Part shown: positions 1-39,101 of the stretch, piece by piece
How the letters are laid out: each line of letters starts with the position of its first letter
Position numbering within the stretch: the first letter of the stretch is position 1
IMG/VR virus record: IMGVR_UViG_3300035703_000197
Coordinates: 1 to 39,101 of that record
From: a virus
DNA: 39,101 bases
Direction: 5' to 3' (one strand)
The notes under the pieces: generated by a model
What the model saw: the letters and a program-made list of their open reading frames with translations, nothing else
Told to the model about the DNA's origin: nothing
The model's database searches: none
Position numbers and translations under genes: made by a program

Positions 1-214
1 TGGAACGAAGTTTGCCAATCCGGGAACGCTGCCGCCTAACACTTGCAACGGCGTTGCCTTTTCCCCCGCAAGTGACGCCATCGCTGTGGCGCACCCCACG
101 TCGCCATTCATCACCGCCTATCCGTGGAGCGGCTCCGGCTTTGGCACCAAGTTTGCCAATCCGGGGACGTTGCCGACCGGGCAAGGCAACGGCGTAGCCT
201 TTGGGGAAATCTGA
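1..214 (+). CDS. Beta-propeller (WD40-like repeat) virion protein, C-terminal part (continues from 38235)
   Basis: This is the 3' end of the repeat gene that starts at 38235. The reading frame starts at base 2, which is the phase reached by joining base 39061 to base 1. It encodes the end of blade six and all of blade seven. The blades carry the signature AVAH-x3-PFITAYPWS-x-SGFGTK, and the protein closes with NGVAFGEI before TGA at 212-214. The last strand (NGVAF) lacks the following DAIAVAH that opens the next blade, as expected where a propeller closes on its N-terminal strand. The next gene's ATG shares the final A of the stop (TGATG). Such repeats occur in phage structural proteins; ligand and position on the virion are unknown. 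Confidence 0.8.
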   Translation, partial: GTKFANPGTLPPNTCNGVAFSPASDAIAVAHPTSPFITAYPWSGSGFGTKFANPGTLPTGQGNGVAFGEI

Positions 215-456
215 TGCAGAAGCGCCTTGAAATCCTGACCGCCGCCCTTGCGCACCGCGAAGCCGAGGTGCTGCACCATCAGATCAACATCGACAATTAC
301 CGCCTTGCGCTGGCCGAGATTGCCGAAAAGCACGCCGATTGCCCGCATATGGCCGAGTTTGGCCAGCGGCTGCACCACTTGCTGGAAACCAGCGTCATCG
401 AGCAGCGCAAGGAAATCATCATGCGCGATGTGATCGCCAAGCAACTGGAGGGCTGA
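214..456 (+). CDS. Hypothetical protein, 80 aa, helical, in the adhesin-like island
   Basis: The ATG overlaps the stop of the propeller gene (TGATG), and the stop overlaps the next ATG in the same way, so it is part of a translationally coupled chain. The product is predicted to be nearly all helical (for example RLEILTAALAHREAEVL and IAEKHADCPHMAEF) with no membrane segment. An upstream in-frame ATG at 124 lies inside the propeller gene and is not needed. I do not recognise the family. Its place between a repeat adhesin and a tail-fibre-accessory-like protein suggests a small virion or assembly protein. Confidence 0.75.
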   Translation: MQKRLEILTAALAHREAEVLHHQINIDNYRLALAEIAEKHADCPHMAEFGQRLHHLLETSVIEQRKEIIMRDVIAKQLEG

Positions 457-953
457 TGTTCTACATCCTGACCCAGCCCGGCCAAGCGGCGGTCTATCCC
501 TACACGCTGACCGATCTGCGGCGCGACAACCGCGACGTTTCATTCCCGCGCGATATGGCCGGCTTTGACACGACGCCCTATCATTGCCACCCGGTGCAGC
601 CGACCGTGGCCCCATCCGCGCCGGGCAAGGCTGCCGAGCGCGCCGCGCCGGAACTGGTGGACGGGGTGTGGCAAGAGCGTTGGACGCTGGTGGATGTGCC
701 GCCGCCGCCTGTGCCGGGCCGCGTAACGATGCGCCAGGCGCGGCTTGCGTTGCTGGGCATCGGCCTGCTTGACGCGGTGGAGCCGGCGCTTGCGGCCATT
801 GCTGACCCGGTGGAGCGGCGCGCGGCTGAAATCACGTGGGAATATTCAATCGAGGTGCAGCGCAGCAACCCGCTTATCAGCGCGCTCGCGGCGGGGCTTG
901 GGCTAACCGAAGCTGATCTCGACAACCTGTTTCGGTCGGCCGCGCTGCTGTGA
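456..953 (+). CDS. Tail-fibre-accessory-like protein, copy A (165 aa)
   Basis: The start is the ATG at 456, coupled to the preceding stop (TGATG). The N-terminal half begins MFYILTQPGQAAVYPYTL and ends in a proline-rich linker (VPPPPVPG). The C-terminal 75 residues form a helical module beginning VTMRQARLALLGIGLLD and ending LTEADLDNLFRSAALL. The same module ends the protein at 11357-11755, so the two are paralogues with different N-termini. Small proteins with this C-terminal helical module are common just after phage tail-fibre genes and are thought to help fibre folding or assembly; that role is inferred. This copy follows the propeller gene, the other follows the glycine-rich fibre. Confidence 0.75.
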   Translation: MFYILTQPGQAAVYPYTLTDLRRDNRDVSFPRDMAGFDTTPYHCHPVQPTVAPSAPGKAAERAAPELVDGVWQERWTLVDVPPPPVPGRVTMRQARLALLGIGLLDAVEPALAAIADPVERRAAEITWEYSIEVQRSNPLISALAAGLGLTEADLDNLFRSAALL

Positions 954-1354
954 TGCACCTTGCGTTCTACAAGGGCCGGCACCGGGTGTTTGACCGGGCG
1001 GTGCAGTGGTGGACGCGCGGGCCGTATAGCCATGTCGAGCTGGTGTTCAGCGACGGCATGGCGGCTAGCAGCAGCAAGCGCGATGGCGGCGTGCGCATGA
1101 AGCCGATCAGCTTTGCGCCGGATCGCTGGGATTTCGTGGTGATTGCCGGCGACGAAGCGGCGGCGCGGGCATGGTTTCGCCGGCACGCTGGCGCGGGCTA
1201 TGACGTGGCCGGGCTGTTTGGCTTCCTGTGGCGGCCGGCATCGGGCGCATCACGGCGTTGGTTTTGTTCCGAAGCGGTGGCGGCGGCGCTGGGCATCCGT
1301 GATGCGTGGCGGTTTTGCCCCAACACGCTGGCGGCTGCGGTGAGGGCTGTGTGA
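953..1354 (+). CDS. Permuted papain-fold (YiiX/NlpC-P60-type) cysteine peptidase or amidase
   Basis: This 133-residue protein carries the hallmarks of the circularly permuted papain-like hydrolases. A His-x-Glu motif comes first (YSHVEL, His27 and Glu29) and the nucleophile Cys comes late in FCSEAV (Cys105). The intervening and final segments fit the compact fold (GYDVAGLFGFLW between them). I use the ATG at 953, which overlaps the previous stop (TGATG), rather than the GTG one codon upstream. No signal peptide or membrane segment is seen. In a virion context such enzymes may cut peptidoglycan or lipid amide bonds during entry, or process a structural protein. The substrate is not evident. 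Confidence 0.75.
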   Translation: MHLAFYKGRHRVFDRAVQWWTRGPYSHVELVFSDGMAASSSKRDGGVRMKPISFAPDRWDFVVIAGDEAAARAWFRRHAGAGYDVAGLFGFLWRPASGASRRWFCSEAVAAALGIRDAWRFCPNTLAAAVRAV

Positions 1355-2688
1355 TGTTCCTGGGGGCCTTTCCGCTTGGCGCACAGCCTAACGGCGCATT
1401 TGCGCGCGTCACGGTTGCGGCAGGCGTTACGCTGGCCCCTGATGCCGGTTCGCTGGGGCTGACCGGCGGCACAGCGACCTTCACCGCTGCGGCGGCGATT
1501 GCAGCCGATGCTGGCACGTTGGGCCTGACCGGCAGCAACGGCACATTCACGGCGGCGGCCACACTGGCGGCTGATGATGGCACGCTTGGCCTGAGCGGCG
1601 GGGCGGCGACGTTCGCAGCCGGTGCCACGCTGGCGGCCAACGCCGGCACGCTCGGATTGACGGGCGGTGCGGCAACATTTGCGGGCGCTGCGCTGCTGAC
1701 AGCCAATGCCGGCTCGCTTGGTTTGTCCGGTGGTACTGCGACGTTCGCGGGTGCTGCCAGTGTCGCGGCTGATGCGGGCACAGTTGGGCTAACAGGCGGC
1801 ACGGCGACCTTTGCCGGTGCTGCCACGATTGCAGCCGATGCTGGCACATTGGGATTGACGGGCGGCGCGGCGACGCTGGCAACGGGCGCGAGCCTTGCGC
1901 CAGACGCGGGCACACTGGGCCTGACTGGTGCGGCGGGCAGCTTCACGGCGGCGGCGCTGGTAACGGCCAACGCGGGCACGCTGGGGCTGGACGGTGGCGC
2001 GGCGACGTTTGCTGCCAATGCGCTGCTGACGGCAGACGCGGGTGATGTTGGCCTGACCGGTGGCGCGGCGACGTTTGCTGCCGGGGTAACACTTGCGGCT
2101 GATGCCGGCACGCTTGACCTGGTGGGCGGCGCAGGGGCCTTCACGGCGGCGGCAACGCTTGCAGGTGACGCTGGCACGGTCGGCCTGTCTGGCGGCGCTG
2201 CAAGCCTTGCTGTGGGCGTTGTGCTGGCCGCTGATGGCGGTTCGCTCGGTCTGGCGGGTGATGCTGCCACAATGGCCGCAGATGCCGCGCTGGTGGCTGA
2301 TACGGGCGCGCTGGGGCTTTCGGGCAGCAATGCCACGATTGCCGGCAACGCAACGCTGGCGGCAGACGCGGGCACGTTGGGGCTATCGGGCGATACGGCA
2401 ACGCTGGCCACGTCCATCACGCTTGTCGCAGACGGCGGCGCGCTGGGCTTGGCAGGCGGTGCGGCAACGCTGATCTGCCCGGCCAACATCGTCGCCAATG
2501 GCGGCACGTTTGGCCTGTCAGGTTCGGGCGTCATCATCGCCGCAGCGGCATTGCCGGTTAGCCGCCTTGCTATCGAGGTGCAGGCCGCGCTTGCCGAAGC
2601 CGGGGCGTATATGGAGGCCAACGACGACGCGATCCGACGCGAAGTGCAGGCGGCCTTGCGCGAGGCCGGGCTGGTGACGGGGATTTGA
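1354..2688 (+). CDS. Repeat protein of seventeen 22-residue units, putative fibre
   Basis: The protein has 444 residues. After about 20 N-terminal residues it consists of 17 consecutive 22-residue units with consensus A-x-x-x-L-x-A-D-A-G-T-L-G-L-[TS]-G-G-x-A-T-F-x. The conserved Gly, Leu and Thr spacing suggests a regular beta-solenoid or extended fibre. Unit length never varies (66 nt), but third-position and internal substitutions show the copies are old rather than freshly duplicated. The last 40 residues are helical (LAIEVQAALAEAGAYM and EVQAALREAGLV) and may anchor or trimerise the protein. The start overlaps the previous stop (TGATG). No enzyme motif is visible; a fibre or stalk role is inferred. 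Confidence 0.75.
   Translation: MFLGAFPLGAQPNGAFARVTVAAGVTLAPDAGSLGLTGGTATFTAAAAIAADAGTLGLTGSNGTFTAAATLAADDGTLGLSGGAATFAAGATLAANAGTLGLTGGAATFAGAALLTANAGSLGLSGGTATFAGAASVAADAGTVGLTGGTATFAGAATIAADAGTLGLTGGAATLATGASLAPDAGTLGLTGAAGSFTAAALVTANAGTLGLDGGAATFAANALLTADAGDVGLTGGAATFAAGVTLAADAGTLDLVGGAGAFTAAATLAGDAGTVGLSGGAASLAVGVVLAADGGSLGLAGDAATMAADAALVADTGALGLSGSNATIAGNATLAADAGTLGLSGDTATLATSITLVADGGALGLAGGAATLICPANIVANGGTFGLSGSGVIIAAAALPVSRLAIEVQAALAEAGAYMEANDDAIRREVQAALREAGLVTGI
1400..2540 (+). repeat. 17 tandem 66-bp coding repeats
   Basis: These are diverged direct repeats of 66 bp, each encoding one 22-residue unit around the core ADAGTLGL[TS]GG. All 17 copies keep the exact length, so selection acts on the protein period. 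Boundaries are approximate. Confidence 0.8.
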
Positions 2689-2690
2689 GC

Positions 2691-3005
2691 ATGGAACTGA
2701 CGTTCACCCGCCCTGCCGCCTCGCAAGTCAACCCATGGGACGCGCCGGGCACACCGACGACTTACACGCTGACAGCTATCGACCAAGGCATCCGGCAGGT
2801 CTATGTTGACGGCAATGCGACCGAAAGCACCGCCCGCACGTCTGCAACCCGCTTTGTCCGCACGCTGATGGTGGATGCGCTCGGCACAGCGCCGCAGATT
2901 GGCGACCGGGTGAGCATCGGCGGGCAGAGCCATGACGTGTTGCGCGTCCTGCCTCTGGCACCGGGCGGCGTGGCGATTTACTACAAGGTCGAGGTCAGCA
3001 CCTGA
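2691..3005 (+). CDS. Head-closure or head-tail joining protein candidate (104 aa)
   Basis: This small beta-rich protein starts MELTFTRPAASQVNPWD and ends in a strand-rich segment (GDRVSIGGQSHDVLRVLPL, then VAIYYKVEVST). Size, the terminal 'IGG...VLRV' beta-sandwich look, and position just before a Mu F-like and an HK97 gp10-like gene fit the head-closure family that joins the portal-adaptor ring to the tail. The ATG at 2691 is preferred over an in-frame TTG at 2685 that overlaps the previous stop. The assignment rests on gene order and shape rather than on a recognised signature. Confidence 0.6.
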   Translation: MELTFTRPAASQVNPWDAPGTPTTYTLTAIDQGIRQVYVDGNATESTARTSATRFVRTLMVDALGTAPQIGDRVSIGGQSHDVLRVLPLAPGGVAIYYKVEVST

Positions 3006-3031
3006 GCCTGGCACAAGCCATTTATTGCGCC

Positions 3032-3193
3032 ATGCACTTGGCGCGCGGGCGGGCAGACTTGGCGCGGATCGTTGCCATGCTGCCGGCCAAGGCGTTCATG
3101 TATCACGACGCCCTGATTATCGCTGCCTATCAAGCAGGAGCCGCCGATGCTGTCACAGAGAGAGCAGAGGGCGCTATACGAACGGCTGATTGA
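3032..3193 (+). CDS. Possible small protein (53 aa) bridging head-closure and Mu F-like genes
   Basis: This open frame fills most of the 141-base gap between the flanking genes and overlaps the next gene's 5' end by 47 bases. The product reads like a soluble helical protein (MHLARGRADLARIVAMLPAK, then HDALIIAAYQAG). The frame is open back to a CTG at 3002 that overlaps the previous stop; a start there would add 10 residues. No clear Shine-Dalgarno precedes the ATG. I have no family assignment, and the gap may simply be non-coding. Confidence 0.4.
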   Translation: MHLARGRADLARIVAMLPAKAFMYHDALIIAAYQAGAADAVTERAEGAIRTAD

Positions 3194-4121
3194 AACAGCC
3201 GGCAAGGACATTGCAGACGCCTTCCTTGATGCGGTGCAGCGGGTGGGCAACGCGGTCAACATTGCGCAGCTTGCCGACGCCATTGAACGCGGCGACTTGC
3301 GCGAGCTGGAGATGCTGCTTCGCTTTGACCAAGGCGCGCTGTTCCCGCTGACCGAGGCAATGCGCTCGGCTTATGTGGAGGGCGGGCTTGCGGCGGCGCG
3401 CATGGTCGGCGGTGCGTTTGCCTTCAATGGCCGGCATTTGCGGGCTGAGGCGTTCATGCGGGCGCAGGGCGGCGATCTGGTGACGCGGATCGACAATGAA
3501 CAGCGCGAGATGCTGCGCAGTGTCATGGATCAACGTCTGGTCAGCGGCGAAGGCGGGGCCGAAACCGCGCGGCGCATTGTCGGGCGCGTCAATCGTGCAA
3601 CCGGGCAGCGTGAAGGCGGGTTCATCGGCCTGACCGCACAGCAGACGCAATGGGCGCAGTCGGCAGAGCGCGAGTTGCAGAACCTGGACACGGCCTATTT
3701 TACGCGGGAACGGCGTGACCGGCGCTATGACAAGCTGGTGCGCAAGGCCATTGCAGACGGCAAGCCGCTGGCAAAGGCGGATATTGACCGCATCGCCGGG
3801 CGCTATCGGGCACGGCTGCTGCAACAGCGCGGCGAAGTGATTGCGCGCACCGAAGCTCACAAGGCCACCAGCGCAGGGCAGTGGGAGGCGTTTGAGCAGC
3901 TTTCCGATAGCGGGCAGATGGTCACAAAAAAGTGGATACACGGGTTCAGCCGGGAGCCGCGTCTCGATCATGTGGCGCTTGGGCTGGCACCGCCGCGCCG
4001 GTTCAATGACCCGTTTGTCATGGGTGATGGCACGCTGTTGCGGTTCCCGCACGACCCGAACGCGCCGGCTGATCATGTCATTGGATGCAAATGCAGCGTG
4101 TTCTACAGGCTGGTGCGATGA
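3147..4121 (+). CDS. Mu F-like head morphogenesis protein (minor head protein)
   Basis: The protein has 324 residues. The C-terminal third carries the Mu F signature: RGEVIARTEAHKATSAG, then KKWIHGF with R-x-DHVAL, and the ending DHVIGCKCSVFYRLV with paired Cys. The N-terminal half is helical. Mu F-like proteins sit at the portal vertex or inside the head and take part in head maturation or are injected. A good ribosome site (AGGAG) precedes the ATG at 3147. In many phages this gene directly follows the portal. Here it is separated from the portal (ends 34472) by the capsid genes and the fibre-like island. Confidence 0.85.
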   Translation: MLSQREQRALYERLIETAGKDIADAFLDAVQRVGNAVNIAQLADAIERGDLRELEMLLRFDQGALFPLTEAMRSAYVEGGLAAARMVGGAFAFNGRHLRAEAFMRAQGGDLVTRIDNEQREMLRSVMDQRLVSGEGGAETARRIVGRVNRATGQREGGFIGLTAQQTQWAQSAERELQNLDTAYFTRERRDRRYDKLVRKAIADGKPLAKADIDRIAGRYRARLLQQRGEVIARTEAHKATSAGQWEAFEQLSDSGQMVTKKWIHGFSREPRLDHVALGLAPPRRFNDPFVMGDGTLLRFPHDPNAPADHVIGCKCSVFYRLVR

Positions 4122-4561
4122 CGACGCGTAACAAGAAGTTCGTTGCCGACCTGAAGGCATTTAGCGACCTGACCACGAAGCAGATGGAAGATATCGCGGT
4201 CGAGAGCATCCAAGACGTGCTGGAAGGCGCGCAATCGACGGCGCGCGGCATCAGCGCAGGCGGGGCACTGATCAAGGGCCGCATTCCGGTGGTGAGCGGT
4301 GATCTGGTCAACAGCCTGCTTTCAGAAGTGCAAGACCGGGGCGGCGGGCAAACGGCGATTGGCGCGGCGTCCTACTCGCTTGTGCTGGCCGGCTATCAGC
4401 TTGGCGACGTGCTGCGGTTCACATGGACGCAAGCCTACGCGATGCGGATGGAAGTGGGCTTCAAGAGCTTTCCGGGCTGGCACTTCGTTGGATACAACGC
4501 GGCGCAATGGGGCGACATCGTTGAGCGCAAAGCCAAGATGGTGAGGGCACGCAATGCTTAA
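4118..4561 (+). CDS. HK97 gp10-like neck / tail-completion protein
   Basis: This 147-residue protein shows the HK97-gp10 family layout: a helical N-terminus, then VVSGDLVNSLLSEV, and a C-terminal beta segment (AYAMRMEVGF, then GWHFVGYNAAQW). Family members form part of the head-tail connector or complete the tail. The start codon overlaps the Mu F-like gene (ATGA) and its end overlaps the tail terminator gene by 8 bases. Placement directly before the terminator and tube genes is the standard siphovirus order. Confidence 0.8.
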   Translation: MTTRNKKFVADLKAFSDLTTKQMEDIAVESIQDVLEGAQSTARGISAGGALIKGRIPVVSGDLVNSLLSEVQDRGGGQTAIGAASYSLVLAGYQLGDVLRFTWTQAYAMRMEVGFKSFPGWHFVGYNAAQWGDIVERKAKMVRARNA

Positions 4562-4949
4562 CGAGATCGAACAGGCATTCGGGCAGCACCTGGCCGGCAT
4601 GGCGGGCGTGTTGCCCATCGTCTGGCCGAACAAGACGCGCAACGGCACCAAGCCTTATCTCGACGTGCAACACGTGCCCACCAGCAACGACACGCCGGGT
4701 CTGGCGGGCGGCGGCGAGGTGCAGCGCGGCTATTTCGTGGCAACGGTCGTTATAACGAGCAACCAGTTCAGCAAGGCGGCCAACACGCAGGCCGATTTGA
4801 TCAAGGCGCGCTTTGCCAAGGGCACGACGCTGACCGCAGGCACGCGCAAGATGCGCATCTTGAACACGCCGCAGTATCTGCCGCCGTTTGCCGACGAGGC
4901 CGATTGGCGGCAGCCGGTGCGCATCGAATACATCGTCACCGCACGATAA
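4554..4949 (+). CDS. Tail terminator protein (DUF4128-like)
   Basis: This 131-residue protein resembles the DUF4128 / lambda gpU-like tail terminators. It has a helical N-terminus (MLNEIEQAFGQHLAGM), a central beta sheet starting VWPNKTRNGTKPYLDVQH, a basic helix (ANTQADLIKARF), and a closing strand RIEYIVTAR. Terminators form a hexamer that stops tail-tube growth and joins the tail to the neck. It overlaps the neck gene and is followed by an intrinsic terminator, then the tube protein. Confidence 0.8.
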   Translation: MLNEIEQAFGQHLAGMAGVLPIVWPNKTRNGTKPYLDVQHVPTSNDTPGLAGGGEVQRGYFVATVVITSNQFSKAANTQADLIKARFAKGTTLTAGTRKMRILNTPQYLPPFADEADWRQPVRIEYIVTAR

Positions 4950-4993
4950 CCAGTTCCCGCCGCCGCCGGGCTTAGCGGCTTTTGACCACCAGT

Positions 4994-5019
4994 AAGGCTC
5001 CCAACCGGGGGCCTTTTTT
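4994..5019 (+). terminator. Intrinsic terminator before the tail-tube gene
   Basis: A nine-pair stem AAGGCTCCC / GGGGGCCTT (one T-G pair) closes a four-base loop AACC and runs into a T tract (TTTT after the stem). It lies between the tail terminator gene and the tail-tube gene, inside the late operon, so it should tune the ratio of transcripts upstream and downstream. Confidence 0.75.
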
Positions 5020-5040
5020 ATTGCAAGAAAGGCTCCGCCA

Positions 5041-5499
5041 ATGACTGACGACCTGAAACCCGGATTGGGCACCATCCTCTCCACCACCGTCACCCTGCCC
5101 GCCAACCAGTTGCTCGCCACTTATGAGGCGCTGACTGGATGGACGGTCGTGGGCGAAGTGACCGATATCCCTTCGTTCGGCCCGGCCCATGAAGTCGTGA
5201 CGCATGTCCCGCTCGCGACCGGCATCACCGCCAAGTATCACGGCGCCAAGAACAACGGCTCCATGACGATCCCGATGGCCCTGGATTACAACGACACCGG
5301 GCAGCTGGCGCTGAAGACGGCCATGGCCAACCGTGACCGCGTGACCTTCCGCATCGTCTATGCCGACGGCACCACCGATTACTTCCTCGGCAAGGTGTTC
5401 AGCTTCACCCGCTCTGCCAGCATCGGCAGCGTGGTCATGGCTGAAGTCGTGATCGAGGTCGAAACCGATATCGTCGAGGACCTGACCCCGACGCCGTAA
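5041..5499 (+). CDS. Major tail tube protein
   Basis: This 152-residue beta-rich protein has the tail-tube pattern: GWTVVGEVTDIPSFG near the start, then HGAKNNGSMTIPMALD, and the pair of strands DRVTFRIVYADGTTDYFLG and VFSFTRSASIG. Tube proteins stack as hexameric rings around the tape measure. The gene is preceded by a terminator and followed by two hairpins, so it may be on its own abundant transcript. A ribosome site (AAAGG) precedes the ATG. Confidence 0.85.
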   Translation: MTDDLKPGLGTILSTTVTLPANQLLATYEALTGWTVVGEVTDIPSFGPAHEVVTHVPLATGITAKYHGAKNNGSMTIPMALDYNDTGQLALKTAMANRDRVTFRIVYADGTTDYFLGKVFSFTRSASIGSVVMAEVVIEVETDIVEDLTPTP

Positions 5500-5550
5500 T
5501 CCGCAGGAAGTTGCGGATCGGTGGGGCTGTCGTTCGTGCCGGCAGCCCCA
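5499..5550 (+). other. Two hairpins between tail-tube and tail-chaperone genes
   Basis: The first hairpin is ATCCGCA (5499-5505) pairing with TGCGGAT (5512-5518) over a six-base loop; it overlaps the tube gene's stop. The second is TGGGGCTG (5522-5529) pairing with CAGCCCCA (5543-5550). Neither has a T tract. They may protect the tube mRNA 3' end or reduce read-through to the chaperone gene; this is inference from structure and place. Confidence 0.5.
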
Positions 5551-5590
5551 TCGTCAACCTTGCAGCACGAACCGCACGAAAGGCACGACA

Positions 5591-5992
5591 ATGGATTTCA
5601 GCACGATTGACCTGGCGGCCAATGCCGACCGGGGCGCAGATTGCCACCTTGAGCATCCCGTTACTGAAGAACCGCTGTTCACCGATGACGGCAAGCCCGT
5701 CACCATCCGCGTGCTGGGGCAGGACAGCCGCGAATTCCGCGCCGCTGTGGCTGCGATTGCCGACAAGGCAAGGACGGGCAAGCAGACGCTGGACAAGGCA
5801 GAGGCCAACGCCATCGAGCTTCTCTCGCGCGTTGTGGTGCGCTGGGAAGGCATCGTGTGGGACGGTAAGCCGCTGGATTGCACGCCGGAAAACGTGCGCA
5901 TGTTCCTGTCCAAGTTCCCGCCGATCCGCCGCCAGCTTGACGAGTTCATTGGCAACCGCGCCAATTTTTTCAGGGCCGGCGCGAAGAAGTAA
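5591..5992 (+). CDS. Tail assembly chaperone, short form (gpG-like)
   Basis: This 133-residue protein lies between the tube and tape-measure genes, where siphoviruses encode the gpG-type chaperone. It has a beta N-terminus (EEPLFTDDGKPVTIRVLG) and helices ending PPIRRQLDEFIGNRANFF. Near its end, the codons AAT TTT TTC contain the heptamer T TTT TTC at 5965-5971. Six codons after the heptamer the zero frame stops at 5990-5992, while the -1 frame runs on to 6348. The chaperone coats the tape measure during tail assembly. Confidence 0.85.
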   Translation: MDFSTIDLAANADRGADCHLEHPVTEEPLFTDDGKPVTIRVLGQDSREFRAAVAAIADKARTGKQTLDKAEANAIELLSRVVVRWEGIVWDGKPLDCTPENVRMFLSKFPPIRRQLDEFIGNRANFFRAGAKK

Positions 5993-6348
5993 TCTTGTGG
6001 GCGCGGCAGCACGCTTGGCTGTCGGCTGACAAGACACGATGGGAGGTGGGCAAACTGCCTCCCGTTGCCGAAGACTTCTTGTGTGACGCGCTGGTCAGCG
6101 CCGGCCCGGTTGAAAATCACGGATGGGGGCCGGTCAGCATCAGCCCGCAGCGACTGGAAAGCTGGTCACGATTGACGGGTTACAGCCTGTCGCCGTGGCA
6201 AGCCGAAACGTTGCTAGACGCCTCGCGGGCGTATGCTGCCATCCTCAATGACAAGAAAGCCGCCGCGCCGTGGTCTGCTGAGGTGGACAAGGTGAAGGCA
6301 AGCAACGCCGTCAAGGCCGCATTGCGGGCAAGCAGACAGGGAGCATGA
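5591..6348 (+). CDS. Tail assembly chaperone, frameshifted long form (gpGT-like)
   Basis: A -1 slip on T TTT TTC (5965-5971) would join the short chaperone to the frame that is open from 5971 to the TGA at 6346-6348, giving about 252 residues. The fusion continues after ...NRANFF as QGRREEVILWARQHAW. No stop lies between the slip site and the downstream frame. The only start available to the downstream part alone is a TTG at 5995 without a clear ribosome site. The downstream domain has tryptophans and ends in a basic helix (KASNAVKAALRASRQG). This G/GT arrangement is conserved in siphovirus tails, where the long form recruits the tube protein. The frameshift itself is inferred. Confidence 0.8.
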
Positions 6349-6349
6349 C

Positions 6350-9300
6350 ATGGATTTTGCCAGGCTGACCCTTGCTGTTGACACAAAGCCGCTGGATCAA
6401 GCCGAAAAGGCGCTCGATGATCTGGCGGCGACTGGGGCGAAGACGGCGGCCAAGATCGACGGCGCGCTTGATCGGATGGATGACAGCCTAGAGGACGTTG
6501 CCGGCTCTGCCCAGCACGCCGCGAAGGGCATGAACGTCTACGAGCGGGCGGTGCGTGATGCCAGCACGCGCATCCCGGCAGCCAATGACAACATCGCCGG
6601 CATGGGCAGCACGTCCCGCCTTGCCTCGCACCACGTCCAGAACCTTGGGTTTCAGGTGCAGGATTTGGCTGTGCAGCTTGCCAGCGGTGCCAATCCGCTG
6701 ACCGCGTTCATTCAACAGGGCAGCCAGATCAGCGGCATTATGATGCAATCTGGCTTGAGCGTGCGGCAGTTTGCCGGCGAAATACTGACCATGACGGCGC
6801 GGGCCACGGCGGCGGTCGCGCTCAACCCGTATTTCTTGGCGCTGGCAGCGGCGACGGGCGCGGTTTACGTCGCCTTCAAGGACTTCAGCAACGAGGTTGC
6901 CAAGACGGGAGAACTGGAACGCTACGCCGCTGGCCTTGGCCTGACCGCCAAGGAAATGAAAGAGCTTGGCCCGGTCAGCATCACCGCCATGGATGCCGTC
7001 AAGGGCGTGTGGAAGACGATCAAGGACGGGCTGAACCTTGATAGCGTCTTCACGTTCCTCTCGGACGCATTTACCAGCACGTTCCGCTTTATCGGCGAGG
7101 CAGCGGTGGGCGTCATGGCAGGCGTTTATGGCGTGTTCGTCGGCACGTATCGCGGCATCGTGGCCACGTGGGACATGCTTCCGGCTGCGTTTGGCGATCT
7201 GGTCACGCAAGCCGGCAACTCGACCATTCGCGGGCTGAATGGCCTCATCGCCAGTTCAATCGGCCTGATCAACGGCATGATTGGCGTCGTTAATCCCATT
7301 CTCGATCAGCTTGGCATCGACACCTTCAACAAGCTGACCACGTTCAACATCCCTGAGATGCAGAACCGCTACAGCGGGGCGGCCAATCGCGCATCGGCGG
7401 CTTTCACCGGCGAGATCGTCAAGGCGACCGGCGAAGCGCGCGGGGCGATGGAAGGCGTTGGCAACACCATCAGCAACAACATTGTGCAGGCGGCCAAGGA
7501 TCGGCTTGCCGCGTCCGCTGCCGGCATCATCGACGAGCGCAGCGAAAAGGCGCTCAAGGACAAGGCCGCCAAGACCGGGACGGAAACCGGCGACGCGCTG
7601 GCGGAATACATCAACAAGCAGACCGGCAAGGTAACGACCGCGCTAACGGTCAGCCTGGCGCTTGATAAAGACCCGTTCGGCGGCGCGATTGGCGAACTGG
7701 AAAAGCGCGTCACTGACTTTGCCGAGGCGCAGCGCCGGGCGGCAGAGGAACAGCGCGCGGCCATGATGGCCAATCTGAACACGTTCCGTGACGTGGCCAG
7801 CGAGGCGGGACAGTTGATCGGCGGCGCACTTGGGCAGGGTGTGCAGCGCCTTGCCGACTTGCTGGCGCGTGACTTCCCTGAGTTTAGCGCGTTCCTTGGC
7901 GATACGTTCCGCGACATTGGCCGCTCCATCGACCGCGTGTTGAGCGGGCTGGGCACAAGCCTGGGCAAGCTGGGCCAGAGCTTTGGCGTTGGCAGCGCGA
8001 TTGGCAACCTTGTGGGCGGCAGCAGCGTGGGCGGCGGCATTGGCGGCGCGCTTGGCGGCGCGGTGGGCGGCAAACTGCTTAGTTCACTGGGCAGCTTTGC
8101 CGGGCCGATTGGCACGATTGCGGGCGGCCTGCTTGGCTCGCTGCTTGGCGGCCTCTTCAAGAAGAACCCGTTTGCCGATGTGCGCCTGTCAGGAACTGGC
8201 TCCGGCACGCTGTTCAACCAGCGCGGCGGTGAGGAAAGCGCGTCTGCCGGTCTTGCGCTGGGAGACGCCTTCAGCCGCGAGATTGGCCTCATTGCGCAGG
8301 CGCTGGGTGCAACCGTCAAGGGCAATGCCAACTTCGGCGCAATCGGTTTCAGCGGCGACCAATTCTATTTCAACCCGACGGGCGGCGACTTCAAGGCCGC
8401 TGGCAACATGCGGTTTGGAACGGCAGAGCAGGCTGTTGCCGCTGCTATCCGCAATGCCGTAAATCAAGGCGCGTTTGAGGGCCTGACTGAAAGCAGTAAG
8501 ACTATCCTTGCCAGCTTGCAGGAGGTCAACGCCGACGCCGTGGTTCGGGCGGTGGAGCAGTTGAACGCCGCGCGGGGCACGCTGGTGGAAGCGTATAACC
8601 GCGAGGCGTCGGCTTTGACTGCCACGCTTGACCGCATCCGGGGCTTCACTGCCGGGCTGACCGCGTTCCGCGCCAACCTTGCTGAACAGCTCATGACGGC
8701 AGAGGAAATTTATCAGGCAGCGCGCGGTCGCTTTGAGGAAATCAGCCGCGCCGCGATTGCCGGCAATGAAGCGGCCATCGGTGATCTGGTGGGCGTGTCG
8801 CAGCGTTACCTTGACGCGGCAAAAGGCTTCCTGACGCCGGAAGAATACAGCCGCGAAATCGAGAACGTCATGCGCGCGGTGGATCTGGCGATTGCCCAGA
8901 CGAAGACGATGGAGCAATACGCGCAAGGCCAGTTGGACGCGCTGAACAAGAGCGTCGAGGGGCTGCTGAAGGTTGATGAAAGCGTCGTTTCGGTGCGCCA
9001 GGCTGTTGACCGCCTTAACGGCGTCATGGGCGGCTTTGCAGCCCGTGCCAGCGCGCCGGTCGTCAACCCGCTTTACACGCAAGCCGACTTCTACATGGGC
9101 GGCGGTGGCGGCGGGTTTTTCAGTGACGGCATGGAACCGCCGCGCTTTGCCACGGGCGGGATGCACAGCGGCGGCCTTGCCATCGTCGGTGAGCAGGGGC
9201 CGGAACTGGTCAACATGGGGCCGGCGCGCGTGTGGAACGCCACCGAAACGGCGTCCATGCTTGGCGGCAGGATGGCTGATGAGGCGACGCAAGCCGAACT

Positions 9301-9397
9301 GGTCAAGCAGAACGAGTATCTGCGTGAACTGGTCAAGCTGAACGCCAAGCAAGAGCGCACCTTGCGCGAGATCGAGCTGCAAGGGGAAACCGCATGA
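6350..9397 (+). CDS. Tape measure protein (1015 aa)
   Basis: The largest gene follows the chaperone pair. The N-terminal 100 residues are helical (DTKPLDQAEKALDDLAATG). The next part reads GFQVQDLAVQLASGANPLTA, FIQQGSQISGIM, as in lambda gpH-type tape measures. The middle has hydrophobic stretches (around residues 160-170, 240-330) and a glycine-rich segment near residues 545-605. The C-terminus carries FATGGMHSGGLAIVGEQGPE, a common tape-measure ending, and then a coiled coil. At roughly 0.15 nm per residue it predicts a tail of about 150 nm. No sheath gene is seen, so the tail is non-contractile. Confidence 0.9.
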   Translation: MDFARLTLAVDTKPLDQAEKALDDLAATGAKTAAKIDGALDRMDDSLEDVAGSAQHAAKGMNVYERAVRDASTRIPAANDNIAGMGSTSRLASHHVQNLGFQVQDLAVQLASGANPLTAFIQQGSQISGIMMQSGLSVRQFAGEILTMTARATAAVALNPYFLALAAATGAVYVAFKDFSNEVAKTGELERYAAGLGLTAKEMKELGPVSITAMDAVKGVWKTIKDGLNLDSVFTFLSDAFTSTFRFIGEAAVGVMAGVYGVFVGTYRGIVATWDMLPAAFGDLVTQAGNSTIRGLNGLIASSIGLINGMIGVVNPILDQLGIDTFNKLTTFNIPEMQNRYSGAANRASAAFTGEIVKATGEARGAMEGVGNTISNNIVQAAKDRLAASAAGIIDERSEKALKDKAAKTGTETGDALAEYINKQTGKVTTALTVSLALDKDPFGGAIGELEKRVTDFAEAQRRAAEEQRAAMMANLNTFRDVASEAGQLIGGALGQGVQRLADLLARDFPEFSAFLGDTFRDIGRSIDRVLSGLGTSLGKLGQSFGVGSAIGNLVGGSSVGGGIGGALGGAVGGKLLSSLGSFAGPIGTIAGGLLGSLLGGLFKKNPFADVRLSGTGSGTLFNQRGGEESASAGLALGDAFSREIGLIAQALGATVKGNANFGAIGFSGDQFYFNPTGGDFKAAGNMRFGTAEQAVAAAIRNAVNQGAFEGLTESSKTILASLQEVNADAVVRAVEQLNAARGTLVEAYNREASALTATLDRIRGFTAGLTAFRANLAEQLMTAEEIYQAARGRFEEISRAAIAGNEAAIGDLVGVSQRYLDAAKGFLTPEEYSREIENVMRAVDLAIAQTKTMEQYAQGQLDALNKSVEGLLKVDESVVSVRQAVDRLNGVMGGFAARASAPVVNPLYTQADFYMGGGGGGFFSDGMEPPRFATGGMHSGGLAIVGEQGPELVNMGPARVWNATETASMLGGRMADEATQAELVKQNEYLRELVKLNAKQERTLREIELQGETA

Positions 9398-10287
9398 AGA
9401 TCATCCCGCCCATTGACGTGACGACGACCAACCTGACGGCAAGCAACGTCACCATCACCGAAACGCTGTGGACGGCAGGAACCTACACCACCGGCACCGA
9501 GCGGTATGTTGGCACCACGCTTTACCGCGTCATCGCCAGCCCCAGCACGGCAGACAATCCGACGGTCGGTGTAAACGCCACCCCGGCGACATGGGAAGTG
9601 GTCGGCAGCATTAACCGCTTCAAGATGTTCGACTTTAAGATCGGGCAGAAGACTTCGCGCGCCAGCCCCATATCAGTAACGGTCGATCCGGGCGGCGTTG
9701 TCAACTCGGTGGCGCTGCTTGAACTGGCCGGCGCAAACAGCGCGCGCGTGCGTGTGTCTGACCCGGTTGCCGGCACGGTTTACGACCAGACGCGCGACTT
9801 GACCGATTATACGGGCCTCACCAACTGGTATGCGTATTTCTTTACTCCTTACAGCCTAAAGTCTGATGTGTTTTTTAACGACCTACCTGCCTACGTCGAC
9901 GCCAATGTGCTGATCGACGTGTCCGGGCCGGCAACGGTGGAGATTGGCGAAACCGTGATTGGCCAAGGCCGGGTGATCGGCAGCACGGCAATCGATGTGC
10001 AGCTTGGCATTGAGGATTTCAGCCGCAAGGAACGCGACGAGGCGGGCAACATCACCATTGTCGAGCGGCGTTTCTCCAAGCTGGCAAGCTTCACTGTGCT
10101 GCTTGAGAACAACGCTGTGATGCCGATGTTCAACACGCTGGCCGCACGCCGGGCTGTGCCGACGCTCTATGTCGGCGGCGACGCCTTCGCCGAGACGTTC
10201 ATCTTCGGCTTCTACCGTGACTTCATGATTTTGCGCAGCGGGCCGGTCACGTCTGAACTGGCCATTGAGATCGAGGGACTTGTCTGA
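9394..10287 (+). CDS. Minor tail / tail-tip protein (297 aa)
   Basis: The start overlaps the tape-measure stop (ATGA). The N-terminus is a beta-rich module often seen in tail tip and fibre proteins: NLTASNVTITETLWTAGTY, then YVGTTLYRVIASPSTADNP and PATWEVVGSINRFKMFDFK. The remainder is also beta-rich, ending LRSGPVTSELAIEIEGLV. No enzyme motif is visible. Between the tape measure and the glycine-rich fibre it probably forms part of the tail tip. Unusually, no separate lambda L/K/I/J-like tip genes follow, so the tip is much reduced. Confidence 0.7.
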   Translation: MKIIPPIDVTTTNLTASNVTITETLWTAGTYTTGTERYVGTTLYRVIASPSTADNPTVGVNATPATWEVVGSINRFKMFDFKIGQKTSRASPISVTVDPGGVVNSVALLELAGANSARVRVSDPVAGTVYDQTRDLTDYTGLTNWYAYFFTPYSLKSDVFFNDLPAYVDANVLIDVSGPATVEIGETVIGQGRVIGSTAIDVQLGIEDFSRKERDEAGNITIVERRFSKLASFTVLLENNAVMPMFNTLAARRAVPTLYVGGDAFAETFIFGFYRDFMILRSGPVTSELAIEIEGLV

Positions 10288-11345
10288 TGCCGATTACGCC
10301 ACTTCCCACCCCGCCGAGCCGCAGCGACAGCGAGGCGACGTTTGTCAGCCGCGCAAACGCCTTCCTTGGCGCGCTGCCGACGTTTGTCACAGAGACCAAT
10401 GCCGAGGCGGCGGCGGTTGATGCTGACCGGGTGGCGGCGGCTGCCAGCGCGACAGCGGCGGCGGGCAGCGCCAGTGCAGCGGCGGGCAGTGCCAGTGCAG
10501 CGGCAGCAAGCGCGGTGACGGCTGATGCGGAGGCAGATCGGGCCGAAGCGGCGGCAACGGTTGCCTCTGCGGCATCCAACTATCGCGGCGAATATGCAGC
10601 CGGCACCACGTATCAGATCGGGCAGTCGGTTAGCCATCTGGGCAATTTCTTCTACGCCAAGACGGTCAACACGGGCGTTACCCCGGTGCAGGGGGCAAAC
10701 TGGGAACTGATCGGCAATTCGCCCACCTACACTGAGTTCCTTGCGGGCGGCACGTGGACGAAGCCGGCCAAGAGCAATTGGGTGTTTGTGGAAGCCATCG
10801 GCGGCGGTGGGTCTGGCGCTCTGAACAATACCTCTGGCGACGCAGGAGGCGGCGGCGGCGGTGCTTATACGTTTCGCCTGTTGCGGGCCAGCGATGTTGG
10901 CGCAACCGTCACAGTGACGATTGGCGCAGGCGGGGGCACGCGTGTCAACGTTGGCAATGGCTTTGACGGTGGCAACACAACGTTTGGATCACTGCTGACA
11001 GCGCCAGGCGGGCGCGGCGGCACAACGACCGGAGAGGGCGGCAGGTCAGGGAATGGTGCGATTGCTGCAAACGGCGGCTTTGGCAGCGGCGGCGGTGGCA
11101 CGGCAACCCTTGTTGGCGGCAGTTGCAGCAAAGGCGGCGCAGGCGGCGGTGGGGCAGATAACGCCGGGACTGCTACAAACGGTGGCACCTCGCAAGAAGG
11201 CGGCAACGGCGGCAACGGCGCGTTCAACGGCACTGCGACAAGCGGCGCTGTGCCCGGTGGTGGAGGCGGGGCATTTGTTGGCACTTCCGGCACAGTCCAG
11301 ACGGGCAGCGGTGGCGCGGGCCGCGTTCGCGTGTGGACTTGGTAA
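10287..11345 (+). CDS. Tail fibre with glycine-rich receptor-binding-like C-terminus (352 aa)
   Basis: The layout is modular. Residues about 1-35 are a proline-rich anchor, about 35-95 an Ala-rich coiled coil (repeats of ASATAAAGS), about 97-135 a small beta module (YRGEYAAGTTYQIGQSVSH), and the rest a glycine-rich domain starting TEFLAGGTWTKP. The last part contains long polyglycine loops (GGGGGGAYTF, GSGGGGTATL, GGAGGGGADN) between small variable segments, and ends GAGRVRVWTW. Phage adhesins with polyglycine II sandwich domains, including T-even gp38, have this look and bind cell-surface receptors through the loops between glycine runs. The start shares a base with the previous stop (TGATG). 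Confidence 0.8.
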   Translation: MPITPLPTPPSRSDSEATFVSRANAFLGALPTFVTETNAEAAAVDADRVAAAASATAAAGSASAAAGSASAAAASAVTADAEADRAEAAATVASAASNYRGEYAAGTTYQIGQSVSHLGNFFYAKTVNTGVTPVQGANWELIGNSPTYTEFLAGGTWTKPAKSNWVFVEAIGGGGSGALNNTSGDAGGGGGGAYTFRLLRASDVGATVTVTIGAGGGTRVNVGNGFDGGNTTFGSLLTAPGGRGGTTTGEGGRSGNGAIAANGGFGSGGGGTATLVGGSCSKGGAGGGGADNAGTATNGGTSQEGGNGGNGAFNGTATSGAVPGGGGGAFVGTSGTVQTGSGGAGRVRVWTW

Positions 11346-11356
11346 GGGGAACGCCA

Positions 11357-11755
11357 ATGCGCTTTGCAATCATCAGCGACGGCGTTGTCGTGAACGTGGT
11401 CGAGGCGTGGCCAGAACAGGCAGACGCCGCATGGGTGGCCAGCGACAAGGCCAACATCGGTTGGCTGTTCGACGGCGAAGAGTTCCGCGAACCGCCGCCA
11501 TTGCCCGCGCCCGTCCCCGCCAGCGTGACGCGCCGGCAAGCGCGCGAGGCGCTGCTTAATGTGGGCCTGCTTGATGACGTCGAGATGATTATCGGCAGCA
11601 TTGAGGACGCCACCGAACGCAAGCGGGCGGAAATCTACTGGCTGGACAGCGTTGCCTTTGAGCGCGCCAACCCCATGCTTGCACAGATCGCAAGCGCCGT
11701 GGGCCTGACCGAAGCCGAGATCGACGATCTCTTCCGGCAGGCTGCCGCGCTCTAA
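11357..11755 (+). CDS. Tail-fibre-accessory-like protein, copy B (132 aa)
   Basis: It starts MRFAIISDGVVVNVVEAW, an N-terminal module typical of small proteins encoded just after tail fibres. A proline linker (PPPLPAPVP) follows, then the helical module VTRRQAREALLNVGLLDD to LTEAEIDDLFRQAAAL. That module is shared with copy A at 456-953. The start at 11357 follows a GGGGAA ribosome-site-like stretch; upstream in-frame starts would overlap the fibre gene. Likely role: fibre folding, assembly or attachment. Confidence 0.75.
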   Translation: MRFAIISDGVVVNVVEAWPEQADAAWVASDKANIGWLFDGEEFREPPPLPAPVPASVTRRQAREALLNVGLLDDVEMIIGSIEDATERKRAEIYWLDSVAFERANPMLAQIASAVGLTEAEIDDLFRQAAAL

Positions 11756-11787
11756 CGCGCCTCCATTTTGCAGTTGCGTATCGTCTG

Positions 11788-11856
11788 CCGGCCTGAGGGG
11801 GCCGGTGGTGTGTGTTGCTTATCGTTCATCGCCCGCTGGGTCGCATCGGTGCGGGC
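11788..11856 (+). other. Two hairpins between fibre and lysis genes
   Basis: The 131-base gap 11756-11886 holds CCGGCC (11788-11793) pairing with GGCCGG (11800-11805) followed by a GT-rich stretch ending TTGCTT. It also holds GCCCGC (11831-11836) pairing with GCGGGC (11851-11856). The first could be a weak terminator separating the tail operon from the lysis genes. No clear promoter was found. Confidence 0.4.
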
Positions 11857-11886
11857 TGCCATCCTGAACACTGGAGACAGCCGAAA

Positions 11887-12093
11887 ATGCAGAACCATCA
11901 ACCGACGCACGCCGATCTGGCCGTGTCAATCGCGCGCCTTGAAGAACGGCTAGACGCGCTCGACGCCAAGATCACGCCGGTCAGCGAGGTCTATCAGGCG
12001 GCCAAGGTGGGCGGCGTTGTGCTGAAATGGCTTGTCGGTTTGCTGGCAGGTATCGCCGGCATCGCGGCCTTTCTGTGGAGTGCGCCGAAATGA
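11887..12093 (+). CDS. Small membrane protein, XhlA-like (68 aa)
   Basis: The N-terminal half is a charged helix or coiled coil (DLAVSIARLEERLDALDAKI). The C-terminus is one hydrophobic segment (VVLKWLVGLLAGIAGIAAFLW), the layout of XhlA-type haemolysin or holin-associated proteins. The ATG at 11887 follows a GGAGA stretch. It opens the lysis region and may help form or regulate the membrane lesion; function is inferred from topology. Confidence 0.65.
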   Translation: MQNHQPTHADLAVSIARLEERLDALDAKITPVSEVYQAAKVGGVVLKWLVGLLAGIAGIAAFLWSAPK

Positions 12094-12179
12094 GCGCGCT
12101 CATGCTGTGGTCGCCGATCATCGCCGGGCTGGTGCTGATTGTGTGCGCGGTGGTGGTCGTTTGCCGGGCGGTGGGGTGA
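12090..12179 (+). CDS. Micro-protein with one membrane segment (29 aa)
   Basis: The ATG overlaps the preceding stop (ATGA) and TGA is at 12177-12179. The product is almost entirely one hydrophobic helix (IIAGLVLIVCAVVVVC) with a short N-terminus MSALMLWSP. Coupled position and full membrane span argue that it is translated. It could act with the preceding XhlA-like protein. No family is recognised. Confidence 0.55.
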   Translation: MSALMLWSPIIAGLVLIVCAVVVVCRAVG

Positions 12180-12182
12180 TCT

Positions 12183-13370
12183 GTGGCGGATCACACCATG
12201 AAGCTGCCCCGCAATTCCGCTGAAGTTGACCCGGCCCAAGATGCCCTGATTGCCGATCTGGCTGAACAGCTAGGCAGCATGAACAAGGCAGCGGCGCATC
12301 TGAGCGTGAGCCGGTCGGCGGTGCAGGCGGCTTGCAAGCGCCATCAGCGGCGCACTGGCGACTTCACAGGCGGCATTCCTGCATCGCCAGAGCGCGACGG
12401 CGGCGCGCCCTATATCGTCAAGGGGGTTTCGACCTACTTTGACGCACAGGGCAACCAGCGCGGCCAATGGGTCAAGACGCGGCTTGATGATGAGCAGCGG
12501 GCGGCCTTGCTGCGCGCCGCGGCTGAGGCGCTGGCCGAGCCGTTGCGTGGCATGGGCCCGGTGACTGTCGCGCCGGACGCCACGATCGAGGCGCTGATGA
12601 CGATCTACCCCATGGGCGACCCGCATTTCGGGCTGCACACATGGGCGCGCGAAACCGGCGAGGATTTCGACCTGGCTGAAGCCGAGCGCGTGACGTGCGC
12701 CGCGATTGATCGCCTTGTGATGCTGGCGCCCGCCTCTGCTGAGGCGACACTGCTGAACCTGGGCGATTTCTTCCACATGGACGATCAGCGCAACGTCACC
12801 CCGGGTAGCGGCCACCAGCTCGACGCTGACACGCGGTTTGTGAAGGTGGTGCAGGTCGGCATCAAGGCGATGCGGTGGGCGGTCATGCGGCTTCTACAGA
12901 AACACGCCCGGGTGAGGGTGCGCAACGTCCCGGGCAACCACGATCCGCACGCATCGCTGGCGCTTTCGGTGGCACTGGACGCCTATTTCGAGAGCGATCC
13001 CCGGGTGACCGTGGACATGTCGCCGGCCAAGTTCACCTTTCAGCGGTTCGGCAAGGTGCTGATCGGCGAGTGCCATGGCGACACGGCCAAGGCGGTTGAT
13101 CTGCCCGGCGTGATGATGGTTGACGCCCGGGAGCATATCAGTGCGACAGAATACTGGCATTGGCATTGCGGCCACGTCCACCACGACAGCCTGAAGGAAT
13201 ATCAGGGCGTCATTGTGGAAACGCACCGCACGCTGGCCGCAACCGACGCCTGGCACCGCAGCAAGGGCTATCGGTCTGGCCGGTCAATGAAGGCCGTCAC
13301 CTATCACCGCGACTTTGGCGAGGTCTCCCGGGTGACGTGCGACATCGCCATGCTGAGGGCCGCCGCATGA
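12183..13370 (+). CDS. HTH-containing metallophosphoesterase (395 aa)
   Basis: Residues about 20-55 look like a helix-turn-helix (MNKAAAHLSVSRSAVQAACK). The rest is a calcineurin-like phosphoesterase with the metal motifs in order: GDPHFG (145-150), LGDFFH (193-198), GNHD (251-254) and CGHVHH near residue 330. All metal ligands appear present. Family members are phosphodiesterases or nucleases such as SbcD/Mre11. The HTH suggests a nucleic-acid target. I chose GTG 12183, four bases after the previous stop; ATG 12198 is an alternative. Finding it between holin-like genes and the endolysin is odd for an enzyme of this type. Confidence 0.75.
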   Translation: MADHTMKLPRNSAEVDPAQDALIADLAEQLGSMNKAAAHLSVSRSAVQAACKRHQRRTGDFTGGIPASPERDGGAPYIVKGVSTYFDAQGNQRGQWVKTRLDDEQRAALLRAAAEALAEPLRGMGPVTVAPDATIEALMTIYPMGDPHFGLHTWARETGEDFDLAEAERVTCAAIDRLVMLAPASAEATLLNLGDFFHMDDQRNVTPGSGHQLDADTRFVKVVQVGIKAMRWAVMRLLQKHARVRVRNVPGNHDPHASLALSVALDAYFESDPRVTVDMSPAKFTFQRFGKVLIGECHGDTAKAVDLPGVMMVDAREHISATEYWHWHCGHVHHDSLKEYQGVIVETHRTLAATDAWHRSKGYRSGRSMKAVTYHRDFGEVSRVTCDIAMLRAAA

Positions 13371-13576
13371 CCGTTGCCGCTGCCACAGAAGCCCTAGCCG
13401 CCGCCTATGACGCCCGCGACGTTGCCGAGGCGCACGCGGTTGCAGAGGTGCGCCGCCAGTATGCGGCCATCATCGCGCGGCGCTGCCAAGAGTATCAGGA
13501 CGCGGTGAGGCGGGCTGCGGAGGCCGGCGATGATCGATCCGCTGTGGCACTGGGCGATGAGCAGGAGGCGAGCTGA
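13367..13576 (+). CDS. Hypothetical alanine-rich helical protein (69 aa)
   Basis: It is coupled on both sides (ATGA with the phosphoesterase, TGATG with the endolysin). The product is one long amphipathic helical stretch (TEALAAAYDARDVAEAHAVA), with no membrane segment or motif. Its role is unknown; the context is the lysis region. Confidence 0.65.
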   Translation: MTVAAATEALAAAYDARDVAEAHAVAEVRRQYAAIIARRCQEYQDAVRRAAEAGDDRSAVALGDEQEAS

Positions 13577-13956
13577 TGTGGGTTTGGGATCAAAGCGCGG
13601 GCGTTGCCATTTCCCCCGATGGGAAGCGATATGCCGGCTATTCCGGCAAGGGGCGCGGGCGCAATAACCCGGCCCTGCAAGGCGTGCGCGGGATCGGGCC
13701 ATTGCCGCGCGGCAGGTATCGCATCGGCACGCCTCGCACGTCGCAGCGCACCGGGCCGTTCGTGATGGACTTGTTTCCGATGGACGCCACGCCGGCTGAC
13801 ACGCGCCACGATGAGACGGGCCGCAGTGCGTTTCAAATTCACGGCGATAGCGTGCGCAACCCTGGCACCGCATCTAGCGGCTGCATCATCCTGCCCCGCG
13901 CCGTGCGTGAAGCAATCTGGCGCAGCGGCGACCATGTGATCGAGGTGGTGGAATGA
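13576..13956 (+). CDS. Tlde1/DUF2778-like L,D-transpeptidase-fold enzyme, probable endolysin
   Basis: This 126-residue protein starts MWVWDQSAGVAISPDGK and has a YkuD/Tlde1-type active site: FQIHGDS then PGTASSGCIILP, i.e. His followed by Ser-x-Gly-Cys. It also has GIGPLPRGRYRIG, a conserved strand of the DUF2778 family. Such enzymes cut or exchange L,D bonds in peptidoglycan. Between small membrane proteins and a spanin pair it is the best endolysin candidate; no other muramidase or amidase is seen here. There is no signal peptide, so export would need the holin. Confidence 0.75.
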   Translation: MWVWDQSAGVAISPDGKRYAGYSGKGRGRNNPALQGVRGIGPLPRGRYRIGTPRTSQRTGPFVMDLFPMDATPADTRHDETGRSAFQIHGDSVRNPGTASSGCIILPRAVREAIWRSGDHVIEVVE

Positions 13957-14126
13957 AGATCGTTACCTACATCAAAGCCCGCTTGTCCGAGCGCAGCACG
14001 TTGCTGCTGATCGGCAGCGGCATTGGGACGGCGTCCATGCTGCCATGGCCGTGGAGCGTTGTCAGCGCGGTCGTGCATGTCGCCGCTGCGCTGGTGCCTG
14101 ATGGCACGCTGACGGGGCAGAAGTGA
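13953..14126 (+). CDS. Holin candidate (57 aa)
   Basis: The start overlaps the endolysin stop (ATGA) and the stop overlaps the Rz-like ATG. After a basic N-terminus (MKIVTYIKARLSERS) come two short hydrophobic segments (TLLLIGSGIGTASML and WSVVSAVVHVAAALVP) and a polar tail. Size, topology and position between endolysin and spanins fit a small holin. The 29- and 68-residue proteins upstream are alternative or partner holins. Confidence 0.65.
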   Translation: MKIVTYIKARLSERSTLLLIGSGIGTASMLPWPWSVVSAVVHVAAALVPDGTLTGQK

Positions 14127-14497
14127 TGCACGTGCCGATGTGGGCCTTGCGGGTGGCGCCGTATGTCGCTGGCCTATCGCTGGCCGTGGCAGCCTGTGCG
14201 TGGGCGTATGACAGCGGGCGCGATGCAGAGCGGGCAAAGTGGCAGGCGGCACAGCAACGCGCTGTAGAGGCCGCACAGGCCAAGAGCGCGGCCATGCAAG
14301 CCCAGGTTGATGCTGCCGGCGCGGCGCTGTCCGAAAAGCAGCAGCAGATTGCGGACATGATGCATGTGCAGAAACTGAACACAAGGACGTTCTATGTGCA
14401 GAACCCTGCTGCCAATGTTGCTTGCCTTAGCTCTGATCGGCTGCGGCACATCTCGGAAAGTGACGCCGCCGTTACGGCTGCCAGCACCGCCCGCTAA
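14126..14497 (+). CDS. Inner-membrane spanin subunit (Rz-like, 123 aa)
   Basis: It has an N-terminal membrane anchor (VAPYVAGLSLAVAACAWAY) followed by a long Ala/Gln-rich periplasmic coiled coil (AERAKWQAAQQRAVEAAQAK). This is the i-spanin topology. I use the ATG at 14126, which overlaps the holin stop; a GTG lies one codon upstream. Its 3' end contains the start of the o-spanin in another frame. Spanins join inner and outer membranes in the last step of lysis of a Gram-negative host. Confidence 0.8.
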   Translation: MHVPMWALRVAPYVAGLSLAVAACAWAYDSGRDAERAKWQAAQQRAVEAAQAKSAAMQAQVDAAGAALSEKQQQIADMMHVQKLNTRTFYVQNPAANVACLSSDRLRHISESDAAVTAASTAR

Positions 14498-14636
14498 TGC
14501 GCTTGCCCCCTGCACGATCCCGCCTGTTGTGTCTGGCGATGCGGCGGGCGTTGAAGCGGCGCTGATCGAGCGCGGGGCGGTTATTGCGGCGTGCGAGGCG
14601 AAGCGGGCGGCTCTGGTGCGGGCGTTTCCGCGTTAG
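14394..14636 (+). CDS. Outer-membrane spanin lipoprotein (Rz1-like, 80 aa)
   Basis: It begins inside the Rz-like gene in another frame and extends beyond it. The N-terminus is a lipoprotein signal ending in the lipobox LALIGC, with Cys17 as the lipidated residue. A proline-rich stretch follows (TPPLRLPAPPANALAP). This is the classical o-spanin. The stop (14634-14636) overlaps the stop of the convergent gene on the other strand, leaving no space for a terminator. Confidence 0.85.
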   Translation: MCRTLLPMLLALALIGCGTSRKVTPPLRLPAPPANALAPCTIPPVVSGDAAGVEAALIERGAVIAACEAKRAALVRAFPR

Positions 14637-14830
14637 TTTGGCCGAGAGTGTCGGGCAATCTGGTCTGCCTCAAGTGCGTTGGCCGCCGTGCGCATCATCT
14701 GCAAAACCTCCCAAACGGTTGCGCCTTGAGCAAACATGCCGCGCGCCCAGTGTGCCAAAGGTTTCGACAGCGTGCGGATTTCCGAAAGGGCGATCTGTTG
14801 CTCGCTGGTCATTGCGTGATTTTCGTTCAT
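14633..14830 (-). CDS. Hypothetical protein (65 aa), last gene of the early-left operon
   Basis: A good ribosome site (GGAG) precedes GTG 14833 and ATG 14830; the ATG has the better spacing. The product is helical and soluble (MTSEQQIALSEIRTLSKPLA). It ends by overlapping the o-spanin stop on the opposite strand. I know no function. It follows the 121-residue gene by only a few bases. Confidence 0.7.
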   Translation of the reverse strand: MNENHAMTSEQQIALSEIRTLSKPLAHWARGMFAQGATVWEVLQMMRTAANALEADQIARHSRPN

Positions 14831-14840
14831 CACCTATCTC

Positions 14841-15206
14841 CTATTCCGCAGTCGGCGGGGCGGGCAGGGGCTTGTGTGCGCCGGCTGCGATGGCGTCGGC
14901 TACGTTTCTGAACATCGCATAAGTGGAGGGTCCACCGTGCCCGTTGGCGTAAATGCCGCCAGCCCGCAACCACGCCACGATCTGCGCCACCTCTGCCACC
15001 GCTGCATCACGTTCGGCAGTCAGCACCGCCACCCTTTCGGCATTGGCGGACTGGCCGGCGCGGTAGGCTTCTGCCAAGTCCAAAACTTCGCAGCTATCGT
15101 TGCCTCCCTCGCGCGACATTTGCGCCAAAGCCGGCACTTCAAATTCTTCATATCGCTGCGCGTCACGCTCCCGCGCCCACAGCAGGGCTTCATCAGGCGT
15201 TGTCAT
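14841..15206 (-). CDS. Hypothetical phage protein (121 aa)
   Basis: It starts MTTPDEALLWARERDAQRYE and has a long central coiled helix (NAERVAVLTAERDAAVAEVA) and a C-terminus with GIYANGHGGPSTYAMFRNVA. The architecture resembles small accessory proteins common in phages of alphaproteobacteria; no function is known. It lies downstream of the candidate attP region, distal in the early-left transcript. Confidence 0.7.
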   Translation of the reverse strand: MTTPDEALLWARERDAQRYEEFEVPALAQMSREGGNDSCEVLDLAEAYRAGQSANAERVAVLTAERDAAVAEVAQIVAWLRAGGIYANGHGGPSTYAMFRNVADAIAAGAHKPLPAPPTAE

Positions 15207-15321
15207 TGCACATCCTTTCTTCGCATGATCGGGCGGCCTCGCGCGCTATGGCGTCCTGGCCCAGCACAAACAGGGCAAGCGCGGCGCAAGTGTGGGCGCC
15301 CGGTTTACAGCCGGCTTGCAT
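15193..15321 (-). CDS. Possible small protein (42 aa) after the attP region
   Basis: The frame overlaps the next gene's start by 14 bases. The product starts MQAGCKPGAHTCAALALFVL and has four Cys. There is no clear ribosome site, and the frame extends upstream through the candidate attP, which is not expected to be coding. It could be chance. Confidence 0.35.
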   Translation of the reverse strand: MQAGCKPGAHTCAALALFVLGQDAIAREAARSCEERMCNDNA

Positions 15322-15482
15322 CACATTGATTTGTTTGGGCGTGGTTTTTTGCGGTTTACACGTAACCGCTTGATTTTGCGGGATTGCTCGCAGCTTGGGA
15401 AGCTGACAGGCTACCATTACATCATACCCGCTTTTCAACGGCTTAGAGGGTGCGGAAATCACTGGTTTACACCCGGTTTACC
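15302..15482. other. Candidate phage attachment site (attP)
   Basis: Just beyond the 3' end of the integrase gene, a 41-base block resembling the first half of tRNA-Gly(CCC) (15391-15431, minus strand) is flanked by four direct copies of GGTTTAC[AC]: 15302-15309 and 15353-15360 on one side, 15464-15471 and 15475-15482 on the other. A core matching a host tRNA with repeated arm sites on both sides is the anatomy of tyrosine-integrase attP sites. The last two copies lie in the integrase C-terminal codons. The host attB would be a tRNA-Gly(CCC) gene. The assignment is inferred. Confidence 0.6.
15391..15431 (-). tRNA. Partial tRNA-Gly(CCC)-like sequence, 5' half (attP core)
   Basis: On the minus strand the block has an acceptor-like GCGGGTA, then TG, a D loop AATGGTA, and an anticodon stem CAGC / GCTG around loop TTCCCAA, giving anticodon CCC. 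After that the match ends: there is no GTTCGA-type T arm, no 3' acceptor strand pairing with GCGGGTA, and no CCA. It is therefore not a complete tRNA gene. It is best read as the identity segment shared with a host tRNA-Gly. Confidence 0.6.
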
Positions 15483-16523
15483 GTTGACCGCTCCAAGGCG
15501 CTGCCCGATTGCCACCACAACCGCCGCCTCGTCAACATAATGCGTGCGGATCGCGTCAACCTGCGCCTCTGTCCAGCCCATCAGCCGGGCAATCTCGCGG
15601 TTGGTGAGGCCGGCGCGGCAAAGGGTGGTGCAGAACGTGCCCCGGAAGTCGTGCAGATGCTTGGCCGGCAGATCGAGCGCGGCGCGGGCGTCGGCATAGC
15701 TGCTGCCCAGTCCGTTCGCCGTCCAGGACTTGCCGTGGCTATTGACCAGCGCCGTCACCACACCATCGGCGCGCTTGCGGGTGCGCAGATCGGCCGCCAG
15801 CGCCGCCAGTTCTGGCAGCATCGGAATCGACACGCTGGCCCGGCGCCCGCTCTTGGCCGTGCGCCACACGATCGCGTGTTCACCGATCGCAGACAGTGGC
15901 AGCGCAATCAGGTCACCGCGGCGCAGGCCGGTCAGCCGGGCAAGGTTAACCGCATCGCGCACCGGCTGCGGCGCGGCCTGCCATGCTTCCAATTCCTCGG
16001 CCGTCCAGATCACGGCGGCGCGCTGGCCGCCTTTGTAAAGCTGCGGCAGCCCTTCGGCGTGGTTGTTGGTGAGGTGGCCAAGCATCCGGCCATAGCCCAG
16101 CAGCGCGCTCAACACCTGCACCCGGTAGTCGGCCTTGCGCGGCGTGTCGGCCATGCTGTCGCGCCAAGCGATGATCTTGGCCCTGATGCGGCGGTCGTCC
16201 ATGATGTGCAGCGGCACCGCGCCCCACTTGGCCACCAGATCGGCCATGACATAGCCCCACTGCTTGCGGGTGCTGGCGGCCATGTTCGCCCATGTCGCGC
16301 TGGTTTGCCATGTCGTGGCCAGCCATTGCACCGTGTCTGCCGGCACGCTGGCGCGGGTGGCGCGGGCGGCTTCGAGCAAGGTCATGGCGTCTTCGGACAG
16401 CACCGCCGGCCGCGCGCCCTCGCTGCGCATGATGCAGGGGCCGCCGCGCCAAGCATAGACATGCCAGCGGGCGCCTTTGCCAGCCAGACGGCGGCGAACG
16501 ATGTGCAGCCCCTTCACGTTCAC
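15459..16523 (-). CDS. int: Tyrosine integrase
   Basis: This 354-residue site-specific recombinase inserts and excises the phage. The N-terminus (VKGLHIVRRRLAG) is an arm-binding-like region. The catalytic domain has Arg in ARLTGLRRGDL (Arg201), Lys in RTAKSGRR (Lys224), HDFR (His291, Arg294) and the nucleophile Tyr329 in THYVDE. The position of the usual second His is Trp317 (LMGWTEAQV), a tolerated variant. I chose GTG 16523: it overlaps the preceding stop (GTGA) and has GGGAGGG six bases upstream. The candidate attP lies directly after the gene. Confidence 0.9.
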   Translation of the reverse strand: MNVKGLHIVRRRLAGKGARWHVYAWRGGPCIMRSEGARPAVLSEDAMTLLEAARATRASVPADTVQWLATTWQTSATWANMAASTRKQWGYVMADLVAKWGAVPLHIMDDRRIRAKIIAWRDSMADTPRKADYRVQVLSALLGYGRMLGHLTNNHAEGLPQLYKGGQRAAVIWTAEELEAWQAAPQPVRDAVNLARLTGLRRGDLIALPLSAIGEHAIVWRTAKSGRRASVSIPMLPELAALAADLRTRKRADGVVTALVNSHGKSWTANGLGSSYADARAALDLPAKHLHDFRGTFCTTLCRAGLTNREIARLMGWTEAQVDAIRTHYVDEAAVVVAIGQRLGAVNGKPGVNQ

Positions 16524-16693
16524 AGCTTGCCCTCCCACTGCGCCCAGGCATCGCGTGGCTGGGCTGCGGCGGGGATGATACGGATCGTGCCATCGGGGGC
16601 AAGTTCAACGCCGCCGGGGGTAATGCCAGACGCCCGCGCGGCCTCGGTGGCGCGCTTGATGGCGGCTTTCGTGGCATAGCGGGCGCGGCTCAT
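16520..16693 (-). CDS. Small protein upstream of integrase (57 aa)
   Basis: The start is MSRARYATKAAIKRATEAA; then GGVELAPDGTIRII and a C-terminus AWAQWEGKL. Short proteins of this shape are regularly found immediately before integrases in alphaproteobacterial phages and islands. It overlaps the integrase GTG (GTGA). A role in integration or excision control is possible, but it has no recognisable winged-helix excisionase fold. Confidence 0.7.
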   Translation of the reverse strand: MSRARYATKAAIKRATEAARASGITPGGVELAPDGTIRIIPAAAQPRDAWAQWEGKL

Positions 16694-16752
16694 GCGGCAC
16701 CGTTCCGCAGCGCGCGGCGATACTTGCTGGCGAGGGCTTGCAGGTTGGTCAT
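16690..16752 (-). CDS. Micro-ORF (20 aa) bridging methyltransferase and integrase-side gene
   Basis: The ATG overlaps the methyltransferase stop (ATGA) and its TGA overlaps the next ATG (ATGA). The peptide MTNLQALASKYRRALRNGAA is basic and helical. Exact coupling on both sides suggests it is translated at least to carry ribosomes across the gap. Confidence 0.45.
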   Translation of the reverse strand: MTNLQALASKYRRALRNGAA

Positions 16753-17294
16753 GCTGCGACATCCTCAAACAAGCCGATTTGGCACTCGCCGCGCTTGGCA
16801 CTAAACCACGCATCAAGTGCCACCTGCACCGCGCCGCTGCCGGGAAACAGATCATCAACAACGTCGCCCGGCTCCACGTTCAGCACATCAAGCAGCCACC
16901 AAACAAAGGCGGTCGGTTTCGCACCTGTGAAGCCACGCCGCAGCGTGATGTTTACCGCGCACCAATCGCGCACCGTGAGTTGCTGCCGGGTGCGCTTGCG
17001 GCCGCCGCGAACAATGACGGGCTCCCATGCATAGGCCACGCCAACGTTCGGCTTGAACGCGGCAAAGGGTTTGACCCACGGCATCACGCGCACATCGTGC
17101 GGGCACATGGGCAGCAGCGTTTGCAGGCTTGGCGAGCTGGCGGACAATGCCCAGCCATCGGGATATTCGTCAGACAGCCGGCCAATCAATGCAGCGTGCC
17201 ATTCGGGCTTGTCGCAATCCAGCGCGTCGGGGTGGCGATCTGCATATAGCTTGCCGCAGCCCAGGTAGGGCGGGTCTGCATAGGCGAAGCGCAT
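16749..17294 (-). CDS. DNA methyltransferase with DPPY motif (181 aa)
   Basis: The catalytic motif DPPY is at residues 7-10 (MRFAYADPPYLG), and the S-adenosylmethionine-binding motif comes late (DDLFPGSGAVQVAL, about 148-161). Catalytic motif first and cofactor motif last is the beta-class order. DPPY indicates amino methylation of adenine or cytosine. The protein is short and has little room for a target-recognition domain. The ATG at 17294 overlaps the preceding stop by one base; longer versions would read into the membrane protein gene. No restriction enzyme is adjacent, so protection against host restriction or regulation of phage genes is the likely use. Confidence 0.8.
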   Translation of the reverse strand: MRFAYADPPYLGCGKLYADRHPDALDCDKPEWHAALIGRLSDEYPDGWALSASSPSLQTLLPMCPHDVRVMPWVKPFAAFKPNVGVAYAWEPVIVRGGRKRTRQQLTVRDWCAVNITLRRGFTGAKPTAFVWWLLDVLNVEPGDVVDDLFPGSGAVQVALDAWFSAKRGECQIGLFEDVAA

Positions 17295-17434
17295 CACATC
17301 ACCCACCACAGCACAGCCGCCAGCAGCACCAGCGCCCAGCACGCCGCCACGGCATGCCAATCGCCGCTGTCGTCGCGGATCGGCGGCTCTTCATGCGGGC
17401 GGCGGGTGATGTGCGAGACAGGCGGGCGGTTCAT
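17294..17434 (-). CDS. Small protein with C-terminal membrane segment (46 aa)
   Basis: A strong ribosome site (GGAGG, five bases before ATG 17434) supports this start. The N-terminal 25 residues are polar (MNRPPVSHITRRPHEEPP), and the end is hydrophobic (VAACWALVLLAAVLWWVM). It shares a base with the methyltransferase start (TGATG). No function is known. Confidence 0.6.
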   Translation of the reverse strand: MNRPPVSHITRRPHEEPPIRDDSGDWHAVAACWALVLLAAVLWWVM

Positions 17435-17559
17435 GCCGACCTCCGTTTGTCCGAAAAGGCAAAACACGCCATTGCCGGCAGGCGAGGCTTGCCCCCATAT
17501 GGACTTTCTGGATTTCGGCAGAAATTGCCTTGATAATGCTTGCATTTGATGCACGTCAC
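17431..17559 (-). CDS. Small Cys-rich protein, zinc-knuckle-like (42 aa)
   Basis: GTG at 17559 overlaps the PP-loop gene's stop (GTGA), and the TGA overlaps the next ATG (ATGA). The protein has CIKCKHY, then a third Cys after GNF and a fourth in MACFAF, so four Cys that could hold one zinc. It is basic at the end (SDKRRSA). Short Cys-x2-Cys proteins of this kind are common next to nucleic-acid enzymes in phages. It is coupled between the PP-loop and methyltransferase genes. Confidence 0.6.
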   Translation of the reverse strand: MTCIKCKHYQGNFCRNPESPYGGKPRLPAMACFAFSDKRRSA

Positions 17560-18422
17560 GGCGCTTCCCCGCACCACAGGCCACATTCAGCGTCCATTTC
17601 AGGATCGGCGTCAAAGGCGCCGGCAAAGTTGAGACCATGCTGCCGCCTGACCGCCTCTTGGATTTCCGCATATGTTTCCTGTTCGCGGAACGTCGCGCCG
17701 CTCTTGGTGGCCTTGGCCAGTTCAGAGGCTTTGCGCTCTTGATCGGCCCACCACGTCAGCGCACCGGGCCGTGTGCGCTCAACTTCAAACAGTTTTGGCC
17801 GCGCTTTCAAAAAACAGGCGTCACAGTTGCCTTCAAACGATAGCAACTCCAGGTCAAACGGTTGCGCCCGCCAGAACGCCATCACGTCGCGTTGCGTTAC
17901 GCCAGCAACAGCCAGAGGCAAAAGCGCGCGCCACCGCTCTTTGCCCGCTGCGTTCGCTTTGTTGGCGCGGGCGACCCGGCCCGGTTCGTCTGCGCGGAGC
18001 CCGACAACGCTGTCCCACCGCTGCCAATCCATCGCCCGGCAGAAGTCGCGCATCACGCGCACTTTCAGTTCCACGCTGCAAAACCGGGTGACGGCGTTCG
18101 GCAGATAGCCCTTCTTGGTAATCAGCGCCTCGAACGGCTCTCCAGATCGGGAAGCGGTCTCAAATGCGACCTCCGTAAACCCGCGCTGATCGGCGTCGCT
18201 GCGCTCCAGCCAATTCACCCGCACATTCCAGCGTGTCGCGCATTCGTAAACGAAGCGCAACGTTTCTTCGCGCTCCTTGCCAGTGTTGGCAAAGGTCACG
18301 TGCACATCATCGGGAAGCGCGCCGGCATGCGCTTGAAGAATGCGCCACAGCATATAGGCGCTAGTGCGACCACCGCTGAAGGAAATCAGGGCCGGCCCGG
18401 CGATCTTGAACGGATCTCTCAT
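17556..18422 (-). CDS. PP-loop ATPase of the PAPS reductase / DndC-like family (288 aa)
   Basis: The nucleotide loop SFSGGRTSAY (residues 14-23) is the PP-loop SGGxxS motif of adenylating enzymes in the PAPS reductase superfamily. Later Cys motifs (RFCSVELK, GNCDACFLK and CGLWC) are placed as in DndC-like and phage members, which may carry a metal or iron-sulphur site. Cellular relatives reduce PAPS or install sulphur in DNA. Phage copies are widespread and of uncertain function. Within four genes of a DNA methyltransferase, a role in modifying phage DNA is plausible but inferred. The start overlaps the previous stop (ATGA). Confidence 0.8.
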   Translation of the reverse strand: MRDPFKIAGPALISFSGGRTSAYMLWRILQAHAGALPDDVHVTFANTGKEREETLRFVYECATRWNVRVNWLERSDADQRGFTEVAFETASRSGEPFEALITKKGYLPNAVTRFCSVELKVRVMRDFCRAMDWQRWDSVVGLRADEPGRVARANKANAAGKERWRALLPLAVAGVTQRDVMAFWRAQPFDLELLSFEGNCDACFLKARPKLFEVERTRPGALTWWADQERKASELAKATKSGATFREQETYAEIQEAVRRQHGLNFAGAFDADPEMDAECGLWCGEAP

Positions 18423-18589
18423 ACCTCCCCCTTCCCATGTTCAGCCGCCAACGCGCGCCACCATGCAGCGTTCGCGCGCTCGTCCTTCCAGTTGCGGTAA
18501 TGCTCATGCCGGCTCTTATCGAGCGCGAGGCACAGGCCGATCAGCGCGGCAAACGCGACGGCGGCGATGATGTGGGCGAGGGTGGTCAT
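18419..18589 (-). CDS. Small membrane protein (56 aa)
   Basis: GAGGAGG five bases before ATG 18589 supports this start. An N-terminal hydrophobic helix (IIAAVAFAALIGLCLAL) is followed by a charged, Trp-containing tail (HEHYRNWKDERANAAWWRAL). It is coupled to the PP-loop gene (ATGA). No function is assigned. Confidence 0.6.
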   Translation of the reverse strand: MTTLAHIIAAVAFAALIGLCLALDKSRHEHYRNWKDERANAAWWRALAAEHGKGEV

Positions 18590-18984
18590 GCGGCCTCCTC
18601 CAGGTTGGCGGGGTCGTATCCCCATTTCAGCAACAGCGCGTCCGTCTCCCGAAACAGCGCCTCAAAGTCGTCGCCGGCCATTGCAGCGCAGGCGCGTGAT
18701 TGCGGTATCCAGTGAACGCAGCCGGCCCGGTCAACCATCGCGTGGCCGCGCCCAAGCTCTTGCGCAATCTGGAACCACAAGTGATCAACCGAGTTCCACT
18801 CTCCGGATGCTTCCACCAGGTTCCGCAACTGCGCGAAGTAGCGGCGGTGCAGCGCCATGTTGCGGTGCCGCTTGATCTCCACGTGAACAGGCTGGCCATC
18901 ACGTATCTTGGCGAATTGCTGCCGGGCGTCTCTGTCAGCGGGGACAAGCGCCAGGCCGGACTTGCGGTAAAGAACGGCGGTCAC
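18586..18984 (-). CDS. DUF1367-like protein (132 aa)
   Basis: It matches the DUF1367 pattern: an N-terminal LYRKSGLALVPADRDA, then RDGQPVHVEIKRHRNMALHR with RRYFAQLRNLVE. Proteins of this family are found in lambdoid and related phages near recombination and replication genes; their biochemistry is not established. It overlaps the HNH gene upstream (4 bases) and the membrane protein downstream. Confidence 0.75.
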   Translation of the reverse strand: MTAVLYRKSGLALVPADRDARQQFAKIRDGQPVHVEIKRHRNMALHRRYFAQLRNLVEASGEWNSVDHLWFQIAQELGRGHAMVDRAGCVHWIPQSRACAAMAGDDFEALFRETDALLLKWGYDPANLEEAA

Positions 18985-19532
18985 GCTTCCGCCTCCTCAA
19001 CGATAAACCCAGCTTCCCGCGCTGCGCGCTGCACATGTGGCGACGCGCTTCTGACAAATCGACCGTGCCGATAATTTGGGTTGTTCCTGCCTACTGGTCT
19101 GAACGCGCGCCCGCGCTCAATCATGTCGCGCGAGTTGTCGGCTTGGGTGCCCGCCCGCAAATGATCTGGGTTGATGCATTTGCGGTTGTCGCAAGAATGC
19201 AGGATATGGAGACCGGTCGGGATAGACCCGCGCGCGGCCTCATAGCTAACTCGATGCGCCAACACTTCGCCATTGCGAGGCGCGATGCGCCCATAACCCG
19301 AGGCGTCAATGTGGCTCGTCCATTCAATGCAGCCATTAGCGGCGACGGAAGAATGGCGGGCAATCAAATCATGGATCGGGACTTGGCGTGCAGCGTTGGA
19401 ACATGCGCGGCTACAAAAGCGCCTGCGCGCAAACTCGTTTGGTTTTTCCCAAGCAGCGCGGACTTTAGGGCCGCCGCACCGTTCGCAGGCTTGCGGAGAG
19501 ACAGATTCCGGGTGTAGTTCGGCTTCAGCCAT
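18981..19532 (-). CDS. HNH endonuclease with N-terminal zinc finger (183 aa)
   Basis: An N-terminal four-Cys finger (CERCGG at 16-21, FCSRACS at 39-45) precedes an HNH_3-type domain: LAHRVSYEAARG, then HILHSCDNRKCINPDHL (109-125) and ADNSRDMIERGR. It may be a free-standing homing endonuclease or a phage-encoded nicking enzyme. I chose ATG 19532 (GGAG six bases upstream). The frame is open back to an ATG at 19715 that overlaps the ParB-like gene's stop, giving 61 more residues with no recognisable feature, so the longer form cannot be excluded. Confidence 0.8.
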   Translation of the reverse strand: MAEAELHPESVSPQACERCGGPKVRAAWEKPNEFARRRFCSRACSNAARQVPIHDLIARHSSVAANGCIEWTSHIDASGYGRIAPRNGEVLAHRVSYEAARGSIPTGLHILHSCDNRKCINPDHLRAGTQADNSRDMIERGRAFRPVGRNNPNYRHGRFVRSASPHVQRAAREAGFIVEEAEA

Positions 19533-19711
19533 GGCGCGCTCCAATCGCGTGGTGGTCAGGGCCGGGCGGGTGGTGGAAACACTCGTTCCGGCCCGAACAA
19601 CATGGCACAAATCAGGAACGCACACAAGCAAAGCCTCGTCGCACTGGCGATGGCTGGCAAAGCGGCGGCCAATGTTCTGGCGCCCGCTGTTCTTGTGGCG
19701 ACGTGCGAGGC
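19533..19711 (-). other. 179-base gap between ParB-like and HNH genes
   Basis: The region may be the 5' extension of the HNH gene (start 19715). A second frame could encode a short hydrophobic peptide (ATRLCLCAFLICAMLFG) ending PPPARP, but it lacks an ATG and a ribosome site. I see no hairpin or promoter. Confidence 0.35.
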
Positions 19712-20680
19712 TCATGGTTTCGGGAACTCGCCCATCAATTGGATGCGCGAAAGTTCTCTGCCGTCACGGAAGGCACACCATGCGCGCAGAATTGCCTCAA
19801 TGGCTTGTGCGTCGGGTATCCGCCGTCCTGAACGCATCATCCAGTGGCGAACTGTCAAAACAGGATGGCCGACGTTCAAATCTGCGCCATCGGCAAGCCG
19901 CGCAAAAAACTCTGTCGCAAGTGGAGTTTCAGGAATGACATACCGCGCAAACGCTGCGTGCCTTTTCATCATAATATGACGAACCGCATAAGCACTGCGA
20001 ACCGCTACATTCAGCTGTTCATCCTGCTGCCCACGGCTCACAACGTCCGACTTGCTCACGACATTAGTATCACCGAGCCTTTTTTGACCGGCGCGCTCCC
20101 AAGAAATGACCATGCGAGCCAAACCGGCAATTTCGTTGCCATTCGCCACGTGGAACATCTGCAAAATGTCACCGGCTTGGCGTGACTTGCCAGTGTCAAT
20201 GGCGTCTCGGCTGTCACGCGGTGCGCCACGAATAACCATCATTTCTATTGCAACGCCGGCTTGCACGACAGCGGTTAGACGGTGCTGTCCATCGTTAAGC
20301 TGGCCATCTTCGGCAATGATGATAGGCTGGCCAGTCATTTTCCAATTGCCAGCGCGCATATCAGAGACAAATTGCGCGACCGTATTCTGCGCAATGCGCC
20401 TGTTGTCAGCATTGTTTGCCAGCATCGCGGCGGCAATTTCCGGCGTGATGCGTTCCAGTTGTCCTGTAATCATCGGCTTTTCCTTTAGCGATGGTTTGTG
20501 CTTCGGGGTGTTCCGGCGAAGGCGGCGGATCATTCGCGGCGACACGCCAAACTGCCGCGCCACTTCATCGTCGGACATGGGGCTTGCTAAGGCGAGGGCG
20601 CGTTGCCTGCCGGTAAGACTGCCGGGCATTGCTGGCCCCGCCATCTGACTCCCTGCAAATACGATAGTGCTGTCTTTCAC
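19712..20680 (-). CDS. ParB-like (DGQHR) domain protein with N-terminal HTH (322 aa)
   Basis: Residues about 20-60 form a helix-turn-helix (SDDEVARQFGVSPRMIRRLR). A ParB/sulfiredoxin-like domain follows: LERITPEIAAAMLANN, then GQPIIIAEDGQLNDGQHRL with the DGQHR motif at 130-134, and MMVIRGAPRDSRDAIDTGK. ParB-fold proteins can be CTPases, nucleases or partition factors. In phages these are usually unassigned, and the HTH suggests DNA binding. The GTG start overlaps the preceding stop (GTGA). No parA or parS-like array is seen, so true plasmid-type partition is unlikely. Confidence 0.7.
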   Translation of the reverse strand: MKDSTIVFAGSQMAGPAMPGSLTGRQRALALASPMSDDEVARQFGVSPRMIRRLRRNTPKHKPSLKEKPMITGQLERITPEIAAAMLANNADNRRIAQNTVAQFVSDMRAGNWKMTGQPIIIAEDGQLNDGQHRLTAVVQAGVAIEMMVIRGAPRDSRDAIDTGKSRQAGDILQMFHVANGNEIAGLARMVISWERAGQKRLGDTNVVSKSDVVSRGQQDEQLNVAVRSAYAVRHIMMKRHAAFARYVIPETPLATEFFARLADGADLNVGHPVLTVRHWMMRSGRRIPDAQAIEAILRAWCAFRDGRELSRIQLMGEFPKP

Positions 20681-21390
20681 CGGACAATCTCCCGCTCTTC
20701 ATAGGTCACGCCGGGCACGTCGCTGGCCTTCGCGCGGCGCACGATCTCCAACAGCGCGGCCTTGAGTTCATCCGGCTGCCGTTCCATCGCCCACCGCAGC
20801 GCCGCCTTGCCGTCTGCAATGGCCACAGGGACACGGGTAACAACCAGCGCGGTGCGACGGGCCGCATAAGCGCCTTTCGCGCCCACAGGGGCAGCCTTGG
20901 CCTTGTCAGCGGCCTTTGCCAGCGCCTCGGCCTCTGCCAGCTTGCGTTCAGCGGCTTCGCGTTCGGCCAAGTTCGCCAGATCGGCGGCGCGGCGGGCTTC
21001 CTCTGCCTCGCGCTGGGCACGTTCGGCGGCTTCGCGGGCAATGCGGGCGGCTTCGTCGGCGCGGCGCTGTTCTTCCCGCTGCCACTTGGCGATGGCGGCC
21101 TTTACGACATCAATTGCGAGCTCGGCATCGATCAGCAGTGGGCGATACCGGGCCTGCACTTCGGCCTTGCCATCATCGAACGGCTTGGCCTCCATCTTGC
21201 GCGCGTCGTCGGCGGCCTTGTGGGCTTTGCGCAGCATGTCCAGCAAGTGCGCCAAGCCATCGGCCTGGTCTTTGTCGGCGACGGGCTTGCCGTCCAGCCA
21301 TTCGCGGGCTTCTGACACGGCGTCATTCACCGTGTCACGTGCCTCGATATAGGAACTGCTGTTGTGTCCGATTGTAGCGGGTGCGTTCAT
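20677..21390 (-). CDS. Coiled-coil phage protein in the recombination module (237 aa)
   Basis: The start at ATG 21390 gives MNAPATIGHNSSSYIEARDT, a typical beginning for this phage family. The middle (about residues 105-175) is a very regular Ala/Glu/Arg coiled coil (EEARRAADLANLAEREAAE). The C-terminus is a compact module (GAYAARRTALVVTRVPVAIA, later PGVTYEEREIVR). It sits beside SSB and the ERF recombinase, so a role in DNA recombination or replication is likely; no catalytic motif is visible. Confidence 0.7.
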   Translation of the reverse strand: MNAPATIGHNSSSYIEARDTVNDAVSEAREWLDGKPVADKDQADGLAHLLDMLRKAHKAADDARKMEAKPFDDGKAEVQARYRPLLIDAELAIDVVKAAIAKWQREEQRRADEAARIAREAAERAQREAEEARRAADLANLAEREAAERKLAEAEALAKAADKAKAAPVGAKGAYAARRTALVVTRVPVAIADGKAALRWAMERQPDELKAALLEIVRRAKASDVPGVTYEEREIVR

Positions 21391-21479
21391 GGTCGTGCGT
21401 CCTGTGTGCCGGGGCGGCGAAAGGGGGAGGGTCATGCCGCCCCGGCTGCGCGCGCGGGCTTGCGCTGCGCTTGTTGGTG

Positions 21480-21896
21480 TCAGATGCGGCGGCGGCTGCC
21501 GGGTTCGCGCATGGCAATGGCGATGAACGGGCAATCATCATCCAGATCGTCGGCGGGCGCTGGGGCTGCGCTGCCACGGGTGGTCTGGCGCTGTTCATTG
21601 GCTGGCGCGTCCGACTTGCCGCCCTGTAACGTGACTTCCTGCACATCGATCTTCAGATCCGGTTTGCCGTCATAGACGCCAGCGGTCAGCCGGCCCGCGA
21701 CGGTGATCTTGTCACCCTTGCGGATGTAGCTGGCGATCTTCGGGCCGCGATTGCCCCACATGCTGCACTTGAACCAGGTGCTGGCACTGTCGCGGCCATT
21801 GCTGACTGCCACGCTCCATTCGGTCACGGTGTTGCCGTTGACGTCCTTGGTGGCGGCGTCCTTGCCGACATTGCCGGCGATGTGGATGAACTGCAT
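21480..21896 (-). CDS. ssb: Single-stranded DNA-binding protein (138 aa)
   Basis: The N-terminal OB fold reads IHIAGNVGKDAATKDVNG, then WFKCSMWGNRGPKIASYI and DKITVAGRL. A flexible linker leads to an acidic tail DDLDDDCPF at about residues 117-124. In ordinary SSBs this tail is the extreme C-terminus and recruits partner proteins. Here it is followed by 14 more residues ending PGSRRRI. It lies next to the ERF recombinase, as in many phage recombination modules. Confidence 0.85.
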   Translation of the reverse strand: MQFIHIAGNVGKDAATKDVNGNTVTEWSVAVSNGRDSASTWFKCSMWGNRGPKIASYIRKGDKITVAGRLTAGVYDGKPDLKIDVQEVTLQGGKSDAPANEQRQTTRGSAAPAPADDLDDDCPFIAIAMREPGSRRRI

Positions 21897-21911
21897 TGGT
21901 GTTACTCCTGA

Positions 21912-22574
21912 TCAGCCTGCCGCGCGGATTGCGGACAAGGCATTTGCATGGATGCGCAGCGCCTTGGCGTGGGCTTCCGGATTGGTGGATTGCAGCTTGG
22001 CCAGGGCCTTGGCTTCGGCGGCGGGCCAGTTGTGGATGCCGTCAATGTCGGCGGCCTTGAGCATGGCATCGAGGCGCTTGTTCTGATCGTCCAGCCACTG
22101 TTCTGGCGTCATCTTCGCCGTGCGCTGAGGCGGCTCTGTCGGCTCCGGCGTGTGCGCGTCGGCGTCGTTGTCGCCTTCGGTGGGCACGGTGAAGGTCATC
22201 AACACCGCATATTTCAGCGCCGCGCTCATGGCCTTGTTGGTGGCCTTGTCACCGCTGTCGCTGGCCTCGCCAAACGTGCGGGCGGTGTGCTTGCTGCCAT
22301 CCGCGACGGCAACAAAATCAAACTCAGCCTCAACGGTCACGAAATACATAGCGCCGCCGCTTTTCGTGGTGCGTGGGTCGCACTCGCGGGCGATCATGCG
22401 CGGGATGATGGTCAGGCCATTTGCCGGCAGCAGGCTGGCGACGGCGCTGTAAACGTCATCAATACCCCGGAAGGCAAAGCCCTGCTGCTGGTTGCGGCGG
22501 TTTTTGCTGATGCCCTCCTTGGCCAGCGCGGCCTGAACGGCGGCGATGGCGGCATAAACGGCGGGTGCAGTCAT
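21912..22574 (-). CDS. erf: ERF-family single-strand annealing recombinase (220 aa)
   Basis: The ERF core is clear: MTAPAVYAAIAAVQAALAKE, then GFAFRGIDDVYSAVASLLP and ASDSGDKATNKAMSAALKYA. The variable C-terminal part contains a proline/threonine linker and a helical domain. ERF proteins anneal complementary strands during phage recombination and circularisation. I chose ATG 22574, with AGGA about ten bases upstream; a GTG at 22589 that overlaps the previous stop is also possible. SSB follows directly. Confidence 0.85.
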   Translation of the reverse strand: MTAPAVYAAIAAVQAALAKEGISKNRRNQQQGFAFRGIDDVYSAVASLLPANGLTIIPRMIARECDPRTTKSGGAMYFVTVEAEFDFVAVADGSKHTARTFGEASDSGDKATNKAMSAALKYAVLMTFTVPTEGDNDADAHTPEPTEPPQRTAKMTPEQWLDDQNKRLDAMLKAADIDGIHNWPAAEAKALAKLQSTNPEAHAKALRIHANALSAIRAAG

Positions 22575-22585
22575 GGTATCAATCC

Positions 22586-22894
22586 TCACTTTGCCAGCAA
22601 TTCAGGGGACAGCCCGGCAGCCACAAGGGCGCGGCGGGCGCGTTCGTGGTCGCTGTCGGCGGCGGCCTGCGCAGCGCGTTCCTTGGCCAAACAGGCAGCA
22701 TAGGCGGCGGGCAGATCGGCGGCGTGGGCATGGCTCCAGTCCACCATGCGGCGGCCGGCGCCCATGGACACGCCGAACGCAAATTCATCGCCAAGCCAAT
22801 TCTGGTTGACGCTGATGCACGTCACGCCTTCGGGCAGGCCATAGGCTTCGTGGGCAGCCTGCACGGCGGCCAGGAACGGATGGAGATCGTTCAC
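22586..22894 (-). CDS. Hypothetical protein (102 aa) upstream of ERF
   Basis: GTG 22894 has GGAG seven bases upstream and overlaps the stop of the preceding micro-ORF. The product starts NDLHPFLAAVQAAHEAYG and contains ISVNQNWLGDEFAFGVSM, then a helical C-terminus. I do not recognise the family. A longer frame to 22999 exists but would overlap the upstream gene. Confidence 0.65.
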   Translation of the reverse strand: MNDLHPFLAAVQAAHEAYGLPEGVTCISVNQNWLGDEFAFGVSMGAGRRMVDWSHAHAADLPAAYAACLAKERAAQAAADSDHERARRALVAAGLSPELLAK

Positions 22895-22959
22895 AGCATT
22901 GCTCCAATCTGTGTTGTGGCGGCGTTTGCGGTGATGAGGGCGGAAAGGGTGAAGGTCAT
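22891..22959 (-). CDS. Micro-ORF (22 aa) bridging two early genes
   Basis: The ATG overlaps the stop of the 191-residue gene (ATGA), and its TGA overlaps the next GTG (GTGA). The peptide starts MTFTLSALITANAATT. Like the micro-ORF at 16690-16752 it exactly fills an intergenic space, which points to translational coupling. Confidence 0.45.
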   Translation of the reverse strand: MTFTLSALITANAATTQIGAML

Positions 22960-23531
22960 TTGCCGGCCTTTGCGACGATGGCGAACTGGGCCGCCACATT
23001 GTTGATCGCTACGCGGCAGGCTTCGTGGAGCCCCTTGGCCATTGTGCTGTTGGCCTGAGCCAGCGCATCCTTCATCGCGCTCTCAATGCTGTGTTGCAGG
23101 TGGCTGTTGACCATGTAAGCCATGCGAGTTGTGTTCGGACGCCACTGGTAGCTGTCCTGCCCCTTCGGCTTGCCGTTGTAGTCAACCTGTTCGGTCATCC
23201 AAGCTTCGGCGCGCGAAGTCAGGTATTGAATAAGCGTCATCTGCTGGCCGCGTTTTTCACCCCACTCGTTCGTTTGCTGAATGATGATGTTTTCAATCAG
23301 GGAATTGACCTGCGGAGCAATGTTTTCGTCAGCAACGCGCGTCACTGCGGCGTCGATGCGCTCCACGATCTTCTTCTCGATGCGCCGCTGAAACTCGGAC
23401 ACATCAATGACATCCTCGCCATCTTCATCCTGATAACGCGAATGCAGCATTCGATCGACGGCGGCATCAATTATGCGTTCGGCAATCTGCTCTTTAGAAA
23501 AACCAAGGGCCTCAAAGGTAATTGCAGTCAC
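22956..23531 (-). CDS. Hypothetical phage protein (191 aa)
   Basis: Mostly helical. It starts TAITFEALGFSKEQIAERII, has an acidic segment (RYQDEDGEDVIDVSEFQ), a conserved-looking middle (LIQYLTSRAEAWM, then SYQWRPNTTRMAYMVNSHL) and a helical end. It is less GC-rich than its neighbours in places, which may mark separate ancestry. The GTG start overlaps the previous stop (GTGA). Function unknown; it lies in the recombination-side part of the early operon. Confidence 0.7.
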   Translation of the reverse strand: MTAITFEALGFSKEQIAERIIDAAVDRMLHSRYQDEDGEDVIDVSEFQRRIEKKIVERIDAAVTRVADENIAPQVNSLIENIIIQQTNEWGEKRGQQMTLIQYLTSRAEAWMTEQVDYNGKPKGQDSYQWRPNTTRMAYMVNSHLQHSIESAMKDALAQANSTMAKGLHEACRVAINNVAAQFAIVAKAGK

Positions 23532-23734
23532 TGAAACATGCTCCTAATCTGCGCCAGCACGATGCCGGCGGTGAGGGTGACTGCCACGCGCCAGAAACGC
23601 GGGTGGCAGGCGATGGCGGCGCGCAACGTGGGCCAGAACCCCGGCTCAGGGCGCGGGTCGATCAGCGCGGCGTTGCTGTCGCGTTCGTGTTGGTTGGCAA
23701 ACGTGTGCCAAGGTCTTGCGCGGGTGCCAGTCAT
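23528..23734 (-). CDS. Small protein with C-terminal membrane segment (68 aa)
   Basis: It starts MTGTRARPWHTFANQHERDS and ends with a hydrophobic helix (VAVTLTAGIVLAQI) and SMFQ. It is coupled to both neighbours by 4-base overlaps. No function assigned. Confidence 0.6.
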   Translation of the reverse strand: MTGTRARPWHTFANQHERDSNAALIDPRPEPGFWPTLRAAIACHPRFWRVAVTLTAGIVLAQIRSMFQ

Positions 23735-24012
23735 TGGCCGCGCTCCACCTTGGCCAGAACGGTGGCAATGCGATCAAGGCGGCGCTGCACGCTGTCGTCA
23801 GCAGGCGGGTGGCGCAGGTCGCTTTCATACTGCCAGACTAGCGCCAGCAGATCAGGCGCGGCGGCGATCAGGCGCGCGTTGGCCTCGGCCTCTGCCAGTT
23901 TGATGCCAGACACGCCGCCACACTCGGCGCGCAATATTTTGCGGTTGCGGCTGTCCATCACTGAGGTTTCATCGCCAGCGTTCAAACGCCAAGGCGTATG
24001 ATGCCCGCTCAT
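23731..24012 (-). CDS. Common phage accessory protein (93 aa, ANARLIAAAPDLL type)
   Basis: The central EAEANARLIAAAPDLLALV motif is the hallmark of a very common but functionally unknown family of small phage and prophage proteins. The N-terminus, MSGHHTPWRLNAGDETSVMD, also fits (HTPW start). It overlaps neighbours at both ends (ATGA-type). Confidence 0.75.
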   Translation of the reverse strand: MSGHHTPWRLNAGDETSVMDSRNRKILRAECGGVSGIKLAEAEANARLIAAAPDLLALVWQYESDLRHPPADDSVQRRLDRIATVLAKVERGQ

Positions 24013-24185
24013 TGCCCGGCCTCCCGTTCGGCCAACATCGCGTCGGCAATGTCGAACGCCATGATAGCGACAACCTCGGCATTGCCCGGTTGCAGATCGT
24101 CGGCAAACGCTGGCAGCAGGCCGGTCAGCGCGGCTGCGGCGTATAGGTCACGCAGCGGCACAGCGGGCGGGGTGGGCGCGGTCAC
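24009..24185 (-). CDS. Hypothetical protein (58 aa)
   Basis: The GTG at 24185 overlaps the preceding gene's stop (GTGA). The product is helical: PLRDLYAAAALTGLLPAFAD, then VVAIMAFDIADAMLAERE. Short proteins with an 'ALTGLLP...A..IADAML.ER' layout recur in phage early regions without known function. Confidence 0.65.
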   Translation of the reverse strand: MTAPTPPAVPLRDLYAAAALTGLLPAFADDLQPGNAEVVAIMAFDIADAMLAEREAGQ

Positions 24186-24946
24186 TTGGCGGCCTCCACA
24201 AACTTGCCGCCTTTGCAGCGATACGCCGCGCCGGGCTCGATGCCGTCCTCGCCAACGTAGGCAACGGCGATGCGGTAGCGGTTGCCGTCCCACCATTTCA
24301 GGGAAAGGCTTGCCCTGTTGCCGCCGGTCACGGTCGCCCAGTTGCCGCCGGTCACGGTCGCCCAGTTGCCGCCGGTCACGGTCGCATCGTCGCCGCCGGT
24401 CACGGTCGCATCGTAGCCGCCGGTCACGGTCGCCCTGTTGCCGCCGGTCACGGTCGCCCTGTAGCCGCCGGTCACGGTCGCATCGTCGCCGCCGGTCACG
24501 GTCGCCCTGTTGCCGCCGGTCACGGTCGCCCTGTCGCCGCCGGTCACGGTCGCCCTGTAACCGCCGGTCACGGTCGCCCTGTCGCCGCCGGTCTTGAAAC
24601 AGCCATGAACCGCAGCGCCGGGCTGCACAGCAAGCAGCGCATCGGTCGCCGTCTTGCGGTCGCCAAACGCCACCACGCGGCAGGATTGGAACTTATGCTT
24701 GCCGGTCAGATCAACACACGGCACGCCGTCTTCAACGGCAACGACCCACCACAGCGCGTCATCACTCCACGACAAATGGCTGCTATCGCCTTCGCCGTTA
24801 AGCAGGCCATGCAATCCGCCGCCGCAATTGGCATCGTCGCGCCAGTCAGGGGCAGTGACGACTGCGCCAACCTCAAGCGGCCATTGGAAGCCGCCATAAG
24901 CGCGGCCTTGTGCGTCGGTGGTGCGCAGGAAGTAGCGGGCGCTCAC
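24182..24946 (-). CDS. Octapeptide-repeat protein, ice-nucleation-like solenoid (254 aa)
   Basis: Residues 1-119 are a folded N-terminal part with several Trp and Cys (SARYFLRTTDAQGRAYGGF; WSDDALWWVVAVEDGVPC). Residues about 120-215 are twelve octapeptides G-G-x-x-A-T-V-T, eleven of them exact at ATVT, with x-x chosen from DR, YR, NR, DD, YD and NW. The C-terminal 39 residues close the fold (SLKWWDGNRYRIAVAYVG). Eight-residue periods of this kind (compare AGYGSTxT in ice-nucleation proteins) form narrow beta-solenoids. It is an early protein, so this is not a virion fibre by position. The GG-x-x-ATVT face may mimic or bind an extended polymer; function unknown. Confidence 0.7.
   Translation of the reverse strand: MSARYFLRTTDAQGRAYGGFQWPLEVGAVVTAPDWRDDANCGGGLHGLLNGEGDSSHLSWSDDALWWVVAVEDGVPCVDLTGKHKFQSCRVVAFGDRKTATDALLAVQPGAAVHGCFKTGGDRATVTGGYRATVTGGDRATVTGGNRATVTGGDDATVTGGYRATVTGGNRATVTGGYDATVTGGDDATVTGGNWATVTGGNWATVTGGNRASLSLKWWDGNRYRIAVAYVGEDGIEPGAAYRCKGGKFVEAAK
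24302..24589. repeat. 12 tandem 24-bp coding repeats
   Basis: On the + strand the unit reads GCCGCCGGTCACGGTCGC plus six variable bases. Eleven units are nearly identical and the twelfth (beginning of the array on this strand) is degraded. The 24-base period keeps the frame, so copy-number change by slippage would lengthen or shorten the solenoid without breaking the gene. Confidence 0.9.
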
Positions 24947-25269
24947 AGCGACACCATCACGTCGCGGGCCGTAAGCCGCATCAGCGCAGCGGCACGTTCG
25001 GCGCGGTTCGCAGCGATGATCTTGCCGACCACGCGCAGCAGCACGTCATCGGACAAGCGCTTCACCTGTTCACGCGCGTCGTCGGCTTCGTTTTCGTATT
25101 CGGTGGCGTTGTCGGACAAGCCCTGTGCGGCCTCTGTCCAGTCCATGCCAAGCCGCCCCGCCAGCTCAAGCATCGCGGCGAAATCAACCGCCTCGGCGCA
25201 CGGTTCGGGCAGGTCAGGAAATGCGCGGTCGAATGCGCGCCAGTCTATGCCATCGGTGAGAATGCTCAT
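24943..25269 (-). CDS. First gene of the early-left operon, hypothetical (108 aa)
   Basis: The start ATG 25269 has GGGAG upstream and lies about 35-40 bases after the predicted transcription start of the early-left promoter. The product starts MSILTDGIDWRAFDRAFPDL and continues with coiled helices (ATEYENEADDAREQVKRL). Its promoter-proximal place makes it the first leftward product after derepression. No homologous function is recognised; an N-like antiterminator would be expected to be smaller and more basic. Confidence 0.7.
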   Translation of the reverse strand: MSILTDGIDWRAFDRAFPDLPEPCAEAVDFAAMLELAGRLGMDWTEAAQGLSDNATEYENEADDAREQVKRLSDDVLLRVVGKIIAANRAERAAALMRLTARDVMVSL

Positions 25270-25308
25270 TGTCGTCTCCCTCGCTGCGATGTGCGGCGAT
25301 GGGGACAA

Positions 25309-25337
25309 TGGTTACGGAATTCGTATGGGATAGTCAA
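25309..25337 (-). promoter_or_regulatory. Early-left promoter (PL)
   Basis: On the minus strand: -35 TTGACT (25337-25332), 17-base spacer, -10 TAACCA (25314-25309). The spacer ends with the operator TACGAATTCCGTA, whose last TA is the start of the -10. It faces the whole early-left operon. Confidence 0.6.
25313..25325. promoter_or_regulatory. Operator OL1 (TACGGAATTCGTA)
   Basis: A 13-base near-palindrome with arms TACG and CGTA. Its reverse complement is exactly the operator at 25928-25940. It overlaps the PL spacer and -10, so a bound repressor would block the promoter. Confidence 0.7.
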
Positions 25338-25350
25338 TACGAAAAACGTA
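25338..25350. promoter_or_regulatory. Operator OL2 (TACGAAAAACGTA)
   Basis: It has the same TACG and CGTA arms with a different five-base centre, placed directly upstream of the PL -35 and 25 bases from OL1. A pair at this spacing would allow cooperative binding. Confidence 0.6.
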
Positions 25351-25457
25351 TGCCCAAACGCATTCTTTTGAGCTATGTCCTACAGGATTGAAAAGTCGTA
25401 ATGAACGAAAAGGGAACGGAGGCCGTATGGATGACTATGCGTTGGCGCTGGCCATGT

Positions 25458-25859
25458 TCAATGCCGCGACGGCAAGCCTGATTGACGACCGGCCAAAAAA
25501 CCCGCAGCCGCATCAGCTGTGGGAGCCTGAGACTGACGCCGCGCGAAGTTGGAAAATGCTTGCAGGTCTTCTGCCAACTCTTGAACAAGCGGATCGTCAG
25601 ACGACAGAGGCTTGCCAAGCCGATTGGCAATGTGCAGCGCCAACAACCGCGCCACGCCTTCACTGATCGGCTCGATCTGGTCAGATTGATCTAGGCGGAA
25701 AGCGTCAACCAGGCGCTTGGCCTCGTCAAGCAACACGCGCCGCTTGCCGGAATACATTTCGGTGATGCGTGGCGACGGCAAATTGAGCGCGCGGGCCATG
25801 TCAGCCTTGCTGATACCCTTGCGCTCTAACGCCGCCAGAAGACCCTTCGTGTCGAACAT
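25458..25859 (-). CDS. CI-like repressor with HTH, no protease domain (133 aa)
   Basis: The helix-turn-helix is near the N-terminus: GLLAALERKGISKADMARAL, then PSPRITEMYSGKRRVLLDEA. The rest is a short helical domain (GVARLLALHIANRLG). There is no S24 peptidase domain, so induction cannot use LexA-like self-cleavage. It is divergent from the Cro-like gene and flanked by the TACG-N5-CGTA operators, which marks it as the immunity repressor. I use ATG 25859; the open frame extends upstream across the operator region, so it is unlikely to be coding there. A TTGACG at 25924-25919 (minus) could be its -35. Confidence 0.75.
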   Translation of the reverse strand: MFDTKGLLAALERKGISKADMARALNLPSPRITEMYSGKRRVLLDEAKRLVDAFRLDQSDQIEPISEGVARLLALHIANRLGKPLSSDDPLVQELAEDLQAFSNFARRQSQAPTADAAAGFLAGRQSGLPSRH

Positions 25860-25915
25860 GCCCAAGGCTTGCGGATAATTTTGCGCCGCGTCCACTACGA
25901 ATGCCGAAATAGCTG

Positions 25916-25944
25916 TTGCGTCAAACTTACGAATTCCGTAATGT
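25916..25944 (+). promoter_or_regulatory. Early-right promoter (PR)
   Basis: -35 TTGCGT (25916-25921), 17-base spacer, -10 TAATGT (25939-25944). The layout is the same as PL: the spacer ends in the operator and the operator's final TA begins the -10. Transcription would start about base 25951, which is the cro-like start codon. Confidence 0.6.
25928..25940. promoter_or_regulatory. Operator OR1 (TACGAATTCCGTA)
   Basis: Exact inverted copy of OL1, in the PR spacer and -10. A diverged relative, TACGAATGCCGAA, lies at 25896-25908 and may be a second weaker site near the repressor promoter. Confidence 0.7.
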
Positions 25945-25950
25945 GGCGGC

Positions 25951-26154
25951 ATGAAAACAGCAGATGACATTGTTCAGGCGCTCGGCGGCACGAAGGCTGT
26001 GGCCGAAGCCCTTGGCCTTACCGCCTCCGTTGTGTCGAGCTGGCGCACGGCAAACAGCATTCCACGCTGGAGGCATGATGCGCTGATCGCGCTTTCGAAT
26101 GGTTCCCTCACAAGTGGCGACTTTCCGATGAAGCGGGAAAAGGCCGCCGCATGA
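25951..26154 (+). CDS. cro: Cro-like repressor (67 aa)
   Basis: A small helix-turn-helix protein: DDIVQALGGTKAVAEALGL, then ASVVSSWRTANSIPRWRHDA, which matches Cro/YdaS-type regulators (Trp-Arg and Pro-Arg-Trp-Arg after the recognition helix). It is the first gene of the rightward early transcript and divergent from the CI-like gene. The predicted start of transcription coincides with its ATG, and no ribosome site is available, so the mRNA is probably leaderless. Confidence 0.8.
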   Translation: MKTADDIVQALGGTKAVAEALGLTASVVSSWRTANSIPRWRHDALIALSNGSLTSGDFPMKREKAAA

Positions 26155-26357
26155 ACACTCACCAGCGCGCCTGCTCCCTTGCGCGCCGGTCGGGCCGGTT
26201 GAGCGACCCCCATGGCTCCCGGCTCGTTACCGCTTCTGTCGCTGCTGAGGTCGCCCCCTCGGCAGCGGCACCCTGCTTCCCCAGTGACGCCATGACCCGC
26301 GTCACCACTTGCGGCGCCGCAATCCCGACCTGCGGCGCCGCTTTTTTCTTCTCCTGA
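26151..26357 (+). CDS. Doubtful ORF (68 aa) between cro and the terminator
   Basis: It starts by ATGA overlap with cro, which favours translation. Its sequence is low in complexity (MNTHQRACSLARRSGRLSDP) and its last 15 codons are the terminator hairpin itself (CGAAIPTCGAAFFFS). It may be a leader peptide or a chance frame over a regulatory region. Confidence 0.25.
   Translation: MNTHQRACSLARRSGRLSDPHGSRLVTASVAAEVAPSAAAPCFPSDAMTRVTTCGAAIPTCGAAFFFS
26311..26347 (+). terminator. Strong intrinsic terminator after cro (tR1-like)
   Basis: GCGGCGCCGC (26311-26320) is followed by an 11-base loop and a second GCGGCGCCGC (26332-26341), then TTTTTT. It stands between cro and the replication genes, the position of lambda tR1, and implies that replication genes need antitermination or an extra promoter. 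Confidence 0.8.
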
Positions 26358-26370
26358 AACCATCCTCAAC

Positions 26371-26832
26371 ATGGGTGCATTTATGAACGCTTTTGCCCAT
26401 AACGTCTTGCCGCCCAAACGCCGGCCCACCGAAAATGCTTTACGCGATGCGCTGGCTGAAGGCTTGGCGCGGGTGCAGGGTTCGCACACCGACCAGGACA
26501 CCGCCGATCTGCTGGGCTGGTCAATCGGCACCGTGCGCAACGTGCGCAACCGGAAGAACACGGCCTGCGTGAAGATCGTATCGGATGCGCTGCATGGCGC
26601 TGGCCCGGCGTTCCTTGCGCCGCTGCTGGCGTTGCATGGTCTGCGCGCCGTGCCGGTGGGTGCGGGCAAGGTCGAGGCGCTGCCGGTTTCAGGGCTGCTG
26701 CACAAGCTGCTGGTCGCGTTGCAGGATGGCGACGTGTCGGCGGCTGAACTGGCCGACATGCGCGCGCTGATCGAGGATGTGCAGGCGGTGCTCGATGGGC
26801 TGCGCCAGCGTGATGCGGCGGGGGTGCGGTGA
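26371..26832 (+). CDS. Putative HTH regulator, CII-like position (153 aa)
   Basis: The N-terminal half has a helix-turn-helix-like segment (DTADLLGWSIGTVRNVRNRK). The C-terminal half is helical (LVALQDGDVSAAELADMRAL), possibly for oligomerisation. Position directly after the tR1-like terminator is where lambdoid phages keep CII-type activators, though the sequence is not CII. ATG 26371 or 26383 could be the start; neither has a clear ribosome site. Confidence 0.65.
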   Translation: MGAFMNAFAHNVLPPKRRPTENALRDALAEGLARVQGSHTDQDTADLLGWSIGTVRNVRNRKNTACVKIVSDALHGAGPAFLAPLLALHGLRAVPVGAGKVEALPVSGLLHKLLVALQDGDVSAAELADMRALIEDVQAVLDGLRQRDAAGVR

Positions 26833-27122
26833 TGACGCCTGCCGAAAAGTCCCGCGCGATTATCGAAGAGGTTGCCGCTGGTCATGGGCTGACTGTTGCC
26901 GATCTTTTGGGGCCATCGCGCTTCCAAGAGATCGTGCGCGCCCGCGATGAGGCGATTGCCCGTCTGCATGAAGAACGCAAGCTGTCGGCGGCACAGATTG
27001 CCCCGCTGATGAACCGCGACCGCACGTCCATTCTGGCGGCGCTGGATCGCCCGCGTTACCGCGCCGTCAAGCGGACGTGGGACAGGCGCAAGGCTGCTGA
27101 ACGCGCTGGTGCGTCGGCATGA
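26832..27122 (+). CDS. DnaA domain IV-like DNA-binding protein (96 aa)
   Basis: It carries the DnaA C-terminal DNA-binding domain without the ATPase: LTVADLLGPSRFQEIVRARD, then AIARLHEERKLSAAQIAPLM and NRDRTSILAALDR, matching the DnaA signature region (Asp/Arg/Thr-Ser). It may bind DnaA boxes in phage or host DNA, helping or blocking initiation. It overlaps the preceding gene's stop; the GTG at 26829 is an alternative start. Confidence 0.8.
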   Translation: MTPAEKSRAIIEEVAAGHGLTVADLLGPSRFQEIVRARDEAIARLHEERKLSAAQIAPLMNRDRTSILAALDRPRYRAVKRTWDRRKAAERAGASA

Positions 27123-27289
27123 GCGTGCTGCCTGAAAATGCGAAGTATCGCCCCCATTTGGCCGCTGGCGCGCCTCCTGGTGCTGCGATTATTCGCCAGC
27201 GGATCATCGAACGCGACAGGCAATTTGTGGCGCATTTTGCCGACGTGGCAAAGCGACATGGCTGGACTGTCCGTGAGGTGGCCGCATGA
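27119..27289 (+). CDS. Small protein (56 aa) between DnaA-like and RusA genes
   Basis: The ATG overlaps the preceding stop (ATGA) and the TGA overlaps the RusA ATG. The product MSVLPENAKYRPHLAAGAPP, then basic helices (IRQRIIERDRQFVAHF) and KRHGWTVREVAA, looks like a real soluble protein, possibly DNA-binding. Family unknown. Confidence 0.6.
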   Translation: MSVLPENAKYRPHLAAGAPPGAAIIRQRIIERDRQFVAHFADVAKRHGWTVREVAA

Positions 27290-27627
27290 CGCGCGTTTGC
27301 CTGCCATGGCCCGACATGCGCCTGTCATCGAACGCCCGCGTTCATCACATGACACGGCACAACCTGACCAAAGCCGCCCGCGTGGCAGCAGCATGGGCAG
27401 GAAGGGCCGCGCCAGCGACGTTTGCCGATGCCGGCGATATTGCCCTGCGGATTACGTTTCAGCCGCCTAGCCGGCGCATTGACCGCCAGAACATGCCGCA
27501 TCTGGTGAAGGCTTACATTGACGGGCTGGCCGATGCCTGGGGCGTCAACGACAAGCGGTTTTGTCCGGAATATGTCTATGCAGATCCGGTGCGCGGCGGG
27601 GCTGTTATCGTGGAGGTGGCAGCGTGA
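27286..27627 (+). CDS. rusA: RusA-like Holliday junction resolvase (113 aa)
   Basis: The RusA fold is indicated by CLPWPDMRLSSNARVHHM, ITFQPPSRRIDRQNMPHLVK and AYIDGLADAWGVNDKRF. RusA resolves four-way junctions using a cluster of Asp residues and a Lys. Alphaproteobacterial phage relatives usually read D-R-D-N at the active site. Here it is D66-R-Q68-N69, so one acidic ligand is changed to Gln, while Lys75 and the later Asp are kept. Activity may be reduced or the metal site altered. Confidence 0.75.
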   Translation: MTRVCLPWPDMRLSSNARVHHMTRHNLTKAARVAAAWAGRAAPATFADAGDIALRITFQPPSRRIDRQNMPHLVKAYIDGLADAWGVNDKRFCPEYVYADPVRGGAVIVEVAA

Positions 27628-27947
27628 AACCGCTTGATGTTCATGCGCTGTTCCCACATAAAAGGACGGGCCGAAACACCTCGCCAAAGGTGTCCGGCCC
27701 TGAACAAACCGACTGGATTGGAGTCGATATGTCTTTCCATTTCCCTGCCACGGGTGTGTCCCGTGTGCAAGATGATTCAATCAGTTTTGGCTTGGCTGCC
27801 GGTGCCGCGCTTGTTGCGTTGGCAGCCCGCATTGCCACGTCACCAGCTCATCACAAGCGCCTGCTGACCACCCTTTACGAGGCCGGCACCATTGGCGGAA
27901 CAGCGCTCGAAGCGCTGCTGATCCTGCACGGATTGGAGGCAGCATGA
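27624..27947 (+). CDS. Hypothetical protein (107 aa, or 72 aa from an internal ATG)
   Basis: GTG 27624 overlaps the RusA stop (GTGA). An internal ATG at 27729 has a better ribosome site (GGAGT) and follows a strong RNA hairpin at 27668-27700. The C-terminal part is hydrophobic and helical (SFGLAAGAALVALAARIA; GTALEALLILHGLEAA). The C-terminal 72 residues are the more protein-like. No function known. Confidence 0.55.
   Translation: MKPLDVHALFPHKRTGRNTSPKVSGPEQTDWIGVDMSFHFPATGVSRVQDDSISFGLAAGAALVALAARIATSPAHHKRLLTTLYEAGTIGGTALEALLILHGLEAA
27668..27700 (+). other. Strong two-part hairpin upstream of an internal start
   Basis: GGGCCG (27668-27673) pairs with CGGCCC (27695-27700), and inside it ACACCT (27676-27681) pairs with AGGTGT (27688-27693). 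It has no T tract. It lies in codons that would be read from GTG 27624 and just upstream of ATG 27729, so it may act as a translation control element. Confidence 0.45.
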
Positions 27948-28603
27948 GCCGCTGGTTCCGCTTTTATGCCAACGCCATGCGCAACGCAAAAGTGCTGCGC
28001 TTGTCTGACAAGGACTTCCGCCTGTGGGTTCGCCTGCTGGCAGTGGCGTCAGAAAACGATGGGCGCATTCCAGACATTGCCGATCTCAAGCTAGCGCTAG
28101 GCATGCGCTTAGACCACCTTAAGGAGGGTCTTAATCGACTGATAAGCGGTGGTCTTATCGATGCCTTAGATACCGGCTATGAGCCGCATAACTGGTCAAA
28201 GTTTCAATACAAATCAGACACTTCCAACGAGCGTGTAGCCAAACATCGCGCTTCACGTAACGTTACAGTAACGCCCCCAGATACAGAAGCAGAGACAGAA
28301 ACAGAAAAGAAAGAAATTCCCGTAGGGGCTGCGCCGCCCGCTTCGGTTGACAAACTGCTGTTTGATCATGGACTGGCCATCCTGTCTGGCGCTGGCATCA
28401 AAGACCGGCAGGCCCGGTCTATGCTGGGCAAGTGGAAAGCCACATACGGCGCGGGCGAAACGCTGGCAGCGATTGGCCAGTGCCAGCGCGAAGGTGCGGT
28501 CGAACCGATAGCGTTCATTGAGGGATATTTCCGCAGCCGGGTCAAGCGAGGCGCCATAGCCGGTAACGTGGCTGAAGCCTTCTTTGGCGGGGTGACGGTA
28601 TGA
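27944..28603 (+). CDS. Replication initiation protein, O-like (219 aa)
   Basis: The N-terminal winged-helix domain reads WFRFYANAMRNAKVLRLSD, then LKEGLNRLISGGLIDALD and the motif HNWSKFQYKSDTSNERVAK with HRASRN, typical of phage and plasmid replication initiators and helicase loaders. A charged linker (TEAETETEKKEIP) leads to a C-terminal helical domain. It should bind the phage origin and recruit the helicase encoded downstream. As in lambda O, the origin may lie within the gene. Confidence 0.75.
   Translation: MSRWFRFYANAMRNAKVLRLSDKDFRLWVRLLAVASENDGRIPDIADLKLALGMRLDHLKEGLNRLISGGLIDALDTGYEPHNWSKFQYKSDTSNERVAKHRASRNVTVTPPDTEAETETEKKEIPVGAAPPASVDKLLFDHGLAILSGAGIKDRQARSMLGKWKATYGAGETLAAIGQCQREGAVEPIAFIEGYFRSRVKRGAIAGNVAEAFFGGVTV
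28120..28325. other. Candidate replication origin inside the O-like gene
   Basis: This part of the gene has two copies of GGTCTTA (28128-28134 and 28152-28158), a perfect palindrome GTAACGTTAC (28257-28266) and a purine-rich, AT-richer stretch of about 40 bases encoding the Glu/Thr linker. Lambda-type origins combine iterons and an easily melted region inside the initiator gene. Only two short repeats are seen, so this remains a guess. Confidence 0.3.
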
Positions 28604-29151
28604 TTGCCGACGCCCTCAACCGGTTGGGCATTCGTCTGCCCAGCTATGGCCAGGGCGAACATCAGGCGACCTGCCCGCAATGCAGCCCCCACCGGAAAAA
28701 GAAAACGCTGCGCTGCCTGAGTGTGAAGATCGACGAACGCGGGGCGGCTTTCTGCTGCCATCACTGTGACTGGAAGGGCGCAACCCATGACAATTCATCC
28801 GAAGCACGTGGAATGGCTGATGGCGCGGGCAATCGACCCGGAAGTGGCCATTCGCGCTGGGGTCATCTCGAAGCACGACGCCGGGGCCAACTGGCTGGCG
28901 TTCCCCTACAGCGACCCGGAGACGGGGCAGATCGTCAACTGCAAGTATCGCCTTACCGGCCAGAAGCGGTTCCGCATGGACGAGGGCGGGCCGCTGCTGC
29001 TGTGGAACCTGCGCTGCTTGACGGACGCGGAACTGTTCAAGCCCTCCGAGCCGGTGATTATCACCGAGGGGGAAATGGACGCGCTGTCAGCCATGACGGC
29101 GGGGTGGAACCGCGTCCTTTCCGTCCCGAATGGCGCACCCGCCAAGGCTGA
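28600..29151 (+). CDS. Primase zinc-ribbon ORF (first ~65 residues credible)
   Basis: The start overlaps the O-like stop (GTATGA). Residues 1-64 form a primase-type zinc ribbon: RLPSYGQGEHQATCPQC, then LRCLSVKIDERGAAFCCHHC and DWKGATHD, with CxxC pairs at 25-28 and 53-56. Beyond about residue 65 the frame is an Arg/Gly-rich shadow of the helicase gene and is unlikely to fold. The TOPRIM-helicase starts in the +1 frame at 28787, opposite codon 63. It may be a separate zinc subunit, the N-terminus of a frameshifted long primase, or a sequencing error. Confidence 0.6.
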   Translation: MIADALNRLGIRLPSYGQGEHQATCPQCSPHRKKKTLRCLSVKIDERGAAFCCHHCDWKGATHDNSSEARGMADGAGNRPGSGHSRWGHLEARRRGQLAGVPLQRPGDGADRQLQVSPYRPEAVPHGRGRAAAAVEPALLDGRGTVQALRAGDYHRGGNGRAVSHDGGVEPRPFRPEWRTRQG

Positions 29152-30253
29152 TGACAGCGGGCCGATTGACCCGGATAACGACAAGGCACGCTATGCGCCG
29201 ATCTGGAACGCGCGCCGCCTGCTTGACCGGGTGCGGACGTTCATCATCGCTACCGATGCCGATGAGCCGGGGCGCATCCTTGCCGCCGAACTGGTGCGCC
29301 GGCTTGGCCCGGAGCGTTGCCGGTTCGTCGAATATCCCGCTGGCTGCAAAGACCTCAACGATGTGCTGGTGGCCTATGGCGAGGCAGGCGTTACGCGCGC
29401 TCTGCAAGCGGCCAAGCCTTACCCGGTGCAGGGCCTTTACCGGATGAGCGACTTTCCAGAGGAGACACAGCCGGAACCCATGCGCCTCCGTATCCCTGAC
29501 ATGTGGGATTGCTGGCCGGTGGTGCCGGGGCGCTTCACGGTCGTCACCGGCTATCCCGGCAAGGGCAAGACCACGTGGATGATGGCCTGCCTTGCTGATC
29601 TGATGCTGCAAGGGGTGAACATCTGCCTTGGCAGCTTTGAGACCACGGTAAACCCGATCATGCGGGACACGCTGCGCCAGCACCTGATGGGCTGCAATCT
29701 CAAGCGCATGACGCCGGAAAAGCAAGCCCAGGCGGATGCCATCATTGAGGAGCGCCTGACCATCATCGCGCAACAGTCGATCGATGATGACAGCGACCTT
29801 GACCTAGACGGGGTGCTGGAATTGGCAAAGATCGCCGTTTTGCGCGACAACGCTCGCGTGGTGGTTCTCGATCCGTGGAACCAGATCGAACACAAGCGCC
29901 ATTCCAACGAAACTGAAACCGAATACGTTGGCCGCGCCATCCGGCAGATGAAGCGGTTTGCCAAGAATTATCAGGTTGCGCTCGTCATCGTGGCGCACCC
30001 GGCCAAGCCCAGCTTTGAGGAGGCCAAGCACCCGCCGTCGCTCTACAGCATCGCCGGTTCTGCCCATTGGTATAACGCGGCTGATTACGGCATCGTTATT
30101 CACCGCAAGCGCGAGAGCAACATCACGCACATTGCCAACGTGAAGGTTCGGATGGGCAATCCGGGCAGCGAGGGCGTGCGTGATCTGGCGTGGGATTGGG
30201 AGCGCGCCCGCTTTGACCGCGCTGCCATGGTTGTTGCGGGAGAGGACGCATGA
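28787..30253 (+). CDS. T7 gp4-type TOPRIM primase-helicase (488 aa)
   Basis: The TOPRIM motifs are ITEGEMDAL (92-100) and ATDADEPG (155-162). The helicase has Walker A GYPGKGKTT (255-263), Walker B VVVLDPWNQ (358-366) and further RecA-like motifs (VALVIVAHPAKP, then SIAGSAHWYNAADYGIVIHR). It unwinds DNA at the fork and may make primers. The N-terminal zinc ribbon is absent from this frame but is encoded just upstream in another frame. ATG 28787 has GGAAGG about ten bases upstream; GTG 28766 is also in frame. The T7 short form 4B starts in the same relative place. Confidence 0.85.
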   Translation: MTIHPKHVEWLMARAIDPEVAIRAGVISKHDAGANWLAFPYSDPETGQIVNCKYRLTGQKRFRMDEGGPLLLWNLRCLTDAELFKPSEPVIITEGEMDALSAMTAGWNRVLSVPNGAPAKADDSGPIDPDNDKARYAPIWNARRLLDRVRTFIIATDADEPGRILAAELVRRLGPERCRFVEYPAGCKDLNDVLVAYGEAGVTRALQAAKPYPVQGLYRMSDFPEETQPEPMRLRIPDMWDCWPVVPGRFTVVTGYPGKGKTTWMMACLADLMLQGVNICLGSFETTVNPIMRDTLRQHLMGCNLKRMTPEKQAQADAIIEERLTIIAQQSIDDDSDLDLDGVLELAKIAVLRDNARVVVLDPWNQIEHKRHSNETETEYVGRAIRQMKRFAKNYQVALVIVAHPAKPSFEEAKHPPSLYSIAGSAHWYNAADYGIVIHRKRESNITHIANVKVRMGNPGSEGVRDLAWDWERARFDRAAMVVAGEDA

Positions 30254-30441
30254 AGCCCGGCGCCCGCGTTCGCGTTATCGACGCTGCCAACCTGCCATGC
30301 GCTGCGGGTGACACTGGCACCGTTCACGCCATCCGCCAGGAAGCGCGCGAGTTCCCCATCGGCGTGATCATCGACGGGGTGCAGTGGTGCGACTGGTTCA
30401 AGGAAAACGAGCTGCAACTGATCGAGGAGCAAGGCGAATGA
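30250..30441 (+). CDS. Small KOW/SH3-like protein (63 aa)
   Basis: It starts MKPGARVRVIDAANLPCAAG with DTGTVHAIR, a pattern of small beta-barrel (KOW/SH3-like) proteins, and ends WFKENELQLIEEQ. It is coupled to the helicase gene (ATGA). Function unknown. Confidence 0.65.
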   Translation: MKPGARVRVIDAANLPCAAGDTGTVHAIRQEAREFPIGVIIDGVQWCDWFKENELQLIEEQGE

Positions 30442-30668
30442 GCGATCATCAGGAAGGATACGCTGACGGGCTGGCCGGCGCGGGGATGCAGCCGCGCATC
30501 GAATTGGCTGAAGCCAGCTTTGACCGCCATTACGGCGACATGGACGATGCTCAACAATACGCTGACGGCTTCGAGCTGGGCAGCATCGACCGCAAAGCCA
30601 TGCTTGCACGGCAGCCGGACGCCTTCGCCGCGTGGTGCAGCGGCCTCATCGACATGGAGGGTGCATGA
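30438..30668 (+). CDS. Hypothetical protein (76 aa)
   Basis: It is coupled to both neighbours by ATGA overlaps. The product starts MSDHQEGYADGLAGAGMQPR and has DDAQQYADGFELGSIDRKA. Two 'YADG-L/F' motifs suggest an internal duplication. No function known. Confidence 0.65.
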   Translation: MSDHQEGYADGLAGAGMQPRIELAEASFDRHYGDMDDAQQYADGFELGSIDRKAMLARQPDAFAAWCSGLIDMEGA

Positions 30669-31207
30669 CCAAGCCTATCCTGATCTGGAAGGGCGGACGC
30701 CCGCGCAAAGCCGGCCCGCGTGAACCATCAGGCCGCCCGGCGCGCAACGTCGCTGTGCTGCCACCCGGCATGGAGGAACAAGGCTTGGCCGTATCACCGT
30801 GGCACTACCGCCAGCGCGAAGTGACCGAACGCGGGCAGGTCGTCGGGCGCACTGTGCAGCGCATCGGGCCGCTTGACCGCGTGCCGGTGGGCAACGGGCG
30901 CAACGAACTGGACGGCGACGAATGGAAGGCGCTGGCCGAATACGAACGCCGGCACAACGCCTGCACCGTGTCCGTGAAGTCTCCACTCGACCGCACGCCG
31001 CCCGGTGGATCTGGCCTGGATGGCGTGATGGACTGGCTGCGCAAGGCAATCGACGCCCGGCAGCGGCTGCGGCGGTTCATGCCGCCTGCACTGTGGGCGC
31101 ACGTTGACGCCGTGATCGAGGAGCGTGAAGCGTTCGATCTGGTCAAGCTGCGAGAGGCGGCGCGCTGCTTGCTGGTGGCGCTGGAACGGGAAAAGCGGGC
31201 GGCGTGA
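30665..31207 (+). CDS. Hypothetical protein, last gene of the replication operon (180 aa)
   Basis: A basic N-terminus (TKPILIWKGGRPRKAGPREP) resembles a DNA-binding or AT-hook-like tail. The middle has DRVPVGNGRNELDGDEWKAL and the C-terminus is helical (DGVMDWLRKAIDARQRLRRF). By its place before the late genes it could be a late regulator, but no known antiterminator or sigma motif is recognised. Confidence 0.6.
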   Translation: MTKPILIWKGGRPRKAGPREPSGRPARNVAVLPPGMEEQGLAVSPWHYRQREVTERGQVVGRTVQRIGPLDRVPVGNGRNELDGDEWKALAEYERRHNACTVSVKSPLDRTPPGGSGLDGVMDWLRKAIDARQRLRRFMPPALWAHVDAVIEEREAFDLVKLREAARCLLVALEREKRAA

Positions 31208-31268
31208 TTGGCTGTTGACAGCGAGGCGTGATCTATGGCAGAAATAGCATCGCTATAAATGCGTTTGG

Positions 31269-31294
31269 AAGGGCTGGCCGTTGCGCCGGCCCTT
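31269..31294 (+). terminator. Intrinsic terminator at the early/late boundary
   Basis: AAGGGCTGGC (31269-31278) pairs with GCCGGCCCTT (one T-G pair) over the loop CGTTGC, followed by a short T run (TT then CC). It would end the early-right transcript after 31207 or act as a tR'-like terminator at the start of late transcription. Confidence 0.65.
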
Positions 31295-31376
31295 TTCCGT
31301 TTCCCGCTACGGCGGGCGCTGGTCACCGCTTCACGCCTACGCGACGGACTGGCCAGCGAAATCAGGGGGCCGCACG

Positions 31377-31436
31377 ATGCCCAAGAAAGCCGGCTACCCC
31401 AAGGGCAAGCCAAAGCCGAAACCGAAACCACGCTGA
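31377..31436 (+). CDS. Lys/Pro-rich micro-protein (19 aa) before terminase
   Basis: MPKKAGYPKGKPKPKPKPR then TGA. A GGGGG stretch lies about seven bases upstream of the ATG. The strongly basic Lys-Pro pattern is unlikely by chance and similar tiny basic peptides are found near phage packaging genes. It could bind DNA or RNA. The role is unknown. Confidence 0.45.
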   Translation: MPKKAGYPKGKPKPKPKPR

Positions 31437-31460
31437 CACCGCGACGCGGAGCCGGCGCAC

Positions 31461-31922
31461 ATGAGAGGCGCGGGCGATGCCTGCGACAAGGCGATGCCGA
31501 CACCTCGCAAGCAGCCACAAGACAAGCGCCCCGGTGGGCGTCCAACGCTCTACAAGGTCGAGCACTGCGAAGCCGTCATTGCCATGGGCAGTCAGGGCAA
31601 GACGCTGGCCGAAATGGCCGCTGGCCTTGGCGTTGACCGCGCCACCCTTGCCGACTGGATCGAAAAGTATCCTGAGTTTTCCCGCGCCATAAAAGCCGGA
31701 CTAGATCGAGCGCAAGCATGGTGGGAGGAGCAAGGCCGCTTGGCCACGTTCGGCGCAATGCCCGGCTTCAATGCCACCAGCTACATTTTCCAGATGAAGA
31801 ACCGCTTCAAGGCTGATTGGCGCGACAAGCAAGAGCTTGACCATACGTCGAGCGACGGCACGATGACGCCCACCCGCATCGAGATCGTCGCCGCGACTGC
31901 TGATGACAACAGCGCGGGTTAA
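31461..31922 (+). CDS. terS: Terminase small subunit (153 aa)
   Basis: An N-terminal helix-turn-helix (GKTLAEMAAGLGVDRATLAD) followed by WIEKYPEFSRAIKAGLDRAQ, WWEEQGR and FQMKNRFKADWRDKQEL matches small terminase subunits that recognise phage DNA for packaging. It overlaps the large-subunit start by 20 bases. ATG 31461 is used; ATG 31497 (MPTPRKQPQ) is an alternative. Confidence 0.8.
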   Translation: MRGAGDACDKAMPTPRKQPQDKRPGGRPTLYKVEHCEAVIAMGSQGKTLAEMAAGLGVDRATLADWIEKYPEFSRAIKAGLDRAQAWWEEQGRLATFGAMPGFNATSYIFQMKNRFKADWRDKQELDHTSSDGTMTPTRIEIVAATADDNSAG

Positions 31923-33132
31923 GCTGGCCGGCAAGATCGCAGCAGCGTTTGCCGAACCACGCGGGACATACGCTTATCGGGCGCTTTACGGCGGGCGTGG
32001 CAGTGCCAAGAGCTTCAGCGCGGCCAAGATGGCTGCAATCTGGGGCTATGCCGAGCCGCTGCGCATCTTGTGCGTTCGTGAGTTCCAGGCAAGCATCGCT
32101 GAGAGTTTTCACGCCGAACTGAAGGCAGCGATTGCCAGCGAGCCATGGCTTGAAGCGGCGTATGACGTGGGCCGCGATTACCTGCGCGGGCGCAACGGCA
32201 CGGAGTTCATCTTTCGCGGGCTGCGGCGCAACACGCAAAGCATCAAGTCACTGGCCAAGATTGACTTGACCATTGTTGAGGAAGCCGAGGACGTTCCAGA
32301 GGAAAGCTGGCTGGCGCTGGAGGCGACGGTATTCCGCCAGCCCAAGTCCGAACTGTGGAGTATCTGGAACCCGCGCGACAAGAGCAGCCCGGTTGACAAG
32401 CGGTTTCGCATAACGCCGCCGCCGCGTTCTGTGGTGGTTGAGGTCAACTGGCAGGATAACCCGTTCTTCCCGCCCGGCCTGCATGAACTGCGGCGACGGC
32501 AAGAGGAACTGCTTGACCCATCGACGTATCACCACGTCTGGGAAGGCGGCTACCTTGAGAACAGCAACCGTCAGGTATTCGGCGGCAAGTGGCGCGTTGC
32601 CGAGTTTGAACCGGGCAGCGACTGGGACGGGCCATATCAGGGGCTGGACTTCGGCTTTAACCCCGATCCGCTGGCCGCTGTGCGCTGCTGGGTGGGCGGG
32701 GACAGGCTATACGTTGAACACGAAGCCTATGCGCCAGGTGTTGAGATTGACGCGATGGCCGGCTTCATTGCCGAGCGCATCCCCGGCTTTGCCGATTACG
32801 TCACGCGGGCAGACAGCGCCGAGCCAAAGACGATCAGTTACGCCAAGCGCAACGGCCTGCCGCGCATCGAGCCGGTCAAGAAATGGCCAAACAGCGTTCT
32901 TGAGGGCATCCGCTTCATGCGGGGCTTTCGTGAGATCATCATTCACCCGCGCTGCACCGGCACGGCGCGCGAGTTTCGGCTTTACAGCCACCAGGTCAAC
33001 AAGGCCGGCGACATCCTGCCCGACGTGGTGGACGCCGAGAACCACGCAATCGACGGGATCCGCTATTCGCTCGCGCCTCTGATCAAGGGCACGGCAGCGG
33101 GCAAGACTGGGCATCTGAGGGGGCTTGTATGA
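31903..33132 (+). CDS. terL: Terminase large subunit (409 aa)
   Basis: It is the packaging motor of the Terminase_3 (PBSX XtmB-like) type. The ATPase has Walker A GGRGSAKS (30-37) and Walker B LTIVEEAED (122-130). The RNase H-like nuclease has Asp249 in GLDFGFNPD, Asp304 in RADSAEPK and Asp384 in HAIDGIRY, the three metal-binding acids. It pumps DNA into the prohead and cuts the concatemer. The stop overlaps the portal start (ATGA). Confidence 0.9.
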   Translation: MTTARVKLAGKIAAAFAEPRGTYAYRALYGGRGSAKSFSAAKMAAIWGYAEPLRILCVREFQASIAESFHAELKAAIASEPWLEAAYDVGRDYLRGRNGTEFIFRGLRRNTQSIKSLAKIDLTIVEEAEDVPEESWLALEATVFRQPKSELWSIWNPRDKSSPVDKRFRITPPPRSVVVEVNWQDNPFFPPGLHELRRRQEELLDPSTYHHVWEGGYLENSNRQVFGGKWRVAEFEPGSDWDGPYQGLDFGFNPDPLAAVRCWVGGDRLYVEHEAYAPGVEIDAMAGFIAERIPGFADYVTRADSAEPKTISYAKRNGLPRIEPVKKWPNSVLEGIRFMRGFREIIIHPRCTGTAREFRLYSHQVNKAGDILPDVVDAENHAIDGIRYSLAPLIKGTAAGKTGHLRGLV

Positions 33133-34472
33133 GTAATGTTCGCCTCCTGCACCCCGCGCTAACCGGCGAGCGCCGCGCCGAATGGACGCTGATGCGCGAT
33201 GCAATGGATGGCGAAAGCGCCATGAAGCTGAAGGGCGAACTGTATCTGCCCAAGCCGGGCGGGTTCAAATCCAGCCCGTCAGAAACTGACTTATACGAGG
33301 CCTACAAGCTGCGGGCGATGTTCCCGGAAATCCTCGCCCCGTCTGTCGCGGCCATGATTGGCATCGTGCACGGGCGCGAGATCAAGATCGAGATGCCCGA
33401 CGCCATGGCCTTTCTGTGGGAAGATGCTGACGGCAACGGGCTGCCGCTGGAGGCGTTTCATCGCCGCATAACGCGCGAATTGCTTGTCATCGGCGCTTAT
33501 GCCGTGCTGGCCGATGCGCCCGACAATGGCGGCGACCCATATCTCGTCGGCTACAGCCGTGACGCGCTGATCAACTGGGACAAAGACTGGTGGGTTGTGG
33601 ATGAGACCACGATCCGCCGCGACGGCTTTGTCTGGAAGCAGCTTGAACGCTATCGCCTCTTTTCGATGGGGCCGATGGGCTATGAACAGATGCTGTTCGA
33701 GGCGCCGTCCTATGCGGCTGCCGAGATTGTCGTTCGTGGCCGTGGCGGCGCTGTTCTGCCGCGCATCCCGTTTGTGGTGGGCACGGCGCGCGATCTGTCG
33801 CCGCGTATTGAAAGCCCGCCGCTGATCGGCGTGGCGCGTGCTGCATTGGCGATCTACCAGCTATCAGCGGACTATCGCTGGCAGCTTTACATGAGCGGGC
33901 AGGAAACGCTTGTTGCCATCAACGCGCCAGGGCCGGAAGTGCTGGGCGCGGGCGTCATCCATGAGATGATTGGCAGCGAGGGCGTCACGCCTGATCTGAA
34001 GTATGTTTCGCCGTCGTGCAGCGGCATCGAAGCGCACAAGGCCGCCATTGAGGATTGCCGCACGCAAGCCGTTCATGCCGGCGCGCGGTTGCTGGAACAG
34101 GCACAGAGCGGGCAGGAAAGCGGTGAGGCGCGCAAGCTGCGCTTTGCCAGCGAGACGGCAACGCTGACCAGCGTGGCGCAAAACAGCTGCGCCTTGCTGG
34201 AACGGTCGCTGCGCAATGTCGCCATGCTGATGGGGCTTGGCGAGGCGGCAGAGGAAGCCATTGTCGTCACGCCGCCGGAGAACCTGCTGGATAGCAGCCT
34301 GACGCCGGCAGAGGCGGAGCAGCTCATGCGCGTCTGGCAGGGCGGCGGCATGTCTTGGCAGACCTATTACGACAATCTGCAAAAGGGCGGCATCGCTTCG
34401 CCCGAACGGGACGCAGACCAGGAATACGCTCTGATCGACGGTCAGGGCGGTGACGGCGGTTTGACCGCCTGA
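33129..34472 (+). CDS. Portal protein (DUF4055-like, 447 aa)
   Basis: It follows terL by 4-base overlap and has the DUF4055 portal layout: YEAYKLRAMFPEILAPSVAA, then FHRRITRELLVIGAYAVLAD, the RIPFVVGTARDLSPRIESPP segment, ALAIYQLSADYRWQLYMSG, and a C-terminal region with SGEARKLRFASETATLTSVA. The portal is the dodecameric vertex through which DNA enters and leaves. The C-terminal end (ALIDGQGGDGGLTA) is flexible. Confidence 0.85.
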   Translation: MSNVRLLHPALTGERRAEWTLMRDAMDGESAMKLKGELYLPKPGGFKSSPSETDLYEAYKLRAMFPEILAPSVAAMIGIVHGREIKIEMPDAMAFLWEDADGNGLPLEAFHRRITRELLVIGAYAVLADAPDNGGDPYLVGYSRDALINWDKDWWVVDETTIRRDGFVWKQLERYRLFSMGPMGYEQMLFEAPSYAAAEIVVRGRGGAVLPRIPFVVGTARDLSPRIESPPLIGVARAALAIYQLSADYRWQLYMSGQETLVAINAPGPEVLGAGVIHEMIGSEGVTPDLKYVSPSCSGIEAHKAAIEDCRTQAVHAGARLLEQAQSGQESGEARKLRFASETATLTSVAQNSCALLERSLRNVAMLMGLGEAAEEAIVVTPPENLLDSSLTPAEAEQLMRVWQGGGMSWQTYYDNLQKGGIASPERDADQEYALIDGQGGDGGLTA

Positions 34473-34515
34473 CCACAGCCGCGACGCGGCGCAACCACCG
34501 AAAGGAAAGTGGCCG

Positions 34516-35190
34516 ATGGCCATCAAGTCCGTGCTCGATAGCATCGAGGGCGTCGATGACGCTTTGAAGGCGCTCTACATTGAACAGGACGGCAAGTTCG
34601 TCTTGGACGTGGAGGGCATTGACGACCACCCCGACGTTGCCAATCTCAAGAGCGCTTACCAGCGCACCAAGAGCGACCGCGAAACCGCCAAAGGCGAAGC
34701 GGCGGCGCTCAAGGCGCGGATTGCCGAACTGGAAAAAGGCGCACCTGATACAGCGGCCACGCAGGCCAAGTTGACGGCGCTGCAAGACCAGTTGGCAGAA
34801 GCGCAGGCCAAGGCAGGCGAAGAGCAGGCAAAGCGTCTAAGCATCACCCGCGATCAGGCGCTGACAACGGCGCTGACTGGCGCGGGCGTCACTAACGCGA
34901 CGTTCCTGAAGGCGGCACAACGTCTGCTGTCGGATAACGTCAAGGTTGGTGATGACGGCACCCCGCTCGTTGAGACCGACATGGGGCCGAAACTGCTAGG
35001 CGATTACGTCAAGATGTGGGTGGCCGGCGAAGGCAAGGCGTTTGTAACTCCCCCAACTGGCGGCGGTTCAAAGGGCAACGACAGCGGCACCGCTGCTGCT
35101 GCCACGATGAAGCGCGCCGACTTCGACAACCTCTCACCAGCAGACAAGCTCAAGGCTGTGACCGAGCGCAAAGTCACGCTGGTTGATTAA
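34516..35190 (+). CDS. Scaffolding protein (224 aa)
   Basis: It starts MAIKSVLDSIEGVDDALKAL with YIEQDGKFVLDVEGID. A central coiled coil (residues about 50-115) has KARIAELEKG and LTALQDQLAEAQAKAGEEQ. The C-terminus is a short basic-hydrophobic tail, MKRADFDNLSPADKLKAV. Size, composition and position between portal and coat match phage scaffolds that shape the prohead and leave before maturation. Confidence 0.85.
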   Translation: MAIKSVLDSIEGVDDALKALYIEQDGKFVLDVEGIDDHPDVANLKSAYQRTKSDRETAKGEAAALKARIAELEKGAPDTAATQAKLTALQDQLAEAQAKAGEEQAKRLSITRDQALTTALTGAGVTNATFLKAAQRLLSDNVKVGDDGTPLVETDMGPKLLGDYVKMWVAGEGKAFVTPPTGGGSKGNDSGTAAAATMKRADFDNLSPADKLKAVTERKVTLVD

Positions 35191-35207
35191 ACCCGAAAGG
35201 CATCAAC

Positions 35208-36368
35208 ATGGCTAATACACTCACCAACCTCATTCCCACGCTTTACACTGCGCTGGACGTTGTTTCGCGCGAACTGGTGGGCTTTATCCCCGCCGCTTCG
35301 GTGGACGCCACCTATAGCCGCGCTGCGGTTGGCCAGTCGGTTCGCAGCTTTGCCACCCGCGCTGCTGCCGCCACTGACATCGCACCGGCAGTGACCGCCC
35401 CCAATGATGGCGATCAGACCGTTGATAACGTCGCTGTGACCATCACCAAGGCACGCGCTGTGCCAATCCGCTGGAACGGCGAAGAGCAGCTTTCGCTGTC
35501 GTCGCCCGGCATCGGCGCTATCCCGATCCTGCAAAATCAGTTTGCGCAGGGCTTCCGCACGCTGTGCAACGAAGTGGAAGCCGATCTGGCTGCGGTTGCC
35601 TATCAGAACGCCTCGCGCGCTGTCGGCACCGCTGGCACCAATCCGTTCCTCATCGGCTCTGACAAGCTGATTGACAACGTTGCCGACGTTCGCCGCGTGC
35701 TGGTGGATAACGGCGCTCCCACCAACGACATGCAGCTTGTGGTCAACACTGCTGCGGGCGCTGGTCTGCGCAAGGTGCCGAACCTGTATCAGGTGGACAA
35801 CGCGGGCGATGCCTCGCTGCTGCGCCAGGGCGTGCTGTCGAGCCTGATGGGCTTTGACATCCGTGAAAGCGCCGGCATCAACGCCACCCCGGCCATCGGC
35901 AGCATCACTGCCACCACCAACAACGCCGGCTATGCAGTTGGCGCGACCGACATCACCCTTTCGAGCGCCGCTGTGGCGCTGGTCAAGGGCGATGTGATCA
36001 CCTTCGCCAACGACACCAACCAGTATGTTGTTGCCGAAGCGGTGTCCGGCACGGGCGGCACGCTGAAGCTGGCGGCTCCGGGCCTGCGCAAGGCCATTGC
36101 GGCTTCAACCACGGCTATCACCGTTGTTGCCACTGGCCCGCGCAACGTCGCGTTCAGCCGCTCTGCGCTCTATCTGGCCACCCGCGCGCCGGCTGTGCCG
36201 GAAGGCGGCGATATGGCTGATGACGCCACTATCGTCACCGATCCGCGTTCGGGCCTGTCGTTTGAAGTGCGCGTTTACCGGCAGTATCGCCAGGTGCGCT
36301 ACGAAGTGGCGCTCGCGTGGGGCGTGGCCAACGTCAAGCCGGCTCACACCGCGATCCTGCTTGGCTAA
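35208..36368 (+). CDS. Major capsid protein, P22 coat-like (386 aa)
   Basis: It starts MANTLTNLIPTLYTALDVVS, RELVGFIPAASVDATYSRAA, a beginning typical of the P22 gp5 coat family with the HK97 fold. The middle includes NEVEADLAAVAYQNASRAVG and LRQGVLSSLMGFDIRESAGI. A beta-rich inserted domain lies around residues 245-305 (GYAVGATDITLSSAAVALVK). The C-terminus ends SFEVRVYRQYRQVRYEVALA then WGVANVKP. A ribosome site (GAAAGG) precedes the ATG, and a hairpin follows the gene. Confidence 0.85.
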   Translation: MANTLTNLIPTLYTALDVVSRELVGFIPAASVDATYSRAAVGQSVRSFATRAAAATDIAPAVTAPNDGDQTVDNVAVTITKARAVPIRWNGEEQLSLSSPGIGAIPILQNQFAQGFRTLCNEVEADLAAVAYQNASRAVGTAGTNPFLIGSDKLIDNVADVRRVLVDNGAPTNDMQLVVNTAAGAGLRKVPNLYQVDNAGDASLLRQGVLSSLMGFDIRESAGINATPAIGSITATTNNAGYAVGATDITLSSAAVALVKGDVITFANDTNQYVVAEAVSGTGGTLKLAAPGLRKAIAASTTAITVVATGPRNVAFSRSALYLATRAPAVPEGGDMADDATIVTDPRSGLSFEVRVYRQYRQVRYEVALAWGVANVKPAHTAILLG

Positions 36369-36376
36369 TGGTGTTA

Positions 36377-36405
36377 GGGGCGAGCACGACGCCCCTTCAC
36401 TTTTC
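36377..36405 (+). terminator. Terminator-like hairpin after the coat gene
   Basis: GGGGCG (36377-36382) pairs with CGCCCC (36390-36395) over a seven-base loop, followed by TTCACTTTTC. The T tract is interrupted, so it is probably a partial terminator or mRNA stabiliser after the abundant coat transcript. Confidence 0.55.
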
Positions 36406-36416
36406 GGGAGGCTGCC

Positions 36417-36884
36417 ATGTCGCTGATCATCGAGGACGGCACCGGCGTTCCCGGCGCTGACAGCTTCAACACGGTGGCTGAGTGCAGCGGCCATGCTGTT
36501 GCGTATTTCGGGCAGTCGCTGGCCGGCAACAACACCGACAAGGAAGCGGCGTTGCGGCGGGCGTTTGTCTACATGAGCGCGCTGGAATGGCTGCCTGATC
36601 TGTGGCCCACGTTTGGCGGCACGATCCCGGAGGCGGTCAAGCTGGCGCAATCGGTGCTGGCGCGGGCAGAGTTTCAGCAGGTCAATGCGCTGTCGCCGTC
36701 GGTGACGCTGCAAGGCCGCAAGGTGCTCAACAAGGTGGGCGATCTGGGCTGGGATGTGACGCGCGGGCCGGAAACGGTGCAGGCGGCGCGGCCTGTCGTC
36801 ACCATGGCGATGGATTTCCTTGCTCCGTATCTGCGCACCAACCCCGCCAAGAACGGCGGCACGCGGTTTCTGGAGCGCGCATGA
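36417..36884 (+). CDS. Head-tail adaptor, DnaT-like family (155 aa)
   Basis: It starts MSLIIEDGTGVPGADSFNTV, with AVAYFGQSLAGNNTDKEAAL and RAFVYMSALEWLP, and ends FLAPYLRTN. This is the family annotated in databases as DnaT-like single-strand binding, which in phage structural operons acts as the adaptor ring below the portal. The name reflects distant similarity only. GGGAGG precedes the start. Confidence 0.8.
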   Translation: MSLIIEDGTGVPGADSFNTVAECSGHAVAYFGQSLAGNNTDKEAALRRAFVYMSALEWLPDLWPTFGGTIPEAVKLAQSVLARAEFQQVNALSPSVTLQGRKVLNKVGDLGWDVTRGPETVQAARPVVTMAMDFLAPYLRTNPAKNGGTRFLERA

Positions 36885-37135
36885 CGGACAACGTAGCGCC
36901 GCTGTTTGGCGGGCCGCGTCATGTCCGTGAAGTCAATGAGATTGCCGTCGCTGCGCTGGAAGAGGCGCTTGAGGCGGCGCGTTCCGGTGAAGTTGTCGGC
37001 GTGGTGATTGCGCGCCTGCACCACGACAATCTGAGCAGCTACCAGATTGCCGGCAAGATCGGCGGTTACGGCATCATCGGCGCGCTGGAAGTCGTCAAAG
37101 CGGAACTGACCCACCTCCATATCGAAGAGGATTGA
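36881..37135 (+). CDS. Hypothetical protein (84 aa) after the adaptor
   Basis: It is coupled to the adaptor (ATGA). The product is MTDNVAPLFGGPRHVREVNE, then a helix (AVAALEEALEAARSGEVVGV) and a beta segment (YQIAGKIGGYGIIGALEVVK). Soluble, with no known motif. It starts the set of genes that separates the adaptor from the head-closure gene. Confidence 0.7.
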   Translation: MTDNVAPLFGGPRHVREVNEIAVAALEEALEAARSGEVVGVVIARLHHDNLSSYQIAGKIGGYGIIGALEVVKAELTHLHIEED

Positions 37136-37137
37136 TC

Positions 37138-37500
37138 ATGGCCAAATTCGCCTCCCAGGCGGTGCAGGACGCGCCGCTTGATACCATCGCCACGGCGACC
37201 GAAATGTATATTTGCAACGGGCAGCCGACTGACCGTGCGGACGCCATCAGCAAGGCCCGTCACGCCAGCGCCATCACCATGGCCAGCGGCGACTTTGCCA
37301 AGACGACCAGCACCGGCAATCGCGTGCTGACCGTGACCGGCAAGAGCGCGACGGCCAATTCGACCGGCACCATTGATCACGTTGCGCTGTGCACCTCGAC
37401 CGGCCTGCTTTACGTGACGACCGGCACCGCACAGACGGCCAACAGCGGCAGCAGCATCAGCGTTGCCAACTTCACGGTCACGGCGACGGCGCTGGTCTAA
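37138..37500 (+). CDS. Putative virion decoration protein (120 aa)
   Basis: GAGG lies about six bases before ATG 37138. The product is Thr/Ser-rich and beta-rich: TIATATEMYICNGQPTDRAD, then TSTGNRVLTVTGKSATANST, and GLLYVTTGTAQTANSGSSIS. Such small beta proteins next to coat and fibre genes are often capsid decoration or fibre-base proteins; here that is inferred from position and composition. Confidence 0.65.
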   Translation: MAKFASQAVQDAPLDTIATATEMYICNGQPTDRADAISKARHASAITMASGDFAKTTSTGNRVLTVTGKSATANSTGTIDHVALCTSTGLLYVTTGTAQTANSGSSISVANFTVTATALV

Positions 37501-37503
37501 GCC

Positions 37504-38235
37504 ATGCCGTATCTGCGCCCGTATCGCGTCGCTGAGACGACGACCAGCACTGGCACCGGCAGCATCACGCTTGCCGGTGCCGTGACGGGCTTTGCCACGT
37601 TTGCGGCCGAACTGGCCAACGCGGACACGGCCACCATCGTCATCGAGGCGGTGGACGGCAACGGCGCACCCACCGGCGATTGGGAGGTGTGCGATACCAC
37701 CTTCACCAGCCCGTCCACACTGTCACGCGGCACGCTGCGCGATAGCTCGACCGGCAGCCGCATCAGCTTTGCGGCCGGCACGAAGCGGGTGTTTGCGATC
37801 AGTCCGCGCGATGCGGTTGATCTGGCCAGCGCCGATGTGGTGGGCAAGCCCGCGGGCGACTTGGTGGGCACGACCGCCACGCAGACGCTGACCAACAAAA
37901 CGCTGGGCGGCGCGGTGCTGAACGATGGCTACACGGAAGAAGTGTTTGCCATCACCGACGGCGCGACGGTCAACCTGGACCCGAACAACGGCAGCATTCA
38001 GACATGGACGCTGGGCGCCAACCGCACGCCGGGGCAGGCGAACTGGGCAGCGGGGCAGTCGATCACGCTGATGGTGGATGACGGCAGCGCGTTCAGCATC
38101 ACGTGGACGACGCTGGCGGTGGTGTGGAAATCGGACGGCGGCAGCGCACCGACGCTCAACACCAGCGGTTTCACGGTGATTGTGCTGTGGAAGGTGGGCA
38201 CGACGATTTACGGCGCGCGGGTGGGTGACGCCTGA
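37504..38235 (+). CDS. Fibre-like protein (243 aa) in the head region
   Basis: The N-terminal module reads SITLAGAVTGFATFAAELAN, VDGNGAPTGDWEVCDTTFTS and SRISFAAGTKRVFAI, a common N-terminal domain of phage fibres. TQTLTNKTLGGAVLN is the linker found in many fibre proteins. A C-terminal beta module follows (EVFAITDGATVNLDPNNGSI, QTWTLGANRTPG, VDDGSAFSITWTTLAVVW). The propeller gene follows immediately (TGATG). It may anchor the propeller to the capsid or another virion part. Confidence 0.75.
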   Translation: MPYLRPYRVAETTTSTGTGSITLAGAVTGFATFAAELANADTATIVIEAVDGNGAPTGDWEVCDTTFTSPSTLSRGTLRDSSTGSRISFAAGTKRVFAISPRDAVDLASADVVGKPAGDLVGTTATQTLTNKTLGGAVLNDGYTEEVFAITDGATVNLDPNNGSIQTWTLGANRTPGQANWAAGQSITLMVDDGSAFSITWTTLAVVWKSDGGSAPTLNTSGFTVIVLWKVGTTIYGARVGDA

Positions 38236-39101
38236 TGTTGTCGAACATGCTGAAAGCGGCCAAGGTGCCGGCGGGCGGCGGCGGTCAGCAGTTTCTGGCA
38301 GTGGCGCACAACAGCACGCCATTCATCACCGCCTACCCTTGGAGCAGCAGCGGCTTCGGCACGAAATACGCCAATCCGGCGACGTTGCCGACTAGCAACG
38401 GCAACGACGTTGCCTTCACCCCCGCAGGCGATGCCATCGCTGTGGCGCACTCGAGTTCGCCATTCATCACCGCCTACCCTTGGAGCGGCTCCGGCTTTGG
38501 CACTAAATACGCCGATCCTTCAACCCTGCCGACTGGCACCGGCTTGGGCGTCGCATTCTCGCCCTCTAGCGATGCAATTGCCGTGGCGCACAACAGCACG
38601 CCATTCATCACCGCCTACCCTTGGAGCAGCTCCGGCTTTGGCACTAAATACGCCAATCCTTCAACCCTGCCGACTGGCACCGGCTTGGGCGTCGCATTCT
38701 CGCCCTCTAGCGATGCAATTGCCGTGGCGCACAACAGCACGCCATTCATCACCGCCTACCCTTGGAGCAGTTCCGGCTTCGGTACTAAGTTCACCAATCC
38801 TTCAACCCTGCCGACTGGGCAAGGCAGAAGGATATCCTTCTCTCCAGCAGGCGACGCCCTTGCTGTGGCGCACCCCACGTCGCCATTCATCACCGCCTAT
38901 CCGTGGTCAAGTAGCGGCTTTGGAACGAAGTTTGCCAATCCGGGAACGCTGCCGCCTAACACTTGCAACGGCGTTGCCTTTTCCCCCGCAAGTGACGCCA
39001 TCGCTGTGGCGCACCCCACGTCGCCATTCATCACCGCCTATCCGTGGTCAAGTAGCGGCTTTGGAACGAAGTTTGCCAATCCGGGAACGCTGCCGCCTAA
39101 C
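38235..39101 (+). CDS. Beta-propeller (WD40-like repeat) virion protein, N-terminal part (continues at base 1)
   Basis: The start is MLSNMLKAAKVPAGGGGQQF, then 47-residue units AVAHNSTPFITAYPWSSSGF, GTKYANPATLP, a variable turn, and VAFSPxxDAI. Five full units and most of a sixth lie before the window end. Joining base 39061 to base 1 adds the rest of unit six and unit seven, giving exactly seven units in about 346 residues with an unbroken frame. Seven WD40-like units is the usual number for a closed propeller. Repeats 2 and 3 are nearly identical in DNA, so recent conversion or assembly collapse is possible. It may bind host surface or stabilise the virion. Confidence 0.85.
   Translation, partial: MLSNMLKAAKVPAGGGGQQFLAVAHNSTPFITAYPWSSSGFGTKYANPATLPTSNGNDVAFTPAGDAIAVAHSSSPFITAYPWSGSGFGTKYADPSTLPTGTGLGVAFSPSSDAIAVAHNSTPFITAYPWSSSGFGTKYANPSTLPTGTGLGVAFSPSSDAIAVAHNSTPFITAYPWSSSGFGTKFTNPSTLPTGQGRRISFSPAGDALAVAHPTSPFITAYPWSSSGFGTKFANPGTLPPNTCNGVAFSPASDAIAVAHPTSPFITAYPWSSSGFGTKFANPGTLPPN
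38310..39101 (+). repeat. 141-bp tandem repeats encoding propeller blades
   Basis: Direct repeats of 141 bp run to the window end and continue at 1-200. Neighbouring units are highly similar. The longest shared blocks include CTTCAACCCTGCCGACTGGC and the surrounding bases (copies near 38519 and 38660), and the unit that also starts the window. Short-read assembly could have lost or added a unit here. Confidence 0.9.
39062..39101. repeat. 40-bp terminal overlap with bases 1-40
   Basis: The last 40 bases equal the first 40. They lie within the tandem repeats, so the overlap shows circularity or permutation of the assembly rather than a packaged terminal repeat. Removing it leaves 39061 bp and keeps the propeller gene in frame. 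Confidence 0.9.

Follow-up and report, generated by a model that had tools for sequence, protein, structure and literature searches.

A tandem array of near-identical 24-bp units in a phage gene that appears to be expressed early raises the question of what its product could serve, and of which part of the gene is evolving. We addressed this question for a repeat ORF in a virus record of 39,101 nucleotides (IMGVR_UViG_3300035703_000197 of IMG/VR), the whole of which is called the window here, starting from a preliminary description that had been made from the sequence alone.

The repeat gene lies in a predicted leftward early operon

The repeat ORF is the second gene of a predicted leftward early operon (Table 1). 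Both predicted promoters, pL and pR, enclose the operator-like 14-nt motif; a strict promoter scan returned zero promoters. Downstream of the repeat ORF, ERF, SSB and then the integrase are all encoded on the minus strand, and the plus strand carries the virion genes (terminase, portal, coat and tape measure), away from it. Because of this layout, namely the promoter-like sites, the inverted motif, the repressor and Cro genes and the ERF, SSB and integrase genes, the early-left placement is well supported at the sequence level, in agreement with the preliminary description, which placed the gene second from the early-left promoter and outside the virion operon.

Table 1. Positions of the repeat gene, its parts and the surrounding control and recombination genes in the window.
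Feature	Position	Strand	Remarks
Bbp36-type ORF	24182..24946	minus	GTG start, 254 aa; 4-nt overlap with each neighbouring gene
DUF7666 head, residues 1-112	24611..24946	minus	predicted ADP-ribosyltransferase-like fold; PF24703 E=1.6e-4
Octapeptide array, 12 units (11 GGxxATVT + GGNRASLS), residues 120-215	24302..24589	minus	predicted beta-solenoid
C-terminal cap, residues 216-254	24185..24301	minus	homologous to E. coli YdhT cap
First gene of leftward operon	24943..25269	minus	ATG at 25269; longer TTG start at 25308 possible
Downstream neighbouring gene	24009..24185	minus	GTG at 24185 (short start inferred; ORF list gives 24009-24296)
Predicted pL	25309..25337	minus	promoter-like pattern, TTGACT-17-TAACCA
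Predicted pR	25916..25944	plus	promoter-like pattern, TTGCGT-17-TAATGT
Operator-like 14-mer, left	25312..25325		exact inverted pair with 25928-25941
Operator-like 14-mer, right	25928..25941		exact inverted copy of 25312-25325
HTH repressor-like gene	25458..25970	minus	HTH_26 E=1.9e-5; true start probably internal, near 25859
Cro-like DNA-binding gene	25951..26154	plus	phrog_8008 E=6.2e-7
ERF single-strand annealing protein	21912..22589	minus	PF04404 E=2.6e-18; same gene run as repeat ORF
Tyrosine integrase	15459..16538	minus	PF00589 E=3.3e-10; near end of minus-strand gene run

The adjacent genes say little about function. The first gene of the operon matched neither a PHROG nor, at E≤0.01, a Pfam family, and the downstream gene had weak PHROG matches in its C-terminal part, one of them a transcriptional regulator. 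Across relatives, neighbouring genes offered no consistent functional hint, a set of 98 neighbours giving at most two members per family; a first neighbourhood clustering had been marred by wrong-frame ORFs in high-GC loci. A PAPS-reductase-like protein (17556-18422, minus strand; PF01507, E=3.1e-6) is encoded in the same minus-strand gene run. Elsewhere in the window, a second repeat protein, a 460-aa ORF at 1306-2688 on the plus strand near the tail genes, consists of repeats 66 bp (22 aa) long that follow the pattern ADAGTLGLTGGxATF and had no Pfam or PHROG match, and tandem repeats of 141/282 bp (38301-39082, plus strand) run nearly to the record's end.

A head, an octapeptide solenoid and a cap

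Tandem Repeats Finder reported a period of 24 with 11.8 copies and 90% matches (score 431) at positions 24312-24593. The encoded protein has 11 exact GGxxATVT octapeptides and a twelfth, degenerate unit, so that the twelve GG-x-x-ATVT units of the preliminary description are reached if the degenerate one is counted, the exact units being 11 only. Of 11 units, 10 share one and the same 18-nt core, and differences are confined to the two x codons, which are GAC, TAC or AAC and then AGG, GAT or TGG. AlphaFold2, run with 40 aligned sequences, predicted the octapeptide solenoid that had been proposed from the letters (pLDDT 96.3), with each TVT forming a strand, one per 8 residues, and the two variable, exposed residues lying in the turn that precedes the strand.

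The resemblance to ice-nucleation-type solenoids, also proposed earlier, holds for the style of the repeat and not for a family match. Bacterial ice-nucleation proteins, as outlined in PMC10727499, share the TxT strand, the order of head, solenoid and cap, and Arg-bearing coils, whereas their coils have 16 residues, are far more numerous and include R-coils at the C-terminus; in the window protein a TxT recurs every 8 residues and Arg-bearing units are scattered along the array rather than gathered in a C-terminal block. A scan of 41 family members matched 7 families at E≤0.01, from which the Pfam ice-nucleation repeat is missing, short repeats being hard for HMMER to detect, and the grass antifreeze beta-roll family PF21300 gave a sub-threshold match (E=3.2e-4).

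The gene belongs to the Bbp36/variable region 2 family

A tblastn search of 50,697 phage records matched 8, including those of Bordetella phages BPP-1, BMP-1 and BIP-1, where the GenBank records label the array 'variable region 2' (VR2); bbp36 of BPP-1 matched the window protein at E=1e-21. Other relatives were found in Burkholderia phage Mica, where the protein is annotated as 'ice nucleation protein', and in Pseudomonas phage D14O, where the homologue (L007:3965-4624) carries the name 'flagellar hook-length control protein fliK' and looks misannotated owing to its repeats. The window protein also matched phrog_18079 (E=6.1e-48). Because of these relatives with an annotated variable region 2, we assign the window gene as a new homologue of Bbp36, a kind of gene already described in 2004. 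The DUF7666-type head with its CGxGLHG motif, the 24-bp units with two variable codons and the cap are all present in the window gene. It shares with the Bordetella genes a homologous head, units in which the core is constant and a short spacer varies, the same cap and a location on the cI strand, downstream of that gene, and differs from them in its core (GGxxATVT versus AGxxGTAT), with about 41-43% identity. As Liu 2004 is summarised in PMC2884959, the Bordetella 24-bp element consists of 19 constant bp and one of three 5-bp spacers, its copy number is 9-20 depending on the isolate, and bbp36/VR2 is non-essential in BMP-1, has no tie to tropism and has a role given as unknown.

Alignment-based scans returned 78 relatives in viral contigs and 3 in genome contigs. 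In total, 80 genes with the head motif were counted, including that of the window, after a row for the window itself (L001) and duplicates of BPP-1 and Mica (L028 and L042) had been dropped. Seven loci that lack the head motif (L008, L060, L064, L084, L085, L086 and L088) are outside the 80; in two of them (L060:5794 and L064:5812) the half of the head with CGxGLHG is lost through an in-frame deletion, and long, diverse arrays are kept. A Gluconacetobacter diazotrophicus prophage (L087:5346-5879 and 5941-7344) carries two tandem DUF7666-type genes with about 2 and at least 27 units. The gene with at least 27 units was left out of the counts, and L044 and L087 represent one locus twice, neither being among the 46 arrays analysed below. 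Two candidate connections were rejected. Mycobacterium phage Tweety gp54, which was compared with VR2 in a 2007 paper (PMC2884959), does not appear to share the head, having no DUF7666 match, and bbp37 is not supported as a macrodomain partner, having no Pfam match and matching only phrog_2072 (function unknown).

Arrays differ between phages with near-identical flanks

The three Bordetella phages are identical in 2348 of 2348 nt before the array and in 1698-1699 of 1700 nt after it. Their annotated arrays measure 330 bp (BPP-1), 498 bp (BMP-1) and 474 bp (BIP-1), which explains all but 1-2 bases of the differences between genome lengths of 42,493, 42,663 and 42,638. The two variable residues of each unit (the diresidue) differ as well, BPP-1 having 11 YR units and BIP-1 mostly ES and NY. 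The NY spacer, common in BIP-1 (L004), is absent from BPP-1 despite the identical flanks.

Comparing repeat number across related phages, a check proposed in the preliminary description, gave the same picture outside Bordetella phages. Among 23 genes that were hand-picked as one Pseudomonas type (including L053, which has an ambiguous base), all 32 close pairs, with at least 99% identity in the N-terminal flank and at least 97% in the C-terminal flank, carried different arrays; for example, genes with identical flanks had from 2 to 19 units. The nearest named record to this type is D14O (91.7% over 142 residues). L019 and L023, prophage records of one strain by their IMG numbers, match at 403 of 405 flank positions and have different arrays. 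Many of the loci come from metagenomes or draft assemblies, where repeats can collapse, and a collapsed assembly could shorten arrays but could not create new diresidues. Separately, 23 of the 80 genes run off a contig end, as might be expected if near-identical repeats break assemblies. The in-frame length variation that the 24-base units were said to allow was seen in relatives; sibling isolates of the window phage did not turn up. The preliminary description overlooked that evolution acts on the diresidue of each unit more than on array length.

Both even (21) and odd (16) unit numbers occur, which argues that the geometry from head to cap is not fixed. In 36 distinct arrays the order of units was close to random, the similarity at lag 1 being 0.335 compared to 0.314 after shuffling, with 155 of 1000 shuffles as high. 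A functional period of 16 residues was rejected, since the similarity at lag 2 (0.309) was no higher than in shuffled arrays (0.316). Similarity at lag 3 was slightly raised, with 11 of 1000 shuffles as high, which probably reflects duplicated triplets.

Diversity is concentrated in two codons and is almost entirely nonsynonymous

Among the 80 genes, 46 had at least 5 units found. Over these 46 arrays, mean nucleotide diversity was 0.55, 0.22 and 0.18 at the bases of the first variable codon and 0.58, 0.36 and 0.24 at those of the second, and it was at most 0.05 in all other columns except the third base of the Gly codon before them (0.157), a position at which many arrays deviate in their first unit. 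In 44 of the 46 arrays, using only units with consensus core amino acids, which makes the core pN of 0 a matter of construction, the two variable codons had a pN of 0.3585 and a pS of 0.0038, and the core had a pS of 0.0195. Pairs within arrays are not independent, and a count of types is the conservative version: in 20 core types, which may share ancestry among themselves, there were 75 extra amino-acid types and 3 synonymous-only ones against an opportunity of 1576:361 (binomial p=1.1e-4).

The cores tell a complementary story. For the amino-acid core GTATAG, many different synonymous 18-mers were found between phages and mostly one within each array; because of this pattern, homogenisation within arrays together with divergence between phages, we read the cores as undergoing concerted evolution. 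Slippage alone was rejected as the source of the pattern because it would homogenise whole units, and untargeted local hypermutation was rejected because synonymous changes would be left behind. Diversifying selection, or a process altering only particular bases, remains as the candidate explanation. A search of the open-licence literature found nothing on this diresidue pattern or on an ADP-ribosyltransferase (ART) fold for DUF7666.

The head is predicted to resemble ADP-ribosyltransferase folds

In the window protein, PF24703 (DUF7666) scored 22.6 bits, below the cut-off of 27, in an alignment spanning the whole head. In comparison, 8 of 9 records of relatives were above the cut-off, and DUF7666 was matched at E≤0.01 in 38 of 41 family members scanned. 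Across 35 heads, D34, C41, G42, G44, L45, H46, G47 and K85 are invariant and R8 is near-invariant. Set beside the catalytic R-S-E or H-Y-E residues of the ART superfamily, these heads conserve R8, H46 and, late in the domain, K85, but no glutamate, and canonical catalysis of the ART type is doubtful for this reason.

The AlphaFold2 model of the head (pLDDT 94.7) was compared with 999 chains by VIA-align, and Z exceeded 3 only for ART folds, in eight PDB entries from 3.4 to 5.0: KptA (5.0), TreTu (4.8 and 4.4), Arr (4.5 and 3.8), PARP16 (4.2), PARP13 (4.2) and residues 592-694 of CNFy (3.4), of which we take KptA, TreTu and the CNFy stretch to be ART-like. The next entries were unrelated, with Z of 2.2 and lower. 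With Foldseek, neither the whole model nor the head alone had a PDB match at E≤0.001, and the head sequence matched no PDB chain at E≤10. The modelled head thus resembles ART folds weakly but exclusively. Against BFVD, the whole model gave 277 matches in Foldseek, 13 of them at E≤0.001 and DUF7666 proteins among these; phage proteins named RIIB appeared lower down, at E of about 0.01-0.05. In bacterial genomes DUF7666 was found at 1/369 and 3/385, at least two cases having Ala-rich tails, not solenoids.

The solenoid and cap occur elsewhere without the head

NCBIfam PRK09946 (YdhT) matches residues 122-245 of the window protein at E=6.4e-6, and the solenoid-cap part was connected to YdhT by hhalign (97.7%) and blastp (E=2e-8). 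YdhT of E. coli K-12 has an octapeptide solenoid with the same C-terminal cap, but its N-terminus is of another kind without DUF7666 (hhalign probability 0.13% against the 35 heads), its repeats are degenerate, and its gene is chromosomal, beside ydhU. A few genes from ydhT, ydhQ (L103:6872-8128, minus strand) is also repetitive and is annotated as adhesin-related. In the EL-type Pseudomonas jumbo phages (EL ORF100), octapeptide solenoid and cap are likewise combined, but without a DUF7666 head, with degenerate repeats and with an extra C-terminal region. The full array was present in 7 of 9 EL-type records (L104-L112), the other 2 sharing a deletion; the annotation of L107 (MIZ-Pa99), L109, L110 and L112 passes over the solenoid gene in favour of ORFs encoded on the other strand. 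Arrays that are homogenised and variable were observed together with the DUF7666 head, whereas the YdhT and EL-type solenoids are degenerate, and rapid rewriting is therefore not a necessary property of such a solenoid.

Discussion

Taken together, early layout, turn residues under apparent selection and an ART-like predicted head would suit an accessory protein that acts inside the cell and whose partner changes, the simplest candidates for this partner being host defence and a rival prophage. Our preferred reading, to which we give a probability of roughly 0.4, is that the window gene encodes a Bbp36/VR2-type early accessory binder with a face that recombination can rewrite, probably directed against a variable factor of the host or of a rival phage. 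The protein would be an early product of a temperate phage's leftward operon, with a DUF7666 head of ART-like predicted fold followed by an octapeptide beta-solenoid and a YdhT-type cap. Units would be shuffled by recombination (single-strand annealing) and by slippage between identical cores, perhaps with the ERF of the phage itself taking part. The two residues would be kept diverse by selection on the amino acids, since they would form the surface that meets a partner which itself varies, and the head would anchor, modify or block that partner. A counter-defence role of the early solenoid, as had been suggested, is possible.

Several other explanations have to be weighed against this one. 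The head could be the effector, an active or residual ADP-ribosyltransferase using NAD or an ADP-ribose-like ligand on a host protein, with the variable solenoid as its targeting arm, much as other phage ARTs act on proteins of the host soon after infection. The confinement of Z>3 to ART folds, with a drop to 2.2 thereafter, and the conservation of R8, H46, D34, C41 and K85 argue for it, and ARTs of phage T4 are described as modifying host RNA polymerase (PMC7824862); nevertheless, with a lysine and no glutamate conserved, with Z scores in the range of common arrangements and with no sequence match among PDB chains, we consider it unlikely, if the foremost of the alternatives. Next to it, and unlikely as well, comes a passive minisatellite in a dispensable gene, where slippage would change the array and the turn residues would be unconstrained. 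Its dispensability in BMP-1 (PMC2884959) and the near-random order of units would suit such an array, but unconstrained sites predict equal nonsynonymous and synonymous diversity, and the former was about 18 times higher by pairs, with synonymous changes nearly absent in the two codons. Less probable again is a self-assembling filament of the ice-nucleation type, in which solenoids would stack, either by their ends or by their sides, and the two variable residues would decide on co-assembly. TxT-type strands, Arg-bearing units reminiscent of the R-coils of ice-nucleation proteins (PMC10727499), the shared order of head, solenoid and cap and the PF21300 beta-roll match are in its favour; the unmatched Pfam repeat and the scattered Arg-bearing units are against it.

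Two further explanations carry little weight. The preliminary description had proposed mimicry of nucleic acid, by which a DNA or polyanion mimic would titrate a DNA-binding defence protein of the host. An early gene for a rod-like solenoid would agree with this, but the charge of the array is near zero, at -0.09 per unit in the window, with values of -1.15 to +0.77 and a mean of -0.20 over the 46 arrays and a positive charge in BPP-1, so that mimicry is disfavoured and appears very improbable. The lowest probability goes to a virion or receptor-binding protein under selection for tropism. Phage repeat arrays are often found in fibres, and BPP-1, BMP-1 and BIP-1 are named for their tropism, both of which would point that way; against it stand the location in the leftward early operon and the statement, given in PMC2884959 with reference to Liu 2004, that VR2 does not follow tropism.

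A more specific form of the preferred reading, that of an early binder with a rewritable face, is a recognition module in which each octapeptide would contribute one two-residue specificity element, with arrays rewritten, cores homogenised and a divergent ART-fold head aimed early at changing targets of the host or of rival phages. We regard this form as tentative, ranking below the general reading and just ahead of the effector explanation. TAL effectors (with their repeat-variable diresidue) and PRDM9 zinc fingers are systems of homogenised repeats with few hypervariable contact residues, and the analogy with the Bbp36-type array is one of working alike only, the folds being unrelated. If true, the recognition module would be an evolving code of the TAL-effector or PRDM9 kind on a beta-solenoid.

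New here are the array differences at near-identical flanks, the diversity signature of the diresidues, the weak resemblance of the modelled head to ART folds and the presence of the module, in degenerate form, in YdhT and EL-type phages. What was noted in 2004 as a repeat gene of one group of phages is thus part of a wider family, with 80 head-motif genes, and its solenoid-cap module is tied to the uncharacterised YdhT of E. coli. For DUF7666, a family of unknown function, the ART-like model may serve as a first structural lead. A single genome is enough to read the signature of selected diversity, in which cores are homogenised and the diresidue of each repeat is diversified, and this signature makes the question of what VR2 is for directly testable.

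Follow-up and report, generated by a model that had tools for sequence, protein, structure and literature searches.

A transferable adhesion cassette between the neck genes of an uncultured phage, and the possibility that it encodes a second fibre

The window analysed here is the whole of a 39,101-base IMG/VR virus record (IMGVR_UViG_3300035703_000197), which comes from an uncultured phage. A block of ~4.6 kb with adhesin-type genes occupies positions 37138-39061 and, read across the contig junction, 1-2688. To its left are the genes for terminase, portal, scaffold and a P22-type major capsid protein (MCP; phrog_283), the head-tail adaptor Ad1 (36417-36884; phrog_477, E 1.2e-16; PF20557, E 1e-16) and p84, a small backbone protein (36881-37135; phrog_796, E 5e-7). 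To its right follow the backbone head-closure protein Hc1 (2691-3005; phrog_161, E 3.9e-8), a head-morphogenesis protein, Ne1, the terminator, the major tail protein, the tape measure, a distal tail gene, and a separate tail-tip fibre (10287-11345) with its accessory protein (11333-11755; phrog_863, E 2.4e-29, and Gly_rich_2, E 6e-9, for the pair). Ad1, p84, all block genes, Hc1 and the tail-tip pair lie on the plus strand. A preliminary description of this DNA had proposed an adhesin-type block between adaptor and head-closure genes, with head-tail joining genes on both sides and a tail fibre elsewhere; the arrangement of Ad1, p84 and Hc1, the fibre, propeller and chaperone between them, and the fibre at 10287-11345 bear this out.

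Within the block, the first gene is Dec (37138-37500), a 120-residue beta protein that resembles fibre and whisker adaptors, as judged by its predicted fold. The fibre gene (37504-38235) encodes an N-terminal domain (residues ~1-115) and a swappable C-terminal domain, FibC (~115-243). A WD40-like propeller begins at 38235 and reaches the contig end at 39101, or 39061 without the last 40 nucleotides, which repeat positions 1-40; its 3' part, joined in a merged ORF, occupies 1-214. It is followed by p80 (214-456), a small protein that appears helical from its sequence pattern, a chaperone-like protein (456-953; phrog_6034), a small permuted papain-like protein (953-1354; phrog_1128, E 4.7e-44; H, then an FCSE motif), and a protein of ~17 repeats of 22 residues that closes the block (22-repeat protein, 1354-2688). 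The exact 40-nucleotide overlap between the contig ends falls inside a 141-nucleotide propeller repeat, and the same 40-mer also occurs at 38921. Merged across the junction, the propeller gene is in frame and encodes 346 residues in seven 47-residue repeats. Closure of the contig is plausible because this length is near that of stand-alone relatives (mostly ~340-353 residues), and an artefact of closure was ruled out on the same frame and size. The number of propeller blades hinges on the assembly, as the end overlap could be a repeat effect.

Known RNA families were searched for in the window and none was found. ARAGORN calls a tRNA-Phe at 24671-24762, probably spuriously, within a minus-strand frame (24182-24946; phrog_18079) for a 254-residue protein whose 8-residue unit (GGxxATVT), specified by 24-nucleotide tandem repeats, recurs about eleven times.

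Homologues of Dec that are 56-89% identical occur in 13 other contigs (L008-L015, L053-L055, L074/L098 and L099), and no relative was found in bacterial genomes or in named phages. The heads of these contigs are HK97-type (terminase phrog_9, portal phrog_12, protease phrog_94, capsid phrog_10), with capsids of several lineages that are 25-42% alike. Wherever a Dec contig includes the MCP gene, Dec is found just behind it, and the 22-repeat protein immediately precedes Ad1 in five contigs (L009, L010, L011, L013 and L015). L015 carries Dec, fibre, propeller, p80, chaperone and 22-repeat protein, and Dec with the N-terminal part of the fibre is 81% identical to the window at the nucleotide level. 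Nine proteins compared between the window and L015/L009 (terminase, portal, capsid, Ad1, Hc1, Ne1, terminator, major tail protein and tape measure) have no significant similarity. The middle of the block varies: in L008-L010 a DUF7483 protein that we read as lectin-like comes after the fibre, in L011-L014 a 775-residue protein with the look of a beta-helix follows Dec, and in L099 a 907-residue protein does so. The first and last genes are constant and the host-binding middle is exchanged, as fibre and propeller, fibre and lectin-like protein, or a beta-helix type. The block is a transferable adhesion cassette, co-transferred and tip-swapping, in a head-neck gene slot.

Other parts of the genome are also shared. 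The primase-helicase (28766-30253) is 72% identical to that of L015, and lysis-region genes are common to the window and L238/L239. The phage is a mosaic, and all of these phages belong to a single recombining pool in which the structural modules flanking the cassette differ. Besides the primase-helicase, an exonuclease (12183-13370) and a lysis-region gene (14123-14497) are related to those of HK97-headed Dec phages.

Gene order was surveyed in 138 loci with P22-type capsids, from bacterial genomes and IMG/VR, and in three named phages, with neck genes placed by iterated profiles; the head-morphogenesis protein, used as a probe for relatives, gave no confirmed match. In this non-random sample, the best-scoring part of the collections, the spacing from Ad1 to Hc1 has a median of -1 nucleotide and a maximum of 1088 in 65 relatives, against 4867 in the window, and exceeds 500 nucleotides in two of the 65: L213 and L211 (a 302-residue fibre-like gene). 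In 25 of 83 relatives, additional genes, many fibre-like, take up 1 to 5 kb between the capsid gene and Ad1. Adhesin-like insertions near the capsid gene therefore recur, and the rare feature is the Ad1-Hc1 slot. In four relatives (L104, L113, L114 and L187) the site is empty, with Ad1, p84 and Hc1 contiguous, which sets the limits of the cassette at Dec and the 22-repeat protein. The position of the block is more than chance: the spacing is an outlier, and phages of unrelated backbone carry the block as well.

The preliminary description had called for such a survey of related phages and had remarked that the usual place of host-binding genes is behind the tape measure. The rule is too simple in view of the 25 relatives with extra genes before Ad1, although the Ad1-Hc1 slot is indeed rare. 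The survey upheld the recurrence of the cassette but not the whole block as one system: the papain-like gene is unconserved in the cassette, and p84, which adjoins Hc1 at the empty sites, belongs to the backbone.

The N-terminal domain of the fibre is 66-85% identical among Dec contigs and also occurs in podophages. FibC is found in 130 viral contigs, which include podophages, the tail-tip fibres of L044 and L064, and the window; comparison of the fibre sequence with the PDB gave chance matches only. In the podophages L039-L041, a portal gene (phrog_156) and a small beta protein (phrog_644) precede a homologous fibre and propeller, which we read as probable portal-vertex fibres. The propeller matches 513 places in IMG/VR and stands directly after FibC in 28 of the 71 with enough upstream sequence. 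Its homologue in L015 (66%) matches the WD-40 repeat protein 2ymu (E 2.7e-23), through which the window's propeller is classed as WD40-like; the Pfam WD40 family has no match in the window's propeller fragment. Among 80 independently collected propellers, p80-like genes follow 54 and chaperone-like genes 46. Unclassified p80 is 72% identical in L015, occurs also in L017, L029, L053 and others, and may be a dedicated propeller chaperone. The chaperone-like protein has the N-terminal domain of cassette chaperones and shares its C-terminal domain with the tail-fibre accessory protein at 11333-11755 (E 3.7e-22), and phrog_6034 matches both. PF16778 (Phage_tail_APC) matches the L015 homologue (E 7e-25) and has no match in the window chaperone; the C-terminal domain is exchanged between these two versions.

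The 22-repeat protein is predicted to be a right-handed beta-helix with three strands per coil and a C-terminal helix (AlphaFold2 model, pLDDT 70.5). Its model matches Vag8 (Z 29), pertactin (Z 21) and tailspikes (Z 17-19), within a range of many beta-helices from Z 29 to 15. Looser relatives with a 22-residue period and a similar N-terminal motif lie beside several podophage fibre clusters, and one directly precedes Ad1 in L198, which has the same capsid type as the window. A tblastn search of named phages gave no match to the 22-repeat protein, probably owing to the low-complexity filter. The papain-like protein has one distant relative (L065) among all collected loci, none in other cassette copies, and no match in the PDB. 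The label "enoyl-CoA hydratase-like" of phrog_1128 looks wrong for 953-1354, which has the permuted papain-like motifs SHVE and FCSE.

The AlphaFold2 model of Dec (pLDDT 91, pTM 0.82) has, as a predicted structure, the fold of a whisker protein. Its best solved match is chain K of the Sf14 neck (Z 9.6, 105 of 108 residues, 3.0 A), with the Bas63 connector close behind (Z 9.5), followed at lower values by the GP4 fibre I/fibre-tail adaptor (6.5), the 7-7-1 tail fibre (6.3) and unrelated enzymes (5.8). Foldseek pairs Dec with the whisker chains at probability 1.00 (E ~5e-3, TM 0.57/0.62). The matched Sf14 and Bas63 chains are homologues of FelixO1 ORF55/Sf14 gp31, the partner of the 166-residue gp30/collar protein; in Sf14, gp30 and gp31 form whiskers attached to the neck via gp37 (PMC11821841). 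Profile comparison of Dec with the whisker protein gave an hhalign probability of 0.2, from a shallow profile (Neff 1.5), and Dec has no sequence-level similarity to phrog_644, which itself weakly matches a "tail wing arm" protein. No sequence-level link of either to whisker or other small adaptors was detected. The likeness of Dec to whisker and fibre adaptors is one of predicted fold, and in the models it is stronger than that to any capsid lattice protein. Dec had been described beforehand as decoration-like, within a head-fibre or capsid-borne system for adhesion and peptidoglycan attack. The adhesin block stands, yet Dec is nearest in fold to the Sf14/Bas63 neck-whisker protein and to fibre adaptors, which makes capsid-lattice fibres less likely than neck fibres, and peptidoglycan attack is unsupported, the papain-like gene being absent from other cassette copies.

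We favour, with a probability of roughly 45%, the reading that the cassette encodes an adhesive fibre for the head-neck vertex, additional to and distinct from the tail-tip fibre. The nucleotide identity shared with L015 despite nine dissimilar structural genes points to this reading, as do the constant siting of the cassette after the MCP gene and before that for head closure (p84 and Hc1 bound it here, the MCP and Ad1 do so in relatives), the best fold matches of Dec to whisker chains, the fibre and propeller behind the portal gene in L039-L041, the swapping of tips between backbones, and the phage's own separate tail fibre. Genes for a tail-tip fibre are expected behind the tape measure or distal tail genes; here the tape measure gene is 3.7 kb downstream of the block, which precedes every tail gene. 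Dec would sit on the neck, at the portal vertex and the level of adaptor and head closure, and take the N-terminal domain of a trimeric fibre, whose C-terminal domain would present the propeller as receptor-binding tip. Folding of fibre and tip may be aided by the chaperone-like protein and perhaps by p80, and the 22-repeat beta-solenoid could add a further stiff rod or adhesin to this structure. Such a fibre might bind the cell surface reversibly before the tail-tip fibre engages. That the products are in virions, sit at the neck, bind a receptor and assemble in this order is what we infer here. Several observations count against the neck: Dec-like folds also occur in tail-fibre and baseplate adaptors, between the two host backbones the neck proteins are no more alike than the capsids, and a "tail assembly chaperone" domain is present in the cassette chaperones.

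In a rival reading, which we consider somewhat unlikely, genes located among those for the neck make products that attach to the shaft or tip of the tail, where Dec would serve as adaptor for a tail fibre. The Dec fold is shared with the GP4 fibre-tail adaptor and the 7-7-1 tail fibre; in L044 and L064 FibC ends a fibre homologous to the tail-tip fibre at 10287, beside a distal-tail gene of the 9394 type; the L015 chaperone is a Phage_tail_APC protein; and CGphi29 has a propeller relative behind the tape measure. However, in at least four head lineages the cassette is sited after the capsid gene and before head closure, a tail fibre and a dedicated accessory protein are already encoded elsewhere in the window, and the tail modules of the Dec phages examined appear to end in a GTA-type tail-tip protein of 738-1119 residues.

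Attachment of Dec to the capsid itself, with fibres carried on faces or vertices, seems improbable. Dec does lie directly downstream of the MCP in HK97-type relatives, and Agrobacterium phage 7-7-1 is known to catch its host with capsid fibres (PMC12796354). However, Dec is 86-89% identical on P22-type and HK97-type capsids without detectable MCP similarity, and such near constancy across capsid types makes this placement less likely; its best fold matches are a neck whisker and fibre adaptors, with no capsid lattice protein among them. That the cassette is no part of the particle, or was merely delivered to its site by recombination within one host pool, is very improbable: the phage is a mosaic whose replication and lysis-region genes are common to HK97-type phages, but the frames are intact, gene order is constant over several lineages, the chaperone is co-transferred, and tip exchange is typical of receptor-binding genes.

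Accessory neck or head fibres, which T4 also has, are already known; the gene set, the propeller tip and the exchange between unrelated head types are new. Like Dec, the FelixO1-like whiskers (Sf14 gp30/gp31; Bas63) include a small beta protein of this fold, and in FelixO1 the whisker genes lie in the head region, between those for portal and capsid. Unlike the window phage, these are myophages; Dec has no detected sequence similarity to their protein, and no partner like the 166-residue gp30 was identified in the window. No long fibre, propeller or swappable tip is reported for Sf14 (PMC11821841). The neck passage structure (NPS, collar fibres) of lactococcal 936 phages combines a constant base with swappable carbohydrate-binding or polysaccharide-lyase-like tips, in addition to the tail receptor-binding protein (PMC6669499). 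The cassette, whose placement at the neck is proposed, likewise has a constant base and swappable tips, whereas the NPS is a single protein, modelled as an 18-mer ring, without Dec, propeller or 22-repeat protein. Agrobacterium phage 7-7-1 and Caulobacter phiCbK, both phages of alphaproteobacteria, have adhesive fibres beyond the tail on their capsids; the 7-7-1 capsid-fibre genes are not identified in PMC12796354, and Dec resembles part of the tail fibre of 7-7-1 rather than its capsid proteins. Ralstonia phage GP4 holds its fibre I by a small adaptor of similar fold, but it is a podophage, and the match to Dec is weaker than that of the whisker proteins. The marine/freshwater podophage ctYwJ313 (MW202701) has FibC, propeller (60-67% identity) and a chaperone annotation in the same order, but in a tail-fibre region, with two fused propellers, no Dec and no neck-gene slot.

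A more specific proposal, which we advance only tentatively, is that a self-contained, propeller-tipped cassette is re-inserted each time in the head-neck slot of unrelated phages, docks on a feature of the portal vertex conserved in shape and not in sequence, and by tip exchange alters host binding while leaving the tail untouched. If the favoured reading is right, host range in these siphophages would rest on a pair of exchangeable fibre systems, of which one is concealed in the head region, a place that annotation pipelines do not search for receptor-binding proteins. With Dec as a common base, the docking site can be put to the test, and further cases can be sought by checking the MCP-Ad1 or Ad1-Hc1 slot.

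Other genes lie in these slots. In L136, L138, L140 and L147 (Janthinobacterium and Duganella prophages), L211 and L219, proteins of 302-803 residues in the capsid-Ad1 or Ad1-Hc1 slot have a common N-terminal domain (TITLPAGxxLxV...GPYA...RFxIxCxAGSI) and variable ends, and are another candidate family of head or neck fibres. Methyltransferase-like and glycosyltransferase-like genes are inserted in the capsid-Ad1 or fibre region of L101 (11559-12928), L172 (11383-12752), L009 (9229-10008) and L017 (3935-4600).
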